Shown here: piece by piece, positions 1 to 64,000 of the stretch
How the letters are laid out: every line of letters begins with the position of its first letter
Numbering within the stretch: the stretch's first letter is position 1
Source: Acidovorax sp. DW039
GTDB lineage: Bacteria; Pseudomonadota; Gammaproteobacteria; Burkholderiales; Burkholderiaceae_C
Reading direction: 5' to 3'
NCBI RefSeq assembly: GCF_037101375.1
Contig: NZ_AP029019.1
Span: forward strand, 1,736,001-1,800,000
Length of the DNA: 64,000 bases
Notes under the pieces: model-generated
The model's database searches: none
The model's input: only the letters and a program-made list of their open reading frames with translations
Told to the model about the DNA's origin: nothing
Translations under genes and position numbers: made by a program

Positions 1-1048
1 TGAGCACCTGCGCCAGCCGGTCTTGGTAAAAGCGCGCCAGGCCCACTGTGCTGTGGCCGAGGGTGTCGGCGCTGGCGGGGATCACGTAGGCCTGTGCGTG
101 CGGGATGCGGGCGATGGCTTTGTCCAGCACGCCCAGCTCGGGCGGGTTGCGCTCATCGTCTGCCGAGTTGATGGCCAGCACGCGTGCAGTGATGCGCTCC
201 AGCCCGGGCTCGGGGTCATAGTCACGCGATGCCTCCCACTGGTAGATGTGGTCGTTGGCATCGCCACGGAAAGGGGCTTTGAGGCGTTGCTCCACCAGCG
301 CATCGGCCGCAGCGCGGGTTGGGGCCAGCTTTTGCAGGCCCTGGTTGCCGCCGTTGGTGCCGGTGCCAAAGAATACCGACGCAAACTGCAGGCTGCGGGG
401 CTGGCGGGTGTAGTTGCCGCCTTGCCATTCGGGGTCGTTGCGGATGGCATCGACCAGCAGGCGGCGCATCATCCAGTTGCGGCCCGACATCGCAGCGGGC
501 AGCGAAGCCATGGGCACGGCGATGTCCATGAAGTCGGGGTAGCGCTGGGCCCACACCCAGGTGTGCATGCCGCCCATGGAGTTGCCGATGATGGCGCGCA
601 CATGGCGCACACCCAGGTGTTCGGTCAGCAGGCGGTACTGGGCCTGCACCATGTCGTCGTAGTTGTAGGCCGGAAAGGCGGCACGCAGGCCGTCCGACGG
701 CTTGCTGGAGCGGCCGGTGCCAATGGCGTCCGGCAGGATGATGAAGTGCTTGCGCGCATCCAGCGGCTGGCCGGGGCCAAACAGCGTGCCTGCAAAGCCT
801 GGCGTGAGCATGCTCTCTGCCGAGCCATTGGTGCCATGCAGCACCAGCACGGGCTCTCCGGTGGGCTCACCCACGGTGGAGTAGGCCAGCTTGAGTTCGG
901 GCAAGGTCTGGCCCGTGTGGAAGCGGAAGTCCTTGACGATCCACTCGCCGTGTTGGGGGGCGGGGTAGTCCGCAGCCGATGCGCCGCCTGTGGCCAGCAC
1001 GCCCAGCAGCATGGGGGCAAAGGCTTTGCGCCAGAAAGAAAGGGTCAT
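1..1048 (-). CDS. Alpha/beta hydrolase, MetX (homoserine acetyltransferase)-like, 3' end cut by window
   Basis: Secreted alpha/beta hydrolase; substrate unknown. The frame is open from ATG at 1048 to the window edge (349 codons visible, C-terminus missing). Residues 1-26 look like a signal peptide (hydrophobic run ending in ASAA), so it probably acts in the periplasm. An HGT oxyanion motif is at residues 71-73 and the nucleophile elbow GNSMGG puts the catalytic Ser at 157; a GHST near residue 330 may supply the His. The fold and spacing resemble MetX-type acyltransferases, but an exported homoserine acetyltransferase is unlikely, so this is probably a hydrolase of the same superfamily. A good Shine-Dalgarno (AAGGAG) precedes the start. 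It follows otnC on the same strand after 69 bp and may belong to the same operon. Confidence 0.75.
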   Translation of the reverse strand, partial: MTLSFWRKAFAPMLLGVLATGGASAADYPAPQHGEWIVKDFRFHTGQTLPELKLAYSTVGEPTGEPVLVLHGTNGSAESMLTPGFAGTLFGPGQPLDARKHFIILPDAIGTGRSSKPSDGLRAAFPAYNYDDMVQAQYRLLTEHLGVRHVRAIIGNSMGGMHTWVWAQRYPDFMDIAVPMASLPAAMSGRNWMMRRLLVDAIRNDPEWQGGNYTRQPRSLQFASVFFGTGTNGGNQGLQKLAPTRAAADALVEQRLKAPFRGDANDHIYQWEASRDYDPEPGLERITARVLAINSADDERNPPELGVLDKAIARIPHAQAYVIPASADTLGHSTVGLARFYQDRLAQVL

Positions 1049-1089
1049 GGTTTGTCTCCTTGTGTCTAATCTTTCGTCCCCCACGCCGT

Positions 1090-1103
1090 TAGAACCTGTT
1101 CAA
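1090..1103. repeat. 14-base repeat TAGAACCTGTTCAA, copy 1
   Basis: TAGAACCTGTTCAA lies 42 bp upstream of the MetX-like hydrolase start. The same 14 bases occur at 11807-11820, and 13 of them occur on the other strand at 40461-40473. The core is a GAAC-N2-GTTC inverted repeat. Function unknown. Confidence 0.5.
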
Positions 1104-1117
1104 GCGCAGCACCCCGG

Positions 1118-1828
1118 TTACCAGTGCGCTCCAAAACTCTGGCGCAGCTCCTCGATCTGCACGGGGTTGAGGGGCGTGGGGTGGGGCCTGCACAGCATCC
1201 ACAGGCGGGCGGTTTCTTCCAGTTCCTCCAGCACGGCCATGGCGGCGGCGGGCGTGTCATGCCACACGTTGGGGCCCAGGCGCGCCAGCATCACCGCGCG
1301 CACAGGGCTGCCCTTGGCGGCATAGCGGCCAATGGTCTGCGCTACCAGCGCCGCCGCAGCCGGGTCGCCAGGGCGGTGGTAGGGGATGTGCGGCACGCGG
1401 CCCACCTTCATGACGAAGTAGGGCGTGATGGGCGGCAGCAATTGCGCGTCAGGCCCCAGCGGGCCGTTGGCCGTCATGTCGGCTTGCAATGAGCAGGCCA
1501 CCAGATGCGTGCTGTGCGTATGGATCACGCAGCGCGCCGGGGCTGCAGTCGAAGCCGAGGCCTCGTAAATCTGCCGGTGCAGCGCAATGGTCTTGCTGGC
1601 CCGGTCGCCCGCCACCTGCTGGCCTTGAGCGTCCAGGCGCGCCAGCCGCTCGGGCTGCAGCGTGCCCAGGCAGGCATCGGTGGGGGTGATGAGGTAGCCA
1701 TCGGCCAGGCGTACGCTGATGTTGCCTGCGGTGGCGTGCACATAGCCCCGCTCAAACAGGCTGCGGCCCACGCGGCAGATTTCGTCGCGGGCCTGGGGCT
1801 CATCCATGAAGGCGGGGGTAGAGGTCAT
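1118..1828 (-). CDS. otnC: 3-oxo-tetronate 4-phosphate decarboxylase (class II aldolase family)
   Basis: Predicted last step of four-carbon acid-sugar breakdown: decarboxylates 3-oxo-tetronate 4-phosphate to dihydroxyacetone phosphate in the cytoplasm. The 236-aa product is a class II aldolase/adducin-type protein, with GNIS at residues 35-38 and the metal-binding HTH signature at 103-105 (inside HTHSTH). The ATG at 1828 is chosen because it overlaps the otnK stop as ATGA, the usual sign of translational coupling. An in-frame upstream extension to 1939 would lie entirely within otnK. The otnK-ltnD-gntP context sets the substrate; the aldolase fold alone would also fit fuculose- or ribulose-phosphate aldolases. 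Confidence 0.85.
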   Translation of the reverse strand: MTSTPAFMDEPQARDEICRVGRSLFERGYVHATAGNISVRLADGYLITPTDACLGTLQPERLARLDAQGQQVAGDRASKTIALHRQIYEASASTAAPARCVIHTHSTHLVACSLQADMTANGPLGPDAQLLPPITPYFVMKVGRVPHIPYHRPGDPAAAALVAQTIGRYAAKGSPVRAVMLARLGPNVWHDTPAAAMAVLEELEETARLWMLCRPHPTPLNPVQIEELRQSFGAHW

Positions 1829-3102
1829 GCCTGCAATTGTGCAAAAGCCTTGGTGAAAAAGTCGGTACTGCCAAAATTGCCCGACTTCAGTGTGATGTGC
1901 AGCCCGTCCTTGGCATCGGGGGCCACGGCATGGCACCACGGCACGCCGGGGTCAATCTGCGCGCCAATGCGCATTTGCGTGATGCCCAGGGCCTGCACGC
2001 AGGCACCCGAGGTTTCGCCACCCGCCACGATAAGCTGGCGCACACCGCGCTGCACCAGGCCGCGTGCAATGGCGGCAATGGTCTCTTCCACCATGGCACC
2101 GGCTTTCTCGGAACCCAGCTTGCCCTGAATGGCGCGCACAGCCGAAGGTTCGGCGGTGGAATACACCAGCACCGGGCCTTGGCCGATGTGGCCCTCAGCC
2201 CATGCCAGCGCTTCGGCGGCCACGTCCACGCCTGCGGCGATGCGCAGCGGGTCGATGGCCAGAGCGGGTTTGCCCGCCTTGATGAAATCCATGACCTGCT
2301 GATTGGTGGCTACCGAGCAGCTGCCCGACACGATGGCCTGCAGTCCTTGTGCAGCGGGCAAGCGGGCGGCCTCATTGCTGGGAGCCACGCCAAAGTTGCC
2401 CGGCAGGCCAATGGCCACGCCCGAGCCTGCAGTCACCAGCGGCATGCCCTTGAGGGCAGGGCCCAGGCGCAGCAGGTCGGCGTTCGACACCGCATCGACC
2501 ACGGCCATGCGCACGCCTTCGGCCTTCAGTTGGTCGATGCGCGCGCGGATGGCGGCCTCGCCCTGTGCAACCACGCTGTGGTCGATGAGGCCCACGCGGC
2601 TGGGTGTTTGCGCCTGCAGCACGCGCACCAGGTTGGGGTCGGTCATGGGCGTGAGCGGGTGGTTCTGCATGCCGCTCTCGCTGAGCAGCACATCGCCCAC
2701 AAACAGGTAGCCCTTGAACACGGTGCGCTTGTTGTCGGGGAAGGCGGGCGTGGCGATGGTGAAGTCGGTGCCCAGTGCCTGCATCAGCGCATCGGTCACG
2801 GGGCCGATGTTGCCTTCGGCCGTGCTGTCAAAGGTGGAGCAGTATTTGAAGTAGATCTGCTCGGCACCTTGCGCCTGCAGCCACTTCAGCGCCTCAAGCG
2901 ACTGGGCAATCGCTTCGTCTTTTGGAATGGTGCGCGACTTGAGTGCGACCACGATGGCATCGGCCTCGGTGTCCAAAGGCGCCGTGGGCACGCCCATGGC
3001 TTGCACCACGCGCATGCCTGCGCGCACCAGGTTGTTGGCCAGGTCGGTCGCGCCGGTGAAGTCGTCGGCAATGCAGCCCAGCAGTGCACGTGCGCGTGTC
3101 AT
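1825..3102 (-). CDS. otnK: 3-oxo-tetronate kinase (four-carbon acid sugar kinase, DUF1537 family)
   Basis: ATP-dependent kinase predicted to phosphorylate 3-oxo-tetronate at C4, feeding OtnC. The 425-aa length and N-terminal signature (GCIADDFTGATDLA, residues 9-22) match the DUF1537 family, which has an N-terminal sugar-binding domain and a C-terminal nucleotide-binding domain. A glycine-rich VAGGETSGA occurs in the last quarter, as expected for the ATP site. It overlaps ltnD upstream and otnC downstream by ATGA at both ends, so the three genes are tightly coupled. The family also contains D-threonate and D-erythronate kinases (DtnK, DenK). OtnK is preferred because the partner is an aldolase-type decarboxylase and not a PdxA-type dehydrogenase. 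Confidence 0.85.
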   Translation of the reverse strand: MTRARALLGCIADDFTGATDLANNLVRAGMRVVQAMGVPTAPLDTEADAIVVALKSRTIPKDEAIAQSLEALKWLQAQGAEQIYFKYCSTFDSTAEGNIGPVTDALMQALGTDFTIATPAFPDNKRTVFKGYLFVGDVLLSESGMQNHPLTPMTDPNLVRVLQAQTPSRVGLIDHSVVAQGEAAIRARIDQLKAEGVRMAVVDAVSNADLLRLGPALKGMPLVTAGSGVAIGLPGNFGVAPSNEAARLPAAQGLQAIVSGSCSVATNQQVMDFIKAGKPALAIDPLRIAAGVDVAAEALAWAEGHIGQGPVLVYSTAEPSAVRAIQGKLGSEKAGAMVEETIAAIARGLVQRGVRQLIVAGGETSGACVQALGITQMRIGAQIDPGVPWCHAVAPDAKDGLHITLKSGNFGSTDFFTKAFAQLQA

Positions 3103-4013
3103 GCCTTTTTCTCCTTGCCTTCAGGCAGGGTGATGCCCGGGAAGATCTTGATCACGGCGCTATCGTCTTCCTTGGCAAAGCCTGCGGTTGAGGCTTGCAT
3201 GAACATCTGGTGCGCGGTGGCGGCCAGCGGCAGGGGGAATTTGCTGGCGCGTGCGGTGTCCAGCACCAGGCCCAGGTCCTTCACAAAGATATCGACGGCC
3301 GACAGCGGCGTGTAGTCGCCCGCCAGCACATGGGCCATGCGGTTTTCAAACATCCAGCTATTGCCCGCGCTGTGGGTGATGACTTCGTACAGCGCTGCAG
3401 CGTCCACGCCTTCACGCAGGCCCAGGGCCATGGCTTCGGCGGCCACGGCGATGTGCACACCGGCCAGCAGCTGGTTGATGATCTTGACCTTGCTGCCCGC
3501 GCCCGCCTTGTCGCCCAAGCGGTACACCTTGCCGGCCATGCCGTCGAGCACCACGTTAGCCGCGGCATAGGCTTCGGGCTTGGCCGAGGTCATCATGGTC
3601 ATCTGCCCAGATGCGGCCTTGGCTGCGCCGCCGGAGATGGGCGCGTCCACATAGTGCAGGCCCAGGGCGTTCAGGCGCGCTTCCATCGCCACCGACCAGT
3701 TCGGGTCCACGGTTGAGCACATCACAAAGGTGCTGCCGGGGCGCATGGTGCTGGCCGCACCGCTTTGGCCATCGTCGCCAAACAGCACGCTCTCGGTCTG
3801 CGCGGCGTTGACCACCACCGACACCACCACATCACTCACCGCTGCCAGTGCTGCCGTGGTGGCGTGGGCCGTGCCACCGTCTGCCACAAAGGCATCGGCC
3901 ACGCCGGGGCGCACGTCGCACACGTGGATGGTGAAACCGTTGTTGCGCAGGGTCTTGGCAATGCCAGCGCCCATGGCGCCCAGGCCGATGATGCCGACGG
4001 TGGGTTGGGTCAT
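3099..4013 (-). CDS. ltnD: L-threonate dehydrogenase (beta-hydroxyacid dehydrogenase family)
   Basis: NAD(P)-dependent oxidoreductase predicted to oxidise L-threonate to 2-oxo-tetronate, the entry step of the pathway. The 304-aa protein has the Rossmann GLGAMG at residues 10-15, the family substrate motif DAPISGGAAKA at 123-133 and a likely catalytic Lys at 177 (KIIN context). These define the 3-hydroxyisobutyrate/tartronate-semialdehyde reductase superfamily. It is followed by otnK with an ATGA overlap and preceded by a GntP permease 31 bp upstream. Tartronate semialdehyde reductase or HIBADH activity cannot be excluded by sequence; the otnK-otnC neighbours favour L-threonate. Confidence 0.8.
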   Translation of the reverse strand: MTQPTVGIIGLGAMGAGIAKTLRNNGFTIHVCDVRPGVADAFVADGGTAHATTAALAAVSDVVVSVVVNAAQTESVLFGDDGQSGAASTMRPGSTFVMCSTVDPNWSVAMEARLNALGLHYVDAPISGGAAKAASGQMTMMTSAKPEAYAAANVVLDGMAGKVYRLGDKAGAGSKVKIINQLLAGVHIAVAAEAMALGLREGVDAAALYEVITHSAGNSWMFENRMAHVLAGDYTPLSAVDIFVKDLGLVLDTARASKFPLPLAATAHQMFMQASTAGFAKEDDSAVIKIFPGITLPEGKEKKA

Positions 4014-4044
4014 AGTGGTGTCTTTCTAGAGCAAAGAGGAAAAA

Positions 4045-5412
4045 TCAGGCAACGGCCACCCACAGCAGGGCAGTCAGGGCAAAGCCCGCCAGACCTAGCA
4101 CGGTGGTCAGCACGGTCCAGGTGCGCAGGCCATCGCCCACGCTCAGGCCCAGGTAGCGGGTCACGATCCAGAAGCCCGAATCGTTGACGTGCGACAGGCC
4201 CAGGCTGCCAAAGCCAATGGCAACCGTGAGCAGCGCCACTTGCAAGGGGGAATACCCGCCACCTGCCATGGCGTCGGCCAGCAGGCCGCAGGTGGTGATG
4301 ATGGCCACGGTGGCCGAACCCTGTGCAGCGCGCAGCGCCAGAGAGATGATGAACGCCAGCAGGATGAGGGGCAGATGAGTAGCGGTGAGGCTTTGCGACA
4401 GCGCCGTGCCAATGCCGCTGGCCGTGAGCACCTTGGCAAACACGCCGCCAGCGCCGGTCACCAGGATCACGGTGGCGGCAGGGGGCAGGGCGGATTCCAT
4501 GATCGCGTTGGTGCGCTCGCGGTTCCAGCCCTGGTTGCGGCCCAGCAGGAACATGGCCAGGCCCACGGCCACCATCAGCGCAAAGATGGGCGAGCCGATG
4601 AAGCCCAGCACATTGCGCAGGTTGTCGCCCTTGGGCAGCAGCGTGGCACCGGTGGTGCCCGCCATGATGAGGGCCAGGGGAATGATGATCAGCGCCATGA
4701 TGGTGCCCACGCCGGGCGCTTTAGCTGCTTTGCTGGCCTGGCTGTCTTCGCTGTTGCCAAAGGCCGCAAATTGCTCGGCCGTGGTGGGCAGCATGGGGTA
4801 GCCCTTGCGGTTGAGCCAGCCCGAAACGACCTGTGAGAGCGCCGCCAGCGGGATGCAGATGGCCAGGCCAATGATGGTGATCCAGCCGATGTCGCCCTTG
4901 ACGATGGCCGCACCGCCCACGATGCCGGGGTGCGGTGGCACCACCACGTGCGCGGCCAGCATGATGCCCGCTACGGGCAGGCCGAACTTGATGGGGTTCA
5001 CGCCTGCCGCCTTGCAAAAGCCGTAGACGATGGGCACCAGGATGATGAAGCCCACGTCAAAAAATACCGGGATGGCCAGCACCAGCGCTGCGGCGGTGAG
5101 CGCCATGGGCACCCGTGTGGGCCCCAGCAGCTGCGTGAAGCGGTTGGCCAGGCTGGCCGCGCCGCCCGAGACCTCGATCATGCGCCCCAGCATGGAGCCC
5201 AGCGCGACCAGGATGGCCACCGACCCCAGCGTCCCGCCCATGCCCGCAATCAACGTGCTGATGATGTCGCCAATGGGCATGCCCGTGGCAAACGCCACCA
5301 GAAAGCTCACCAGCATCATCGCCACGAAAGCGTGGACCTGCCAGCGGATGATGAGCAACAGGAGCAGGGCAATGCTGCCGGCGCCGATGCCGAGAAGTGC
5401 GAGGGTGGACAT
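4045..5412 (-). CDS. GntP-family sugar-acid:H+ symporter
   Basis: Inner-membrane permease of the gluconate:H+ symporter family, 455 aa, with about 12 hydrophobic segments along its length. It begins with a membrane segment rich in leucine and isoleucine (residues 5-25) and carries the family-typical VPPHPGIVGGA stretch near residue 160. It is first in the ltnD-otnK-otnC operon and presumably imports the four-carbon sugar acid (threonate or erythronate) used by those enzymes. The start at 5412 has a GGAG 11 bases upstream. The substrate is inferred only from the neighbours; gluconate or glycerate transport is possible. Confidence 0.85.
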   Translation of the reverse strand: MSTLALLGIGAGSIALLLLLIIRWQVHAFVAMMLVSFLVAFATGMPIGDIISTLIAGMGGTLGSVAILVALGSMLGRMIEVSGGAASLANRFTQLLGPTRVPMALTAAALVLAIPVFFDVGFIILVPIVYGFCKAAGVNPIKFGLPVAGIMLAAHVVVPPHPGIVGGAAIVKGDIGWITIIGLAICIPLAALSQVVSGWLNRKGYPMLPTTAEQFAAFGNSEDSQASKAAKAPGVGTIMALIIIPLALIMAGTTGATLLPKGDNLRNVLGFIGSPIFALMVAVGLAMFLLGRNQGWNRERTNAIMESALPPAATVILVTGAGGVFAKVLTASGIGTALSQSLTATHLPLILLAFIISLALRAAQGSATVAIITTCGLLADAMAGGGYSPLQVALLTVAIGFGSLGLSHVNDSGFWIVTRYLGLSVGDGLRTWTVLTTVLGLAGFALTALLWVAVA

Positions 5413-5473
5413 GTGCGGGATATCTCCGGATGGAAGGGTGAAGAGCGAGCAGCACCCTTGTTGGTGTGTTTAT

Positions 5474-5488
5474 ATGGTTATCATACAA
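5474..5488. promoter_or_regulatory. Candidate GntR operator upstream of gntP
   Basis: The imperfect palindrome ATGGTTATCATACAA sits in an AT-rich patch between the regulator gene and gntP, about 62 bp before the gntP start. Read on the minus strand, TATGAT or TATAAA in the same patch could be a -10 element. A FadR-type site here would fit control by the adjacent regulator, but symmetry is partial. Confidence 0.35.
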
Positions 5489-5567
5489 ATTTAAAGAAAC
5501 GACCCTGATGCGGGTTAACCCTAGGCTTTGATCTGTTGAGCGGAGACGCTGAGACAGAGCCTGACGG

Positions 5568-6338
5568 CTAATGCACCGGTGCATGCAGCAGCGACTGCGC
5601 GAGACGCGCACCGTGCTGCTCCCAGAACGTCGGGTCGGCCTGGGCAATGCGGGTGAGGGCGTTGCGCATGTGTTCCGTGGCCGCCTGCCGCGCACCTGCC
5701 GGGTCGCCAGCCTCAATGGCCGCCACTATGCGTTCATGCTCTTGGTTCACGGCCTGGGCAAAGTCGCTGCGCCGCGCCTCGTTGGCCCGCGTCACGCGGG
5801 TGGCCCCGCTGAGAAAACGGGCCAGATAGTCCAGTGTGCTGATGAGGAACGGGTTGCCTGCCGCGCGCGCAATGGCGCGGTGAAACTCCACATCTTCCTC
5901 CGCCCCATCTCCCCCGGCCTTCACGGCCTCGCCGATGCGCTGCATGGCGGTGCGGATGGCTGCCACGTCCTCCAGGGTGCGGCGCTGCGCCGCCAGCTCG
6001 GCCACTTCAGACTCCAGCGCCCGTCGCACTTCCACGATCTGCATCACCGCCTCGCGCGATGCGGCATGGGCCAGGTCAAACTGCAACGGCTCTATGCCCG
6101 GTGCCTGCACATACACCCCACTGCCCTGGCGCGAATCCACCAACCCCAGAGACTTGAGGCGCGAGATGGCCTCGCGCACCACGGTGCGGCTCACTTCAAA
6201 CTGCTGCGCCAGCACGGCTTCGGTGGGCAGCTTGTCGCCTGCCTGGATGCGTCCTGCGCGGATCTCGGCCTCCAGCGCGCTGGCGACCTGGTCGGCCAGT
6301 TTGAGGCTGGGTTTGACGGCTGAAAAGGGAGACGACAT
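5568..6338 (-). CDS. FadR/GntR-family transcriptional regulator (FCD domain)
   Basis: DNA-binding repressor, 256 aa from ATG at 6338. Residues 8-75 form a winged helix-turn-helix (GDKLPTEAVLAQQFEVSRT, then a conserved VREAISRL). The rest is an all-helical FCD ligand-binding domain with the histidines expected to hold a metal ion and a small carboxylate. It lies upstream of and in the same direction as the threonate operon with a 155-bp gap, so it probably controls that operon in response to a sugar acid. A TTG at 6350 would add four residues; neither start has a strong Shine-Dalgarno. Confidence 0.85.
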   Translation of the reverse strand: MSSPFSAVKPSLKLADQVASALEAEIRAGRIQAGDKLPTEAVLAQQFEVSRTVVREAISRLKSLGLVDSRQGSGVYVQAPGIEPLQFDLAHAASREAVMQIVEVRRALESEVAELAAQRRTLEDVAAIRTAMQRIGEAVKAGGDGAEEDVEFHRAIARAAGNPFLISTLDYLARFLSGATRVTRANEARRSDFAQAVNQEHERIVAAIEAGDPAGARQAATEHMRNALTRIAQADPTFWEQHGARLAQSLLHAPVH

Positions 6339-6493
6339 GGTGGGCTGCAAAAGACGCTGAGAAAGTGCCGGATGGTATGGGCTGCCGTTTGAACGGCTTG
6401 CAGAAGGGCTGCCATGGTTGCCCTGTGGCAGTCCCGTTTGATTGACTTTACTGCAAGCTACGCGCGGCTAGGGTCTCAGGCATCTGCGCCGTG

Positions 6494-7558
6494 TTACTTG
6501 GGGTTGCCGCAGCTGTCGTCCATGCCCGCCAGACCGGCCAGCTTTTGCATGCGCGAGCGGTTTTCCAGGCAGGCTTGCAGTTGCTCTTGTGCCGCCTTCT
6601 GCTGTGCTGCGCGCAGGGCGTTGGCCCGCTCTGTCTGCAGCCTGGCAACCCGCTCACGAATCTGTGGCATCACGGCCAGGGCCGCCTTTTCGCCCTCGAC
6701 AATCGCATTCGCCCGCTGGCTGAAATCCGCGGCCCCAATGTCCAGCACCTGGGGGCGGATAATGACGTCGGCACGCGCCAGCTCCGCCTGGCCCAGCTTC
6801 TGGCCCATGATGGCGATGGACTGGTTCAGCGCGCCCAGCATGTTCTCCGGGGCTTGGCCGCGTGCCTTGTTAGAGATGTCCACCGCAATCACGATATCTG
6901 CCCCCAGCTGCCGGGCGGCATCCACCGGCACAGGGCTCACAATGCCGCCGTCCACAAAGTGGTACTTGCCAATGGTGACGGGCTGGAACACGCCCGGCAC
7001 GCTGCTGGATGCACGCACTGCCTGCCCGGTGTTGCCCCTGGCAAACACGGTGCGTTCTCCGTCTTCCAGTCGGGTGGCAACGGCCACGAAGGGTTTGGCC
7101 ATTTGCTCCAGTGGCCTGCGGCGCACCTGTTCGTTCACATAGTCTTCCAGCTTCTGGCCTTGCAGCAGGCCGCCAGACGATAGCTGCAGGTCACGAATCC
7201 TGGCTTCGTCCAGCGCCACGGCTTTTTCCTGCAGTTCAAAGGCATTCATCCCGCTGGCGTAGAGCGCGCCCACCACACTGCCCGCGCTGGTGCCTGCCAC
7301 CACAGTCGGAGCCAGGCCGTTGGCCTCCAGCATCTTGATCACACCAATGTGCGCAAACCCCTTGGCAGCCCCGCCGCCCAGCGCCACGCCGATGCGCACG
7401 GGGGCGGCGTTGAGGGTGGGAGTGGTGGACGCGGCAGGCGCAGCAGGTTCGGTGCGCGTGGGCGAGGTGCCACCGCAGGCCACCAGGGCCAGGGCAGCCA
7501 AGGCTGAGAGGGCGGCACCCCAGGTGCGTGCGGGGGCGAAAAAAGCGGTCAGGCGCAT
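6494..7558 (-). CDS. Patatin-like phospholipase, predicted lipoprotein (RssA-like)
   Basis: Serine acyl hydrolase with a Ser-Asp dyad, predicted to cleave lipid esters at the cell envelope. The 354-aa protein begins with a lipoprotein signal whose lipobox LVAC places the lipidated Cys at 28. The oxyanion motif GGGAAKG is at residues 61-67, the nucleophile Ser91 lies in GTSAG, and the catalytic Asp203 is in VDGG. After the patatin domain there is a charged coiled-coil-like tail (about 290-340) containing many Glu, Arg and Gln. No operon partner is obvious; the neighbours are a GntR gene on the same strand and an unknown gene on the other strand. Confidence 0.88.
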   Translation of the reverse strand: MRLTAFFAPARTWGAALSALAALALVACGGTSPTRTEPAAPAASTTPTLNAAPVRIGVALGGGAAKGFAHIGVIKMLEANGLAPTVVAGTSAGSVVGALYASGMNAFELQEKAVALDEARIRDLQLSSGGLLQGQKLEDYVNEQVRRRPLEQMAKPFVAVATRLEDGERTVFARGNTGQAVRASSSVPGVFQPVTIGKYHFVDGGIVSPVPVDAARQLGADIVIAVDISNKARGQAPENMLGALNQSIAIMGQKLGQAELARADVIIRPQVLDIGAADFSQRANAIVEGEKAALAVMPQIRERVARLQTERANALRAAQQKAAQEQLQACLENRSRMQKLAGLAGMDDSCGNPK

Positions 7559-7860
7559 GCGGGTTCCATCCTGCGGAGCAATGGGGCGGGCAGTATAGCG
7601 GCCCGTTACCCGCAGGGAGTATGCGCTGTGGCTATGCTCCTGAAATGAGAGCTGCCTGCGCTTTGTGCATAAGCGCTAAGGCGCAGTTTGTACAAGCTGC
7701 ATGTGAAGGCGGCTCGTGGTCTGGGTCTCGCACACCGAGTGGAGTCCCATGTTCTGCCAGATCACCTCCCTTAGCATACGTGCAGGCCCTCAAGCGCCTG
7801 CCACCACGGGGTGCGCGGCAGCTCCACATTTGTTCATCAATCACCTTGGGTATCTGCAGC
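7559..7860. other. Intergenic region between divergent genes (302 bp)
   Basis: Separates the patatin gene (minus) from the unknown gene starting at 7861 (plus). It holds one copy of the dispersed AGCTGC repeat at 7648-7690. I see no convincing -35/-10 pair, terminator or small gene in the remainder. Confidence 0.5.
7648..7690 (+). repeat. Dispersed AGCTGC...AAGCGCTA repeat, copy 1
   Basis: Core AGAGCTGCCTGCGCTT, spacer, ATAAGCGCTAAGGC. The inner parts GCGCTT and AAGCGC pair, giving a small hairpin. Same family as the copies near 10674, 22458, 29134, 40342, 43094, 45404, 58636 and 60317. Confidence 0.75.
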
Positions 7861-9006
7861 ATGAGCTACGACCTTCGTATCTGGGAAATACCCGCTGACC
7901 AACCCCAGCCAATGCTGTTTGAAGAAGCGGCGCGCTCTGTATTTGCCCTTGAAGGGCAGGAGGCCGATGCTCATCCAAAATTCAAGGCGCTGGCGGAGCA
8001 GATGGCCGCCTACAAAGGCTGTGGGGAAGCCCCTTGGCTGGGTGATCCAGTGGCAGAGGCGCAGCGCTGTACCCGACGCGTGTGGGTGTTTTCCCTTCCA
8101 GCCGACAACCGCATGCGGTTGCTCCACACGGTGGTGCGGTTGGCCAATGCGCTGGGCTTGTCGGTGCTGGATGATCAGCTGGGCCTGGCCCTGCTGGCAC
8201 CCAAAACCGTGTTGCCGCCACAGCGTGCCAGTGTGTGGCGTGACATCGTGATGGGTGTGCAGGAGGCTGGGTCAGCAACTTCCGTTGAAGGACCCAGCCT
8301 GGATTGGGCTCGGGGCACGATGCGTGCAGAACTCACTGCGCTGCTGGCTCCGTTGGGTTTCATATCGCCCCGGCAGCCGCTGGATTTGCCCTACTACCAC
8401 GCGCAGACGCAGGCCAATTACTTTCGCTCTACCCCGGCTGGGGGGCAGGTGCTGACGCTCGCCAGCTCAACCCTGAACAACGAGCCCAGCATCATCATCG
8501 ACGTCAATGTGTTCAGCGAGGAAATCGCTGATGTGCTGCGGGCCGTTTTTCCGGAGCAGGACGAGATGTATTTTCGGCGGCAGCTGAATTTCTACGTGGG
8601 CATATTCCGTGGCATCTTTGCCTATGTGCCTATCAAGTCGCATGCTGATCTGTACGGCATGCTGGAGGAGATGCGAGAGCCGGTGCTCGGTATTCTCGAG
8701 ACCACCCGTACCTCGCTTGGTATGGAATCCATCATGAGCGGACAAACTGCTTTTGCGCTCCCCTGGTCTCCGAACTCCCCTGTGCCCACCACGTTCGCGA
8801 TGCATGCGCAGCAGAACTATGGATACGCTGCCCTGATCAGCGCCTGGCTTTATGGCGGCGATGACTTTGCTGCGCTGGCCGAGGCAAAGCGCGATTCAGA
8901 AGAACGTAATGTTTTCGAACCCATGAAGGCCGAAATGGTGGAGCGGGTGGACCGTCTGGTAGCGTACTTGCGAGCCAATGTTCAGCGCAAGGGGGCAAAG
9001 GCCTGA
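7861..9006 (+). CDS. Hypothetical protein, 381 aa, family not recognised
   Basis: I do not recognise the family. The ATG at 7861 is chosen because the product then begins with a compact, plausible sequence (MSYDLRIWEIP); the frame stays open upstream to 7528 but runs through the intergenic repeat. There is no signal peptide or membrane segment, so the protein is probably cytoplasmic. Residues about 85-130 look like a mixed alpha/beta region (VRLANALGLSVLDDQLGLAL), and the last 60 residues are helical and charged. MSYDLRIW-type beginnings are seen in uncharacterised proteins near secretion or toxin loci, but nothing of that kind is adjacent. It converges with the ABC permease gene 31 bp away. 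Confidence 0.7.
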   Translation: MSYDLRIWEIPADQPQPMLFEEAARSVFALEGQEADAHPKFKALAEQMAAYKGCGEAPWLGDPVAEAQRCTRRVWVFSLPADNRMRLLHTVVRLANALGLSVLDDQLGLALLAPKTVLPPQRASVWRDIVMGVQEAGSATSVEGPSLDWARGTMRAELTALLAPLGFISPRQPLDLPYYHAQTQANYFRSTPAGGQVLTLASSTLNNEPSIIIDVNVFSEEIADVLRAVFPEQDEMYFRRQLNFYVGIFRGIFAYVPIKSHADLYGMLEEMREPVLGILETTRTSLGMESIMSGQTAFALPWSPNSPVPTTFAMHAQQNYGYAALISAWLYGGDDFAALAEAKRDSEERNVFEPMKAEMVERVDRLVAYLRANVQRKGAKA

Positions 9007-9037
9007 TTCCAGGCCCTGCCGCCGCTTGGTGCGGTTC

Positions 9038-9805
9038 TCACTCCCCCTGCGATCCTCGGTGTGCCCAGCGGGTGGTGCGCTTTTCCACCCAGCTGAACAA
9101 TTCGTACATCGCCATCGCCATCGCGCCCACCACCATCAGCCCGGCAAACGCCAGGCCCATCTGCATGGACGAGCCCGCGCTGATGAGCAGGTAGCCGATA
9201 CCTTCGTTGGCAGCGGTCATCTCACTCACCGTGGTGCCCACAAAGGCCAGGGTAATGGCGACTTTGAGAGAGCCATAAAAGTAGGGCAGCGAGCGGGGCA
9301 GCCCCACCTTGGTCAGCACGTCCCAGCGCTTGGCACCCAGCACGCGCAGCACGTCTTCCAGCTCGGGCTCCAGTGTGGCCAGGCCCGTGGCAATGTTGAC
9401 CATGATGGGAAAGAAGCTGATGAGGAAGGCTGTGAGGATGGCTGGCCCCACGCCAATGCCGAACCACACCACCAGAATGGGCACGAACGCCGCCTTGGGC
9501 AGGGCGTTGAAGGCTGTCATCAGCGGGTACATGGCAGCGTAGGCCAGGCGAGAGCTGCCGATGACAAAGCCCAGCAGCACACCCACCACGATGGCGATTG
9601 CAAAGCCCGCCATGGTGACCCAGAAGGTGCGCCAGGCGTGGCCTGCAATGACGCCCCCAAACTCCACCAGCTGCGTGCCAATGGCCCAGGGGCTGGGGAA
9701 GATGAACTCAGACACATTGAAGGCCGAGCAGATGATTTGCCACAGCAGGATGGTGGCCGCCAGCAGCAGCCAGGGGGACCAGCGTTCTACGGTTTTTTTG
9801 TGCAT
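9038..9805 (-). CDS. ABC transporter permease (SsuC/TauC/ThiX type)
   Basis: Inner-membrane component of a nitrate/sulfonate/pyrimidine-type importer, 255 aa with about six membrane segments. The cytoplasmic EAA-like loop that docks on the ATPase is visible as ATLEPELEDVLRVLGAKRWD near residue 145. It is last in a three-gene operon (receptor, ATPase, permease), 14 bp after the ATPase gene. The length is normal for the family. The transported compound cannot be read from the sequence; sulfonates, taurine, thiamine precursors and similar small organics are all served by this class. Confidence 0.88.
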   Translation of the reverse strand: MHKKTVERWSPWLLLAATILLWQIICSAFNVSEFIFPSPWAIGTQLVEFGGVIAGHAWRTFWVTMAGFAIAIVVGVLLGFVIGSSRLAYAAMYPLMTAFNALPKAAFVPILVVWFGIGVGPAILTAFLISFFPIMVNIATGLATLEPELEDVLRVLGAKRWDVLTKVGLPRSLPYFYGSLKVAITLAFVGTTVSEMTAANEGIGYLLISAGSSMQMGLAFAGLMVVGAMAMAMYELFSWVEKRTTRWAHRGSQGE

Positions 9806-9819
9806 GGGGGTCTCTGGTC

Positions 9820-10656
9820 TTATTGCGGGATGGGTGCGCCTGCTTTTCCTGCACCCTGGCGAAGAGCCCCGATGTGACCGCGCAGCTCGTGCACGATGTC
9901 GGTGAACTCTTTGGAGTAGGTCACCTCCAGGTCGCGGGGGCGGGGCAGCTCAATCTCGCGCCGCACCACAAACCGGCCGGGGCTCTTGCTCATCACATAC
10001 ACCGTGTCGGCCAGGAAAACGCTCTCACGCAGGTCGTGCGTCACCAGGATCACGTTGAATTTCTGCTCGGCCTGCAGGTCGCGCAGAATGCACCACAGCT
10101 CCTCGCGGGTGAAGGCATCGAGCGCGCCGAAGGGCTCGTCCAGCAGCAACATCTTGGGTTCGTGGATGAGGGCGCGGCAAATGCTTGCGCGCTGCTGCAT
10201 CCCCCCTGACAGCTGCCACGGAAACTTGTCCTCGTAGCCACCCAGCCCCACCTTTTGCAGCAGCTTGCGGGCGCGCTCCTCGTATTCCTTGCGCTTGTGC
10301 TTGAAGTTGCTGCGGAAGGGCTCTACGATCTCGAGCGGCAGCAGCACGTTGTCGACCGTGGTGCGCCATGGCAGCAGCGACGGAGCCTGAAAGGCCATGC
10401 CCGAAATCTTGAGGGGGCCCGTCACGGGCTTGCCATCGATCAGGATCTTGCCCATGGAGGGCATCTTCAAACCGGTGGCCAGCTTCATGAAGGTGGACTT
10501 GCCACAGCCCGACGGCCCCACGATGGCGATGAACTCACCCTGGCGGATTTGCAGGTCGATGGCCTCGACGGCAAAGTGGTTCTGCGCGAGCAGCTCGTCG
10601 TTGTAGGCGAGCCAGACGTCGCGGAAATCCACGAAATAGGAGTCGTTAGCCTGCAT
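9820..10656 (-). CDS. ABC transporter ATP-binding protein (SsuB/TauB type)
   Basis: ATPase that powers the neighbouring permease, 278 aa from ATG at 10656. Walker A GPSGCGKST is at residues 47-55, the signature LSGGMQQR at 149-156, and Walker B with the catalytic Glu (LLLDEP) at 170-175, all intact. The frame stays open upstream to 10701, but that extension is encoded by a dispersed repeat (10674-10720) and is unlikely to be translated; MQANDSYF is the natural N-terminus. It lies 87 bp after the receptor gene, that gap being largely the repeat, and 14 bp before the permease. Confidence 0.9.
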   Translation of the reverse strand: MQANDSYFVDFRDVWLAYNDELLAQNHFAVEAIDLQIRQGEFIAIVGPSGCGKSTFMKLATGLKMPSMGKILIDGKPVTGPLKISGMAFQAPSLLPWRTTVDNVLLPLEIVEPFRSNFKHKRKEYEERARKLLQKVGLGGYEDKFPWQLSGGMQQRASICRALIHEPKMLLLDEPFGALDAFTREELWCILRDLQAEQKFNVILVTHDLRESVFLADTVYVMSKSPGRFVVRREIELPRPRDLEVTYSKEFTDIVHELRGHIGALRQGAGKAGAPIPQ

Positions 10657-10673
10657 GGTGATGGATGAAAAGT

Positions 10674-10720
10674 GCCGCCAGCGCTTATGGAGTAAGCGCA
10701 AGCAGCTATTGAATTGATAG
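10674..10720 (-). repeat. Dispersed AGCTGC...AAGCGC repeat, copy 2 (inside an operon)
   Basis: Minus-strand copy: ATAGCTGCTTGCGCTTACTC then AAGCGCTGGCGGC. It fills the gap between the receptor and ATPase genes of the ABC operon, so it is transcribed and could form a hairpin between the cistrons. Confidence 0.75.
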
Positions 10721-10743
10721 TGAAAGGCCGCGTTGCTTCTGTG

Positions 10744-11772
10744 TTACTTCTTCGGCAGGATGTTCAGCTCTGCGGCGCTGGGTAGGAAGCTGCCGTTCCA
10801 CACATCGTCTGGGTTCACGCGGGTTTTGGTGTTGAACGCGTCCGACACCTGCGACGCCATCAGCGACAGGCGGCCGGGTTTGGCCTGGCCAAAGCCCTCG
10901 GCGCGCGCGTCGGGGCTGTTGATGACGGTGTCGATCGCCAGTTGCAGGCGGCGTGTTTCCAGCGCCACGTTCACAATGCCGTCGCGTGCGCGCACATGCT
11001 CGATGGCGGCAGCGGGGTTGGCCATGACTTCCTTGGCGCCCTTGGTGAAGGCGGACAGGAAGGCTTTGATCGCCGCCGGGTTCTCCTTGATGAGCTTGGG
11101 CGAGGCAATGATCACGTTGCCATACAGCTTCACGCCGTAGTCGGCATAAGGCAGCACCACCACATCCGCAGTCTTGATGCCGCGGGCCTCCAGGTTCAGC
11201 AGCGAAGTGAAGGTGAAGCCGGTAATCGCGTCCACATCGCCGCGCACCAGCATGGTTTCGCGCAGTGGCGGGTCCATGGCGGTCCATTGCACGTTGCCGA
11301 CCTTGTTGGCCTTCTGGAAGATGGGGAAGGCACGGCGGCCTGCGTCAAACACCGGGGCTCCCAGCTTTTTGCCCGCCAGGTCTGCGGGCGTGTTGATGCC
11401 GCTTTTCTTGAGCGCCATCACCGAAGCGGGCGTGTTGTTGTAGACCATCATCACCGCCACGGGCTTGTTCTGCGCGTCGGGGTTGTTGGCGTGGAACTCC
11501 ATCACAGCGGCCAGATCGGCAAAACCCATGTCGTAGGTGCCCGATGCTACGCGCTGCACCGCGCCGCCCGAGCCGTTGCCTGCGTCTACGGTCACGTCCA
11601 GCCCCGCGGCCTTGAAGTAGCCTTTGGCCGCGGGCTGCAGGAACAGGGCCGCAGGCCCCTCAAAGCGCCAGTCAAGCTGGAACTTGATAGGCGTGCTCTG
11701 CGCGTGCGCTGCCGAGAATGCGCCCACCAAGGCCAAGGCTGCTGCGGTTTGCACGAACGTTCTTTTCTTCAT
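10744..11772 (-). CDS. ABC transporter substrate-binding protein (NMT1/THI5-like)
   Basis: Periplasmic receptor of the importer, 342 aa from ATG at 11772. A typical signal peptide (MKKRTFVQ..., hydrophobic core, cleavage after AHA at about residue 23) is followed by the family-typical FQLDWRFEGPAAL and later by a GTYDMGFAD motif of the NMT1/SsuA fold. A Shine-Dalgarno AGGAG precedes the ATG by about 8 bases. The frame can be read back to 11877, but that would bury the signal peptide. Similar receptors bind pyrimidine thiamine precursors, sulfonates or riboflavin; the ligand here is not determinable. Confidence 0.88.
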   Translation of the reverse strand: MKKRTFVQTAAALALVGAFSAAHAQSTPIKFQLDWRFEGPAALFLQPAAKGYFKAAGLDVTVDAGNGSGGAVQRVASGTYDMGFADLAAVMEFHANNPDAQNKPVAVMMVYNNTPASVMALKKSGINTPADLAGKKLGAPVFDAGRRAFPIFQKANKVGNVQWTAMDPPLRETMLVRGDVDAITGFTFTSLLNLEARGIKTADVVVLPYADYGVKLYGNVIIASPKLIKENPAAIKAFLSAFTKGAKEVMANPAAAIEHVRARDGIVNVALETRRLQLAIDTVINSPDARAEGFGQAKPGRLSLMASQVSDAFNTKTRVNPDDVWNGSFLPSAAELNILPKK

Positions 11773-12409
11773 GGAAATAGCTCCTGGCGCACGCCAAAAA
11801 TGGTTGTAGAACCTGTTCAACAAGGGGACAGACACCCGCACGGGTAGTGCGGTGCTGTCATGGGGACTGTTCAGCAAAAACGATGCCCGTTTTGGTTCGA
11901 TTTGCAGCGCATGGACAGGGTTTGTCCAGCATCAAAAAACATTGTTCACCGAAGTGGTGCGCACGGGCATGGAGGGTTTCCCGAAATGGTGCGGTGTGGG
12001 GCAGCTTTGTGGCAGAAGTGTGTCCGCATCCCGGAGCCGCCGTGCGCAGGCGCAACGGATTGGGAGAAACACGCAGACAGGGGGCGGGTGCCGGTGGTAC
12101 AACGAAGTGCAGCATCCGCAAACCGATGGCGAGGTGTTCAGGATGTTCTGCATAGCCCTCGCGGGTTGGTGGTGGTGCGGCTCGGGGTAGGCCGCAAGGC
12201 GTCTTTTGGAGTCAACAGCCCGGCTATTGGCAAGAAAAGCAACGCAGCGGACGGCTCAGGCCGCGCTATCACAGGCCGCAGGGAGTTATGCAGGACTTCC
12301 TCTACCCCACGGTGGCACCGCAACCACGGCCGGGTGCGCAGTCCGCTGCTTGGCACTGCAGTTACAGGGGCGCAGCGGGCTTTTTAAAGACCCACAAGAG
12401 GGCTGACCT
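11773..12409. other. Intergenic region (637 bp), no gene seen
   Basis: Separates the receptor gene (minus) from the HDOD gene (plus). It contains a 14-base repeat (11807-11820) and an inverted repeat TGGACA-N5-TGTCCA at 11912-11928. Several short frames exist in both directions, but none has a start site or a protein-like composition. The sequence just before 12410 (ACAAGAGGGCTGACCT) gives a weak ribosome site for the HDOD gene. Confidence 0.5.
11807..11820. repeat. 14-base repeat TAGAACCTGTTCAA, copy 2
   Basis: Identical to 1090-1103. Both copies are in the same orientation and lie 34-42 bp upstream of a minus-strand gene for an exported protein. See also 40461-40473. Confidence 0.5.
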
Positions 12410-13228
12410 ATGCCACACCTGACCGAGTTTTTCGAAAACGTGCAATTGCCCACCATGCCCGACGTGGCGCGGGAACTGGTGGCGACGATGCAGGACGACG
12501 ACATCCCGTTTGAGAAGGTGCGCAGCGCCATTGCGCGAGACCCGGCGTTGACCGCCAAGCTCATTCGCCTGGCCAACAGCGCGCGTTTTGGCCTGCAGCG
12601 GCAGGTGGCTTCTCTGGATGATGCGCTCACCCTGGTGGGGCTCAACCAGGTGCGCACCCTGGCGCTGGCGGCCAGCACGGCGGGCATGTTCAAGGATATG
12701 CCCGGAGTGGATGCCGATGCCTTCTGGAAGGAAAGCATGGCCACTGCGGGCTATGCCCAGTGGTTGGCGCGCACGCTGGGCTCAGACGTGCAGCAGTCTT
12801 GGCTGGCGGGATTTCTGGTGCGCATTGGCGAGCTGATCATTGCCCAGAAGGCGCCGGAACAGATTCCTGCCATCGAGCAGCTGCCCCACCATGCGGGCGG
12901 ACGGTGGGAGCGTGAAAAACTCTTGCTCGGCTTCACAGAAGCCCAGGTCACCGCTGAGCTGGCCCGTCGCTGGCGCTTTCCGGAAACCATCGTGCGTGCG
13001 CTGGAGACGGCAGAGGACCCCGTCGCGGCCACGCCCTTCTGTCGTCTGGGGGGTATCGTGCATGTGGCCATGCTGCTGGCAGAAATTGGCCTGGAGGAGC
13101 CCATGTCGCCCGAAGAGACCATCGCCAGCCTGCCCCAGGAGATCCGCCAGGCCCTGCAGCTCGATTCCGCCTGGCTCGTCACCCATCTGCCGCCGGTGGC
13201 TGATTTCGTGGATGTGCCAATACGCTGA
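12410..13228 (+). CDS. HDOD domain signalling protein
   Basis: Single-domain HDOD protein, 272 aa. The N-terminal half has the typical start (LPTMPDVARELV, residues 14-25) and the conserved pattern DPALTAKLIRLANSARFG near 44-61, followed by a helical domain to the end. HDOD domains resemble HD phosphohydrolases but usually lack the metal-binding residues, and they act in signalling, often linked to chemotaxis or cyclic di-GMP. No receptor or GGDEF domain is fused. It is a single-gene transcript, with a strong terminator 34 bp after the stop. The specific role is unknown. Confidence 0.8.
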   Translation: MPHLTEFFENVQLPTMPDVARELVATMQDDDIPFEKVRSAIARDPALTAKLIRLANSARFGLQRQVASLDDALTLVGLNQVRTLALAASTAGMFKDMPGVDADAFWKESMATAGYAQWLARTLGSDVQQSWLAGFLVRIGELIIAQKAPEQIPAIEQLPHHAGGRWEREKLLLGFTEAQVTAELARRWRFPETIVRALETAEDPVAATPFCRLGGIVHVAMLLAEIGLEEPMSPEETIASLPQEIRQALQLDSAWLVTHLPPVADFVDVPIR

Positions 13229-13261
13229 ATGCATCGGCGTTTGCCTGCACACCGTAAAACA

Positions 13262-13285
13262 AAAGGGCCCACGCGGGCCCTTTTT
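13262..13285 (+). terminator. Rho-independent terminator after the HDOD gene
   Basis: AAAGGGCCC-ACGC-GGGCCCTTTTT: a 9-bp GC-rich stem, 4-base loop and U-run. The matching A-run on the other side means that it may also stop maeB transcripts arriving from the minus strand. Confidence 0.9.
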
Positions 13286-13341
13286 CTTTGCTTACTACGG
13301 CATGGCTGCCGCGTTGGTTGCGCGCAGCAGCCTGCGGTGGT

Positions 13342-15657
13342 TCAACGGGGGCGTGCCGCCGCGCTGGCCACAGCCAGTGCGGTCATATTGAACACCCGGC
13401 GCACCGTGGCGGCTGGCGTCAGGATGTAAGCCGTGGCAGCCGCACCCATCAGGATTGGCCCCACCGTCACACCACCGCTGGTGGTGGTTTTGAGCACGTT
13501 GTAGAGGATGTTGGCTGCATCGATATTCGGGCAGATCAGCAGATTGGCCGAGCCGCTGAGCGTCGAATCCGCTTCCGTCATGTAGGTCTTGCGGATGTTG
13601 GGTTCCAGCGCGGCGTCACCGTGCAGTTCGCCGTCGCACTCGATCTCGGGATGGGCGGCCACGAACAGGTCACGGGCCTCGCGCATCTTGCGTGCTGATG
13701 CACGCTTGGAGGACCCGTAGCTGGAGTGCGACAGGAAGGCCACCTTGGGTGGCAAGCCAAAGCGCTGCACTTCCTGCACCGACATCCAGGCAATGTCGGC
13801 CAGTTGCTGGGCCGTGGGGTCCTCGTTCACATAGGTGTCCGCAATGAACAGGGTGCCGTTGCGGTCTGTCATCAGCGCATTCAGCGCAGCGTAGTTCGTG
13901 GCGCCAGGGGCGTGGCCCAGAATGTTGTTGATGCGCTCCAGGTGCGTCTCATAGGTGCCCACCAGTCCGCAAATCATGGCGTCCGCATCGCCCAGCTTCA
14001 CCATCAGCGAGGCAATGATGGTGTTGGAGCGGCGCACCGCGGCCTTGGCCACCTCGGGCGTTGCGCCATTGCGCTTCATGAGCTGGTGGTAGGTTTCCCA
14101 GTACTGGCGGAAGCGTGGGTCGTCCTCAGGGTTGCAGATCTCCACATCCTTGCCGGGCTGCATGCGCAGGCCTGCTTTTTCGATGCGGGCGGCAATCACC
14201 GCAGGGCGGCCAATCAGGATGGGGTGGGCAATCTTGTCGTCGATGGCCATCTGGGCTGCACGCAGGGCGCGCTCGTCTTCACCGTCTGCGTAGGCCACAC
14301 GCTTCTGGCCTTCGGGCAGGGCCTTTGCGGCGGTGATCACCGGGCGCATCAGCATGCCTGTCTGGTACACAAAGCGCGACAGGTTTTCCTTGTACGCCTC
14401 CATGTCTTCAATGGGGCGGGTGGCCACTCCAGACTCGGCAGCAGCTTGCGCCACGGCAGGGGCAATCTTGAGGATGAGGCGCGAGTCAAATGGCGTGGGG
14501 ATCAGGTAGTCGGGGCCAAAGGTCAGTTCCTTGCCCGCATAGGCGTTGGCCACTTCTTCGCTGATGTCGGCCTTGGCCAGATCGGCAATCTGGCGCACGC
14601 AGGCCAGCTTCATGGCTTCGGTGATCTTGGTGGCACCGCAGTCCAGCGCGCCACGGAAGATGTAGGGGAAGCACAAAACGTTGTTGACCTGGTTGGGGTA
14701 GTCCGAACGGCCGGTAGCGATGATGCAGTCGGGCCGCACGGCCTTGGCCAGTTCGGGGCGGATCTCGGGCTCGGGGTTGGCCAGCGCCAGGATGATGGGC
14801 TTGGGGGCCATGGTCTTGACCATCTCTGCCGTCAGTACGCCGGGCGCAGAGCAGCCCAGGAACACGTCTGCGCCATTCACCGCATCGGCCAGCGTGCGCG
14901 CTTCGGTTTTCTGTGCGTACTGGGCCTTGGATTCGTCGTAGCCACCGGGGCGGCCTTCGTAGATCACGCCTTTGGAGTCGCACACAAAGATGTTTTCGCG
15001 CTTGACGCCCAGGCCCACCATCACGTTCAGGCAGGCAATGGCAGCAGCGCCCGCGCCGGACACGGCCACCTTCACCGCACCAATGTCCTTGCCCACCAGC
15101 TCCAGCCCGTTGAGCAGCGCCGCACTGCTGATGATGGCCGTGCCGTGCTGGTCATCGTGGAACACCGGAATGTTCATGCGCTTGCTCAGCTCGCGCTCGA
15201 TGTAGAAGCACTCGGGGGCCTTGATGTCTTCCAGGTTGATGCCGCCCAGCGTGGGCTCCAGACTGGCAATGATCTCGATCAGCTTGTCGGGATCGCGCTC
15301 GGCTAGCTCAATGTCAAACACATCCACACCGGCGAACTTCTTGAACAGGCAGCCCTTGCCTTCCATGACAGGCTTACCTGCCAGCGGGCCAATATCACCC
15401 AGGCCCAGCACGGCTGTGCCATTGGTAATCACTGCGACCAGGTTGCCGCGCGAGGTGTAGTCAAACGCCTTGGAGGGATCGGCCTGAATGTCCAGGCAGG
15501 GGTAAGCCACGCCGGGCGAATACGCCAGAGACAGGTCGCGCTGGTTGGACAGCGGCTTGGTGGGCGTGACGGAAATCTTGCCCCGGCTGGGGTTGCGGTG
15601 GTATTCGAGCGCGGCTTCGCGCAGGGCCTGTTCGGCGGCAGACAGGTTCTGTGTCAT
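13342..15657 (-). CDS. maeB: NADP-dependent malic enzyme with phosphotransacetylase-like domain
   Basis: Oxidative decarboxylation of malate to pyruvate, making NADPH in the cytoplasm. The 771-aa protein is full length for MaeB: an N-terminal malic domain ([12 protein letters not shown] near residue 48), an NAD(P)-binding domain with [13 protein letters not shown] near residue 195, and a C-terminal phosphotransacetylase-like domain from about 440 to 760. That C-terminal domain is regulatory in characterised MaeB proteins and binds acetyl-CoA. The start at 15657 overlaps no other gene. It precedes a chemoreceptor and DctA on the same strand, which suggests a C4-dicarboxylate theme, although the gaps are too long for an operon. 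Confidence 0.95.
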
Positions 15658-15992
15658 AGAGAGAAAAGTGTGTGCGAGACGGTTCGAGGGAGCTTAATGC
15701 ATGTCTGGTTCAGCATGGCTGGTGCCCTCATGCGTTGTGTGCATGAATTGATCAACGCGAGTGGAGCCGTGATGAGGCTCTGAGCCCATGCGTTGCAGAG
15801 GGTGGGGGTGCAACGGGGTAGCAAGCGTAAACGAATGGACCTAGCAGAAAAAAGCCCGGGCGCTATGGTGCCACAGGGCGCTGAAAGATATCGGATTTGA
15901 CGAATGCGTGCTTCTGATCTGATGACTGTGCGCGCATGCCGTTGCACGCAACGCAGCCGTTCAGATGCTGCAATTGCGTGGCAACCTTCTTA
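15658..15992. other. Intergenic region between maeB and the chemoreceptor gene (335 bp)
   Basis: Contains a palindrome CGTTGC-AC-GCAACG around 15937-15953. On the minus strand, AGCGCCCGGGCTTTTTT near 15846-15862 could be a weak terminator for the chemoreceptor gene. No gene is seen. Confidence 0.4.
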
Positions 15993-17840
15993 TTAAAGTG
16001 AGGGCAAACGTTGGGTGCTGGAAAGAAGCCCGGAGGATGCGCCATGAGAGTCCAGCGTAAAGCCTGCCACAGTGCGTGACAGGTTGTGGGCCTGCTCGTT
16101 CAAGACGGCGGACGCCGCGGTGGACTCCTCGACCAGGGCTGCGTTTTGCTGTGTAGCTCGGTCCATCTCGGTCACGGCCTGATTGATCTGGCTGATACCG
16201 GAGCTTTGTTCAGCCATGGACCCATTGATCTCCCCAATCGTGAGCGTTACGCGCTGAATGCTCTGAACGATGGCCGCCATGGTTTCGCCCGCTGCGCGAA
16301 CCCGCTCTGAGCCCGTCATCACGCTGGCGCTGGATGCGTCGATCAGTGTCTTGATCTCCCGCGCTGCCTCTGCGCTGCGCTGAGCCAGGCTGCGTACTTC
16401 GCTGGCTACCACAGCAAAACCTCTGCCTTGTTCACCCGCTCTGGCTGCCTCTACCGCAGCGTTCAGGGCAAGGATGTTGGTCTGGAAGGCGATCGAGTCG
16501 ATCACGCCAATGATCTCTCCGATCTTGGCAGACGCCTTGGAAATGTCGTCCATGGTGGCAACGGCACTGGCGACCACTTCGCCACCCTTGAGTGCTGAGG
16601 CGCTGGCTTCACCTGCCAGCTTGGTGGCCAGGCTGGCGGAGTCGGCAGATTGCTTCACGGCCACGGTGAGTTGCGACAGGGATGCCGATGTCTCCTGCAA
16701 GCTGCTGGCAGAGCCCTCCGTCCGGTTGGACAAGTCTTGGTTGCCTGCACGTATTTCATCGGTGGCAGTCTTCATCGACTCAACCCCGTTGCGCACATCC
16801 TTGAGCACGGTGCTGATCTGCTCCACAAACTTGTTGAAGGACGATGCGATTTGCGCCACCTCGTCCTGCCCAGAAACCGGCAACCTTTGTGTCAGGTCAC
16901 CGCCTCCCGAGCCAATCTTGTCCATGGCATCTCTCACCTGCGAGAGGCGACGGAACGAAGTAGCGGTAAGCAGGCCTGCAATACCTGCAGCGCCCAGTGC
17001 CAGCAGAACGATTGCTATGGCCAGCGTCTGAAGGACGCTGCGCAGCCCCGCGGTAGCTTCTGCCTTATCCAGCGCTACGACCAATATCCAATCTGTGCCC
17101 TGAACCTGTCGGCCTTTGAGCAGCTTGCTGGCTCCGGCCATTTCCACCTCCAGCGGCTTGCTGGTTTTGCTGAACTCAGCAAGAGCTGTGGGTATGAGCA
17201 GGGGGGATATTTCTGTTGCGGGCTTGAGCGCCAGTTTGGCATCTGCGTGCGCCAGGATCAGTCCATCGCTGTTGACCACAAAGCCCATGCTGCTGGGTGT
17301 GGGGCGTATGGTGGAAACCACTTCACGCACGCCATCCAATGGCACTGCACCGCTCACCACGCCAGCGAGCTTGCTGTCACGCAGCATGGGCGCTACGAAC
17401 GCAACATAGGGCACGCCGGTCGTGGAATCGCCATAGGGCTTGGTCACAGACAGCTTGCCTGCCTGCGCCGCCGTTTTGTACCAGGGGCGGGCTGTAGGGT
17501 CGTAGCCGGGGGCCGTGGATGTGGTGGAAAAAAATGTCTTGTCTTCCCAGCCTACGGTGGTGATGGGAAAGCCACCCGATTTGCTGAGCTGTTTGACAAA
17601 GCCTTGAGGGTCCCCGTGTTCGACCACTGCTGCAGTGGCTTGCACTGCCAAGCCCTTGGCCGCCACCCACTGGTCAATCGCTGTCGCGTTGCCTGCGGTG
17701 ATGGCGTCCAGATCCTGCTCAATGGTGGCAAAGGTGTTGGAGCGGGTGATGGTGTAGGTCGCCGCTCCCGTCACCGCCAGCGCGCCCACCACAGTGGCGG
17801 TGCTGATGGTGAGGATCTTGGCGCGCAGTGTCTGGATCAT
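15993..17840 (-). CDS. Methyl-accepting chemotaxis protein (dCache sensor)
   Basis: Transmembrane chemoreceptor, 615 aa. A first membrane segment (residues about 9-31) is followed by a periplasmic dCache-type sensor (35-280) with the usual [11 protein letters not shown] motif. Then come a second membrane segment (about 283-305), a HAMP domain, and a long cytoplasmic signalling helix pair whose hairpin tip reads [20 protein letters not shown]. The tail ends STQRLPSL and lacks a CheR/CheB-binding pentapeptide. The ligand is unknown; dCache_1 sensors of this type commonly bind amino acids or organic acids, and the DctA gene 120 bp upstream makes C4-dicarboxylates a reasonable guess. Confidence 0.93.
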
Positions 17841-17961
17841 GAAAGCGCTTTCAAAAAGAGGCTCAGAAAATTACACATCGAATTCGCTCTGTCCTTGCAT
17901 TTATTTACAAAACTGTTGCGTAGAAGCCCAAGCGCCAGGATCCTCTTCCAACGATGACTCG

Positions 17962-19239
17962 TTACTGCTCTTCTGGCACTGGCTTTCCATCTAGCACAGC
18001 CTGTGCCCGTTGCCGGTCAATGTCACCTTCCCACGCGGCAATCGCAACGGTGGCCACACAGTTGCCGATCAGGTTGCCCAGTGCGCGGGCAATGCCCATG
18101 AACCAGTCGACCGAGAGCACCAGCACCAGACCAATGGCCGGGATGGCAGGAATGGCCTGCAAGGTGGCTGCCAGCACCACGATGGCAGACCCGGGCACGC
18201 CGTGTGCCCCCTTGGATGTGACAAGGGAAATGGCCAAGATGGTCAGCAGGTCGGTCATGCTGATGGGCGTGTTGGTGGCCTGGGCAATGAACACTGCCGC
18301 CAGGGTGATGTAGATCGAGAACGCGTCCAGGTTGAACGAATAGCCTGTAGGGATGACCAGCCCCACGGTGGAGTCGCGCACGCCCAGGTGTTTGAGCTTG
18401 GCCATGATCTGGGGCAGCACGCTGTCGGAAGAAGTCGTTGCGAATACCACCGCAAGTTCTTCGCGCAGATAGCGCAGCAGCTTGAACAGGCTCAACCCCG
18501 ACAGACGCATGACGGTTCCGAGCACCACCACCACAAACAGCACGACTGCCGCATAGAAGAGGCCCACCAGCATGCCCAGCTGCTTGAGCGAGCCCACACC
18601 ATACTTGCCCACGGTGAATGCCACCGCGCCCAGCACCCCGAGCGGGGCCAGCTGGATGATGAGGCCCATCGCGCGGAACAGCACGGTAGAGAACTCTTCG
18701 ATCAGGCTCACTACGCCTTTGCCGCGATCTCCCACCAGCGCCAGGGCGCATCCGAACACGATGGAGAACAGCAGCACCTGCAGTACGTCGCCCGAAGCAA
18801 ATGCGCTGATGGCCGTGGTGGGAATGAGCTTGAGCATGAAGTCGCTGAACCCGCCCCCGGACAGCTTGTGCGCGTTGTCTGCATAACTGCTCATGGCTGA
18901 AGCGTCGAGCGCCTTGGGGTCCACATTCATGCCCACACCGGGCTCAAACACAAACGCCAGTACCAGACCCAGCACCAGTGCAATGCTGGTGATGACTTCA
19001 AAATAGATCAGCGATTTGACGCCCAGCCTGCCCACCCGCTTCAAGTCGCCAGTGCCCGCAATGCCGTGCACCACCACGCAGAAAACAATCAGCGGGACCA
19101 GCATCTTGATCAGCTTGATGAATCCGTCGCCCAGCGGTTTGAGCTGCACGGCCCATTGCGGCCACAGCAGCCCCACCAGAACACCGGCGATCAATGCCAG
19201 CACCACCCGGCCAAACAGTGAGCGAAAGAAACGTTGCAT
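17962..19239 (-). CDS. dctA: C4-dicarboxylate:cation symporter DctA
   Basis: Inner-membrane symporter for succinate, fumarate and malate (DAACS family), 425 aa from ATG at 19239. The N-terminus (MQRFFRSLFGRVVLALIAGV) and the conserved TSSSDSVLPQIM motif near residue 270 and PTGYSFNLDAFSIY near 305 identify DctA. Upstream ATGs at 19284 and further out add a non-conserved extension, and AGGGA lies seven bases before 19239. It ends with a charged tail. Together with MaeB it supports growth on C4 acids. No dctBD sensor genes are in the window. Confidence 0.93.
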   Translation of the reverse strand: MQRFFRSLFGRVVLALIAGVLVGLLWPQWAVQLKPLGDGFIKLIKMLVPLIVFCVVVHGIAGTGDLKRVGRLGVKSLIYFEVITSIALVLGLVLAFVFEPGVGMNVDPKALDASAMSSYADNAHKLSGGGFSDFMLKLIPTTAISAFASGDVLQVLLFSIVFGCALALVGDRGKGVVSLIEEFSTVLFRAMGLIIQLAPLGVLGAVAFTVGKYGVGSLKQLGMLVGLFYAAVVLFVVVVLGTVMRLSGLSLFKLLRYLREELAVVFATTSSDSVLPQIMAKLKHLGVRDSTVGLVIPTGYSFNLDAFSIYITLAAVFIAQATNTPISMTDLLTILAISLVTSKGAHGVPGSAIVVLAATLQAIPAIPAIGLVLVLSVDWFMGIARALGNLIGNCVATVAIAAWEGDIDRQRAQAVLDGKPVPEEQ

Positions 19240-19354
19240 GAAAGGTCCCTGTTGATTGGCAATTTCTGTACGCGAAAATTGCATACAAAAAGTGTAGACA
19301 TGAATGACTGCAAGGGACTGCGGGTTATCCCTGCTCAGGGGGCATGCGGGCACA

Positions 19355-19380
19355 AAAAGCCGGGCGCAGGGGCCCGGCTT
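19355..19380 (-). terminator. Terminator after the M20 gene (purine operon end)
   Basis: On the minus strand AAGCCGGGCCCCTGCGCCCGGCTTTTTG: an 8-bp stem followed by five U. It lies 35 bp beyond the stop of the M20 amidohydrolase gene and closes the GntR-puuE-uraD/allC-M20 operon. Confidence 0.85.
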
Positions 19381-19414
19381 GGTATGGGTGAGGGGATGGC
19401 GAGTTGCCTGTGCG

Positions 19415-20662
19415 TCAGCTCAGCAGGTCACTCAGTGCGCGCGCAATCACCTTGGTGGCGCGGCGCAGGTCTTCCAGCTCGATGCGTTCATCCGCCCGTT
19501 TGGCGTGTGATTCGAGCACGGTGCGCGGTCCCGCGCCGTAGATCACGCCGGGGATGCCACGCTCTACATACAGGCGCACGTCGGTGTACAGCGGTGTGCC
19601 CACGGCAGGCACAGGCTCGCCGATCACGGCCTGGGCGTGTTTCTGGATGGCATCGACCAGCGGTGCGTTGCCTGTCAGTGGGGTCATGGCGTTGGCCAGC
19701 AGCAGGCGCTTGATTTCAACGCTGATGCCTGTGCGCTCGCCTGCGGCCTGCTCAATGATGCGGCGGATGGTCGCTTCCACCTCGGCAGGGTTTTCCTCGG
19801 GGATCATGCGGCGGTCCAGCTTGAACATCACCTTGCCGGGCACCACGTTGGTGTTGGTGCCGCCCTCAATGCGGCCCACGTTCAGGTAGGGGTGCTTGAT
19901 GCCCGCGACGTTAGACGTGACCTTCTTGTACTCGTCGTTCTGCGCGTACAGCGCATTCAGGATGTGCACCGCACCCTGCAGTGCGTCCACGCCCGTATGC
20001 GGCACGGCGGCGTGGGCCATCTTGCCGTGCACGGTCACTTCCATCTGCAGGCAGCCGTTGTGGGCGGTGACGACTTCGTAGCTGAAGCCTGCGGCAATCA
20101 TCAGGTCGGGCTTTGTGAGTCCGTTTTTCAGCAACCAACCGGGGCCCAGTTCGCCGCCAAATTCTTCGTCGTAGGTGAAGTGCAGCTCCACCGCGCCCTT
20201 CGCGGGCTTGGCCACGGCTTCGAGCGCGCGCACGGCAAAGGTGAACGATGCAAAGTCGCTTTTGCTCACTGCCGTGGCGCGGCCGTACATCTTGCCATCG
20301 GCAATCTCGCCGCCGTAGGGGTCGTGCGTCCAGCCTTCGCCGGGTGGCACCACGTCGCCGTGGGCGTTCAGGGCGATGGTCTTGCCTCCGCTGCCATCCG
20401 GGCTGCCATAGGGCCTGCGCACGATGAGGTTGGTGATGGATTCCATGCCATAGGCCCGCACATCAGCGGCGGGCACGGCGTGCTTTTCAGCCTCGTAGCC
20501 AAAGTCTTTGAGCAGCTCGGCCGTGCGTTCGGCGTGGGGTGCGTTGTTGCCGGGTGGCGTGTCGGTGGGCACACGCACCAGGGCCTGCAGAAAGCGCACT
20601 TCGTCGTCAAAGTGCTGGTCGATCCAGGCGTCCAGCGCGGCGTAGTTGTGGGGGGTGGTCAT
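19415..20662 (-). CDS. M20-family amidohydrolase/deacylase (ArgE/DapE-like)
   Basis: Zinc-dependent amidohydrolase, 415 aa. The metal site is visible as NAHGDVVPPG near residue 98, with a catalytic Glu pair in YDEEFGGE near residue 162 and a dimerisation domain in between. It is the last gene of the purine-degradation operon and overlaps the UraD-AllC gene by 4 bp (20659-20662), so it probably works downstream of allantoate. AllC function is already encoded by the upstream fusion, so ureidoglycolate or another ureido/acyl-amino acid is a plausible substrate, but this is inference from position only. General ArgE/DapE deacylase function cannot be excluded. Confidence 0.8.
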   Translation of the reverse strand: MTTPHNYAALDAWIDQHFDDEVRFLQALVRVPTDTPPGNNAPHAERTAELLKDFGYEAEKHAVPAADVRAYGMESITNLIVRRPYGSPDGSGGKTIALNAHGDVVPPGEGWTHDPYGGEIADGKMYGRATAVSKSDFASFTFAVRALEAVAKPAKGAVELHFTYDEEFGGELGPGWLLKNGLTKPDLMIAAGFSYEVVTAHNGCLQMEVTVHGKMAHAAVPHTGVDALQGAVHILNALYAQNDEYKKVTSNVAGIKHPYLNVGRIEGGTNTNVVPGKVMFKLDRRMIPEENPAEVEATIRRIIEQAAGERTGISVEIKRLLLANAMTPLTGNAPLVDAIQKHAQAVIGEPVPAVGTPLYTDVRLYVERGIPGVIYGAGPRTVLESHAKRADERIELEDLRRATKVIARALSDLLS

Positions 20663-22437
20663 GGTTGTGTTTCCTCGGCAAGCTGGTGCAGCACATGGGT
20701 GAAGGCATCAATGGCCAACTGCATGTCGTGGTTGGTGGTGGATTCGAGCGGGTTGTGGCTGATGCCCGAGTTTTGCCCGCGTACGAACAGCATGGCCTGG
20801 GGCATGATTTCGTGCAGCTTCATCGCATCGTGCCCCGCGCCGCTGGGCATGCGGAACACGGGCAGGCCCAGGGCATCCACCGCGCGCTCCCAGTGGTGCT
20901 GCAGGGCGGGCGCGCTGGGCGCGGCGGCGGCGCGCATGGATTCCTCAAGGGTGTAGCGCAGGCCACGGCGTTGGGCGATGCGGGCCAGTGTGTCGAGTAC
21001 GTCGCGCACCAGCGCATCGCGCTGGGCATCGGTGGGTGCGCGCAGGTCCAGGGAGAAGCTGCAGCGCCCCGGCACCACATTGATGGAGCCACCGGGCACG
21101 TTGAGCAGACCGATGGTGCCCACTGAGTCGCCATCCTGCGCGGCACGCTGCTCCACATACAGCGCCAGCTCGGCCACGGCGACGGCCGCATCGCGGCGGC
21201 GGTCCATGGGGGTGGTGCCAGCGTGGCTGGCTGTGCCGATCATCTCGGCCACAAAGCGCACACCGCCGTTGATGGAGGTGACCACGCCCAAGGGCAGATC
21301 CAGCTCGTTGAGCACCGGGCCCTGCTCGATATGCACTTCGATGAAGCCCAGATATTGCGCCGGGTCGCGCTGCAGCTTGGCAATGTCGCCAATGCACAGC
21401 CCCGCGTGCTGCATGGCCTCGCGCATGGTCACGCCATCGGCATCTTTTTGATCGAGCCAGGCGGGGTTGAAGTGCCCGATGAGCGCACCCGAGCCCAGGA
21501 ACGTAGCCTTGTAGCGCTGGCCCTCTTCTTCGGCAAACGCCACCACTTCGATGCCAAACGGCAGGCGCTTGCCAGCGCGGTGCAGCTCGCGCACGCAGGC
21601 CATGGGCACAAAGATGCCCAGGCGCCCGTCGTACTTGCCGCCGTTGCGCACGGTGTCGTAGTGCGATCCGGTCATGAGGTAGCGCGCACCGTCTGTAGCC
21701 GGGTGGTAGCGGCCCACCACGTTGCCCACGGCGTCGATCTCCACGCTGTCAAACCCGCAGTCGCGCATCCAGTGGCTGATGCGCTGTGCGCAGGCGCGGT
21801 GCGCGTCGGTGAGGTAGGTGACGGTGAGCTGGCCCTTCTCGGCAAAGCCGGGGTCTGAGTGCTGGGCCAGTTGCTCCTGCCAGTCCCATACATCGTTGCC
21901 CAGCACGGGCTCGGTGGCGAACTTGTCGGCCAGCCGAATCTCGGCAATGCGGTGGATGTTGCGCAGCGCCTCGGCCAATTCAAACTCGGGGTGGTTATCG
22001 AGCCGCCGGGCAAAGGTGTCGATGATTTCGCGCTTGCTGAGGCCCGTGCCACGCGGCCCGCGCACAGCCAGGATGAACGGGAAGCCAAAGCGCTCGTTGT
22101 ACGCCGCGTTGAGCTGCTGGATACGCTCAAACTCCTCGGGCGTGCATTGTGTGAGGCCCGCCTTGCTTTGCTCGTTGGCAGATTCGGCCGTGAGGCTTTG
22201 GGCCACCATGGCCTTGCCTGCCAGCTCAGGGTGGGCGCGGATCAGGCCCAGTTGCGCATCGGTGCCCGCGGTGCGCACCACCTGCGCCATAGCGTGCTGC
22301 AGGTGCGCCAGGCTGCGAAAGGGCCGCTGCGCCAGGGCCTGCTCGGCAATCCAGGGCGAGTGTTCGTACAGCCCGTCCAGCAGCGCCAGCGCTTCGGCGG
22401 GGCTGGCGGCGTTGAGTTGTTCCAAGGTCAATGGCAT
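20659..22437 (-). CDS. Fused OHCU decarboxylase (UraD) - allantoate amidohydrolase (AllC)
   Basis: Two purine-catabolic enzymes in one 592-aa chain. Residues 1-173 are 2-oxo-4-hydroxy-4-carboxy-5-ureidoimidazoline decarboxylase (catalytic His69 in HPELAGK), which makes S-allantoin. Residues from about 180 are an M20/HyuC-type allantoate amidohydrolase, with metal ligands in GSHYDTV (H259), the following KYDG (D270) and the FAEEEG stretch (302-307). These catalyse steps before and after the allantoinase encoded just upstream (puuE). The fusion seems intact, since both active sites are present. It overlaps the downstream M20 gene by 4 bp and follows puuE after 87 bp containing a dispersed repeat. 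Confidence 0.9.
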   Translation of the reverse strand: MPLTLEQLNAASPAEALALLDGLYEHSPWIAEQALAQRPFRSLAHLQHAMAQVVRTAGTDAQLGLIRAHPELAGKAMVAQSLTAESANEQSKAGLTQCTPEEFERIQQLNAAYNERFGFPFILAVRGPRGTGLSKREIIDTFARRLDNHPEFELAEALRNIHRIAEIRLADKFATEPVLGNDVWDWQEQLAQHSDPGFAEKGQLTVTYLTDAHRACAQRISHWMRDCGFDSVEIDAVGNVVGRYHPATDGARYLMTGSHYDTVRNGGKYDGRLGIFVPMACVRELHRAGKRLPFGIEVVAFAEEEGQRYKATFLGSGALIGHFNPAWLDQKDADGVTMREAMQHAGLCIGDIAKLQRDPAQYLGFIEVHIEQGPVLNELDLPLGVVTSINGGVRFVAEMIGTASHAGTTPMDRRRDAAVAVAELALYVEQRAAQDGDSVGTIGLLNVPGGSINVVPGRCSFSLDLRAPTDAQRDALVRDVLDTLARIAQRRGLRYTLEESMRAAAAPSAPALQHHWERAVDALGLPVFRMPSGAGHDAMKLHEIMPQAMLFVRGQNSGISHNPLESTTNHDMQLAIDAFTHVLHQLAEETQP

Positions 22438-22457
22438 GGTAGGTGCTTCAAAAAAGT

Positions 22458-22502
22458 GAGCTGCTTGCGCTTGCTGGATAAGCGCTGGAGGCCGATTTGA
22501 TT
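22458..22502 (+). repeat. Dispersed AGCTGC...AAGCGCT repeat, copy 3
   Basis: GAGCTGCTTGCGCTTGCTGG, then ATAAGCGCTGGAGGCCGATTT. It sits between puuE and the uraD-allC gene in opposite orientation to transcription. Confidence 0.75.
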
Positions 22503-22524
22503 CATGTATGGGTCATCCATGGGC

Positions 22525-23475
22525 TCACACGGCGGGCGCGGGATGGAGTTGCGCCCAGTGGCGGGCAATGTCGATGCGCCGCGCCACCCACACCTTGTCG
22601 TGCTGTGCAATGTGGTCGAGGAACCGCTGCAACGCGGTGATGCGCCCTGGACGGCCCAGCAGGCGGCAGTGCATGCCAATGCTCATCATCTTGGGCGCGT
22701 TGTCGCCAGCGGGGTCGCCCTCGGCGTACAGCGCGTCGAACGTGTCCTTCATGTACTGGAAGAACGGGTCGGCATGCGAGTAGCCCTGGGGCAGGGCAAA
22801 GCGCATGTCGTTGCAGTCCAGTGTGTAGGGCACGATGAGCTGGTGCGCCATGCTGCCGTCGGTCTTCTGCACCTTCATCCAGAAGGGCAGGTCGTCGCCG
22901 TAGTAGTCGCTGTCGTATGCAAAGCCGCCGTAGTCTGCCACCAGGCGGTGGGTGTTGGGGCTGTCGCGGCCGGTGTACCAGCCCAGGGGGCGCTCACCCG
23001 TCATGCGCTGGATGATCTCCATGGCCTCGTGCATGTGGGCGCGCTCCACGGCTTCGGGCACGTTCTGGTAGTGAATCCACTTGAGGCCGTGGCAGGCAAT
23101 CTCATGGCCCAGCTCCACGAAGGCGGCCGTGAGATCGGGATGGCGCTGCAGCGCGGTGGATACACCGAACACGGTGAGCGGAAGCTGGCGTTTTTCAAAC
23201 TCGCGCAGGATGCGCCACACACCTGCACGCGAGCCGTATTCGTAGATGCCTTCCATGCTCATGTGCCGCTCGGGGTAGCTGGCGGGGTTGAACATTTCAG
23301 ACAAAAACTGCTCGCTGCCCGCATCGCCGTGCAGCGTGGCGTTCTCGCCGCCTTCCTCGTAGTTCAGCACAAACTGCACCGCGATGCGCGCGCCGCCGGG
23401 CCACTGGGCGTGGGGCGGGTTCTTGCCGTAACCGATCAGGTCGCGAGGGTAGGGGCCGGTGGCGTCGTAGATCAT
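22525..23475 (-). CDS. puuE: Allantoinase, polysaccharide-deacetylase type
   Basis: Hydrolyses allantoin to allantoate; this is the metal-type PuuE family related to polysaccharide deacetylases, unrelated to the amidohydrolase-type AllB. The 316-aa product begins MIYDATGPYPRDLIGYG, typical of PuuE, and carries the conserved NYEEGGE at residues 38-44 and a GHEIACHGLKWIHYQ stretch near residue 125 that provides metal ligands. The ATG at 23475 is preferred over longer in-frame starts (to 23559), which would run into the upstream regulator gene. It follows that regulator after 37 bp on the same strand and precedes the UraD-AllC fusion, which provides the preceding and following reactions. Confidence 0.93.
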   Translation of the reverse strand: MIYDATGPYPRDLIGYGKNPPHAQWPGGARIAVQFVLNYEEGGENATLHGDAGSEQFLSEMFNPASYPERHMSMEGIYEYGSRAGVWRILREFEKRQLPLTVFGVSTALQRHPDLTAAFVELGHEIACHGLKWIHYQNVPEAVERAHMHEAMEIIQRMTGERPLGWYTGRDSPNTHRLVADYGGFAYDSDYYGDDLPFWMKVQKTDGSMAHQLIVPYTLDCNDMRFALPQGYSHADPFFQYMKDTFDALYAEGDPAGDNAPKMMSIGMHCRLLGRPGRITALQRFLDHIAQHDKVWVARRIDIARHWAQLHPAPAV

Positions 23476-23512
23476 GGTGTGAGGTGTGCTCTGAGGGGGG
23501 CGTGGAGTGGTG

Positions 23513-24187
23513 TCAGGACAGGGCCAGCGACAGGTCGTTGGCTGGAGGCGGGCGGTCAAACGTCAGGCTTTCTTCCACATGCAACAGGTGTTCCTGCATG
23601 AGTTGAACCGCCAACTCTTCGTCTTTGGCGGCAAGGGCCTTCACGATGTCGGCGTGCTCTTCGTGCGAGTGGGCGGCTGCCGATGCGCTCTGGTACATCA
23701 GCGTGATGAGCGAGCAGCGCGAGATCAGGTCGCCCAGCATTTGGGCCAGCACCTGGTTGCCCATCAGCTCCGCCATGCGCACATGGAAGTCGCCCAGCAA
23801 CTCGGTGCGCTCAGGCGCGTCCCCTTGGGCTACAGCGGCCTTTTCGCGCGCCACGTGTTCACGTAGGGCCTTGAGCTTGGCTGCGGTGACCTGGCGAATG
23901 AAGGCGCGCACCATCTCGGCCTCCAGCATGCGGCGCACGGCAAACACCTGCTTGGCTTCTTCGGCAGAGGGGGCCGCCACAAAAGCGCCCCGCGCAGGCT
24001 CCAGCCGCACCAGGCGGTTTTGCGCCAACTGAAACAGGGCCTGGCGCACCAGCGTGCGCGAAACCCCAAAATGGTCTGCCAGCTTTTGCTCTGCCAGCTT
24101 GGTGCCCGGCTGCAAACGGTGCTCCACGATGGCACGCGTCAGCCGCTGAACAATCTGGCCGGTGGTTGAGTTATCCATGTCTTTCAT
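23513..24187 (-). CDS. GntR-family regulator (FCD domain), probable purine/allantoin regulator
   Basis: Repressor-type protein, 224 aa from ATG at 24187 (24178 is also possible). The winged helix includes KLADHFGVSRTLVRQAL, followed by a short linker and a helical FCD effector domain containing the metal-ligand histidines. As the first gene of the puuE operon it should sense a purine-derived acid such as allantoin, allantoate or urate. A perfect TGTATACA palindrome lies 21 bp upstream, suggesting autoregulation. An identical 13-base copy of that site occurs before uraH at 39855-39867, linking the two loci. Similar GntR proteins control allantoin use in other proteobacteria (for example HpxS in Klebsiella). 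Confidence 0.87.
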   Translation of the reverse strand: MKDMDNSTTGQIVQRLTRAIVEHRLQPGTKLAEQKLADHFGVSRTLVRQALFQLAQNRLVRLEPARGAFVAAPSAEEAKQVFAVRRMLEAEMVRAFIRQVTAAKLKALREHVAREKAAVAQGDAPERTELLGDFHVRMAELMGNQVLAQMLGDLISRCSLITLMYQSASAAAHSHEEHADIVKALAAKDEELAVQLMQEHLLHVEESLTFDRPPPANDLSLALS

Positions 24188-24207
24188 GATAGCGGCATGC
24201 GCCAATG

Positions 24208-24215
24208 TGTATACA
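24208..24215. promoter_or_regulatory. TGTATACA operator upstream of the purine regulator
   Basis: Perfect 8-bp palindrome within AAACTGTATACAC (minus strand). The same 13 bases occur upstream of uraH. Typical of GntR/FCD regulator sites; the likely ligand is the product of 23513-24187. Confidence 0.65.
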
Positions 24216-24220
24216 GTTTT

Positions 24221-24241
24221 GGTGGACTGTTTTTGTCCACC
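24221..24241. promoter_or_regulatory. Inverted repeat GGTGGAC-N7-GTCCACC
   Basis: Perfect 7-bp arms with a 7-base T-rich loop, between the GntR and LysR genes, next to the TGTATACA site. It could be a protein-binding site. No U-run follows, so a terminator for the LysR gene is less likely. Confidence 0.4.
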
Positions 24242-24364
24242 TAGGGAATCTCTGTACGCGTTCTGCGCTTGTCGGGCGGGATGTGTGCGCTTTTCAGTGC
24301 CGCACTCTGGTGGTGCTTTGTTTTGTCATCCTTTGGTGCAGCACTGCATTGGTGCATGGTGGCA

Positions 24365-25279
24365 TCAATGCCCTGGTGAGCTGTTTGCAAAACGCTCTGC
24401 CAGAAAGTCCACGAAGGCGCGCACCCGTGCTGCCGATTGGTGGTGCTGGGGGTAGATCGCATGGATGTCGGCCGCAGGCGTCTGGAAGTCTGCCAGCACC
24501 TGTACCAGTCGGCCGCTGCGCAGGTAGCGGGCCACGTCCCATTCGGCGCGCATCACAATGCCGTGCCCGTCCAGTGCCCAGTTCACGGCAATCTCGCCGT
24601 CATTGGTGCTCAGTGCGCCGCGCACCTTCACCACTTCAGTCTTGCGTCCTGCCGTCAATCGCCATTGGCCGTAGGCGTCGTCACCCTGGCGGATACCAAT
24701 GCAGTCATGGCGCGCCAGATCACTGGGCGTTCTGGGTGTGCCACGGCGTTGCAGGTAGGCCGGTGATGCGCACAGCAAGCGCCGGTTGGGGGCGATGCGC
24801 CGTGCAATCACCCGGGCGTCGGGCGGTTCACCAAAGCGTATGCAGACATCAAACGCATCTGCCGCCAGAGGGGGAGGATCTACCGAGAGCTGCAGTTGCA
24901 CCTGCACCTGCGGATGCTGGCGCACAAATTCAGAGATGCGCAGCGCGATATGGCTGCGCCCAAAGCCCAGTGTGGCGTTGACGCGCAGCAGCCCTTGCGG
25001 GGTGCCTGATGTGCGCGACACCAGCTGCTCCATATCGTCAATCTCGGCCAGGATGCGTCGCGCATGCTGCAAGTAGGTCTCGCCCTCTGGCGTGAGGCTT
25101 ACCCGGCGGGTGGTGCGGTTGAGCAGTTGTACGCCCAGTCGCGCCTCCATTTGCGCCAGCCTTTTGCTGACGGCGGGCGTGGTCACGTTCAACTCGCGTG
25201 CAGCGGCAGAGAAGCTGCCACAGCGGGCGAGCAGGCTGAAGAAGCCCATCTCTGAGGGGGCGGAGAGAGGTGTGCTCAT
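24365..25279 (-). CDS. LysR-family regulator, DmlR/TtdR-like
   Basis: Transcription activator of 304 aa with an N-terminal winged helix (residues 10-70: ARCGSFSAAARELNVTTPAV, then SKRLAQME) and a periplasmic-binding-protein-like effector domain. The ending SAARVRAFVDFLAERF is typical of the CrgA/DmlR branch of the family. It is divergent from a tartrate/malate dehydrogenase gene 122 bp away, and in such pairs the regulator usually activates the neighbour in response to malate or tartrate. The start codon lies within a symmetrical ATTGTT-N11-AACAAT site, which points to autorepression together with control of the divergent gene. Confidence 0.88.
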   Translation of the reverse strand: MSTPLSAPSEMGFFSLLARCGSFSAAARELNVTTPAVSKRLAQMEARLGVQLLNRTTRRVSLTPEGETYLQHARRILAEIDDMEQLVSRTSGTPQGLLRVNATLGFGRSHIALRISEFVRQHPQVQVQLQLSVDPPPLAADAFDVCIRFGEPPDARVIARRIAPNRRLLCASPAYLQRRGTPRTPSDLARHDCIGIRQGDDAYGQWRLTAGRKTEVVKVRGALSTNDGEIAVNWALDGHGIVMRAEWDVARYLRSGRLVQVLADFQTPAADIHAIYPQHHQSAARVRAFVDFLAERFANSSPGH

Positions 25280-25300
25280 TGTTTCTTTGAAGTTAACAAT
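25278..25300. promoter_or_regulatory. LysR-type binding site ATTGTT-N11-AACAAT
   Basis: Perfect inverted repeat of T-N11-A form overlapping the LysR start codon and facing the divergent tartrate dehydrogenase promoter. Likely bound by the LysR protein encoded at 24365-25279. Confidence 0.6.
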
Positions 25301-25401
25301 AGGATAACTTGCAGCGCAAATTTATGAATGAGCTGTAGGTAGATTTGCCCTCGTCAGGCGCCTTGGTGGCGCAGCACCCCATAACTCAGGAGACAGGTTC
25401 C

Positions 25402-26478
25402 ATGACGAGCAAGACCTACCGCATTGCGTGCATTCCCGGCGACGGCATTGGCAAAGAAGTGATTCCCGCAGGGCAAGAAGTGCTGCAGGCCCTGGCCGCA
25501 TCGCAACCCGACCTGGCATTTGAATTCACCAGCTACGGCTGGGGTGGCGACTGGTACCGCGCCCACGGCGAGATGATGCCCACCGATGGCCTGGCCCAGC
25601 TGCGCGACAAGGACGCCATCCTGTTCGGGTCGGCGGGCGACCCGCACATCCCCGACCACATCACGCTGTGGGGCCTGCGGCTGAAGATTTGCCAGGGGTT
25701 TGACCAGTACGCCAACGTGCGGCCTACGCGCATCCTGCCGGGCATTGACGCCCCCCTCAAGCGCTGCGCGCCCAAGGATCTGGACTGGGTCATCGTGCGT
25801 GAAAACTCCGAAGGCGAATACGCCGGTGTGGGCGGCCGTGCCCACCAGGGCCACCCCATCGAGGTGGCCACCGACCTGAGCGTGATGACCCGCGCCGGGG
25901 TGGAGCGCATCATGCGCTACGCCTTCCGCCTGGCCCAGTCGCGGCCCCGCAAGCTGCTCACCGTCATCACCAAGAGCAATGCTCAGCGCCACGCCATGGT
26001 GATGTGGGACGAGATTGCGCAGCAGATCAGCCAGGAGTTTCCCGATGTGAAGTGGGACAAAGAGCTGGTGGACGCTGCCACCGCCCGCATGGTCAACCGC
26101 CCGGCCACGCTCGACACCATCGTCGCTACCAACCTGCACGCCGACATCCTCTCGGACCTGGCCGCCGCACTGGCAGGCAGCCTGGGCATTGCCCCCACCG
26201 GCAACATCGACCCCGAGCGCCGCTCCCCCAGCATGTTCGAGCCCATCCACGGCTCGGCCTTCGACATCATGGGCAAGGGCCTGGCCAACCCCGTGGGCAC
26301 GTTCTGGAGCTGCGTGATGCTGCTCGAACACTTGGGCGAGCACGTTGCCGCAAAGCGCCTGATGGCCGCCATCGAGCAAGTCACCGCCGACGCCGCCCTG
26401 CACACCGGCGACCTGGGGGGCAAAGCCACCACGGTGCAAGTGACCCGCGCCGTGTGCGATCGGCTGGCCGCCGCCTGA
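25402..26478 (+). CDS. ttuC: Tartrate dehydrogenase/decarboxylase - D-malate dehydrogenase family
   Basis: NAD- and metal-dependent beta-decarboxylating dehydrogenase of the isopropylmalate dehydrogenase superfamily, 358 aa. It starts at ATG 25402, after a good AGGAG. The N-terminal CIPGDGIGKEV motif, the substrate-loop arginines (NVRPTRILPG) and IVRENSEGEYAGVGGR identify the TtuC/DmlA branch. It probably oxidises tartrate or D-malate and can release D-glycerate from meso-tartrate. The downstream Bug-type receptor and glycerate 2-kinase support a tartrate-to-glycerate route. D-malate dehydrogenase (DmlA) is the main alternative, since the two activities often overlap. Confidence 0.9.
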   Translation: MTSKTYRIACIPGDGIGKEVIPAGQEVLQALAASQPDLAFEFTSYGWGGDWYRAHGEMMPTDGLAQLRDKDAILFGSAGDPHIPDHITLWGLRLKICQGFDQYANVRPTRILPGIDAPLKRCAPKDLDWVIVRENSEGEYAGVGGRAHQGHPIEVATDLSVMTRAGVERIMRYAFRLAQSRPRKLLTVITKSNAQRHAMVMWDEIAQQISQEFPDVKWDKELVDAATARMVNRPATLDTIVATNLHADILSDLAAALAGSLGIAPTGNIDPERRSPSMFEPIHGSAFDIMGKGLANPVGTFWSCVMLLEHLGEHVAAKRLMAAIEQVTADAALHTGDLGGKATTVQVTRAVCDRLAAA

Positions 26479-26582
26479 GCGTTCAGCACACCCCCATTCC
26501 CTGGTCCATGCACGCTGCCCGGTCAGAGGCGCGGCGGCAGGGGATTTCCATCGCAGAACCAAAACGACATTGGAGACAAGCC

Positions 26583-27578
26583 ATGACGACCCTGCATTTA
26601 CCCAAGCGCCATACCCTGCGCCACCTGGCCAGCGCGGCTGTGCTGTGTGCTTTGGCGGGCACTGCCGCTGCACAGGCCTGGCCCGCCAAAAATATCAGCC
26701 TGATCGTGCCCTTTCCCGCAGGGGGCACCACCGACGTGCTGGCTCGCGCCCTGGGGCAAGAGCTGGCCAAAAGCCTGGGCCAGCCCGTCATCGTGGAGAA
26801 CAAGCCCGGCGCCGGTGCCACCCTGGGCGCCGACTTTGTGGCCAAGGCCAAGCCCGATGGCTACACGCTGCTGATGGGCGCGGTGCACCACACCATTGCC
26901 ACCAGCGTGTACCGCAAGCTGGCGTATGACTTTCAAAAAGACCTCGCCCCCATCACCACCGTGGCCATGGTGCCCAACGTTCTGGTGGTGCAGGCCGATG
27001 CAGCCCCACCCATCCGCACCGTGCCCGAGCTGATCGCCCAGGCCAAACGCGCGCCGGGCAAGCTCGCGTTTGGCTCCAACGGCAACGGCACCGGCCAGCA
27101 CCTGATTGGCGCGCAGTTTGAATCCATGGCCGGGGTGCAACTGCTGCATGTGCCCTACAAGGGCAGTGGCCCCATGGCGACCGACCTGCTGGGCGGGCAG
27201 ATCAGCATGTCGTTCGACACCATCACGCCCGTGCTGCCCCACATCAAAGGGGGCAAGCTGCGCGCACTGGCGGTGACCACGGCCAAGCGCTCGGCTGCGC
27301 TGCCCGATGTGCCCACGCTCGACGAAGCCGGGCTCAAAGGCTTTGACCTGGGCACCTGGTTTGGCGTGCTGGCCCCTGCAGGCACACCCAAAGAGGTGGT
27401 CACACGGCTGAACACCGAGATGGTCAAGATCATCCAGTCGGCAGACTTCCGCAAGAAGATGGAAGACATCGGTGCCGACCCGATTGGCAACACGCCCGAG
27501 CAAATGGCCCGCCAGATCAAGGAAGACACCGAGCGCTTTGCGCGCTTGGTGAAAGAGGCCAAGGTGGCGCTGGAGTAA
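26583..27578 (+). CDS. Bug/TctC-family periplasmic solute receptor
   Basis: Extracytoplasmic receptor of the tripartite tricarboxylate class, 331 aa from ATG 26583, preceded by GGAGACAAG. A signal peptide with cleavage after TAAAQA (about residue 31) precedes the mature chain, which opens with WPAKNISLIVPFPAGGTTD, the family hallmark. Internal motifs GSNGNGTGQHL and VPYKGSGPMATDLLGGQI line the ligand pocket of such receptors. No TctA/TctB membrane genes are adjacent, which is common for Bug receptors in Burkholderiales. It lies between ttuC and glycerate kinase, so tartrate or a related acid is a reasonable ligand guess. Confidence 0.9.
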   Translation: MTTLHLPKRHTLRHLASAAVLCALAGTAAAQAWPAKNISLIVPFPAGGTTDVLARALGQELAKSLGQPVIVENKPGAGATLGADFVAKAKPDGYTLLMGAVHHTIATSVYRKLAYDFQKDLAPITTVAMVPNVLVVQADAAPPIRTVPELIAQAKRAPGKLAFGSNGNGTGQHLIGAQFESMAGVQLLHVPYKGSGPMATDLLGGQISMSFDTITPVLPHIKGGKLRALAVTTAKRSAALPDVPTLDEAGLKGFDLGTWFGVLAPAGTPKEVVTRLNTEMVKIIQSADFRKKMEDIGADPIGNTPEQMARQIKEDTERFARLVKEAKVALE

Positions 27579-27627
27579 CGCAAATGTGGGTAGTACGACC
27601 GGACGCAGCGACGACGCCACCAAGGAC

Positions 27628-27775
27628 CCTCTGCACAAATCACCGCGCCGTGTGCATCTGCGGAATCGGGCGGTCTGCCGCGTTGCAAATGCTCGCAATA
27701 GCGACGGCTATTACTGCGCTTTGCAGCCCATCCCGATCCGCAGTGCGCACTTGGCCAGTTCGATTCGCGCAGAGG
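27628..27775. repeat. 148-bp imperfect palindromic element (MITE/REP-like)
   Basis: The two halves are inverted relatives. The outer ends read CCTCTGCACAAATC and, reversed, CCTCTGCGCGAATC. Inner blocks CTGCGGAATCGGG and CTGCGGATCGGG follow at the same distance, and the centre is a hairpin AATAGC-GACG-GCTATT (27697-27712). Transcribed, it would fold into one long stem between the receptor and glycerate kinase genes. A 49-base half (27632-27680) recurs in inverse orientation at 47750-47798 with three mismatches. There is no open reading frame inside. Confidence 0.7.
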
Positions 27776-27819
27776 ATGCCTAGAGTTTTGTGAGCTGCTC
27801 TGCGCCACAATGGCCCACC

Positions 27820-29136
27820 ATGACTTTGCCTGATCCCCACCAGAACCCCACCGCCTTCCTGCGCCACCTGTACGACGTGGCGGTGCAAAGCGCCCAGCCC
27901 CTGCAGGGCCTACAGGCCCATTTGCCTGCTGTGCCCAAAGGTCGCACCTTGGTGCTGGGCGCGGGCAAAGCCGGGGGCTCCATGGCGCAGGCGCTAGAGG
28001 CGCTGTGGCCTGCCGACGCACCTATCAGCGGCCTGGTCGTCACCCGCTACGACCATAACCCGCCCAGACCGGCGGGCTTGAAGCAGCGCATTGAAGTGGT
28101 CGAGGCCGCCCACCCCGTGCCCGATGCCGCAGGCCTGCAGGCTGCAGAGCGCATGCTGGCCCTCACCCAAGGCCTCACGCCCGATGACCTGGTCATCTGC
28201 CTCATCTCTGGCGGCGGCTCGGCCTTGCTCACGCTACCTGCCGATGGCCTCACGCTGGCCGAAAAACAGCGCGTCAACAAAGAACTGCTGGCCAGCGGTG
28301 CTGCGATTGGCGAGATGAACTGCGTGCGCAAGCACCTCTCGCGCATCAAGGGCGGGCGGCTGGCTGCGGCCTGCGCCCCGGCGCGTGTGGTCACCCTCAC
28401 CATCAGCGATGTGCCGGGCGACGACCCCTCCATCATCGCTAGCGGCCCCACGGTGCCCGATGCCAGCACCTGTGCCGATGCGCTGGCGATTCTGGACCGC
28501 TACCGCATCACCGTACCGCCTGCCGTTCGCGCGGCGCTGGAGGCAGGGCTGCTCGAAACCCCCAAGCCCGGCGACGCCGTGTTTACAGGCCATACGGTGC
28601 ACCTCATCGCCACCCCCCAGCAGTCGCTCGAAGCGGCAGCGCAAGCGGCCCGCGCCGCAGGCTGGGCCGCGCACATCCTGTCGGACGAAATCGAAGGCGA
28701 ATCGCGCGAAGTGGGCAAGGTGCACGCGGCCCTGGCCCGCGCTGTGGCCCAGCGTGGTGCGCCGTTTGAACGACCCTGCGTGTTGCTCTCAGGTGGCGAA
28801 ACCACCGTCACCGTACGCCCCCGCCCCGAGGGCGCAGCCAAAGGCCGAGGCGGCCGGGCGGGTGAGTTCTGTATGGGCCTGGCCCAGGCCCTGCAAGGCC
28901 AAAGCGGCGTGTGGGCATTGGCCGCTGATACGGATGGGATCGATGGCGTGGAGGACAACGCGGGCGCCATCGTCACGCCGGACACCCTGGCCCGTGGCCG
29001 TGTCTTGGGCCTGCGAATCGATGACCACCTCGACCGCAATGATGCCTATGGCTACTTCAGCGCTTTAGGCGATCTGGTGGTGACTGGGCCCACCCATACC
29101 AATGTGAATGATTTCAGGGTGCTATTGATTTTGTAG
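27820..29136 (+). CDS. ttuD: Glycerate 2-kinase (MOFRL/TtuD family)
   Basis: Phosphorylates D-glycerate, giving 2-phosphoglycerate and linking tartrate breakdown to glycolysis. The 438-aa product starts at ATG 27820 and shows the family's LVLGAGKAGGSMAQALE near residue 45, ISGGGSALLTLP near 130, and a C-terminal MOFRL domain with ALAADTDGIDGVEDNAGA. It ends in NVNDFRVLLIL, and the final codons and the TAG stop overlap the start of a dispersed repeat. It may also be called hydroxypyruvate reductase in databases, an old misname for this family. It lies 241 bp after the Bug receptor, the gap being filled by the palindromic element. Confidence 0.9.
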   Translation: MTLPDPHQNPTAFLRHLYDVAVQSAQPLQGLQAHLPAVPKGRTLVLGAGKAGGSMAQALEALWPADAPISGLVVTRYDHNPPRPAGLKQRIEVVEAAHPVPDAAGLQAAERMLALTQGLTPDDLVICLISGGGSALLTLPADGLTLAEKQRVNKELLASGAAIGEMNCVRKHLSRIKGGRLAAACAPARVVTLTISDVPGDDPSIIASGPTVPDASTCADALAILDRYRITVPPAVRAALEAGLLETPKPGDAVFTGHTVHLIATPQQSLEAAAQAARAAGWAAHILSDEIEGESREVGKVHAALARAVAQRGAPFERPCVLLSGGETTVTVRPRPEGAAKGRGGRAGEFCMGLAQALQGQSGVWALAADTDGIDGVEDNAGAIVTPDTLARGRVLGLRIDDHLDRNDAYGYFSALGDLVVTGPTHTNVNDFRVLLIL

Positions 29137-29177
29137 CTGCCTGCGCTTTTTTTTGCAAAAGCGCTACAGGTGTTTTT
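29134..29177 (+). repeat. Dispersed AGCTGC...AAGCGCTA repeat, copy 4 (supplies a stop codon)
   Basis: TAGCTGCCTGCGCTTTTTTT then GCAAAAGCGCTACAGG. Its first three bases are the TAG stop of the glycerate kinase gene. The hairpin (GCGCTTTT/AAAAGCGC) with a T-rich loop could also act as a weak transcript end. Confidence 0.75.
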
Positions 29178-29368
29178 GACGCATTTAGCGACCCGCGTGT
29201 GCCACGCGAGCGAGCCATTGCGGCGTTGTGGGCCACTTGCGCTTTCAGGCGTACACGCTTACGGGCTGAATGCGGAGGGCGTATCCGGTTGCTGAAGAGG
29301 GAAGGCCCATGGTGGCTGCTCCCCCACATTGGCTGCTCCCGTTTCGCAGGCGCGGCCGGGGGGGGATA
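29178..29368. other. Intergenic region, no gene seen
   Basis: Contains a palindrome CGCGTG-TGC-CACGCG at 29194-29208. It lies between the end of the tartrate module and a small minus-strand gene. No promoter or coding signal is convincing. Confidence 0.4.
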
Positions 29369-29602
29369 TCACTCCCCAAGTACCTTCTCTACTGCTGCTT
29401 TGGCCTCGTCCAGGCTGCCGAAGTATTTTGTCGGCTGGGGCATGGCCTTTGGCAAATGTGCCGGGGGCGGCCACACTCGCTCTCCCTCCCAACAGGCTGT
29501 CCATCCCCCGATGTCTTTGCCTTTCAGTGTGCACAAGGGTTGCCCATTCATGACGGCGACCCAACTGGTGGGGGGCATTTGCTTCCAAGTGACAAGCGAC
29601 AT
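29369..29602 (-). CDS. Small hypothetical protein, 77 aa
   Basis: A short frame with protein-like composition and no recognised family. The product is rich in Trp and Pro (SLVTWKQMPPTSWVAVMNG at the start) and ends in an amphipathic helix, PTKYFGSLDEAKAAVEKVLG. The ATG at 29602 is preceded by AGGGG at a suitable distance. A longer version from 29752 is possible, but the added part is rich in Ser, His and Cys and looks non-coding. No signal peptide or membrane segment. It may be an uncharacterised single-domain protein of the small KTSC/WGR-sized class, but I cannot assign it. Confidence 0.45.
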   Translation of the reverse strand: MSLVTWKQMPPTSWVAVMNGQPLCTLKGKDIGGWTACWEGERVWPPPAHLPKAMPQPTKYFGSLDEAKAAVEKVLGE

Positions 29603-29845
29603 TCGGGCCCCTTTTTGTATTCGATCTGAACCAGTGTAGAGATCGAGCGGGCGATGCGTGCACTCTGGAGAACCCTGAGACGGTAGGAGATGCGCAACAG
29701 ACAGCAACCCGCTGCCTGCTTGAAACGAAGCGAGCTTGCAATCCCCTGCCAACTCCGTCTGTACATCGCTAGTTCCGCAAAATCATTATTTTTGGGTAAT
29801 GAAATTTGTATCGTTTTTATGAAATGTCAAAAAATCAATGTAACT

Positions 29846-29876
29846 TTGAAATTCAAATTGCTTCATTGAATTTCAA
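29846..29876. promoter_or_regulatory. Tandem palindromes TTGAAATTCAA and TTGAATTTCAA
   Basis: Two near-identical 11-bp palindromes (29846-29856 and 29866-29876), centres 20 bp apart, i.e. about two helical turns on the same DNA face, about 100-130 bp before the acyltransferase start. They also pair with each other as an 11-bp inverted repeat. Good candidate for a dimer-of-dimers operator. Confidence 0.5.
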
Positions 29877-29953
29877 TTGAAACAACATATCTCAAAATCC
29901 ATCATTAGTTGTTTAGGCAACATTTCATTTGTTTGAGAGTGTTAGCATTGCGA

Positions 29954-29968
29954 ATGGTTATCAACCAT
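29954..29968. promoter_or_regulatory. Inverted repeat ATGGTT-ATC-AACCAT at the cassette promoter
   Basis: Perfect 6-bp arms, 3-base loop, ending nine bases before the first ATG. It lies between TTGCGA (29949-29954) and TATAAG (29971-29976), a possible -35/-10 pair with 16-bp spacing, so a bound protein would block the promoter. Confidence 0.45.
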
Positions 29969-29977
29969 ATATAAGCT

Positions 29978-30658
29978 ATGCAAGATTCAGAGCATACGAT
30001 TATTGAGCTTCCTTATCAGGGAGGGATGGAGTTGGTGGAGGGTATATCTCTCACTTGCAAGATTCGGCTCTCCCGATCTGGGAAAGGATTGTTGTCGAGA
30101 ATGTATGCAAGCAAGGGATATGCGCTGGATACATCGCTGACTCATCTGCAAAACAGAAGCAGTCTGGTGGTGCAGATCAATGGCCAAACCATGGGAACCC
30201 TTTCTGTGGGCGTTGATAACGGGGATTTTGCTGCGGGCGAACTCTACCCGGAATTCATCAATGGTTTGAGGGAAAAGGGCGCTGTGATTTGCGAGTTTGG
30301 GCAGTTGGCCTTTGATCCCAATGTTCGATCGAAACGTGTGATGGGCGCCATTTTTCATATAGCCGCGCTTGTCGCTCTGCGCCTGCGTGGTGCGACTGAT
30401 ATCGTGATCGAAGTTAATCCAAAGCATGCAAGCTTTTATCAGCGCATGCTCGGTTTTGTGCAGGTGGGGTCAGAACGCGTGTGCGAGCGTGTGGGTGCGC
30501 CAGCGATATTGCTGCACATAGAAGCCCCTACCGTTTTTGCGCAGATCAAGAAATTTGGTGGCCATCCGGAGTTGGCATCTCAAGAACGCAGTTTCTATCC
30601 CTATTTCTTTCATCCGAAAGATGAGGATGGGCTTGTCAGGCGGTTAAGGGGATATTGA
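29978..30658 (+). CDS. FeeM-like N-acyltransferase (N-acyl amino acid synthase type)
   Basis: Predicted acyl-ACP or acyl-CoA-dependent N-acyltransferase, 226 aa, with GNAT-like fold. Typical positions: LLSRMYASKGYALD (38-51), GTLSVGVD (73-80), EFGQLAFDPNVRSKRV (106-121), then a helix and EVNPKHASFYQRMLGF (145-160) with VGSERVCERVGAPAILL (163-179). This arrangement matches the family of long-chain N-acyl amino acid synthases and exosortase-associated acyltransferases, which resemble autoinducer synthases. ATG 29978 has no Shine-Dalgarno; ATG 30026 has one (AGGGAGGG) but at very short spacing. It is directly followed, with zero spacing, by a ThiF-like gene. The product and acyl donor are unknown. 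Confidence 0.7.
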   Translation: MQDSEHTIIELPYQGGMELVEGISLTCKIRLSRSGKGLLSRMYASKGYALDTSLTHLQNRSSLVVQINGQTMGTLSVGVDNGDFAAGELYPEFINGLREKGAVICEFGQLAFDPNVRSKRVMGAIFHIAALVALRLRGATDIVIEVNPKHASFYQRMLGFVQVGSERVCERVGAPAILLHIEAPTVFAQIKKFGGHPELASQERSFYPYFFHPKDEDGLVRRLRGY

Positions 30659-31525
30659 ATGTTTGATTATGAAGCGGCGTTTGATCGCAATATTGGCTGG
30701 GTCACAGAGTCTGAGCAGCGCCGCCTGCGCAGTTGCCGGGTCGCCATCGCTGGTCTGGGTGGTGTGGGGGGGAACCATCTTCTGACTTTGGCGCGGCTGG
30801 GGATAGGCGCTTTCAGCTTGGCCGACTTTGACGAGTTCAGCATTGCCAATTTCAACCGGCAGGCAGGCGCCAGCATGTCCACCGTGGGTGCCCCCAAGCT
30901 TTCAGTGATGGCTTCCATGGCGCGCGACATACAGCCGGATATGGACCTCCGTATGTTCCCCAAGGGGGTGACTCCTGAAAATCTGGATGAGTTTCTGGAA
31001 GGCGTGGACCTGTACGTCGACAGTCTCGATTTCTTTGCCTTTGATACGCGCCGAGCGGTGTTTGCTGCTTGTGAACGGAAGGGCATTCCCGCCATCACGG
31101 CTGCGCCGTTGGGAATGGGCGTCGCATTTCTGGCGTTCATGCCCGGCAAGATGAGCTTTGAGTCGTACTTCCAGCTCGAAGGGCAAAGCCACTTTGAGCA
31201 AGGGTTGAGATTTCTTTTGGGGTTGGCCCCCGCGCGGCTTCATGCCAGCTACCTGGTGGATCCTTCCCGTGTGCGACTCGATCTGCAGCAGGGCCCTTCA
31301 ACAGGCATGGCATGCATGTTGTGCGCTGGGCTCGCGGGCACCCAGGCCCTGAAGATATTGCTGGATCGCCCTGGCATTCCCGCTGCGCCCAGGGGCTGGC
31401 ATTTTGATGCCTACCGTGGGCGGCTCGCCCATACATGGCTTCCTGGGGGCAACCGCAATCCGGTGCAGAAGTTGAAAATTGCCATTGGGCGCAGGCAGCT
31501 TGCGGGCATGCTGCCTGCACAGTAG
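30659..31525 (+). CDS. ThiF/MoeB/HesA-family E1-like adenylyltransferase
   Basis: Predicted to adenylate a carboxyl group on a peptide, protein or small molecule using ATP. The 288-aa Rossmann protein has GLGGVGG (32-38), acidic ADFDEF (55-60), the arginine-finger motif NFNRQ (64-68), Lys80 (GAPK) and Asp121/Asp129, the full ATP-site set of E1 enzymes. A single CxxC pair (C219, C222) is present; the usual second zinc pair is missing. The only other cysteines are C26 and C138, and none lies where MoeB/ThiF carry the thioester Cys, so it may activate without thioester transfer, as TcdA or MccB do. It starts immediately after the acyltransferase stop (TGA-ATG), so the pair is co-translated. Confidence 0.82.
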   Translation: MFDYEAAFDRNIGWVTESEQRRLRSCRVAIAGLGGVGGNHLLTLARLGIGAFSLADFDEFSIANFNRQAGASMSTVGAPKLSVMASMARDIQPDMDLRMFPKGVTPENLDEFLEGVDLYVDSLDFFAFDTRRAVFAACERKGIPAITAAPLGMGVAFLAFMPGKMSFESYFQLEGQSHFEQGLRFLLGLAPARLHASYLVDPSRVRLDLQQGPSTGMACMLCAGLAGTQALKILLDRPGIPAAPRGWHFDAYRGRLAHTWLPGGNRNPVQKLKIAIGRRQLAGMLPAQ

Positions 31526-31619
31526 GAACGCTGTCGATTCTGGCCAAGCGTACCAATGACTTGCTGTGGTCGCTTTTTCAATGGGGCTACAGCGCTCATC
31601 GGTAAGTATTGTTTAGCGC

Positions 31620-33839
31620 TTACCTGCCGCGCCTTCTCATTGCTCCAAAGGTGCCCAAGGCCATCAATGCGCTTAGCATCATCAGCCCCCATTCACTCAG
31701 TGTCGGTATGCCTGCGACACCAGAGCCGCCTCCTACACCCACTCCCAGTGCGACGGGATCATTGATCACCCCGTTGGCCACCCAGTCGTTGTCACCCTTT
31801 TGGCCGTCTGTCAGGGTGTAGGTCACTGTTTTGGCATTGAAGTCGATGGTTGCAGGGTATTCGAACCATTTATTGTTGTCACCGACGCCCGTTTCTTTGC
31901 CGTATTTGTACAGCTTCGCACCCGCCGGAATGTCGCTGAAACGCAAGGTGACAGTCGCGCTGGAGCCCGGTGTTCCGGCGTCCAGCACTACCTTCGTGGC
32001 TCCGTTGGGAAAGGTCACTCCCGTGGGCGCAGGAGCGGGCAAAGAAACAAATCCTGAATCTGCCGTCCTGATTTGCCAGTTGTTGGTGCCTGTTGCTTGA
32101 ATGGTGCCTAGCGTGCCACCACCGCCAGGCAAACTGGCAAAAGGCGCTGAGCAACTTGCGGCGGTACCGCCGTTGGTGCCGCTGCAGCTCCATCTCCAAG
32201 ATGCGCTGCTTGTGGTGACCTGGCTTGCACTTCCTGTGGTGCAGAGGTTCGCTGAAGGTGTAAAGGCTGTAGCAGTGTTGGATGCTGCACCGCAGATGCC
32301 ATTGACAGGCGCGGCTGTTACTGCAGCGGTCGCTGCTGAGCAGACTTCTGCGCCGGTGAGCGTGCCCGCGTTTGCTACGGGTGTAACGCAGAAATACAGG
32401 TAATTGCCGACATCTGCTGGTGCGGGTGTGTAGGTCCGGGTACCCGCTAGCGTGGTGCCACCTGCAATGCCTGTGTTGGTGTTATTGCGCACCCAGCGGA
32501 ATGTCGATGCGCCTTCTGGATTGTTTTCTGTGTCGCTGAAGACGTATCCGCCCGTGAGGAGGCTACCTTCGCGGACAGTGCCTGAAATGGAGATGTTGGA
32601 TGCTACAGGCGCAGCATTGGGGGCGTAGGTAAAAGGCACCGAGTAAACGCTGGTTCGGCTTGCGCTGTCTTGCACCAGAAGGTCGTAGTCGCCGTTAATG
32701 AATTGATCCCATCCAAACTGGATGGAAGAGGCGATGCCCGTGGTTCCGGGATTACTAGGCGATGTGATGTTGAGATTTAAGGTGCATTGACCCGGGCAAT
32801 AGATGGACTCACCGCCCAGCGTCGGTTGCACGGTCTTGCCTTCTCTGAAGTACCTTGCGTCAGAGCTTGACAGCTTGAACATGCTGTACGCGCTCGAAGA
32901 GAGTTCTGCTCCGCTGGGCAAAGGCGAATTACGGGGAACCACCAATAGGTCAATATTGTTGGGTGCGATCCCCGTGGGGACCGTCACCGTCATATTGGGA
33001 TGGGTGACCGTGACTTGGATGTTGCCAGTGCCAGAACTGACGATGGGCGCAGAAAGGACAGCGGGCGTGGCCGCAGAGCAGACTTCTGCACCTGTGAGGT
33101 TGCCGACATCAGCGACTGGCGTTACGCAGAAATACAAGTATTTGCTGACATCCTCTTGCACTGGCGTATAGCTGCGTGCGGTTCCCACCGTAGTCCCACC
33201 CGCCACACCTGTGGTGACACTATGACGAACCCAGCGGAACGTTGAGAAGCTTTCCCGATTATTTTCTGCATCGCTGTATGTGTACTGACCCGTGAGAAGG
33301 CTGCCTTCACGCGCAACGCCATTGATAGCCACGTTGGATGCAACAGGTGCCTCGTTAGGCGCGTACGTGAACGGCACAGAGAAAATCGTGATCTGGGCCT
33401 CGCTATCCTGCACTAAGAGGTCGTAGTCACCCTGCGCGAATTTGTCCCAGCCGAAGTAAATAGACGAGGCTACGTACCCGGGTTGAGTGGGGTTTGTAAT
33501 GTTCAGGGTGAGGGTGCATTGAGTTTGGCAGGCTATGTAGTTACCCCCTAGTGTCGGCTGAACGTTGCTTGCGTATACGGCATTTGCGGAATCCAGCTTG
33601 TACATCCGGAAGGCGCTATCGTTGAGCTGGGCATTGCTCGGCAAGGGCGAGTTACGTGGGACGACCAAGAGATCGACAGAGTTTGTTGTGACTCCTGAAG
33701 GGACAATCACCGTCATGCCTGGGTAGCTGACGGACACCCGGATGTTGCCTGTGTCAGCGAGGGCGGCATTCACGCCAAAGGTGGTAATCACAGCGGCTGC
33801 GATAGGATGCAAGGGCAGATGACGCATAGATGGATACAT
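31620..33839 (-). CDS. IPTL-CTERM sorted surface protein with choice-of-anchor U domain
   Basis: Secreted envelope protein, 739 aa from ATG 33839. It has a signal peptide (cleavage near ALA, residue 28), then two tandem repeats of about 240 residues, each containing VDLLVVPRNSPLPS, FGWDxF...GDYDLLVQDS and FCVTPVAxxGxLTGAEVCSA. A short Cys-containing module and a choice-of-anchor U domain (KLYKYGKETGVGDNNKWFEY) follow. The tail is IPTLSEWGLMMLSALMALG followed by RRRGR, the IPTL-CTERM signal recognised by exosortase H in related bacteria; no exosortase is in this window. The start is set by the upstream TPR-GNAT stop, 17 bp away on the same strand. A longer frame to 33911 would overlap that gene. 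Confidence 0.88.
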   Translation of the reverse strand: MYPSMRHLPLHPIAAAVITTFGVNAALADTGNIRVSVSYPGMTVIVPSGVTTNSVDLLVVPRNSPLPSNAQLNDSAFRMYKLDSANAVYASNVQPTLGGNYIACQTQCTLTLNITNPTQPGYVASSIYFGWDKFAQGDYDLLVQDSEAQITIFSVPFTYAPNEAPVASNVAINGVAREGSLLTGQYTYSDAENNRESFSTFRWVRHSVTTGVAGGTTVGTARSYTPVQEDVSKYLYFCVTPVADVGNLTGAEVCSAATPAVLSAPIVSSGTGNIQVTVTHPNMTVTVPTGIAPNNIDLLVVPRNSPLPSGAELSSSAYSMFKLSSSDARYFREGKTVQPTLGGESIYCPGQCTLNLNITSPSNPGTTGIASSIQFGWDQFINGDYDLLVQDSASRTSVYSVPFTYAPNAAPVASNISISGTVREGSLLTGGYVFSDTENNPEGASTFRWVRNNTNTGIAGGTTLAGTRTYTPAPADVGNYLYFCVTPVANAGTLTGAEVCSAATAAVTAAPVNGICGAASNTATAFTPSANLCTTGSASQVTTSSASWRWSCSGTNGGTAASCSAPFASLPGGGGTLGTIQATGTNNWQIRTADSGFVSLPAPAPTGVTFPNGATKVVLDAGTPGSSATVTLRFSDIPAGAKLYKYGKETGVGDNNKWFEYPATIDFNAKTVTYTLTDGQKGDNDWVANGVINDPVALGVGVGGGSGVAGIPTLSEWGLMMLSALMALGTFGAMRRRGR

Positions 33840-33856
33840 GTTTATGCTTAATCGGT

Positions 33857-34918
33857 TCAAGTTGAATGGAAGCGTGTGCGGAGCGCTAACAGGCGGGGCA
33901 GGGTGTTCCACCTAGTCTGAAAAAGCGCCATGGAATGCACATGCAACCACCGCCCGTCGGGCAGCAGGATCTCGTCCTTCAGCAGCCCCTCCTGATCGAA
34001 ACCGAGTGCGATGAGCTGTTTCAGCGCGTTGGGGTTTGTTTGATAAACCAGCGCTTGCGTTTTATGGGTGCCCAGTCTTTCAAACGCGAAGTCCAGTACC
34101 CCCAGAAAGGCGGCGATTCCGGTGCCTGAACTGGCGTGGGCCCCCCTGACACCCACGGCAACCTCCGCTTTCCTGTTCAATAAATGAAAGGATGGAATAC
34201 CCGCCAAGCCTATGCGTTGATTGGTTGCGGCATGCCAAATCACCCACTTGATATTGCCCCTTTGCACTGGGGCCAAACGCGCCTCCTGTTCTATGCGCGA
34301 TGCCAGCCCATCCTGGTCTATGGTTGGCGTCTGGGGTGCATTGAAATGGTCCATGAAGGTGCGGTCTGCGCTGCACTCTGCAAAGAACGGCACGTCTTCA
34401 AGCGTCAAGGGGCGTAACTCGACAGGGCCATAACGGTGCGATCGCCACCAAAACGGTGCAGTGGCGAAGTGCCCTGCCTGTGCCCGCTCTCGTTGCGCGG
34501 CGCGTTCGCCCATCAACGGAAGCGACTCGGTAAAGGCCTGGTGCGCCTGCGCAAACTGCGAGGATTCAAGCAACGCCTCTCCCAAGCCCACAAACCCCTC
34601 AGGCTCCCTTGGCGAAAGTCGCGTCCCGGCCCTGAAGGCTTCCACCGCATCGGTGAAGCGTTGGGCTTTGCGCAGGGCGTGGCCCAGATTGATGTAGGGG
34701 ATGCCTGATCCCTCACTCAAGGGGGCTGCACGCTCCAGCGTACGGATGGCATCATCGATTCGTCCGGTTTGCAGCTGTACGGAGCCCAGGAGGTTGAGCA
34801 CGCGTGGGTCGGGTTGCGGTCCTTGGCCCATTGGCTGCAGCAGTGAAAGTGCTGCATCAAAATGGCCCTGCGATGCCAAGCCTCGAGCGATCTGTAGGGT
34901 GTGTTCAGATGTCGACAT
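33857..34918 (-). CDS. TPR repeat - GNAT acetyltransferase fusion
   Basis: Two-domain protein of 353 aa. Residues 1-150 are TPR-like helical repeats (for example NLLGSVQLQTGRIDDAIRTL and YINLGHALRKAQRFTDAVEA). Residues 160-345 are a RimJ/RimL-type GNAT domain that begins YGPVELRPLTLEDVPFF, has an acetyl-CoA-site region GAHASSGTGIAAFLGVLDFA, and ends with NPNALKQLIALGF. Such a fusion could recruit its substrate through the TPRs and acetylate it. It is the first gene of a two-gene operon with the IPTL-CTERM protein (17-bp gap), and the whole operon converges with the FeeM-ThiF cassette. Substrate unknown. Confidence 0.8.
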   Translation of the reverse strand: MSTSEHTLQIARGLASQGHFDAALSLLQPMGQGPQPDPRVLNLLGSVQLQTGRIDDAIRTLERAAPLSEGSGIPYINLGHALRKAQRFTDAVEAFRAGTRLSPREPEGFVGLGEALLESSQFAQAHQAFTESLPLMGERAAQRERAQAGHFATAPFWWRSHRYGPVELRPLTLEDVPFFAECSADRTFMDHFNAPQTPTIDQDGLASRIEQEARLAPVQRGNIKWVIWHAATNQRIGLAGIPSFHLLNRKAEVAVGVRGAHASSGTGIAAFLGVLDFAFERLGTHKTQALVYQTNPNALKQLIALGFDQEGLLKDEILLPDGRWLHVHSMALFQTRWNTLPRLLALRTRFHST

Positions 34919-35423
34919 TGGGAGTGTGGATCAGGCTTGCTGATGAGTTGAATTTGGTTGGGATTTCGGAAAGGGTTTCCAACGATCCGGATGCGGCCAC
35001 TCGCGCAGATGGACCCGGCTTGGATATATGGCCGCAGCGCGACTGGCAGTGCAGTCGCTTGGTTTAGCTGCGGGTCATCAGCCCTGATTTCCTCAAGCAT
35101 TCGTATTGACTGTTCAATCTGATCAAAAAGGGAAAACGTGAGAACGGCCAGAATGCTAGGGAGCAAAGAAATGCGTTGCAATCTTTAAATGCGCAACGCT
35201 TTGGATTGGGCTGCCGAGCCCCTTTTGGGCCTTAGCAGCGTCTATCCAGGGCTTTTTACTGACTCTTGGGGCACGGCAGAGTAATGCGTCCGTTCAAGCC
35301 AAAGTCAGGACTGTGGACCCTGCATGACGATCTCAGCGGCCACTTTCTTGGACATTTACGGGGACCATGGCCGCACGCCGCAAATCGAGAAATCCCGGTG
35401 GGCTTTACCCCCAAATCGAAGGC
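34919..35423. other. Intergenic region (about 500 bp), no gene supported
   Basis: Somewhat lower GC than its flanks, probably the promoter region of the TPR-GNAT operon. Contains an inverted repeat GCGTTGC-N13-GCAACGC (35173-35199). A short minus-strand frame starting at 35181 runs into the TPR gene in another frame and is not considered real. Confidence 0.45.
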
Positions 35424-35451
35424 AAAAAAAAGGCCGCACTCAGTGCGGCCT
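35424..35451 (-). terminator. Terminator after ggt
   Basis: Minus strand AGGCCGCAC-TGA-GTGCGGCCT followed by eight T: a textbook Rho-independent terminator 21 bp beyond the ggt stop. Confidence 0.93.
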
Positions 35452-35471
35452 GGAAATAGGTTTAGACGCCC

Positions 35472-37283
35472 TCAATACCCCAACGTCTGCCCATCCGGAT
35501 TGCGCGGATCGGAGTAGCCATACAGCTGCCCGTTGCGGATCTGGATGGTTTGCGTGCGGCCCATCGATGCCTTCACGGCGATGTTGTGGCCACGTTGCTT
35601 GAGCAGGGCCAGGGTGTCGGGCGAGAGGCCCTTTTCCACGCGCAGTTCGTCGGGCGTCCATTGGTGGTGGATGCGCGGTGCGGCGGCGGCTTCGGCGGGG
35701 TTGTTGCCAAAGTCGATGGTGTTCACCACGGTTTGCAGCACGGTGGTGATGATGCGGGCACCGCCAGGGCTGCCGGTCACCAGCGTGGGCTTGCCGTCCT
35801 TGAGTACCAGGGTGGGTGTCATGGAAGACAGGGGGCGCTTCTTGGCGGCCACGGCGTTGGCGTCGCCGCCGACCAGGCCGTAGGCGTTGGCCACGCCGGG
35901 CTTGGCCGAGAAGTCGTCCATCTCGTTGTTCAGCAAGATGCCGGTGCCCTTGGCGACGATGCCGCTGCCAAAGTTGGTGTTCAGCGTGTAGGTCACGGCC
36001 ACGGCGTTGCCCGCCTTGTCCACCACCGAGTAGTGGGTGGTCTGGTCGCTTTCATACGGCTGGGGTTGGCCAGGCTTGATTTCCTTGGCGGGGCGGGCGC
36101 GGTTGCCATCGATGGTCTTGGCCAGCGATTCGGCGTAGCGCTTGGAGGTCAGGCCCTTGAGTGGAATCTTCACAAAGTCGGGGTCACCCAGGTACTCGGA
36201 GCGGTCTGCGTAGGCCAGCTTGCTGCTCTCTGCCATGTAGTGCAGCGTTTGCGCGCTGTTCTGGCCCCACTGGGCCAGGGGCCACTGCTCCAGCATGTTC
36301 AGGATTTGCACCAGGTGCGTGCCACCAGAAGAGGGTGGGGGCATGGTCACCACTTCGTAACCGCGGTAGGTGCCGCGCACGGGTTCGCGCTCGGCCACCT
36401 TGTATTCGCGCAGGTCTTGCAGGGTGATGGCACCCGCGTGGGGGGCCATTTCGGCTGCAATCTTCTGGGCAATGGCACCTTCATAGAAGGCTTTGGCTCC
36501 TTGCTGGCCGATCAGGTGCATGGATTGGGCCAGGTCTTTTTGCACCAGCAGGTCGCCGCGCTTGAGGGGCTCACCGTTCTTCCAGAAGATTTCGGTGGTG
36601 GCGGGCCACTGGCCCATGTTCTTCTTTTCCTGCTGCAGGATCTTGGCCAGGGTTTCGCTGACGGGGAAGCCCTTCTCTGCCAGCGCAACGGAGGGTGCAA
36701 TCACCTTATCGAGTGGCATGGTGCCCCACTTCTTGAGTGCATGCTCCATGCCAGCCACCGTGCCCGGCACGCCCACGGCGTAGTGGGTGTAGAGCGACTT
36801 GCCGTTGATGACGTTGCCCTTGTCGTCCAGGTACATGTTGCGTGTGGCCTTGATCGGTGCCACTTCGCGGAAGTCCAGCGCCACGGTCTTGCCCGTCTTG
36901 GCGTCGTGCACCATCATGAAGCCGCCACCGCCGATGTTGCCCGCGTTGGGCAAAGCCACGGCCAGCGCAAAGCCGATGCCCACGGCGGCGTCTACAGCGT
37001 TGCCACCGGATTTGAGAATGTCCAGCCCGATGCGCGAGGCCAGTTCCTGCTCGGTGGCCACCATGCCATTGGTTGCCACCACGGGGTGGAACACGTCCAT
37101 GTCAAAGTCGTAAGCCGCGCTGGCGGCAGCAGCGGCCGCGCTTTGCTGCACCGCAGGTGCCGCAGTGGCTGTGGCAGCGGGGGATGCGGCTGCATTGGCC
37201 GCGGGCGGTGTCGCGCCGCAGGCGGCCAGGTTGAGCAAGGCCAGCGCAAGGCTGCTGGCCAGCAGGGTTTGCCGGATATTCAT
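35472..37283 (-). CDS. ggt: Gamma-glutamyltransferase, predicted lipoprotein
   Basis: Cleaves gamma-glutamyl bonds of glutathione and related peptides in the periplasm or at the membrane. The 603-aa precursor should self-cleave before Thr415 (TTHYSVVD), the N-terminal nucleophile of the small subunit; SSGGTH near 318 and the downstream GSPGG motif complete the site. Unlike the usual soluble enzyme, the N-terminus carries a lipobox (LNLAAC, Cys22) followed by about 35 residues of Ala/Pro/Thr-rich linker, predicting membrane anchoring. Start at 37283 with GGAGATGAACG upstream. Single gene, with its own terminator. Confidence 0.94.
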   Translation of the reverse strand: MNIRQTLLASSLALALLNLAACGATPPAANAAASPAATATAAPAVQQSAAAAAASAAYDFDMDVFHPVVATNGMVATEQELASRIGLDILKSGGNAVDAAVGIGFALAVALPNAGNIGGGGFMMVHDAKTGKTVALDFREVAPIKATRNMYLDDKGNVINGKSLYTHYAVGVPGTVAGMEHALKKWGTMPLDKVIAPSVALAEKGFPVSETLAKILQQEKKNMGQWPATTEIFWKNGEPLKRGDLLVQKDLAQSMHLIGQQGAKAFYEGAIAQKIAAEMAPHAGAITLQDLREYKVAEREPVRGTYRGYEVVTMPPPSSGGTHLVQILNMLEQWPLAQWGQNSAQTLHYMAESSKLAYADRSEYLGDPDFVKIPLKGLTSKRYAESLAKTIDGNRARPAKEIKPGQPQPYESDQTTHYSVVDKAGNAVAVTYTLNTNFGSGIVAKGTGILLNNEMDDFSAKPGVANAYGLVGGDANAVAAKKRPLSSMTPTLVLKDGKPTLVTGSPGGARIITTVLQTVVNTIDFGNNPAEAAAAPRIHHQWTPDELRVEKGLSPDTLALLKQRGHNIAVKASMGRTQTIQIRNGQLYGYSDPRNPDGQTLGY

Positions 37284-37384
37284 TCGTTCATCTCCTCGGG
37301 AAACGGTTGGATGGGCGTTGAGGGAGCAAGTGTAGGCCCGTTGTCAGGGCATGAAGCTCATGAAGGACCTGCTCGCATTGCAGT

Positions 37385-38113
37385 TCATTGAGCGTGGTGT
37401 GTTGCTCCAGCCCGCAGAGCCGCGAGCGACTGGCGCTGCTGGCCTTGCGCGTCCAGGTTGCTCTCGCTCAGCCAGGTTTGCAGCGCTGCGCGCACGGTGG
37501 GCCATTCGGCATCGGTGATGGAGTACCAGGCCGTGTCGCGGTTACGGCCTTTGTAGACCAGAGCCTGGCGAAAGATGCCTTCGAATGTGAAGCCCAGCCG
37601 CAGCGCGGCGCGGCGCGAGGGCTCGTTGAGGCTGTCGCACTTCCACTCGTAGCGGCGGTAGCCCAGGGTGTCGAAAGCGTAGGCCATGAGCAAAAACTGC
37701 GCTTCGGTGGAGGCGGGGGTGTGCTGCAACAGCGGTGAGAAGGTGACATGGCCCACCTCAATGCAGCCATGGGTGGGGTCGATGCGCATGAGCGACAGCG
37801 TACCCACGGGCTTGCCGGTGGTGGTGTCGATCACCGCAAAGTGGCGCGGGTCGGTGCTTTGCGCGGCCGCTTCGGCATGGCGGCGGTACTCGTCTTCGCT
37901 GGCGAAGGGGCCGATGAACAGGTAGGTCCAGTTGCGGCCGTCGGGTGCGGTTTGGTAGGCGGCAAACAGGTCTGCGGCGTGGCGGGCGGCGTTCAGTGGC
38001 TCCAGCTGGCAAAACCGGCCGGTCAGGGTGACGCCGGTGGGCGAGGGGCGGGGGCTCCAGTGGGGCATGGGCTCGCCAATGGGTTGGCCGTATTCGTTGG
38101 TGCGCTGGGTCAT
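37385..38113 (-). CDS. GNAT acetyltransferase, RimJ/RimL-like
   Basis: Acetyl-CoA-dependent N-acetyltransferase, 242 aa. It follows the plan of the RimL-like group, including GPFASEDEYRRHAE, VIDTTTGKPVGTLSLMRID, and the helix region SLNEPSRRAALRLGFTFEGI near residue 175 that marks the acetyl-CoA fold; it then ends in a Gln-rich tail. This subgroup is often annotated as acetylating small molecules or amines. It is divergently transcribed from a MocR-type regulator, with a strong inverted-repeat operator between them, so its expression is probably controlled by that regulator. Substrate unknown. Confidence 0.85.
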   Translation of the reverse strand: MTQRTNEYGQPIGEPMPHWSPRPSPTGVTLTGRFCQLEPLNAARHAADLFAAYQTAPDGRNWTYLFIGPFASEDEYRRHAEAAAQSTDPRHFAVIDTTTGKPVGTLSLMRIDPTHGCIEVGHVTFSPLLQHTPASTEAQFLLMAYAFDTLGYRRYEWKCDSLNEPSRRAALRLGFTFEGIFRQALVYKGRNRDTAWYSITDAEWPTVRAALQTWLSESNLDAQGQQRQSLAALRAGATHHAQ

Positions 38114-38177
38114 GGTGTGGAAGGCTCAGTAAATGAGAAAGGGTGTGTGAGAAACGGTGTGGCACTCTAGAATGCCG

Positions 38178-38223
38178 GTGGCTCTTTCAAAAGAGCCACT
38201 AAAGCGTCTTTTGATGGAGCCAC
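38178..38223. promoter_or_regulatory. MocR operator: inverted repeat plus direct repeat
   Basis: GTGGCTCTTT-CA-AAAGAGCCAC (38178-38199) is a perfect 10-bp inverted repeat. A third half-site GAGCCAC recurs at 38217-38223, 24 bp from the equivalent half at 38193. Inverted plus direct repeats between a MocR gene and its divergent target are typical for this class. Confidence 0.75.
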
Positions 38224-38283
38224 GATCCATGCGCTGCGCTTCTTTTGAGGCACGTACGTTCTGTTCAATGCAAGGTGCCTCCC

Positions 38284-39798
38284 ATGTCTCACGCTTCGTT
38301 TTCTCCGGTCTCTGACGTACTGCTGGCCCCGTCCTTGCAACGTGGCCCAGGGGCGGAGCCCTTGCAGCGCCAGCTGCTGCAACGTTTGCGAGCTGCCATC
38401 CTGACGGGGCGCCTGCCTGCGGGCTGTCGTTTGCCCGGATCACGCCCCCTGGCCGAAGCCCTTGGCGTGTCCCGCAACAGCGTGATCGCGGTGTATGAAC
38501 AGCTGAGTGCTGAGGGGTATCTGGAACCCAGCCGCCAGGGCACCCGCGTGGCGGAATTGCGGGGCGGCGGTGTGGTGTCTGTAATGCCGCAGCAGGCATC
38601 TCCGCCTGCCCCGCGCATGCAGACCCGGCCCCTTGCGGGGCGGGTGGAAAGGGTGCGGTCCCACTACGGCGCACAAGATGGAGCGCACGCGTTTCGCCCC
38701 GGAGTCCCCGCGTTGGCGAGGTTTCCCATGCCTGCGTGGAAAAGGTCGGTAGACCGTGCTTACCAGCGCGGTGGCGTAGCCACGCTGGGCTACGGCGACC
38801 CGGCTGGTGAGCCGGCACTGCGCAGGGCCCTGGCGATGCACTTGGCCGTGGCGCGGGGCGTGCGCTGCACGGCTGACCAGGTGATGATCACCGAAGGGGC
38901 CCAAGAGGCCTTGGCCCTGTGCGTGCGTTTGGTGGCCAACCCGGGGGACATCGCCTGGGTGGAGGACCCTGGCTACCGCGGGGCACAAACCGCCTTTGAA
39001 TGCGCTGACCTGACTGTGGTGCCTGTGCCGGTAGATGCATCGGGCCTGGCCGTGCCGCAGGGCGCATGGGACGCGCAGCCACCGCGGCTGGTGTACACCT
39101 CGCCCTCGCACCAGTACCCCACGGGGGCGGTGTTGTCGGCCGCTCGCCGTCTGGCGCTGATGGAGCAAGCCCAAGCCCATGGCGCATGGATCATTGAGGA
39201 CGATTACGACAGCGAATTTCGGCACGCGGGGGAGCTGATTGGCGCCATGCAGGGGCTGCAGGCGGATGCTCCAGTGCTGTACGTTGGGACATTCAGCAAA
39301 ACCCTGTTTCCTTCCTTGAGGCTGGGCTTTGTGGTGCTGCCAGCGGCTCTGGCCCAGCAGGCGCAGACCCTGCTGCAGGAAACCTTGCGCGGCGGGCATC
39401 GGTTTGAGCAGCTGGCGCTGGCGGACTTCATGGAAAGCGGCCAGTTCAGTCGCCATCTGGGGCGCATGCGGCGTCTTTATCGCCGTCGCCAGCAGGCGCT
39501 GCGGGAAGCCCTGGCCCGGCATCTTGATATTCCGCACCAAGTGCTGGGAGGCGACAGCGGCATGCATTTGACGGTGCAGCTGCCGCCAGACTGCCCGGAT
39601 CACCTGCTGGCCCAGGCGGCCCGTGCCTATGACATGGCCCCTGCGCCGCTCTCGCGCTTTGCGTTGATGCAGCGCGCTGACTGCAACGGCTTGGTGTTGG
39701 GCTACGGCAATACGTCCGAGTCGCAATACCCCGCGCTGGTGCAGCGTCTGTCAGCGTTGGCCTTGCAGCTGCAGGGCAGGGCTCTGCGCCGGGCATGA
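38284..39798 (+). CDS. MocR/PdxR-type regulator (GntR HTH fused to PLP aminotransferase fold)
   Basis: Transcription factor of 504 aa that binds pyridoxal phosphate. The N-terminal winged helix (residues 25-90, with ALGVSRNSVIAVYEQL) is followed by a class I aminotransferase-like domain. In that domain WIIEDDYDSEFRH (302-314) contacts the cofactor and Lys339 in VGTFSKTLFPS is the PLP-binding lysine. MocR proteins act on a divergent neighbour, here the GNAT gene. PdxR (control of PLP synthesis) is one member, but no pdxST genes are nearby, so a more general name is used. The ATG at 38284 lies just after the operator region. Confidence 0.9.
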   Translation: MSHASFSPVSDVLLAPSLQRGPGAEPLQRQLLQRLRAAILTGRLPAGCRLPGSRPLAEALGVSRNSVIAVYEQLSAEGYLEPSRQGTRVAELRGGGVVSVMPQQASPPAPRMQTRPLAGRVERVRSHYGAQDGAHAFRPGVPALARFPMPAWKRSVDRAYQRGGVATLGYGDPAGEPALRRALAMHLAVARGVRCTADQVMITEGAQEALALCVRLVANPGDIAWVEDPGYRGAQTAFECADLTVVPVPVDASGLAVPQGAWDAQPPRLVYTSPSHQYPTGAVLSAARRLALMEQAQAHGAWIIEDDYDSEFRHAGELIGAMQGLQADAPVLYVGTFSKTLFPSLRLGFVVLPAALAQQAQTLLQETLRGGHRFEQLALADFMESGQFSRHLGRMRRLYRRRQQALREALARHLDIPHQVLGGDSGMHLTVQLPPDCPDHLLAQAARAYDMAPAPLSRFALMQRADCNGLVLGYGNTSESQYPALVQRLSALALQLQGRALRRA

Positions 39799-39857
39799 AA
39801 CCTGCGAATGCGGTGCTGGGCAGGCACTCTGTCTGCAGGCGTTTCATATACATAAAC

Positions 39858-39865
39858 TGTATACA
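39858..39865. promoter_or_regulatory. TGTATACA operator upstream of uraH
   Basis: Same palindrome, within the same 13 bases AAACTGTATACAC, as the site before the purine GntR gene (24208-24215). About 110 bp before the uraH start. Confidence 0.65.
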
Positions 39866-39974
39866 CTGAGCCTGCTGCACGAGGGCGCAGGCTGCAGGAT
39901 CAGGCCTTGCGGAAGGCCCTCAGCCTGTTCACTGCATTTGTGCATTTGTTGGATCGATTTGCCGGAGATTTGCC

Positions 39975-40325
39975 ATGGGCCTGAGTACCCACGTTCTGGA
40001 CACCATGCATGGCTGCCCCGCGGCGGGCATGCGGGTGCGTCTTTATTCCACCCAGGCCGATCAGGCCACCTTGCTCAAGGATCTGGTGCTCAACCACGAT
40101 GGCCGCACCGATGCGCCCTTGTTTGACAACGCCAGCCTGCGCGCGGGCACCTATCGGCTGACGTTTGATGTGGCGGGATACTTCAAGGCCCGCGGCGTGG
40201 CGCTGCCAGAGCCGAACTTTCTGAACCAGGTGAGCCTGGACTTTGGCGTGGCACACGCCGATCAGCATTACCACGTGCCGCTGCTGGTCAGCCCCTGGAG
40301 TTATTCGACCTACCGGGGCTCGTGA
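39975..40325 (+). CDS. uraH: 5-hydroxyisourate hydrolase (transthyretin-like)
   Basis: Second step of urate breakdown: hydrolyses 5-hydroxyisourate to OHCU, the substrate of the UraD half of the fusion at 20659. The 116-aa length is right for the family. The N-terminal STHVLD with catalytic His6, the internal RLYST, and the C-terminal signature YRGS (the last four residues) are all present. GGAG lies eight bases before ATG 39975. No signal peptide, so cytoplasmic. A possible GntR operator is upstream. It stands apart from puuD (2 kb downstream), with a TonB-like gene and xdhC between. Confidence 0.95.
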   Translation: MGLSTHVLDTMHGCPAAGMRVRLYSTQADQATLLKDLVLNHDGRTDAPLFDNASLRAGTYRLTFDVAGYFKARGVALPEPNFLNQVSLDFGVAHADQHYHVPLLVSPWSYSTYRGS

Positions 40326-40341
40326 GCGGTAGTGTGCAATT

Positions 40342-40397
40342 TGCTATCAAATGAATAGCTGCTTGCGCCCGTATGGTAAGCGCTACAGGGTGATTGA
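40342..40397 (+). repeat. Dispersed AGCTGC...AAGCGCTA repeat, copy 5
   Basis: TGCTATCAAATGAATAGCTG, then CTTGCGCCCGTATGGTAAGC, GCTACAGGG. It starts 16 bp after the uraH stop and shows the longer left arm (TGCTAT...ATAGC) also seen in copies 4 and 6. Confidence 0.8.
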
Positions 40398-40460
40398 ATG
40401 GGCTGCGCAAGAACACAGGGCCGATGGGGTGCCAATGGCCGTCCCGGCCCACAGCAGGTC

Positions 40461-40473
40461 TTGAACAGGTTCT
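40461..40473. repeat. 13-base repeat TTGAACAGGTTCT, copy 3
   Basis: Reverse complement of 13 of the 14 bases at 1090-1103 and 11807-11820. Here it lies just downstream of the TonB-like gene and not upstream of one. Confidence 0.45.
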
Positions 40474-40484
40474 TCGAGCGGCTC

Positions 40485-41027
40485 TCAGTGCTGCCCTTCG
40501 GTCAGGGTGTCGAGCTGGAAGTTGCCACCCTTGTCCCACAACCAGGTGTCCACATAAGTCACCTTGCCCAGGCGGCTGGGTACGGGGTAGGGGGCAGCGG
40601 CGCGCACGGTGCGTTCGATTTCTGCAACCACCTCGGGGGCGTGGCGTGGGGCGCGGCTCCAGTGCAGGCGGGATACCCGGCCCTGGCGGTCAATGTCTAC
40701 CTCCAGCACGCCAATGGCGTAAAGCATGGCGGGCAGCTTGCCCTGGTAGATGCGCTGGCTGTTCAGACTGTAGATGTGGGCTGCGGCGTCTTTGCGATAT
40801 TCGCGCGCCGTGGCGGCGGCAGATGGTTTGACGCTGGTGGCGGCCGCCACGGGCGGGGCCGCTGCCGAGTCGCTGCTGGGGGCTTTGCTGTCTTGCACGG
40901 GCGGGGTTTCGGGGGCAGACCGGCAGGCTGCGACCACGGCGGCCACAACGGCCATGACACTCGCTGTCAGCCAGCGAAGCCAGCGGGGGCGTGCGCCAGA
41001 AGCGCTTTGGGGTGGATTGGATGGCAT
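40485..41027 (-). CDS. Lipoprotein with TonB C-terminal-like domain
   Basis: Predicted lipoprotein of 180 aa from ATG 41027. A hydrophobic stretch with lipobox VAAC (Cys35) is followed by an Ala/Pro/Ser-rich linker (40-75). A TonB C-terminal-type domain comes next (about 85-180), recognisable from LEVDIDRQGRVSRL and the ending AAAPYPVPSRLGKVTYVDTW. It has no N-terminal energy-coupling helix of true TonB, so it is unlikely to energise receptors; a structural or envelope role is more likely. It is divergent from xdhC with 83 bp between. A longer form to 41156 is possible, but it would overlap the xdhC start. Confidence 0.75.
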   Translation of the reverse strand: MPSNPPQSASGARPRWLRWLTASVMAVVAAVVAACRSAPETPPVQDSKAPSSDSAAAPPVAAATSVKPSAAATAREYRKDAAAHIYSLNSQRIYQGKLPAMLYAIGVLEVDIDRQGRVSRLHWSRAPRHAPEVVAEIERTVRAAAPYPVPSRLGKVTYVDTWLWDKGGNFQLDTLTEGQH

Positions 41028-41110
41028 TCCGGGTGTGGAGTCAGACAACTCGAAACTCAGTGGATGCACGCGGCACTGCCGCATGCAACCTTCAAGGTGA
41101 AAGGGCCGAT

Positions 41111-41917
41111 GTGACGGATGTAGGTTTGCTGACAGATGCGCTGAACAAGGGCGCAACCGCCTGGCTGGTGAGCGTGAAGTCTACCGAAGGCTCGGCCCCA
41201 AGGGAACCCGGGGCCTGGATGGCGGTGCTGGCCGATCGCGTGATTGGCACCATTGGCGGGGGCCACCTCGAGCACCAGGCCATGGCCGATGCGCGCCGAC
41301 GCCTGGCCGGAGAGCCCGGCGAACCGCAGGTTCGCTATGCGCTGGGCCCCGCCCTGGGTCAGTGCTGCGGCGGGGTGGTGCACCTGCGATTCGAGGCGCT
41401 GGGCCCTGCGGATGCGGCTGGTCTGGCGGCCCGGCTGCAAGGCCCGCGCACGCCCGTGGCCCTGTTTGGCGGGGGGCATGTCGGCCATGCGCTGGCGCGG
41501 GTGCTGGCCCCGCTGCCGTTTGCCCTGACATGGATCGACAGCCGCGACGGGATTTTCCCCGCCGCGCCGCCCGAGGGCGTGGTCTGCGAGCATTCGGAGC
41601 CCGTGCACATGGCCGTGCCCCTGCTGGCGGCGGGCTCGCGCGTGCTTATCATGAGCTTCAGCCACGCCGAAGATCTGGACGTGGTGGCCACCTGCCTGCG
41701 CCGCCAGCGCGAGCGGGGCGATCTGCCCTTCATTGGCCTGATTGGCAGCAAGACCAAGTGGGCCACCTTTTCGCACCGCCTGGCAGAGCGCGGCTTTACC
41801 CCGGCCGAGCTGGCGCAGGTGACTTGCCCGATTGGCGTGCCCGGCATTCACGGCAAGCAGCCCGAAGTGATTGCTTTGGCTGTGGCGGCGCAATTGCTGC
41901 AGACCCTGACTCCATAG
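41111..41917 (+). CDS. xdhC: Xanthine dehydrogenase accessory protein XdhC
   Basis: Chaperone that inserts the sulfurated molybdenum cofactor into xanthine dehydrogenase. The product is 268 aa, starting at GTG 41111 (AAGG upstream); an ATG-initiated extension would overlap the divergent TonB-like gene. Motifs: GTIGGGHLEH near residue 38, QCCGGVV near 79 (conserved cysteines), Rossmann LFGGGHVGHAL near 118 and IGLIGSKTK near 215. Its client XdhAB is encoded 13 kb away (55326-59287), which is unusual because the three are often adjacent. It lies upstream of puuD on the same strand. Confidence 0.93.
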   Translation: MTDVGLLTDALNKGATAWLVSVKSTEGSAPREPGAWMAVLADRVIGTIGGGHLEHQAMADARRRLAGEPGEPQVRYALGPALGQCCGGVVHLRFEALGPADAAGLAARLQGPRTPVALFGGGHVGHALARVLAPLPFALTWIDSRDGIFPAAPPEGVVCEHSEPVHMAVPLLAAGSRVLIMSFSHAEDLDVVATCLRRQRERGDLPFIGLIGSKTKWATFSHRLAERGFTPAELAQVTCPIGVPGIHGKQPEVIALAVAAQLLQTLTP

Positions 41918-42146
41918 CGGCTCAGCCTCCTTAACCTGCGAGGCTGAATCTGGAACAATTTGTGCATACACTTTTGGGTGTTATTGGTCGTTGAGTTTCG
42001 GTCGCAGCGGTGCCCCGGCCTGTCGGTCTTTGCCTGTGCAAGCATGCAAAAGGCCTGCCAGCCAAGGTGCGCGACCTGTGTGTTCTGCTCAGAGCGCCCG
42101 CAGTGGTGAGCAGGTTTGCAGCGCCTGGCGCTGCCAAGGTTGAGAT
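41918..42146. promoter_or_regulatory. puuD upstream region with a possible operator
   Basis: 229 bp between xdhC and puuD. TGTGCATACAC at 41961-41971 resembles the TGTATACAC purine operator but has two extra central bases, so binding by the same regulator is uncertain. No gene is seen. Confidence 0.3.
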
Positions 42147-43397
42147 ATGGAAAGCTACGTTCTCGACTGGGCCAACCTGCTGTTGCGCTGGCTCCACGTC
42201 ATTACCGCCATCGCCTGGATTGGCTCGTCGTTCTACTTCGTCTTTTTGGACAGCAGCCTCACGCCGCCCGAAGACGAAGACCTGAAAAAACAGGGCGTGA
42301 GCGGCGAGCTGTGGGCCGTGCATGGCGGCGGGTTCTACCACCCGGTCAAGTTTGCCGTGTCCCCGCCGCAGTTGCCCAAGCACCTGCACTGGTTCTTTTG
42401 GGAAAGCTACAGCACCTGGCTCAGCGGCTTTGCGCTGTTCACGGTGTCTTACCTCTACAGCGCCAGCACGTATCTCATCGACAAATCGAAGATGGACTGG
42501 GCACCCGCCACGGCCATTGCGGTGGCGCTCGGGTTCTTCGTGGTGTTCTGGCTGCTGTACGACGCCATCTGCCGCATCTTCGGGCAGCGCAAAAACGGGG
42601 ATGCCATCGTGGGCGCGCTGGTATTTGGGCTGGTATGCATCGCTGCTTGGCTGGCCTGCCACTGGTTTGCCGGCCGCGCCGCCTTTTTGCTGGTAGGCGC
42701 GATGATCGCCACCGCCATGAGCGCCAACGTGTTCTTCTGGATCATCCCGGGCCAGCGCACCGTCATCGCTCAAATCAAGGCCGGGCAGCCGGTGGATCCC
42801 ATTCATGGCAAGCGCGGCAAACAGCGCAGCGTGCACAACACCTATTTCACGCTGCCGGTGCTGTTTGCCATGCTCAGCAACCACTACAGCTTTACCTGGA
42901 ACCACCCGCAGAACTGGCTGGTGCTCATCCTCATGATGTTCGCAGGGGCCGCCATTCGCCAGTTCTTCGTGATGCGCCACGGCTACAAGCTGGGCCGCAA
43001 CGGCAACCCGCTGCCTTACGCACTGGTGGGTGTGGCCGTCATCGTGGGGGCCATGGCGTGGATGCGCCCGGTGCCGGTGGCGCAGCCGGTATCTGCTCCT
43101 GTTTCAGGAGCTGCCAGCGCAGGTGCAGCAAGCGCTACAAGTCAAAATGATGCCAAGGCCGACTTTGCCGCAGTGCAGGCTGTGCTGGAGCAGCGCTGCT
43201 ACCTGTGCCATGGCGCGCAGGTGCAGATGAAGAACCTGCGGCTGGATTCGCCCGCCCTGGTCAAGCAGAACGCTCAGGCCATTTACCAGCAGGCCGTGGT
43301 GCAAAAGCTCATGCCCATGAACAACGCCACGCAGATCACCGACGCCGAGCGCGCGCTGATTGGCAGGTGGTTTGAAGCAGGAGCACAGGTGCCCTGA
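42147..43397 (+). CDS. puuD: Membrane urate hydroxylase PuuD with cytochrome c domain
   Basis: Oxidises urate to 5-hydroxyisourate, passing electrons to a C-terminal cytochrome c domain. The 416-aa protein has about eight membrane helices (residues 10-305), with conserved histidines such as H17, H59 and H230. An Ala/Ser-rich linker (310-338) leads to a cytochrome c domain whose heme motif CYLCH is at 351-355. It belongs to the integral-membrane type, unlike the soluble cofactor-free uricase. The linker is encoded by a dispersed repeat (43094-43153), so that element appears to be part of the protein here. Downstream enzymes are UraH and UraD. Confidence 0.93.
   Translation: MESYVLDWANLLLRWLHVITAIAWIGSSFYFVFLDSSLTPPEDEDLKKQGVSGELWAVHGGGFYHPVKFAVSPPQLPKHLHWFFWESYSTWLSGFALFTVSYLYSASTYLIDKSKMDWAPATAIAVALGFFVVFWLLYDAICRIFGQRKNGDAIVGALVFGLVCIAAWLACHWFAGRAAFLLVGAMIATAMSANVFFWIIPGQRTVIAQIKAGQPVDPIHGKRGKQRSVHNTYFTLPVLFAMLSNHYSFTWNHPQNWLVLILMMFAGAAIRQFFVMRHGYKLGRNGNPLPYALVGVAVIVGAMAWMRPVPVAQPVSAPVSGAASAGAASATSQNDAKADFAAVQAVLEQRCYLCHGAQVQMKNLRLDSPALVKQNAQAIYQQAVVQKLMPMNNATQITDAERALIGRWFEAGAQVP
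43094..43153 (+). repeat. Dispersed repeat, copy 6, within puuD
   Basis: GAGCTGCCAGCGCAGGTGCA, then GCAAGCGCTACAAGTCAAAAT. It encodes residues about 317-336, the flexible linker before the cytochrome c domain, and keeps the reading frame open. Confidence 0.6.
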
Positions 43398-43443
43398 AGG
43401 GGGTGAGCAGAGTCTCTCTGCGCAATGTGGGTTCAAGCTGGGC

Positions 43444-45291
43444 TCAAGCCGCCAGCACGCTCATATCGGCAGCGGTCAGCCCGGTGTGCAGCACCAGCCC
43501 GGTGGCTGTCTGCTTGGCCTCGTGCTTGGCCAGCGCGGCCAGGTTGGCCACCTCTTCGGCGTGGCGGAATCTCCCTGGCGTGATGTGCACTGCCCCCATG
43601 GCCAGCGTGGTACACGGAAAGAACCGCGGCACGCCATGCCTGTCTTCAGCATGGATGCCGCCCGCCCGCTGCGCTGTCTCATCAAAAAGCGCCGTTGCCT
43701 CGCGTGCAAAGTCCTGGATGATGTTCTTGCAGCGCTGGCGCCAGTTGCTGCTCTGAAAGATCAGCATGAAGTCGTCCCCACCCACATGCCCCACAAAGTC
43801 GCGCCGTGCGTCGCAGTGCATGGTGGCAAGCCTTGCCACCAGCCGGATCATCTGATCGCCGCGCCAGTAGCCATAGTGGTCGTTGAAAGGCTTGAAGTGG
43901 TTCAGGTCGGCATAGCAGGCCACGAACTCGGTGCCGTTGTCCAGCAGGCGCTGCATGTGCAGGCTGATGGGAATGTTGCCGGGCAAAAAGGTGAGCGGAT
44001 TGGCGTGGCGCGCTGCCTCGATACGTGTCTCGGTCACCGCGCGCACCAGCTGGTCGCCCGTGCCCAGGCCCAGGTAGCGGCCGTTGTCCGTGACGATGTA
44101 GCCGTCGTTCAGGTAGCGCTGGTCTTGTGATGTGAGGATGCCCATGAGCTGCTCCACATCGCAGTCCAGCTCCACCACGCGGGGGGCGGTGTTGGCAAAA
44201 GCCAGGCAGGGTTTGCGGCCATGCACTTCGCGGAAGTACAGCGTGGCGTAGTGGTTCATGAACTGCTGGCGGTTGATGAGGGCCACAGGCCTTGTGCCGT
44301 CTACCACCGCCAGCGCGTGCAGTTCGGTGCGCTCGTGGAACATGGCCGCCACCGCATTGTTGGGCGTGGTGGGTGTCACCGGCGGTGCCTGCACCACGCG
44401 CAGGCTGCGCAGAATGCTGGGGCGTGCCGTTTGCCCCAGGTGGGGCAGCACGGCCACGCGGCGGTCGTGCATCACCTCCAGGGCCGGGCCTTCCACAGCC
44501 TCGCGGGCGGCGGGGGCAGGGCGGCCCAGCAGCCAGCCCTGGCCGTAGGGAATGTCCAGGTCGCGCAGGGCGCGCAGGTCATCCTTGGTTTCAATGCCCT
44601 CGGCAATCAGCGTGGTGCCAAACACATCGGCAATGCCTTTGATGGCCTGCAGCATCTGCAGGTTTTCGGGGCGGTCGCTGATCTCGCGGATGAAGTATTT
44701 GTCAATCTTCACGAAGTCTGGCTTGACTTCGGACCACAGCCGCAGGCTGGATCGCCCATCGCCAAAGTCGTCCAGCGCCATGCGCGCGCCGCAGGCGTGC
44801 ACCGCGTCAATGGCTTGGCGCAGGCGGGGAATATCGGTGACGCGTTCATGCTCCGTGATTTCGAGCACCAGCATGCGTGCGCTCAGGCCCAGGCTGCGCA
44901 CGGCGTCGCCCAGCATGCCTGCGCCCACCAGGGCCACGCCCTGCACCAGCGCATCGGCGCTGATATTGACGAACAGGCGGCCCCCGGTGGGTTGCTGGCT
45001 CCACTGCTCCAGCGCGGTGTAGGCGCACAGCCATTCAAAGTCCTGCAGCACATCTTCGGCACGTGCCTGCTGCAGCAGGGCATCGGGGTTTTGCAGTGGC
45101 GTGCCCTGCGGGCCACGAATCAGTGCCTCATGCGCGTATATGCTGCCTTCACGCAGGTCTGCCAGCGGCTGGAAGACGCAGTGCAGCCCGCCCGAGCGCA
45201 TCAGCTGCGCCAGCGCGCCAGTGCCGTGCTGCGCAGCGGGCGACAGCTTCGCCAGCAACGCTTGGCGTCGGCTGCACATCATGTTTTGCAT
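43444..45291 (-). CDS. EAL - linker (CBS-like) - GGDEF cyclic di-GMP protein
   Basis: 615 aa from ATG 45291 (45336 is also possible). The EAL phosphodiesterase domain is first and complete: EAL at 55-57, EITE from 144, DDFGDG at 174-179, Lys195, EGIE from 231 and Gln251 in YGQGWLLGRP. The middle (about 300-420) has the shape of a CBS pair. The C-terminal domain is a degenerate GGDEF with GGDDF at 504-508, where Glu is replaced by Asp. All EAL catalytic residues are present, so it is probably an active c-di-GMP phosphodiesterase, with the GGDDF site either regulatory or weakly active. No membrane segment, hence cytoplasmic. Confidence 0.87.
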   Translation of the reverse strand: MQNMMCSRRQALLAKLSPAAQHGTGALAQLMRSGGLHCVFQPLADLREGSIYAHEALIRGPQGTPLQNPDALLQQARAEDVLQDFEWLCAYTALEQWSQQPTGGRLFVNISADALVQGVALVGAGMLGDAVRSLGLSARMLVLEITEHERVTDIPRLRQAIDAVHACGARMALDDFGDGRSSLRLWSEVKPDFVKIDKYFIREISDRPENLQMLQAIKGIADVFGTTLIAEGIETKDDLRALRDLDIPYGQGWLLGRPAPAAREAVEGPALEVMHDRRVAVLPHLGQTARPSILRSLRVVQAPPVTPTTPNNAVAAMFHERTELHALAVVDGTRPVALINRQQFMNHYATLYFREVHGRKPCLAFANTAPRVVELDCDVEQLMGILTSQDQRYLNDGYIVTDNGRYLGLGTGDQLVRAVTETRIEAARHANPLTFLPGNIPISLHMQRLLDNGTEFVACYADLNHFKPFNDHYGYWRGDQMIRLVARLATMHCDARRDFVGHVGGDDFMLIFQSSNWRQRCKNIIQDFAREATALFDETAQRAGGIHAEDRHGVPRFFPCTTLAMGAVHITPGRFRHAEEVANLAALAKHEAKQTATGLVLHTGLTAADMSVLAA

Positions 45292-45403
45292 CGCGTTGTG
45301 TCGGGTCCCTGAGCAGGGTTCGAATGATGACCTCAACTTGTGACAATGTAGTTACAAATTGCGGACCGGACAGGTTTCCTGAATTGGTTTCACGATGCCT
45401 GTT

Positions 45404-45462
45404 GATGCTATATATTTGATAGCTGCTTGCGCTTTCGGATAAAGCGGTACAGCCCAAAAGAC
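45404..45462 (+). repeat. Dispersed AGCTGC...AAGCG repeat, copy 7
   Basis: GATGCTATATATTTGATAGC, then TGCTTGCGCTTTCGGATAAA, GCGGTACAGCC. Intergenic, between the EAL-GGDEF gene start and the porin terminator. The right arm has mutated (AAAGCGGTA instead of AAGCGCTA). Confidence 0.75.
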
Positions 45463-45486
45463 GTATGCTGCCCAGCGGGCGGCCCA

Positions 45487-45515
45487 ACAAAAAAGGAGCC
45501 CGGTTGGGCTCCTTT
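45487..45515 (-). terminator. Terminator after the porin gene
   Basis: Minus strand AAAGGAGCCC-AACC-GGGCTCCTTTTTT: a 10-bp stem with U-run, 50 bp beyond the porin stop. Confidence 0.9.
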
Positions 45516-45565
45516 GTGGGTGGGGGTGGAGGGCATCCCTGCGGTGCCCACCTGGCCGTCTGGTA

Positions 45566-46600
45566 TCAGAAACGGTGGCGAATGCCGACGCCAAAGCTGG
45601 TGCCGGAAGTCTGGTTGGTGATCTTGTCGCCCATGAACATGGCGTACACGTCGGTGCGCTTGGACAGGAAGTGGTCGTAGCCCACGGTGTAGGTCTTGCG
45701 GTCCACATTGGTTTGCGACAGGTCTGTCTTCACCCATTCCACCAGCACCTTGCCCGAGGGGCCCACAGGCACAGATGCGCCCAGTTGCAGCGTCTTGGCC
45801 TTGTTGGTGCTGTTGTCGGCCTTGGCTTCGCCGTAGCTCACAAAAGGTTTGACCATGCCAAAGTCGTAAGCGCCCAGCAGCATCCAGTCCTTCTTGGTAG
45901 TGCCCAGGTAGGCGCCCTGGCCGGGGTTGCTGATCTGATCGCGCTCGTAGAAGCCGGTCACTGTCAGCGGGCCTGCAAAGTAGAAGAAATTGGCGCCGAC
46001 GTTCTTCTTGCCGTTATTGCCGGCCTGTTCACCAAACTGGTACTGCAGGTTGGCCTTGAAGCCGCCAATGTCGGGTGTGCTGTACACCAGCTGGTTGCTC
46101 CAGCCGGTGTCAGACGGTGTGGTGGCGCCCCAGCCGGTGCCATTGAACAGTGGCACGTTCATGTGCAGGATCAGCGGCGAGAAGGTGAACGAGTCGCCCA
46201 GAGGGTTGCCCACCACCGAGGGCAGGAAGTTGGGGGCCATCCAGCGGCCCAGCATCACCGAGCCGAAGTCGCCCGACAGGCTCACGTTCGCGTCACGGGA
46301 GAAGAAGGTGTCGTTGGTGAAGCGGCCTTGCGAGCCGTTGTCCACCTTGATGAACGAGGTGAGCTGGAAATTGGCCTTGAGACCACCGCCCAGGTCTTCC
46401 GTGCCCTTGAAACCAAACCAGGACGTTGTCATGCCGCCGCTGTCCACCACCGACTTGCGGCCCGCGTCGCCGGAGTTTTTGAGGGATCCGGCAAATACGT
46501 CAGTCAGGCCTGTGACCTGGACAGAGCTTTGGGCGTGGGCACCGCTGGCCAGCAGGACGCCGCCAAGCGTGAGGGACAGCGCCAACAGGTTTTTTTTCAT
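45566..46600 (-). CDS. Outer-membrane porin, Gram-negative (Burkholderiales type)
   Basis: General diffusion porin of 344 aa from ATG 46600, preceded by AGGAG. A signal peptide (MKKNLLALSLTLGGVLLASG, cleavage after AHA) leads into a 16-strand type beta barrel, indicated by SSVQVTGLTDVF at the start, many alternating hydrophobic strands and the final FGVGIRHRF with terminal Phe, the signal for outer-membrane insertion. Constriction-loop features such as TFFSRDANVSLSGDFGSVML are visible. Divergent from a Crp/Fnr regulator 416 bp away, which may or may not control it. Substrate selectivity not determinable. Confidence 0.92.
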   Translation of the reverse strand: MKKNLLALSLTLGGVLLASGAHAQSSVQVTGLTDVFAGSLKNSGDAGRKSVVDSGGMTTSWFGFKGTEDLGGGLKANFQLTSFIKVDNGSQGRFTNDTFFSRDANVSLSGDFGSVMLGRWMAPNFLPSVVGNPLGDSFTFSPLILHMNVPLFNGTGWGATTPSDTGWSNQLVYSTPDIGGFKANLQYQFGEQAGNNGKKNVGANFFYFAGPLTVTGFYERDQISNPGQGAYLGTTKKDWMLLGAYDFGMVKPFVSYGEAKADNSTNKAKTLQLGASVPVGPSGKVLVEWVKTDLSQTNVDRKTYTVGYDHFLSKRTDVYAMFMGDKITNQTSGTSFGVGIRHRF

Positions 46601-47016
46601 GGGTTCTCCTGGGTTAGATGACAAAACAAATGGATCGCCGCTCCGGTGGCCATTGCACAGACATTCGGGGCACTGCCGCCGGTCGTCGTTGCGATGGCTT
46701 CCTGCGGCCCCAGCCTGCGCCGATGAACCTCATCTTTGCTGGCTGGTGGTGCACGAAACATGCATGGTGTTGGTATGAGCAATTTTTGTGCCCCGGCAGC
46801 AGCTTTTCGTCTTGAACAAGCTTGCGTAGCAGGACGGTGGTCCGCTTGAGAGCGGGCTGCGGGCGTTGTAGGGTGTCCAGTTGACAGCAGGCTGACGGTG
46901 TCGGAATTCCGCGCCAAGCCCCACAGTGACGGGGTTTGCGCTAATTGGGATGGGTTCCGCGCGGCTTTTGATCTTGCTCAAAGCCTTCCCGGCGCTGCAA
47001 CGGCACATTCAATTGC
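46601..47016. other. Intergenic region between divergent porin and Crp/Fnr genes (416 bp)
   Basis: Promoters for both genes should lie here. The only clear element is an FNR-type site at 46968-46981. No small gene is supported. Confidence 0.5.
46968..46981. promoter_or_regulatory. FNR/DNR-type box TTGAT-CTTG-CTCAA
   Basis: Nine of ten consensus positions of TTGAT-N4-ATCAA, centred about 42 bp before the Crp/Fnr gene start. Suggests oxygen- or nitric-oxide-linked control, perhaps autoregulation. Confidence 0.6.
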
Positions 47017-47640
47017 ATGCTGCCATCCAATTTATTTTCCTTGCCCGTCCAGACGGAAGTCATTGCCGCCGGCGAAGTGCTGCGCAGGCGCCACGAGGTA
47101 CTGACCTCGGTGCTGCACCTGGAAAGCGGGAGGGTGCTGCGGGGCTTCTATGAAGAAGGCTACCTGCGGCACCAGTTGGGGGCGGTGGAGGGGCCGTTCT
47201 GGCTGGACGCCGCATCGGCATTGCTCGGTTTGCCGCTGCCTGTGGACATGGTGGCCGAAACCCGCGTGCAGGTGCGCCGCGTACCCATCGCCGATTTCCG
47301 CGCCAGTCTAGCCGCCATGCCCGAGGGCGCGCGTGGCCTGCTTCTGGATATGGCCATGGGCTACCGTCAGCAGTCCGAACTGGCGGTGAGCCGACTCGCC
47401 CACGACGCCGAAACGCGGTGCGCACAGTGGTTGCTCAACCACGCCCAGCAAGACCCCTCCGGCACGCTGCGCGTGACGCTGCACCAGCGCAAGCGCCTCA
47501 TAGCTGCCCAGCTGGGCATTGCGCCCGAAACGTTCTCACGTGTGCTGCGGCATCTGCGTGAGCTGGGCCTTATCCACGGCACCGGCAATGTGCTGAATCT
47601 GCCGCAGCCTCTGGCGCTGCAGAGCATGGCGGGGCACTGA
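47017..47640 (+). CDS. Crp/Fnr-family transcriptional regulator
   Basis: Regulator of 207 aa: an N-terminal cyclic-nucleotide-type beta barrel (10-110), a long dimer helix (about 112-140) and a C-terminal winged helix with QLGIAPETFSRVLRHLRELG (about 168-187). Its Cys content is very low (one Cys, in ETRCAQW), so it cannot carry the FNR iron-sulfur cluster; a DNR-like heme/NO or other sensing mode, or none, is expected. An FNR-type box sits just upstream. The start at 47017 is the only ATG that keeps the whole barrel; the upstream spacing to a ribosome site is weak. The target genes are unknown. Confidence 0.85.
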   Translation: MLPSNLFSLPVQTEVIAAGEVLRRRHEVLTSVLHLESGRVLRGFYEEGYLRHQLGAVEGPFWLDAASALLGLPLPVDMVAETRVQVRRVPIADFRASLAAMPEGARGLLLDMAMGYRQQSELAVSRLAHDAETRCAQWLLNHAQQDPSGTLRVTLHQRKRLIAAQLGIAPETFSRVLRHLRELGLIHGTGNVLNLPQPLALQSMAGH

Positions 47641-48060
47641 GGCAAAGGGGTTTTCCCTCTCACCCATCGGAGTCTGAAGCGCCGGGACAGTGGCTGCATT
47701 GAAGACTGGCTCAGCCCCGACGGGCTGGTCGTTTGCTCCTGCGCAGCCCCGGCAGACCGCCCGAGGCCGCAGATGCACACGGCGCGGTGATTCGTGCAGG
47801 GCATCCCCAGGGGCTAAGGGTTTCTCCGTGTGACTCCATGCGGGTTCCACCCAACCCGAGGCGATGAGGGGCTGCGTATATTTGGCTGGAACAGACCTCA
47901 CTGGCCCAGCCTTCATGCCTGTTTCCCGCTCACTGTCCGTATCTGGCGCATTGGCACTCAACGCCTCACAGGCAGGGTTGCGCGTGGCGCAAGGGTGGTT
48001 CTTCTCCCATTCAGGGATGGCCTTGAGCGCTGACAGGTGTGGCGCAGCAATCGAGGCGCC
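47641..48060. other. Intergenic region with palindromic-element copy 2 (420 bp)
   Basis: Bases 47641-47798 appear to be a decayed relative of the 148-bp palindrome at 27628. The right half matches, and a central hairpin CAGCCC-CGAC-GGGCTG (47712-47727) sits at the same distance from the end. The rest up to 48060 has no recognised feature apart from the presumed promoter of the GGDEF gene. Confidence 0.5.
47750..47798 (-). repeat. Half of the palindromic element, copy 2
   Basis: Reverse complement matches 27632-27680 at 46 of 49 bases; differences are one A/G and one AA/CC. Located downstream of the Crp/Fnr gene. Confidence 0.8.
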
Positions 48061-50157
48061 ATGACTGCTCCCCCTTCCTCTGTACTGCCGGCGGACACCC
48101 CTTCCTGGAGGATGCCCGGGCCGCTGGTGTGGTGGATGGTGAGCATCGCTGTGGCTTCCATGCTGGCTGCGGGTGCCGGGGCGGCGGCCTATGTCGCCCA
48201 TGTATCGGGGCAAGAGGCCTTGCGCCGGGTGGTGACCCAGCAGACCGATGAGGTGGAAGTCATTGCCCGCCTGCTGGCGGGCAAGATGGAACAAAGCCAG
48301 AAAGTGCTGCGTACTTTGGCAGGAACCATTGCGCCACGCTTGCAGGAGCCGTCCTATTTCCAAGACCCGCAGGAGCTGGACGGTCTCTCGGCACTGGGCT
48401 TTTTCGATGCGGTGCAAATTGCGGGCAGCAACGGCCAATTGCTGCTGAGCCAGCGCGGCGGGCGTCCAGTGGCCGCTGCATCGCTGGAGCCCTCTGAGCG
48501 GGATGTCTTGCGCCGCACCCTGGCCGAGGGCAAGCCCCAGGTGTCAGAGCTGATTGCGGGCGGCACGGGCGATGCGCGCGTGACCTTCACCATTCCCCTG
48601 CATCGGGAGGATGGCGCCGTAGCGGGGGTGCTGGCAGGCGCGCTCAAGCTGCAATCGCAAAGTCTTTTGCCGCCCTCCATGGCTTTGCCCGAGCGGGATG
48701 AATCGCATCTGATCGTGTTTGCACGCGACGGCACCATTCTTTCTCACTCCGACCCCAGCCGTGTCCTGGGCAATGTGCGGGATGAGGCAGGCCTTTCGGC
48801 CGTCTTTGCCCGCTGGCAGCGCCAGGCCCAGCCGCTGGAGGGGCGTGGCACCACCCAGGTGCAGGCGGATCACATCGTGAGCATGGCGGGCATGCCGCTG
48901 CCGCAGTGGATGGTGGCCCGCGTGAGCCATTCGCGGGCCTTGCTGGCACCGTTGGCTGGCGCGCAGCGTGAGGCCTGGTGGACGGTGGCCGGGGTGCTGG
49001 CCGCCGCGGCGCTTGCATTGACCGTGGTGCTGGTGTGGATGGCACAACCCCTGGCGCAGTTGCGCGAAGCAGCCCGCCAGTTGCTGCGCCGCGACGAGCA
49101 GGCCCCCGTGCCTTGGCCAGAAGCCCAAGGGGAGGTGGGCGACCTGGTCGCCGTGCTGCAGCAATTGGCCCGCCAGGGCAGCGAGCATGCGCAGCAGCAA
49201 AGCGCCTTGGCCAGCCAGTTCCAGGCCATTCTCGACCACGCCTCCGTCGGCATCGTCATCACCCGCCACGGGGTGCTGGAGGTCGTGGGGCGGCAGGCCT
49301 GCCTCATGCTGGGCTATTCGCCCCGCGAACTGCAAGGCAAACCCGCACGCACGCTGTATGCATCGGCTGAAGACTATGCGCGTGCAGGGGCCCGGGTGCA
49401 GGCCGAGTTTGCAGTGCACGGTGCCTTTGATGGGGACGTGTGCTTCATGCGCAAGGACGGCAGCCCCGTGTGGGCGCGGGTGCAGGGCCGCGGCGTGCAG
49501 CCCGATGCGATGGACGGCGGCACGGTGTGGATACTGGAAGACATCACCGCGGCACGTGAGGCCCAGCAACAGCAGACCTGGGACACCACCCACGATGCGC
49601 TCACACAGCTCTTCAATCGCACCGCTTTTGACCAGCGGCTGGGTGCCTTGCTGCTGGAGCGCACCACCCGTTTGCGTTCCCCGGCCGACATGGCCCCCGG
49701 CGGTGGGGTGGGGAGCGGCGTCATACTGTACATGGACATGGATCACTTCACGGTGGTGAACGACCTGGCGGGTCATGACGCTGGCGACGACGCCCTGCGC
49801 CATGTGGCGCGCCTGCTGGAGTCGCAAGTTCGCCAACTGGGATGGGCCGCACGGGTAGGTGGCGATGAATTTGCGGTGGTGCTGCCCGGCTGCACCCTGG
49901 CCCGCGGGCAAGCGGTGGCTGAACAGCTACGCCAGGCCGTGCAGGCCTGGGCACCCTCGTACCAGGGCAGCAGCTTCACACTCAGCATCAGCATTGGCTT
50001 GGTGGCGCTGGAGCCCGCCATGCGCGATGTGGCCTCGGTGCTGTACGCCGCCGATATGGCGTGCTACGACGCGAAGCGGGCAGGGCGCAACCGCGTGCAG
50101 ATCGGTCACGCGCGAGAGGCACCGACCTCTGGGCGCATGGCACTGGGGCCGGTTTAA
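48061..50157 (+). CDS. Membrane sensor diguanylate cyclase (Cache-PAS-GGDEF)
   Basis: 698 aa. Membrane segment about 22-45, periplasmic dCache-like sensor (50-300), second membrane segment about 305-325, then a PAS domain near 390-500 (HASVGIVITRHGVLEVVG) and a GGDEF domain with RVGGDEF and the associated DMDHF...NDLAGHDAGD. The GGDEF motif is intact, so it should make cyclic di-GMP in response to an external signal. It may counteract the EAL protein encoded 3 kb upstream. The ATG at 48061 is used; the frame remains open upstream, but without a ribosome site or signal. Sensor ligand unknown. Confidence 0.9.
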   Translation: MTAPPSSVLPADTPSWRMPGPLVWWMVSIAVASMLAAGAGAAAYVAHVSGQEALRRVVTQQTDEVEVIARLLAGKMEQSQKVLRTLAGTIAPRLQEPSYFQDPQELDGLSALGFFDAVQIAGSNGQLLLSQRGGRPVAAASLEPSERDVLRRTLAEGKPQVSELIAGGTGDARVTFTIPLHREDGAVAGVLAGALKLQSQSLLPPSMALPERDESHLIVFARDGTILSHSDPSRVLGNVRDEAGLSAVFARWQRQAQPLEGRGTTQVQADHIVSMAGMPLPQWMVARVSHSRALLAPLAGAQREAWWTVAGVLAAAALALTVVLVWMAQPLAQLREAARQLLRRDEQAPVPWPEAQGEVGDLVAVLQQLARQGSEHAQQQSALASQFQAILDHASVGIVITRHGVLEVVGRQACLMLGYSPRELQGKPARTLYASAEDYARAGARVQAEFAVHGAFDGDVCFMRKDGSPVWARVQGRGVQPDAMDGGTVWILEDITAAREAQQQQTWDTTHDALTQLFNRTAFDQRLGALLLERTTRLRSPADMAPGGGVGSGVILYMDMDHFTVVNDLAGHDAGDDALRHVARLLESQVRQLGWAARVGGDEFAVVLPGCTLARGQAVAEQLRQAVQAWAPSYQGSSFTLSISIGLVALEPAMRDVASVLYAADMACYDAKRAGRNRVQIGHAREAPTSGRMALGPV

Positions 50158-50404
50158 GCTCCATCTCTAACTGCATCGTCACCTCCTCGCAGGGGTTATG
50201 CAGAGCATCATTAGCCGGTGGTGCTGAAAGTTGCGTCGTGGGGCAGTGCGCACTGCCAAATATCTTTTGCAGATTCGTCCTTTTCAATGGCATGCTTTTG
50301 GGCAATTTGGTGCGTCCGTTAGCAAAGAAGGTTTTTAAGACCTGTTTGGTTTTTGTCTCTTTGCAAAGTATTTCAAGCAGTTCATCAAGCCCGATTCTTT
50401 ACCC

Positions 50405-53400
50405 ATGCACATCCTCCTCTTGTCTGTTCTTCTGCTTTTTTCGGGAAGCGCTCTTGCATATGACGTAACTATTCACTCGGGGGCTAGCAGTGGCGGTGTG
50501 TGGAGCGGCAATGTCTGGACTCCCAATGCAACGAACTCTTTGGTCGGAGCAAATGATCTTTCCAACAGACTCGCAAGTGGTTCAGTCACCATCACTTCCA
50601 CAGGCTCTGATCTCATCAAGGTTGATGCTCCGTTGAGCTGGACTGCTGACACAGTGCTCACTTTGGCTGCAGGAGGTCGAGTGGAAATCAACGGGCCGAT
50701 GGTTGCTAGTGGATCTTCTGCAGGGCTTGTGATGACCTTCGGCTCTGGATACTCTCTGGCAAAGGACGGCAGCATCACGCTCTCCGGGAGCAACTCCAGC
50801 CTCAACATCGGGGGCGTGGGATATACGCTCATCCGCGATATCTCGGGTCTGCAAGCCGTTAGCGCGAGTGGCAATTTCGCCCTCGCCACTGACCTGGACG
50901 CCAGCGCCACGCGCTCCTGGAACGGCGGCCAGGGCTTTGCACCGCTGCAGGGCTTCAGCGGCGCCTTCACCGGTCTCGGCCACGCAGTAGATAGCCTGAC
51001 CATTACCCGTGGCACCGAAAACAACGTGGGCCTGTTCCAAGCCGTTAGCGGGCAGGTACGCGACCTGACCCTGTCCAACGCTGCCATCACCGGCAACATC
51101 ACCGTCGGTGCCGTCAGTGGCTCGCTCAGCGGCAACTTGTCGGGCATCCACGTCACCGGCTCGGTGCTGGGCAACGGCTCCAACGTCGGCGGGCTGGTCG
51201 GCCAGATCACCAATGGCACGCTGCAGGGCTCTTCCTCGACCGCCACCGTGACGGGGCTGAGCAACGTCGGCGGCCTGGCTGGCACGGTGCAGAACGGCAC
51301 CCTGACAGACGCCTATGCCACGGGCGCGGTGACCGGCACCATCAGCAACAGCAGCGCCTTTGCAGGCGGGCTGGTGGGCAATGTCTTCGACTCAGCCACG
51401 CTGACCAACACCTATGCCAGCGGCCGGGTCCAGGGCTACACCGCCACAGGCGGCCTGATCGGCGGCACCTTCCTGTCCACCATCACCTTCGCTAACAGCT
51501 ATTGGGATGTGAACAGCACCGGGCAGGCCAGCAGCGCCAGCGGTGGCACCGCCATCACTTCGGCCAATGCCCGCAACCAGTCCACCTACAACGGCTTCGA
51601 CTTCACCAACACCTGGGTGATGTTCGAGGGTGATACCCGGCCGATGCTGCGCAGCGAGTACTCCACCGCGGTGTACACCCCCCATGCCTTGCAACTGATC
51701 GGCATGAACCTGGCCGGCAACTACCGGCTCGGCACCTCCCTCGACCTCGGCGCCGCGCTTGCTGCAGGCGGCAACGGTTACTACGCCGATGTCTGGGGTG
51801 CATCGGGCTTCAAGCCCCTGGGCAGCGACACCGGCAGCTTCACCGGCAGCTTCAATGGACAGGGCTTCGGCCTCAACGGCCTGACCATCAACCGAGCGAG
51901 CACGAACTACGTCGGTCTGTTTGGCTATACCTCCGGTGCGACCCTGGTCAACGTCAAGCTGGTGGGCGGCAGTGTCACTGGCAGCGACGGTGTCGGTGCG
52001 CTGGTCGGCTACATGACGGGCGGGACCCTTGGCAGCGCATCAGCCAGCACCACCGTCAGCGGCACCAGCACTGGCGAGGCCAATACCGGTGGGCTGGTGG
52101 GCACCAACGACGGCGGCGCCATCGCCGATGCCTCCGCCAGTGGCAACGTCACCGGCGCCGGCTACCAGGTCGGCGGCCTGGTCGGCATCAATTTCAACGG
52201 CGGCAGCATCACGCGCGCCTATGCCACCGGCAATGTGACCGGCACCAACCCGAACAACGGCATCGGCTATGTCGGTGGGCTGGTCGGAGCCAACGGCTAC
52301 AGCGGCAATGGCGGTTCCATCAGCCAGTCCTACGCCACTGGCACGGTGAGGGCGGCGGCGGGCCCCATCGGCGGTTTCGTCGGCCATAACGAAGGCAGCA
52401 TCACCGACTCCTACGCCAACGGCGCGGTAATCGGTCAGGGCTCGGCCAGCAATATTGGCGGTTTCGTGGGCGTCAATTTCATCAACGGCACCATCAGCAA
52501 CAGCTATTCCACTGGCTATATCGCAGGCAGCAGTCAACTCGGCGGATTCGCCGGTTACAACAACGCACCGGGCAGCGCTATCACTTCCAGCTATTGGAAC
52601 ATCCAGACCAGCGGCCAAACACAGGGAGCAGCCGGTGGGTTGGCTGCTGGCATCACTGGCCGCACCACCGCGCAGCTGCAGGGCAGCCTGCCCGCCGGTT
52701 TCGCCTCATCGGTCTGGGGCATCGGTACCAATCTCTATCCGTATCTGCAATGGCGCTACAGCACCACACCTCACGCTGTGAGCGGCCGGGTGTTCAGCGA
52801 CGTCGGCAGCACGGCACTGGCTGGTACCACCGTCAGTGCCGTGTCGGGGGGGCAACTGATCGGCAGCGTCTCCACCGGGGCGAACGGCTATTACTATGTC
52901 CTTGGCGAATCCAGCCGATTCGACAGCAATGGCACCCTCACCTACCTGGACGGCGGCTCCAGCAAGGGCGCCGCGTTCAGTGACCGAGTCGGCTACCTTG
53001 GTATCCAGGGCCTGGACATTTACGCCTCGGCCATGCGTTTGGTAACTGGGCAGGGCAGTCTCACGGCAACCCGCAGTCGCTACTTGGCCGCCCGGGGCAG
53101 CTATTCCGATACTGACCTCAGCTTTCTCGCAAGTTCAGACTTCGCTGGTCTGACTGATACCGGCTTCAGCCTTTACCTAAACGCCAGTGCGGCCAGCTAC
53201 AGCCTGGATGCCGATTTGGGCTCCGGAGGTCTTTTGGCTCTGGATAGTGGTGGACAGTTCACCATCAGCGGCAATCGTCAACTGCTGGCGGGCGGCAATC
53301 TTGACCTGGCCGATCAGTTGGCGTGGAGCGATAGCGCCACATTGCGTCTGAGCACGAGCAATGGCGGCAACATCATCCTGGGTGGTGGCGTGAACGCGCC

Positions 53401-55306
53401 CAGCGGAACTCTCACGGTTTCTGCCGCCGGTACGGCAATCAGTAACGGTAGTGTGAGCCTTGGTGTGTTGAGTCTGGAGGCCGGCATTTGGAACCAAGTC
53501 TCCAGTAGTCTTCCCACGTTCACTATCACTGACTTCCGTCTCAGTCCCGGCGCCACGTTCGTTCGAGCCTTGGCAGGCGATGGCAGCGCAGCCTCGCCTT
53601 TTCGTATCGCTGACATCTATGGCTTGCGAAGTCTGGAGTCCAGCAGTTTGGCGGGTAGCCGCTTTATCCTCGCCAATGACATAGATGCTTCAGGTACCGC
53701 GTCCTGGAACAATGGGACCGGCTTTTCACCCATTGGAACTTCTGCAACCCCTTTTACCGGTGGGCTCGACGGTCAAGGTTTTCGTATCAGTGGATTGACC
53801 ATTAACCGTGCTGGTACCACCTACGCCGGGCTTTTTGGATTCAACGCAGGCTATGTTGGCCACATTAATTTGGTGGGGAGCAGCGTAGCAGGAGGCACTT
53901 ACACGGGTGCACTGGTGGGCTATAACGCAGCTAACGGGGTGATTGAACGTATTGCCAGCGATTCGACTGTCAGCGGGACCGATAACGTTGGTGGCTTGGT
54001 GGGCTACAACCTGGGGAGCGTGAGTGCGAGCTACACCAGTGGCAGCGTCAGCGGTACGTTGCACGTCGGTGGTCTTGTGGGTGCCAACGACAGCAGCGTG
54101 AGCCAGTCTGTGGCAACGGGCGCCGTCACTGGCGGAGTCCACTCAGGGGGGCTTGTAGGGTTTAACACAGGCAGTCTCAGCAACAGCTACGCCACCGGGA
54201 GCGTTCAGGGGAGCACTACGGCAGGCGGTCTGGTGGGGCTCAACCAGGGAAGCGTTGCGCGTGTTTATGCCACTGGTACGGCCAGTGCCGGCAGTGCTGG
54301 TGGTTTGGTGGGCTCCAACAGCGGTAGTGTTTCGGGCAGCTTCTGGAACACCACTACAAGCAGCCTGGTAGTAGGCGTGGGCACCGGTAGTGGAAGCGGT
54401 ATTTCTGGCTTGAGCAGCATTCAAATGAAGTCGTTGCCTACCTTCAGCGCGGCCAGCTGGAATATCGACGATGCAGGTGGTACTTCCGCCATCTGGCGGA
54501 TCTATTCGGGGTATACGGCGCCGTTGTTACGTAACCTATTCACCGCGAGTTTGACCGCCACTGCGGGTAATGGAAGTCGAGCGTTTGACGGCACCACGTC
54601 CGCAAACGTTGTCGTGACCTATACCCCTGCTAACCCAGACGCCCGCCTGCTGGGAACGCCGGTCACCGTGTCTGACAGCGCGCTTGTAGGTACCCAGAGC
54701 GTGCGGGTAACGGGTCTTTATTCCCAGCAAAGGGGATATGACATTTCGTTCGTGTCCGGAACCCTGACCATCGGCGCAAGCGATACAAGTGGCCTGCCGC
54801 TTCCAAGCGGGGGAACCGCACAGGTTAGTGTCACAGACGACATGGGAAACACCTGCCAGTTCACCCAAGCGCAATTCTTGGTCCGCTCCGCTATCGCTGA
54901 TCCTCTGCCTGCGGGCGCTTCCGTGGTGGGTGACCTCTTCGATTTTGTGCTTGATGGCTGTGCACCCCATGCCACCGCCACGATTCGCATCACTTATCCC
55001 AACCTGCCTGCCAACGCACGGTATTTGAAATATGGACCTACAGCTTCAAATACTGCGCCGCATTGGTACGCTTATGCCCAAGCAACCGTGGCTGGCAATG
55101 TGGTAACTTTGCGCATAAAAAATGGAGGAGAGGGCGATGACGATCTCGATGCGAACAACGCTCGCATCGTGGACGCGGGAGGACCTGCCTTGCTGCCTGC
55201 CTCTCCCGGCAGCACCCAGTCTATTCCCGCAACAGGCCCTCTGGTTTTGATTCTGCTGTCGGTAATGTTGTCACTCGTCGCATGGCAGGCGCGTCGCTCC
55301 CTCTAG
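50405..55306 (+). CDS. Large GLUG-repeat surface protein with MBG/YDG and anchor domains
   Basis: 1633-aa secreted protein, probably an adhesin. A signal peptide (cleavage after ALA, residue 18) is followed by three blocks of GLUG-type beta-helix repeats (for example VGGLVGQITNGTLQGSSS, AYATGAVTG). Each block starts with a phrase like LATDLDASATRSW or LANDIDASGTASW. Inserted are a carboxypeptidase-regulatory-like domain (about 785-875) and a hemagglutinin-like stretch (to 1060). An MBG/YDG-type domain (FDGTTSANVVVTYTP) follows near 1395. A choice-of-anchor U domain precedes the C-terminal tail SIPATGPLVLILLSVMLSLV plus Arg residues, an IPTL-like sorting signal. No TPS secretion domain is present. 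Codon use is less GC-biased than in neighbours. Confidence 0.82.
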   Translation: MHILLLSVLLLFSGSALAYDVTIHSGASSGGVWSGNVWTPNATNSLVGANDLSNRLASGSVTITSTGSDLIKVDAPLSWTADTVLTLAAGGRVEINGPMVASGSSAGLVMTFGSGYSLAKDGSITLSGSNSSLNIGGVGYTLIRDISGLQAVSASGNFALATDLDASATRSWNGGQGFAPLQGFSGAFTGLGHAVDSLTITRGTENNVGLFQAVSGQVRDLTLSNAAITGNITVGAVSGSLSGNLSGIHVTGSVLGNGSNVGGLVGQITNGTLQGSSSTATVTGLSNVGGLAGTVQNGTLTDAYATGAVTGTISNSSAFAGGLVGNVFDSATLTNTYASGRVQGYTATGGLIGGTFLSTITFANSYWDVNSTGQASSASGGTAITSANARNQSTYNGFDFTNTWVMFEGDTRPMLRSEYSTAVYTPHALQLIGMNLAGNYRLGTSLDLGAALAAGGNGYYADVWGASGFKPLGSDTGSFTGSFNGQGFGLNGLTINRASTNYVGLFGYTSGATLVNVKLVGGSVTGSDGVGALVGYMTGGTLGSASASTTVSGTSTGEANTGGLVGTNDGGAIADASASGNVTGAGYQVGGLVGINFNGGSITRAYATGNVTGTNPNNGIGYVGGLVGANGYSGNGGSISQSYATGTVRAAAGPIGGFVGHNEGSITDSYANGAVIGQGSASNIGGFVGVNFINGTISNSYSTGYIAGSSQLGGFAGYNNAPGSAITSSYWNIQTSGQTQGAAGGLAAGITGRTTAQLQGSLPAGFASSVWGIGTNLYPYLQWRYSTTPHAVSGRVFSDVGSTALAGTTVSAVSGGQLIGSVSTGANGYYYVLGESSRFDSNGTLTYLDGGSSKGAAFSDRVGYLGIQGLDIYASAMRLVTGQGSLTATRSRYLAARGSYSDTDLSFLASSDFAGLTDTGFSLYLNASAASYSLDADLGSGGLLALDSGGQFTISGNRQLLAGGNLDLADQLAWSDSATLRLSTSNGGNIILGGGVNAPSGTLTVSAAGTAISNGSVSLGVLSLEAGIWNQVSSSLPTFTITDFRLSPGATFVRALAGDGSAASPFRIADIYGLRSLESSSLAGSRFILANDIDASGTASWNNGTGFSPIGTSATPFTGGLDGQGFRISGLTINRAGTTYAGLFGFNAGYVGHINLVGSSVAGGTYTGALVGYNAANGVIERIASDSTVSGTDNVGGLVGYNLGSVSASYTSGSVSGTLHVGGLVGANDSSVSQSVATGAVTGGVHSGGLVGFNTGSLSNSYATGSVQGSTTAGGLVGLNQGSVARVYATGTASAGSAGGLVGSNSGSVSGSFWNTTTSSLVVGVGTGSGSGISGLSSIQMKSLPTFSAASWNIDDAGGTSAIWRIYSGYTAPLLRNLFTASLTATAGNGSRAFDGTTSANVVVTYTPANPDARLLGTPVTVSDSALVGTQSVRVTGLYSQQRGYDISFVSGTLTIGASDTSGLPLPSGGTAQVSVTDDMGNTCQFTQAQFLVRSAIADPLPAGASVVGDLFDFVLDGCAPHATATIRITYPNLPANARYLKYGPTASNTAPHWYAYAQATVAGNVVTLRIKNGGEGDDDLDANNARIVDAGGPALLPASPGSTQSIPATGPLVLILLSVMLSLVAWQARRSL

Positions 55307-55325
55307 TGAGGTTCTGACCGAGGGG

Positions 55326-57758
55326 TTACGTCGGCATGCCTTGCAACGCAGTCAGCACATTCTCAGCGGTAGCCGGAGCGTTCAGCAAGACAGCCGTGTG
55401 CGCGGGCGTGCTTTTACGCCCTGCTGCAATGGCGTTGCGCAGCGCCTCATACACGCTGATGGCCAGCATGAAGGGCGGCTCGCCCACGGCCTTGCTGCCA
55501 CCCACGTTGTCTTCCCGGTTGGCTTCGTGCCACAGGTTGACGTTGAAGTGCTGGGGGATGTCGCTGGTGGCCGGGATCTTGTAGGTGCTGGGCGCATGGG
55601 TAGTGAGCAGGCCTTTGTCGTTCCACACCAGTTGTTCCGTCGTCAGCCAGCCCATGCCCTGCACAAAGCCGCCTTCGATCTGCCCCACGTCAATGGCCGG
55701 GTTGATGCTGTGCCCCACGTCGTGGAGGATGTCCACCTTCAGCACGCGGCTCTCGCCCGTCAGTGTGTCGATCGCCACTTCGGTGCACGCTGCGCCGTAG
55801 CTGAAGTAGTAAAAGGGCCGGCCGGTGAGCGTGGTCTTGTCGTAATGGATTTTGGGGGTGCGGTAGAAGCCGTCGCTCCACAGCTGGATGCGGTTGGCGT
55901 AGGCCTCTTTGACCACCGCCTCAAAGCTGCGCACCGCCTTGGGCGAGATGACCTGCCCCCCCGCAAAGCGGATGGCCCCGGCACCGCAGCCATCGAGCCC
56001 GCACACGAACGATGCCAGGTTGTCGCGCACATTGCGTGCGGCGTATTGCGCGGCGCGGCCGTTGAGGTCTGTGCCGCTGCTGGCAGCCGTGGCGCTGGCG
56101 TTGGGCACCTTGCTGGTGTCGCTGGCGGTCACCAGCACGCGGGAAAGGGGCACGCCCAGCTCGTCGGCCACGATCTGCGCCACCTTGGTGTGCAGGCCCT
56201 GGCCCATTTCGGTGCCGCCGTGGTTCACCTGCACACTGCCGTCGGTGTAAACATGCACCAGCGCCCCGGCCTGGTTGAACAGGGTGGCCGTGAAGCTGAT
56301 GCCGAACTTGACAGGCGTGATGGCCACCCCGCGTTTGAGCACGGGGCTTTGCGCATTCCACGCGGCAATCTCGGCTTGCCGCTCGCGGTAGCGGCTGGTG
56401 TGTTCCAGGCGCGGCAGCAGCTCGTGCAGGATGTTGTCTTCCACCGTCATCTGGTAGTGGGTGACATTGCGGCCTTCGCTGGCGTTGCGCCCGTACAGGT
56501 TGGCCATGCGCACGTCCTGTGCGTCACGGCCCAGCGCGCGGGCAATGTCGCCCATGATGGCTTCGATGACGATCACACCCTGGGGCCCGCCAAAACCGCG
56601 GAAGGCCGTATGGCTCTGGGTGTTTGTCTTGCAGCGGTACGAGGCAATCTCCACGTCGCTCAGAAAGTACGCGTTGTCGGCGTGGAACACCGCGCGGTCG
56701 GCCACGGGGCCCGACAGGTCGGCGCTGAAGCCGCAGTTGGCGGCCATCTGCAGCTTGAGGCCTGTGATGCGGCCACGGTCGTCAAAGCCTACGTCGTACT
56801 GGTAGGCAAACGGGTGGCGCTTGCCGGTGACCATGAAGTCGTCGTCCCGGTCCAGCCGCAGCTTGACGGGGCGGCCCAGCTTGTTCGCGGCCACAGCGGC
56901 CCACACGGCCAGGTGGCCCGCCTGCGTCTCTTTGCCGCCAAAGCCACCGCCCAGGCGGCGGCATTCCACCTTGACCGCATGGTTGTCGATGCCCAGCGCG
57001 TGCGCTACCCAGTGCTGAACCTCGCCGGGGTGCTGGCTGCTGGAGTAGATCCACCACTGCTTTTGTTCCAGCGGCAGCGCATAGGCAATCTGGCCTTCCA
57101 GATAAAAGTGCTCTTGCCCACCCACTTCAAACGCACCGCTCAAGCGGTGAGCCGCACTGGCCAGGCCCGCAGCAGCATCGCCCCGGCGCACAAACACGGG
57201 CGGCAGCACGTAGCTTTGCGCCTGCAGAGCCTGCTGCACGGTCAGGATAGCGGGCAGGGGGGTGATGTCGAGCTTGACCGACCGCGCTGCGCGCCGCGCC
57301 TGCATGACGGATTCCGCCACCACCAGGCCCACCACCTGGCCGATGTGGTGCACGGTGCCATGCGCAAACACAGGTTCGTCATGGGCAAAGGCGGCCAGCA
57401 GCTTGTTGCCAGGCACGTCCTGCGCCAGCACCACGCCGCGCACGCCGGGCAGGCCCAAAGCCGCGCTGGCGTCCACGCCATTCAGCGTGCCGTGCGCCAC
57501 GGTAGAGAGAATGGGCGCGGCATACAGCGTGCCCTTCACCTCGGGCAGGTCGTCAATGTAGTGCGCAGCCCCCGCCACCTGGGCGCGGGCGCTTTCGTGG
57601 AAGTGCGATTGGCCCATGGCCGCGCGGGCAATGGAGGAGCTGTCGGCCCGAGAGGCGGTGGGGGCCGTTGCGTTGGCGTGGGCGTCGGCCTGCACGGCCG
57701 CAGGGGCGTCCACGGCATCGCGGCTGGGCGAGAGGGTGTGAAGGGGCTGGGGGCTCAT
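55326..57758 (-). CDS. xdhB: Xanthine dehydrogenase molybdopterin-binding subunit
   Basis: Large subunit holding the molybdenum cofactor; oxidises hypoxanthine and xanthine to urate. 810 aa from ATG 57758, overlapping the xdhA stop as ATGA with AGGAGG just upstream. Motifs: GGGFGGKETQ near residue 305, RGFGGPQG, GGTEMGQGLHTK near 500 and a C-terminal GEPPFMLA with the catalytic Glu. About 60 residues at the N-terminus are Ala/Thr-rich and not part of the enzyme core (the conserved part begins near GQSHFHESARAQVAG). Cofactor loading should need XdhC (41111-41917). Confidence 0.94.
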   Translation of the reverse strand: MSPQPLHTLSPSRDAVDAPAAVQADAHANATAPTASRADSSSIARAAMGQSHFHESARAQVAGAAHYIDDLPEVKGTLYAAPILSTVAHGTLNGVDASAALGLPGVRGVVLAQDVPGNKLLAAFAHDEPVFAHGTVHHIGQVVGLVVAESVMQARRAARSVKLDITPLPAILTVQQALQAQSYVLPPVFVRRGDAAAGLASAAHRLSGAFEVGGQEHFYLEGQIAYALPLEQKQWWIYSSSQHPGEVQHWVAHALGIDNHAVKVECRRLGGGFGGKETQAGHLAVWAAVAANKLGRPVKLRLDRDDDFMVTGKRHPFAYQYDVGFDDRGRITGLKLQMAANCGFSADLSGPVADRAVFHADNAYFLSDVEIASYRCKTNTQSHTAFRGFGGPQGVIVIEAIMGDIARALGRDAQDVRMANLYGRNASEGRNVTHYQMTVEDNILHELLPRLEHTSRYRERQAEIAAWNAQSPVLKRGVAITPVKFGISFTATLFNQAGALVHVYTDGSVQVNHGGTEMGQGLHTKVAQIVADELGVPLSRVLVTASDTSKVPNASATAASSGTDLNGRAAQYAARNVRDNLASFVCGLDGCGAGAIRFAGGQVISPKAVRSFEAVVKEAYANRIQLWSDGFYRTPKIHYDKTTLTGRPFYYFSYGAACTEVAIDTLTGESRVLKVDILHDVGHSINPAIDVGQIEGGFVQGMGWLTTEQLVWNDKGLLTTHAPSTYKIPATSDIPQHFNVNLWHEANREDNVGGSKAVGEPPFMLAISVYEALRNAIAAGRKSTPAHTAVLLNAPATAENVLTALQGMPT

Positions 57759-59287
57759 ACGGCCTCCTGGGTGAGTTGTTGCAGGCTGGCTTGGGGATGG
57801 CCCTGGCTCTCCAGCCACAGGCGCTGCAGCAGGTTGGCCAGCACGGTGCGGCGATAGGCACTGCTGGCCCGCATATCAGAGATGGGGTTGAACTCGGCTT
57901 GCAGCACCTGGGCGGCCCGCTGCACGGAGGCCTCGCCCCAGGGGCGGCCTTGCAAGGCGGCCTCAGTCTGGCGGGCGCGCACCGGGGTGGCGGCCACCCC
58001 GCCTGCACCGATGCGCGCTTCGCGCACCTGGCCGTCTTCCACTTTCAGTTTCACCACCAGGCACACGGCAGAGATGTCGTCGTCAAACCGCTTGGAGATT
58101 TTGTAGGCCTTGAGGGTCTGGTGCGGTGTGGCGCGGGGCACCACGATGCGCACCAGCAGTTCGTCCGGGGCCATCACGTTCTGCCGGTAGCCGGTGTAGA
58201 GGTCTTCCAGCGGAAGCTGGCGTTCGCCCCGGGCGTGGCTGGCCAGCACCACCTGGGCGCCCAGCGCAATCAGCAGCGGCATGGAGTCACCAATGGGGGA
58301 GCCGTTGGCCACGTTGCCGCCCAAGGTGCCTGAATTGCGCACCGGCAGACCGGCAAAGCGGTGGGCAAATTCCGCCAGACTGGGCCATTCCGCCACCAGC
58401 CGGGCAAAGGCGTCGGTCAGCGACACGGCTGCGCCGATGGCGATGTGCTCGGGGGTGTCTTCGATGCGGCGCAGCTCGGCGGCGCGGGTGACGTCCAGCA
58501 CCTGGGCAAACTGGCGGTGCTGCTTGGTGATCCACAGGCCCACATCGGTGGCACCAGCCACCACCTGCGCCTGCGGGTGGGCGGCGCGGGCGGCCAGCAG
58601 TTCTGCCTGGCTGGTGGGGGCGATATAGGTGAAATGAGGCTCTTGCGCTTGTCTGGATTGCGCAAGCAGCTCTAATTTTTGTAGCAGTTCGTCCTCTTTC
58701 ACCGCAACGCGGGGGAGCGATGCCATCTGCTGCGCTGCGTCCAGAATGGGGCGGTAGCCGGTGCAGCGGCACAGGTTTCCGGAAAGGTCTTGCTGGGCCT
58801 GCGCGCGTGTGATGGCTTGGCCCTGGCACACGCGGTTCTGGTACATGCCAAACAGGCTCATCACAAACCCAGGGGTGCAGAAGCCGCACTGGGAGCCGTG
58901 GCATTGCACCAGAGCTTCCTGCACCGGATGCAGCGTGCTGTCATGGGTGGTGGGGGGTGTGGTCGAGCCTGCCGATGCGGCTGAAGCGGCCACCGGCTGG
59001 ATCAGCGGGTCTTCGGTCAGGTCTTCCGCCGTCCATAGCGCCATGCCGTCTACCGAGTGCGCCAGGCGAATGCAGCTGTTGACTGCGCTGAAGCGGACCT
59101 TGCCGTGGCCGTCTGCCTCGCCCAGCACCACGGTGCAGGCACCGCAGTCGCCTTCACCGCAGCCTTCCTTGGTGCCGGTGCAGCCCAGGTCTTCGCGCAG
59201 CACCTCCAGCAAAGTGCGGTCGGGTGGTACATTGCCCAGCGCCACGGGCTGGCCTCGGCGCAAGAATTGCAAGGGTCGGGTCGTCAT
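57755..59287 (-). CDS. xdhA: Xanthine dehydrogenase small subunit ([2Fe-2S] and FAD domains)
   Basis: Electron-transfer subunit, 510 aa from ATG 59287. An N-terminal plant-type [2Fe-2S] cluster motif (CTGTKEGCGEGDCGAC, 36-51), a second cluster domain with CHGSQCGFC (129-137) and CRC (173-175), then a FAD domain from about 220 (VVAGATDVG, SGTLGGNVANGSPIGD). The linker between them (201-219) is encoded by a dispersed repeat. The frame extends upstream to 59497, but that part lies over the divergent LysR gene. Operon xdhA-xdhB with ATGA overlap. Regulated probably by the LysR protein starting 99 bp away in the other direction. Confidence 0.94.
   Translation of the reverse strand: MTTRPLQFLRRGQPVALGNVPPDRTLLEVLREDLGCTGTKEGCGEGDCGACTVVLGEADGHGKVRFSAVNSCIRLAHSVDGMALWTAEDLTEDPLIQPVAASAASAGSTTPPTTHDSTLHPVQEALVQCHGSQCGFCTPGFVMSLFGMYQNRVCQGQAITRAQAQQDLSGNLCRCTGYRPILDAAQQMASLPRVAVKEDELLQKLELLAQSRQAQEPHFTYIAPTSQAELLAARAAHPQAQVVAGATDVGLWITKQHRQFAQVLDVTRAAELRRIEDTPEHIAIGAAVSLTDAFARLVAEWPSLAEFAHRFAGLPVRNSGTLGGNVANGSPIGDSMPLLIALGAQVVLASHARGERQLPLEDLYTGYRQNVMAPDELLVRIVVPRATPHQTLKAYKISKRFDDDISAVCLVVKLKVEDGQVREARIGAGGVAATPVRARQTEAALQGRPWGEASVQRAAQVLQAEFNPISDMRASSAYRRTVLANLLQRLWLESQGHPQASLQQLTQEAV
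58636..58686 (-). repeat. Dispersed repeat, copy 8, within xdhA
   Basis: Minus strand TTAGAGCTGCTTGCGCAATC, then CAGACAAGCGCAAGAGCCTC. It encodes the interdomain linker (LLQKLELLAQSRQAQEPHF, residues 201-219), in frame, between the iron-sulfur and FAD domains. Confidence 0.6.
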
Positions 59288-59386
59288 GAAAGATACCGCT
59301 TCAATGTCTATGTGTTCATCTGAGGGTAGAACGCGGGGCCGCCATCGGCATACGTGCAAGCTTATGACAGCCATGCCCCCACTGCT

Positions 59387-60319
59387 ATGAGAGACCAAGC
59401 CCTTTTCGACAAGATAGACCTCCATCTCATAAGGGTCTTGCACACCGTGCTCACTGAACGCAGCGTATCCCGGGCAGCCGTGCGGCTGGGCATGCACCAG
59501 CCGGCAGTGTCGGCTGCGCTCAAGCGGCTGCGTGATCTGGCAGGCGACCCGCTGCTGGTGCGATCAGGGGCCAGCATGATGCCCACCGATGCTGCCCTGC
59601 GCATGGTGGAGCCCGCGGCACTGATCCTGCGCTCGGCCGAGGCACTGTTTTCTGACGCGCGGGGTTTTGACCCGCGCACGGCCACCCGCACCTTTCGCGT
59701 GGCGGCCAGCGACTATCTGGATCCGCTTTTTCTGCCCCAGCTGGTGGCCCGTATCAAGGCGCAGGCCCCCCTGTGCCCGATTGAAATTCTGCCCCTGTCG
59801 GCCGACGCGCACTACCACGCCCATCTGGCCCAGGGCGATGTGGATGTGGTGATTGGCAACTGGCCCCAGCCGCCTGAAGACCTGCACATGGGCCGTCTGT
59901 TTGGTGACGAGGTGGTGTGCCTGGTGAACAAGGACCATCCTGCGGTGCGCCGGGGCTGGACCGAGACCGACTGGCTGGCGGCAGAGCACATTGCCCCCAC
60001 GCCCACACACCCTGGGGCGCGAGGCGTGATCGATGCCCACCTGGACAGCCTGGGCCTTTCGCGCAATATCACCGCACGGTGCGCCCATTTCAGCGCGATT
60101 CCGCACATCGTGGCCTCCAGCCTGCTGGTGCTGACGACCGGGCGCCAGTTCTGCGAGCGCTTCACCGCGCAGCTGCCAGTGGCCATATTGCCCAGCCCGG
60201 TGGCGTTTCCCCGGCTGTTGTATTACCAGCTGTGGCATGCGCGGACGCACCACTCGGCTGCAGCCATGTGGCTGCGCGACAGTGTCAAGTCGGTGGCTGC
60301 TTCGCTACGAAAAGAATAG
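59387..60319 (+). CDS. LysR-family regulator, probably of xdhAB
   Basis: 310 aa from ATG 59387. The N-terminal winged helix (VLHTVLTERSVSRAAVRLGM, then QPAVSAALKRLRDLAGDPLL) resembles the NodD/NahR-like subgroup with the LF/LLVRSG motif, and the C-terminal part is a typical effector domain. It is divergent from xdhA with 99 bp between, so control of xanthine dehydrogenase by a purine effector is likely; it could also act on the ABC transporter downstream. Its TAG stop is formed by the first bases of a dispersed repeat. No clear T-N11-A site could be picked in the short gap. Confidence 0.87.
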   Translation: MRDQALFDKIDLHLIRVLHTVLTERSVSRAAVRLGMHQPAVSAALKRLRDLAGDPLLVRSGASMMPTDAALRMVEPAALILRSAEALFSDARGFDPRTATRTFRVAASDYLDPLFLPQLVARIKAQAPLCPIEILPLSADAHYHAHLAQGDVDVVIGNWPQPPEDLHMGRLFGDEVVCLVNKDHPAVRRGWTETDWLAAEHIAPTPTHPGARGVIDAHLDSLGLSRNITARCAHFSAIPHIVASSLLVLTTGRQFCERFTAQLPVAILPSPVAFPRLLYYQLWHARTHHSAAAMWLRDSVKSVAASLRKE

Positions 60320-60363
60320 CTGCCTGCGCATGCTGAATAAGCCGCAAGGCATGATTTGGCAGT
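60317..60363 (+). repeat. Dispersed AGCTGC repeat, copy 9 (supplies a stop codon)
   Basis: TAGCTGCCTGCGCATGCTGA, then ATAAGCCGCAAGGCATGATTT. The TAG is the LysR stop codon, as for the glycerate kinase gene at 29134. Right arm degenerate. Confidence 0.7.
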
Positions 60364-60410
60364 TACTGGCCCAGAGATAACAAGTTGTAATTCTGAGAGA
60401 CAATCCCCGC

Positions 60411-62012
60411 ATGAGTTCTCCCCCCCATTTCTCTGCGCCTGGTGCGGCGCCGCCGCGTTTGCAGCTGGCGGGCATCACCAAGCGCTATCCGGCCGTGGTG
60501 GCCAATAGCGGCGTTTCGCTGACAGTGCAGCCTGGCGAAATCCACGCCGTGCTGGGCGAAAACGGCGCGGGCAAGTCCACGCTGATGAAAATCATCTACG
60601 GCTCCGTCAAACCGGACGAAGGCACGGTCCATTTCAACGGCCAGGCCGTGCAGGTGCGCAACCCGCAGGAAGCGCGTGCCCTGGGCATTGCCATGGTGTT
60701 CCAGCATTTCAGCCTGTTCGACACCCTCACGGTGGCCGAGAACGTGTGGCTGGGCCTGGACAAGAGCCTGACGCTGGCCGAGGTGACCAGCCGCATCACC
60801 GCCAAGGCCACCGAGTACGGCCTGGACATTGACCCGCTGCGCCCGGTGCACACCCTGAGCGTGGGGGAGATGCAGCGTGTGGAAATCATCCGCGCCCTGC
60901 TCACCAATCCCAAGCTGTTGATCCTGGACGAGCCCACTTCGGTGCTGACGCCCCAGGCGGTGGAAAAGCTCTTTGTGGTGCTGCGCAAGCTGGCGTCCGA
61001 GGGCTGCAGCATTCTCTACATCAGCCACAAGCTGCATGAAATTCGCGCCCTGTGCACAGCCTGCACGGTGCTGCGCGGCGGCAAAGTCACAGGGGTCTGC
61101 AACCCGGCTGAGGAAAGCAATGCGTCCCTGTCGCGCTTGATGATCGGGGCCGAGCCACCCGCCTTGCAGCACCGCGAGGTGCAGACGGGGGCTACGGTGC
61201 TGCGGGTGCAGAGCCTCTCCCTGCCGCGCGCCGACCAGTTCGGTGTGGACCTGATGGATATCGAGTTCGAGGTCAAGGCGGGCGAGGTGGTTGGCATTGC
61301 GGGCGTGTCCGGCAACGGGCAAAAGGAACTGCTCTATGCCCTGTCTGGCGAAGACCAGCGCGCCGAGGCGGCCAGCATTCAGGTGTCAGGGCACAACGCG
61401 GGCCGCATGGGCCCCACCCAGCGCCGGGCGTTGGGGCTGCACTTTGTGCCTGAAGAGCGCCTGGGCCGCGGCGCCGTGCCCACCATGGGGCTGGCGCACA
61501 ACCTGCTGCTCACGCGGACCAACTCGGTCAGCGGCAGTGGCTGGATCAAGGTGGGTGCCCTGCAAAAGCATGCGCAGGCGCTGATTGACCGCTTCAACGT
61601 CAAGGCCGGTGGCCCCAACGCGCCTGCCAAGTCGCTGTCGGGCGGCAACCTGCAGAAATTCATTGTGGGGCGTGAAATTGACGCGAACCCCAAGCTGCTC
61701 ATCGTCTCGCAACCCACCTGGGGTGTGGACGTGGGCGCTGCTGCGCAAATCCGCGCATCCATCCTGGCACTGCGCGACGCCGGTTGCGCTGTGCTGGTGG
61801 TGAGTGAGGAGCTGGACGAATTGTTTGAGATCTGTGACCGGCTGCATGTGGTGGCCAAAGGCCATCTGTCGCCCTCGGTGCCGCGTGCCGAGGCCACGGT
61901 GGAGCGCATTGGCGAATGGATGAGCGGGTTGTGGCATGCCGATGTGCAGGCCTGTCTGGCCCAGGCCGAGCAGCAGATTGCGACCACAGCGGGGGAGGTG
62001 CAGCATGCTTAA
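60411..62012 (+). CDS. BmpA/NupO-class nucleobase or nucleoside ABC transporter ATPase
   Basis: Double-cassette ATPase, 533 aa, of the CUT2-like Bmp family. Cassette one has Walker A GENGAGKST near residue 47, signature LSVGEMQRVEI and Walker B LLILDEPT. Cassette two is partly degenerate at Walker A (AGVSGNGQKEL) but keeps LSGGNLQKFIVGRE, as is usual for this family. Such systems import purine nucleosides, nucleobases or similar compounds. The next gene overlaps its end by 8 bp. Position beside xdhAB and its LysR gene supports import of xanthine, hypoxanthine, guanine or their nucleosides. The periplasmic BmpA partner probably lies beyond the window end. Confidence 0.9.
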   Translation: MSSPPHFSAPGAAPPRLQLAGITKRYPAVVANSGVSLTVQPGEIHAVLGENGAGKSTLMKIIYGSVKPDEGTVHFNGQAVQVRNPQEARALGIAMVFQHFSLFDTLTVAENVWLGLDKSLTLAEVTSRITAKATEYGLDIDPLRPVHTLSVGEMQRVEIIRALLTNPKLLILDEPTSVLTPQAVEKLFVVLRKLASEGCSILYISHKLHEIRALCTACTVLRGGKVTGVCNPAEESNASLSRLMIGAEPPALQHREVQTGATVLRVQSLSLPRADQFGVDLMDIEFEVKAGEVVGIAGVSGNGQKELLYALSGEDQRAEAASIQVSGHNAGRMGPTQRRALGLHFVPEERLGRGAVPTMGLAHNLLLTRTNSVSGSGWIKVGALQKHAQALIDRFNVKAGGPNAPAKSLSGGNLQKFIVGREIDANPKLLIVSQPTWGVDVGAAAQIRASILALRDAGCAVLVVSEELDELFEICDRLHVVAKGHLSPSVPRAEATVERIGEWMSGLWHADVQACLAQAEQQIATTAGEVQHA

Positions 62013-63075
62013 GCTGGAACCACGTCCCCAGGCCTCGCGGCTGTGGACGTATGGCTCACCCGTGCTGGCCCTTGCGGTCACGGTGCTGATCGGCATTGCG
62101 CTCTTCGTCGCGCTGGGCAAAGACCCGGTGCGCGGGCTGCAGGTGTTTTTCTGGGAACCCATCAAATCGCAGTACGCCATTGGCGAACTCATGGTCAAGG
62201 CTACGCCGCTGCTGCTGATTGCGCTGGGGCTGGCGGTGTGCTTCCGCTCCAACGTGTGGAACATCGGTGCCGAGGGCCAGTTCGTCATCGGTGCCGTGGC
62301 GGCGGGCGGCATGGCGCTGCTGGCCGACAAGACCACCGGTCCGTGGATCGTGCCTGCCATCCTGCTCGCTGGCGTGCTGGGCGGCATGGTATGGGCGGGG
62401 CTTACGGCGCTGCTGCGCGACAAGTTCAACGCCAACGAAATCCTGGTCAGCCTGATGCTGGTCTACGTGGCCACGCTGGTGCTGGGTTATCTGGTTTACG
62501 GGCCATGGAAGGACCCCATGGGCTACAACTTTCCGCAGACCAAGATGTTTGAGAAGGTCACCCAGATTCCCCGGCTGATGCAGGGCTCACGCGTGTCCAT
62601 CGGCCTGCTGCTGGCGCTGGCCGGGGCGGGAGCGCTGTGGGTGTTCCTGTTCCGCACCCGCGCCGGGTTTGCCCAGCAGGTGGGTGGCCTGGCACCCGCG
62701 GCGGCGCGTTACGCGGGCTTTTCATCGCGCCGTGCGCTGTGGACTGCGCTGTTGATCTCTGGCGGTGCTGCAGGTCTTGCTGGCGCGCTGGAAGTGGCGG
62801 GCCCCATCGGCCAGCTCACCCCCTATGTGCCTGCGGGCTACGGCTTCGCGGCCATCATCGTGGCCTTTGTGGGGCGCTTGCATCCCGTGGGCATGATTCT
62901 CTCGGCCATTCTCATGAGCATGTTCTATATCGGCGGCGAGCTGGCGCAGTCGCGCCTGGGCTTGCCCAAGTCCCTGACCGGAGTGTTCCAGGGGCTGCTG
63001 CTGTTCACGCTGCTGGCGTGCGACACCTTGATTGCCTACCGCATCCGCTGGGCGGCTTCGAAGGGAGGCCAATGA
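62005..63075 (+). CDS. BmpA-class ABC transporter permease 1
   Basis: Inner-membrane permease, 356 aa from ATG 62005, which overlaps the ATPase gene's end by 8 bp. It has about ten hydrophobic segments and the family hallmark NVWNIGAEGQFVIGAVAAGG near residue 84; FNANEILVSLMLVYVA near 140 and YGFAAIIVAFVGRLHP near 276 are further conserved positions. Forms a heterodimer with permease 2. It ends in TGA overlapping the start of the next gene (ATGA). The YufP/NupP type transports nucleosides in Gram-positive bacteria; in Betaproteobacteria relatives are associated with purine uptake. Confidence 0.9.
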   Translation: MLKLEPRPQASRLWTYGSPVLALAVTVLIGIALFVALGKDPVRGLQVFFWEPIKSQYAIGELMVKATPLLLIALGLAVCFRSNVWNIGAEGQFVIGAVAAGGMALLADKTTGPWIVPAILLAGVLGGMVWAGLTALLRDKFNANEILVSLMLVYVATLVLGYLVYGPWKDPMGYNFPQTKMFEKVTQIPRLMQGSRVSIGLLLALAGAGALWVFLFRTRAGFAQQVGGLAPAAARYAGFSSRRALWTALLISGGAAGLAGALEVAGPIGQLTPYVPAGYGFAAIIVAFVGRLHPVGMILSAILMSMFYIGGELAQSRLGLPKSLTGVFQGLLLFTLLACDTLIAYRIRWAASKGGQ

Positions 63076-63995
63076 TGGAATCGTACGCACTTCTCATCGG
63101 CTCCACCCTCAGCGCGGGCACCGTGCTGGCGATTGCCGCCCTGGGGCTGCTCATCAATGAAAAGGCGGGCATCGTCAACCTTGGGGCCGAGGGCATCATG
63201 CTGTGCGCGGCCATTGCAGGTTTTGCCACGGTGGTGCACACCGGCAACACATGGCTGGGTTTTGCTGCGGGCATGGCCGCAGGGGCTGCGCTGGCGGCCG
63301 TTTTCGGCGTGCTGGTGATCTGGCTCAACACCAACCAGTACGCCACCGGGCTGGCGCTGTCGCTGTTTGGCGTGGGCTTTTCGGCGTTTGCGGGCATCAG
63401 CTATGTGCAGGCCAAACTGCCTGAATCGCCCAAATATTCCATTCCGGTGCTGGGCGATATCCCGTTGCTGGGCACGGCGCTGTTTCAGCAGCATCCGCTG
63501 GTCTACCTCACGATGCTGCTGGTGGTGGCCCTGGTGTGGTTTCTGTACCGTTCGCGCGCCGGGCTGGTGTTGCGCTCGGTAGGGGAGTCGCCAGAGTCAG
63601 CCCATGCCCTGGGCTACCCCGTGCGCCGCATTCGGCTGGCGGCTGTGGTGGCGGGCGGGGCGCTGTGTGGTCTGGCAGGTGCCTACATTTCCACGGTGTA
63701 CACGCCCCTGTGGGTGGAGGGCATGGTTGCAGGCCGTGGCTGGATTGCGCTGGCACTCACCACCTTTGCCACCTGGCGCCCGGCACGGGTGTTGCTTGGT
63801 GCTTATCTGTTCGGTGGGGTGACCATGCTGCAGTTCCATTTGCAGGCCACAGGCGTGCAGGTGGCCAGCCAGTTGCTCAGCATGTTGCCCTACCTGGCCA
63901 CCATCGTGGTGCTGGCCTTGATCTCGCGCAATCCCGCCTGGATTCGCGTGAACATGCCCGCATCCCTGGGTAAGCCGTTTTACCCCGGCTCATAA
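63072..63995 (+). CDS. BmpA-class ABC transporter permease 2
   Basis: Inner-membrane permease, 307 aa, with conserved NEKAGIVNLGAEGIMLCAAI near residue 29, NTNQYATGLALSLFGVGFS near residue 90 and VGESPESAHALGYPVRRIR near residue 173. It starts at ATG 63072, overlapping the previous stop; the second ATG at 63075 has better distance to the GGAGG site and may be the true start. The stop codon at 63993-63995 is in the window; the five remaining bases say nothing about the next gene. About eight to nine membrane segments. Partner of permease 1 and the ATPase. Confidence 0.9.
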   Translation: MMESYALLIGSTLSAGTVLAIAALGLLINEKAGIVNLGAEGIMLCAAIAGFATVVHTGNTWLGFAAGMAAGAALAAVFGVLVIWLNTNQYATGLALSLFGVGFSAFAGISYVQAKLPESPKYSIPVLGDIPLLGTALFQQHPLVYLTMLLVVALVWFLYRSRAGLVLRSVGESPESAHALGYPVRRIRLAAVVAGGALCGLAGAYISTVYTPLWVEGMVAGRGWIALALTTFATWRPARVLLGAYLFGGVTMLQFHLQATGVQVASQLLSMLPYLATIVVLALISRNPAWIRVNMPASLGKPFYPGS

Positions 63996-64000
63996 TGGTT

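Follow-up and report, generated by a model that had tools for sequence, protein, structure and literature searches.

A two-gene cassette of Acidovorax sp. DW039, encoding a FeeM-type N-acyl amino acid synthase followed by a ThiF/E1-like adenylating enzyme, is a reduced variant of the known oxazolone pathway, and its oxidase-free form recurs. We put the probability at about one half that the two enzymes constitute a reduced pathway leading to a saturated N-acyl oxazolone or to something made from it. The basis of this reading was computed and comprises protein families, motif residues, predicted folds, gene adjacency, the lack of a detectable oxidase and phylogenetic position. Throughout, "the window" designates the whole 64,000-nucleotide stretch of DNA that was analysed.

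Organization of the FeeM-ThiF locus

The TGA stop codon of the synthase gene (30656-30658) directly abuts the ATG start codon of the ThiF gene at 30659 (Table 1). Coordinates and family matches confirm the FeeM-like and ThiF-like frames joined TGA-ATG that had been reported in the first-pass annotation of this DNA. The AT-rich character given there to the upstream DNA is equally clear: its 225 bases, with a GC content of 30%, form the AT-richest stretch of the 63%-GC window, and the twelve lowest-GC 200-bp windows listed all start within 29721-29831. The cassette had been delimited from 29753, which includes this upstream region.

The same annotation described the promoter as operator-bearing, which holds in part. 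The upstream region does contain an exact 11-nt inverted repeat, but the support is moderate, the repeat being equalled in 19 of 2000 dinucleotide shuffles and the value of the region being reached by 36 of 300 shuffles in a looser inverted-repeat test that allows palindromes. An operator upstream of FeeM is plausible. In the six relatives checked, the exact repeat arms do not occur within 300 bases upstream of FeeM. One sigma-70-like promoter match lies upstream, which is no excess over shuffled sequences (mean 1.8), and no terminator was found in 29600-31700. Two Rfam matches to structured RNAs over 29100-32000 were rejected, both being under the gathering score.

Table 1 Features of the FeeM-ThiF locus in window coordinates
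Feature	Position	Strand	Basis
AT-rich upstream region, presumed promoter	29753..29977	.	30% GC vs 63% for the window
Possible operator: exact 11-nt inverted repeat, 9-nt spacer	29846..29876	.	arms 29846-29856 / 29866-29876
FeeM-type N-acyl amino acid synthase, 226 aa	29978..30658	+	PF21926; FeeM 2g0b nearest by sequence and fold; Glu106
ThiF/E1-like ATP-dependent adenylating enzyme, presumed cyclase, 288 aa	30659..31525	+	PF00899, PRK08223, fold, motif residues
IPTL-CTERM protein, context only	31620..33911	-	PF18203, TIGR04174, NF041766 over cut-off

The upstream gene encodes a FeeM-type synthase

The upstream protein matches the FeeM family PF21926 with an E-value of 1.7e-43 (148.6 bits against a cut-off of 27). 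FeeM (2g0b) is its sole convincing solved relative by sequence (E 4.3e-9; the next match has E 0.34) and also the best fold match of its predicted structure (E 1.9e-12, TMt 0.76; model pLDDT 83.9), the two proteins sharing ~22-23% identity in the structural alignment. Glu106 of the window synthase aligns with the catalytic Glu region of FeeM, and replacement of the matching glutamate in a related synthase led to loss of the surfactant and hemolytic phenotype, according to excerpts of PMC4897644. The corresponding column holds Glu in 21 of 25 aligned rows, Gln in two (both Undibacterium) and Asp in two, so Glu106 is not a strict marker. It is highly probable that the window synthase makes an N-acyl amino acid.

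The downstream gene encodes an intact ThiF-like enzyme

The downstream protein matches PF00899 (ThiF) with an E-value of 1.2e-42 (146.1 bits against a cut-off of 28.1) and exceeds the cut-off of the NCBIfam model PRK08223 by a wide score (431.9 bits against 266). Its frame is intact, with no frame break, and it keeps the glycine-rich motif together with D58, N64, N66, R67, Q68, K80, D121 and D124, all invariant in 25 rows, which we take to be the adenylation residues of the E1 family. Its model (pLDDT 93.2) is closest in fold to E. coli ThiF.

Other fold matches of the protein are MoeB, MccB, PaaA and E1 enzymes, in line with an E1-like enzyme that activates the carboxyl end of a protein or peptide, as in systems of the ubiquitin-like, thiamine or molybdopterin type, and that lies next to FeeM by chance. 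We give this explanation very little credence: the protein reaches none of the cut-offs of the ThiF, MoeB, TcdA and E1 models while passing that of PRK08223, both the adjacency to FeeM and ThiF-oxidase fusions recur among relatives, and the protein contains a single CxxC, its cysteines not being universal among relatives. The option, raised in the first-pass annotation, that the carboxyl end of a peptide or protein is the substrate is unsupported in this analysis.

PRK08223 is a stand-alone model, whereas PRK14851 and PRK14852 are multi-domain; none of the three models carries a function name. PRK14852 describes one protein, parts of which match both window proteins, synthase and ThiF, as well as the oxidase of a relative; a relative's oxidase is also matched by PRK14851. 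The window differs from these multi-domain architectures in having two separate genes and no oxidase part.

Relation to published oxazolone pathways

A FeeM-fold N-acyltransferase and a ThiF-like ATP-dependent cyclase encoded by neighbouring genes are shared with TyzACB, TrzAS and OxzAB, which combine the two activities with a flavin-dependent oxidase (FDO) to produce N-acyl oxazolones, as described in excerpts of PMC10404671 and PMC12856293 (OxzAB, the pathway of de Rond et al., as cited in both). TyzA and TrzA N-acylate amino acids, and TyzB and the ThiF part of TrzS carry out the ATP-dependent ring closure (PMC10404671, PMC12856293). The window pair differs from all three in that the flavin-dependent oxidase was not found in its locus or its genome. 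Oxazolone lipids are recent discoveries, and their physiological role is called unresolved in PMC12856293.

Producers of dehydro N-acyl tyrosine carry synthase, ThiF and nitroreductase genes (excerpts of PMC12479983). A synthase beside a ThiF-family gene is common to those clusters and the window, whereas the nitroreductase is present only in those clusters. The products of Massilia umbonata are saturated, but this organism is without both ThiF and nitroreductase, a state different from that of the window.

The statement in the first-pass annotation that no characterised pathway combines these enzymes is therefore outdated, because TyzACB, TrzAS and OxzAB do so with the addition of a flavin-dependent oxidase, as do the dehydro N-acyl tyrosine clusters and the one-protein model PRK14852. 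Read strictly, as "just these two", it leaves the window as a variant, since neither locus nor genome contains a detectable oxidase. It is likewise half true that the genes belong to a known pathway: the known pathway has the same two activities plus the oxidase absent here. The suggested product, an acylated, carboxyl-activated small molecule, is the kind of compound made by the published pathways (PMC10404671, PMC12856293). The ThiF network in PMC12856293 colours its nodes by adjacent oxidase, acyltransferase or both, so the bare FeeM-ThiF arrangement is implicit in that work; in the literature examined, partly as excerpts, we found no description of the oxidase-less pair as a working pathway.

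Proposed route to a saturated oxazolone

In the pathway that we propose, FeeM would N-acylate an amino acid, which may be aromatic, by analogy only, with a fatty acyl group taken from acyl-ACP or acyl-CoA. ThiF would then use ATP to adenylate the free carboxyl of the N-acyl amino acid, and ring closure would yield a saturated N-acyl oxazolone (azlactone), at which point the pathway would stop, as no flavin-dependent oxidase was found. Saturated oxazolones are reactive and easily epimerised, so the biological product may be a ring-opening product. Water, an amine or a hydroxyl would open the ring, and the end product may be the ring-opened adduct. The molecule made may thus be simpler and more reactive than those described to date. 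We infer these reactions, the substrate, the product and the fate of the product.

Excerpts of PMC12856293 report that cyclisation precedes oxidation in TrzS, and that a cyclised, non-oxidised intermediate accumulates upon O2 limitation or mutation of the oxidase. The same source reports that expression of only TyzA and the TyzB cyclase gave no detected cyclised intermediate, and that the cyclised saturated species was not detected in TrzAS strains in vivo. These two failures of detection suggest that the saturated oxazolone may not accumulate. That the free saturated oxazolone is itself the end product is conceivable, though we rather doubt it.

Absence of a detectable oxidase and phylogenetic position

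A profile of relatives' oxidases detected no flavin-dependent oxidase beside the pair, and the profile of ten relatives' oxidases returned none at E 1e-10 from the window genome, where the best E-value was 0.93. An oxidase remnant downstream of ThiF was rejected after a full-sensitivity profile search over 31400-36000 (best E 0.56). Three nitroreductase-family matches (PF00881) do occur elsewhere in the genome, and one of them acting as a stand-in oxidase would make the oxazolone pathway complete. The relatives' oxidase profile argues against such a substitution, giving short N-terminal matches only for two of the three (E 0.93 and 0.99) and none at E 10 for the third, and we judge it quite improbable.

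In a 57-row tree, the window ThiF groups with that of genome G048 and three Undibacterium species (100/94), all four of which carry FeeM-ThiF-oxidase operons. A larger ThiF tree of 114 rows (3 of 117 rows, short or duplicate, having been dropped beforehand, and 14 rows with the oxidase elsewhere in the locus being placed in neither state group) puts nine other rows in the window clade, 9/9 with the oxidase adjacent or fused; the SH-aLRT value of this clade, 89, is under that tree's star level. In an 84-row FeeM tree, from which L185 and exact duplicates were dropped, the sister of the window synthase is a group of 11 congeners (100/99), followed by G048 with its full operon (100/91). No ThiF of the window kind was found in the genomes of the 11 congeners; in the one annotated congener locus (L073), the lone FeeM gene lies between those of a PLP-dependent decarboxylase and a glycerol-3-phosphate dehydrogenase.

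Because the ThiF clade is all oxidase-bearing, the FeeM sisters are without ThiF and G048 has the full operon, the locus reads as a probable stepwise reduction of a FeeM-ThiF-oxidase operon. The two trees conflict over Undibacterium, whose ThiF is next to the window ThiF and whose FeeM is not next to the window FeeM; with the two genes grouping differently, movement between lineages would be possible as well.

Oxidase loss combined with ThiF loss in sister lineages also fits a decaying operon. The chief rival to a working pathway is such a decaying remnant: after loss of the oxidase, ThiF would merely persist, and the function of the locus would lie in FeeM and its N-acyl amino acid. The congeners forming the sister group of the window FeeM speak for decay, whereas the ThiF frame is unbroken with all tested motif residues kept, ThiF starts exactly at the FeeM stop and many lineages retain an oxidase-less ThiF. 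We consider the remnant explanation unlikely.

Distribution of ThiF and of oxidase-less pairs

A ThiF match at E 1e-40 is present in 66 of 399 genomes of the order, including the window's own, and in 33 of 159 genera. Within the genus sample, it is present in 2 of 36 genomes, namely that of the window and the distant G028 (45%). Two sets of loci were compared, 65 at the order level and 51 from genome_contigs, overlapping by at least one record (L036 / L185). Many genome_contigs loci derive from assembled metagenomes, and contig ends truncate several of the fetched stretches; absence here therefore means absence from the fetched stretch only.

Among the order-level loci, 12 have the oxidase fused to ThiF, 27 have it adjacent and 11 have it at another place in the stretch, whereas in 15 it was not seen; the corresponding numbers for genome_contigs are 6, 8, 3 and 34. 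FeeM lies directly upstream of ThiF (same strand, 300 bases or less from it) in 35 order-level loci, elsewhere in 18 and is not seen in 12, and a FeeM-type synthase lies directly upstream in 21 genome_contigs loci, elsewhere in 21 and is not seen in 9. The check proposed in the first-pass annotation, conservation of the two genes as neighbours, does not overturn the pairing (35/65 and 21/51), with 16 of the 21 upstream synthases in genome_contigs loci belonging to a subtype other than the window's.

Bare pairs with no oxidase in the stretch account for 7 of the 65 order-level and 14 of the 51 genome_contigs loci. All seven order-level pairs have the window's synthase subtype (7/7). Thirteen of the 14 genome_contigs pairs have another subtype (c2), one representative of which, L026, matches TIGR03694, and one pair (L038) has the window's.

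At the genome level, where L070, which has a broken frame, was left out of the oxidase and EpsH counts under a limit of 50 loci, an oxidase was matched at E 1e-10 in 28 of the 56 ThiF genomes, and in 22 of these the match reached at least E 1e-60. The oxidase state changes at least 13 times on the 114-row tree, 7 of these changes being forced by starred branches. In one clade of 26 rows, which includes Thiobacillus, Methylococcaceae, Aliiglaciecola and Colwellia, all fetched loci are without an oxidase, and among its genomes 19 have no oxidase match and five have weak ones (E 1e-11 to 1e-22). The exceptions are G102, with a moderate match (8e-41), and G081 (the genome behind L043), with a strong match elsewhere in the genome (2e-149).

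Association of ThiF with exosortase systems

N-acyl amino acid synthases have been linked to PEP-CTERM systems (Craig et al. 2011, as cited in excerpts of PMC4897644 and PMC11072679), and disruption of a synthase of this kind in Methylomonas LW13 left the strain without polysaccharide band formation (PMC11072679). New here is that the ThiF enzyme, with the oxidase or without it, shares the exosortase association; literature searches, mostly of titles and abstract openings, found no earlier report of ThiF-family/exosortase co-occurrence.

An EpsH-type exosortase is present in 48 of 56 genomes with ThiF versus 8 of 54 relatives without it (Fisher p 3e-14; samples not taxon-matched), and in 3 of 4 versus 4 of 20 in the only matched subset, with one genome per family of the order (p 0.06). 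The content of the loci points the same way: PrsT is encoded in 36 of 51 genome_contigs and 20 of 65 order-level loci, and when PEP-CTERM-like ends are counted along with PrsT, the figures rise to 40 and 47, respectively. Split by oxidase, PrsT accompanies 8 of 14 genome_contigs loci with an adjacent or fused oxidase and 28 of 37 without, the order-level figures being 8 of 39 and 12 of 26. The PEP-CTERM pattern has no match in 15 control FeeM loci (218 kb; 14 from the window's genus and one from the order), which are mostly from genomes without EpsH.

A point in common with the PEP-CTERM/exosortase-associated acyltransferases (TIGR03694) is that FeeM-like synthases lie near a ThiF of this family in many exosortase genomes. 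By contrast, the window synthase has no TIGR03694 match at E 0.1 and its genome no EpsH match (no PF09721 match at E 1). A pattern search of the 64-kb window found no PEP-CTERM protein near the pair. Neither EpsH nor an oxidase was matched in three of the 56 ThiF genomes, namely that of the window, G076 (L038) and G100 (L062).

The window genome does encode XrtH, and the pair might make a lipid or acyl donor for XrtH and IPTL-CTERM proteins in surface-protein sorting, as synthases accompany PEP-CTERM systems elsewhere. Besides the EpsH counts, which come from unmatched samples, this explanation draws on 18 IPTL-CTERM matches in the genome, 16 of them over cut-off and one in the protein beside the pair, and is set back by the distance of ~1.08 Mb between XrtH and the pair. 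The neighbouring protein, which carries a choice-of-anchor U domain besides two Ig domains of the AIR9 type, is encoded convergently 94 bases past the ThiF stop, and we list it as context only with regard to a part in the system.

Of the 11 congener solo-FeeM loci (396 kb), six also have an IPTL-type end at 5.5-8.5 kb from FeeM, against 2 in 40 control stretches (800 kb) drawn from six of these genomes; because the pattern picks up only 8 of the window genome's 18 IPTL loci, it undercounts test and control alike. The similar distance and orientation in all six cases indicate that they probably represent one ancestral site, and, having been found after the fact, they serve as a lead. No IPTL-type end occurs in the 65 order-level loci, and one doubtful case occurs in the 51 genome_contigs loci. 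Taken with these points, a role of the pair in XrtH-dependent sorting is distinctly unlikely.

A broader proposal, which we regard as a long shot, is that FeeM-ThiF is a general module making a reactive N-acyl-aminoacyl donor (the saturated azlactone) for exosortase pathways, XrtA/PEP-CTERM in many lineages and XrtH/IPTL-CTERM in the window's genus. Sorted surface proteins or exopolysaccharide would receive this donor or a lipid derived from it, and the oxidase-bearing operons would represent a branch in which desaturation turns the intermediate into a product of greater stability.

Implications of a proposed oxidase-less pathway

The oxidase-less arrangement, to which the window pair belongs, is present in dozens of the loci examined. 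An oxazolone pathway of this form would imply that closing the ring is useful in itself and could be a source of reactive acyl donors. The co-occurrence of ThiF with exosortases, in turn, provides a handle for testing the role of N-acyl amino acids in exosortase systems.

Variant arrangements of the FeeM-ThiF pair

The gene for the FeeM-type N-acyl amino acid synthase and that for the ThiF/E1-like enzyme are also found together in relatives in variant arrangements (see table). The genome of Lacisediminimonas profundi contains no match to either the exosortase EpsH or the flavin-dependent oxidase of N-acyl oxazolone pathways, and neither is matched in the available genome sequence of the Halobacteriovoraceae MAG. 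At three Methylococcaceae loci (L049-L051), the gene after ThiF encodes an RND transporter, a possible exporter. In L050 this protein has matches to HAE3/MMPL models, and the corresponding genes of L049 and L051 fall into the same cluster.

Features of the window, its genome and related loci
Feature	Location	Strand	Remark
Three consecutive FeeM-type genes	L160:5051-7908		ThiF directly after
Lacisediminimonas profundi FeeM-ThiF pair	L038:9082-11523		then methyltransferase gene in place of oxidase
Halobacteriovoraceae MAG synthase-ThiF pair	L062:9219-10858		outside Pseudomonadota
TPR repeats and GNAT acetyltransferase domain in one protein	window 33857-34918	-	beside IPTL-CTERM gene
OHCU decarboxylase domain fused to M20 peptidase domain	window 20659-22437	-	
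XrtH gene of window genome	G000:C1:690826-691293		

Lone FeeM genes, IPTL-CTERM proteins and base composition

FeeM occurs without ThiF at 11 congener loci (L073-L081, L087 and L088); over these and the fetched neighbours L202-L220, six of the 11 carry an IPTL-CTERM-type end 5.5-8.5 kb from the lone gene. The window genome encodes, besides the exosortase XrtH, 18 IPTL-CTERM matches scattered across both contigs.

GC content is 50% in the FeeM gene and 59% in the ThiF gene, and is 51-60% per kb across positions 29001-36000, which span the pair and the IPTL-CTERM gene, versus 63% for the window overall. This lower-GC stretch could represent acquired DNA.
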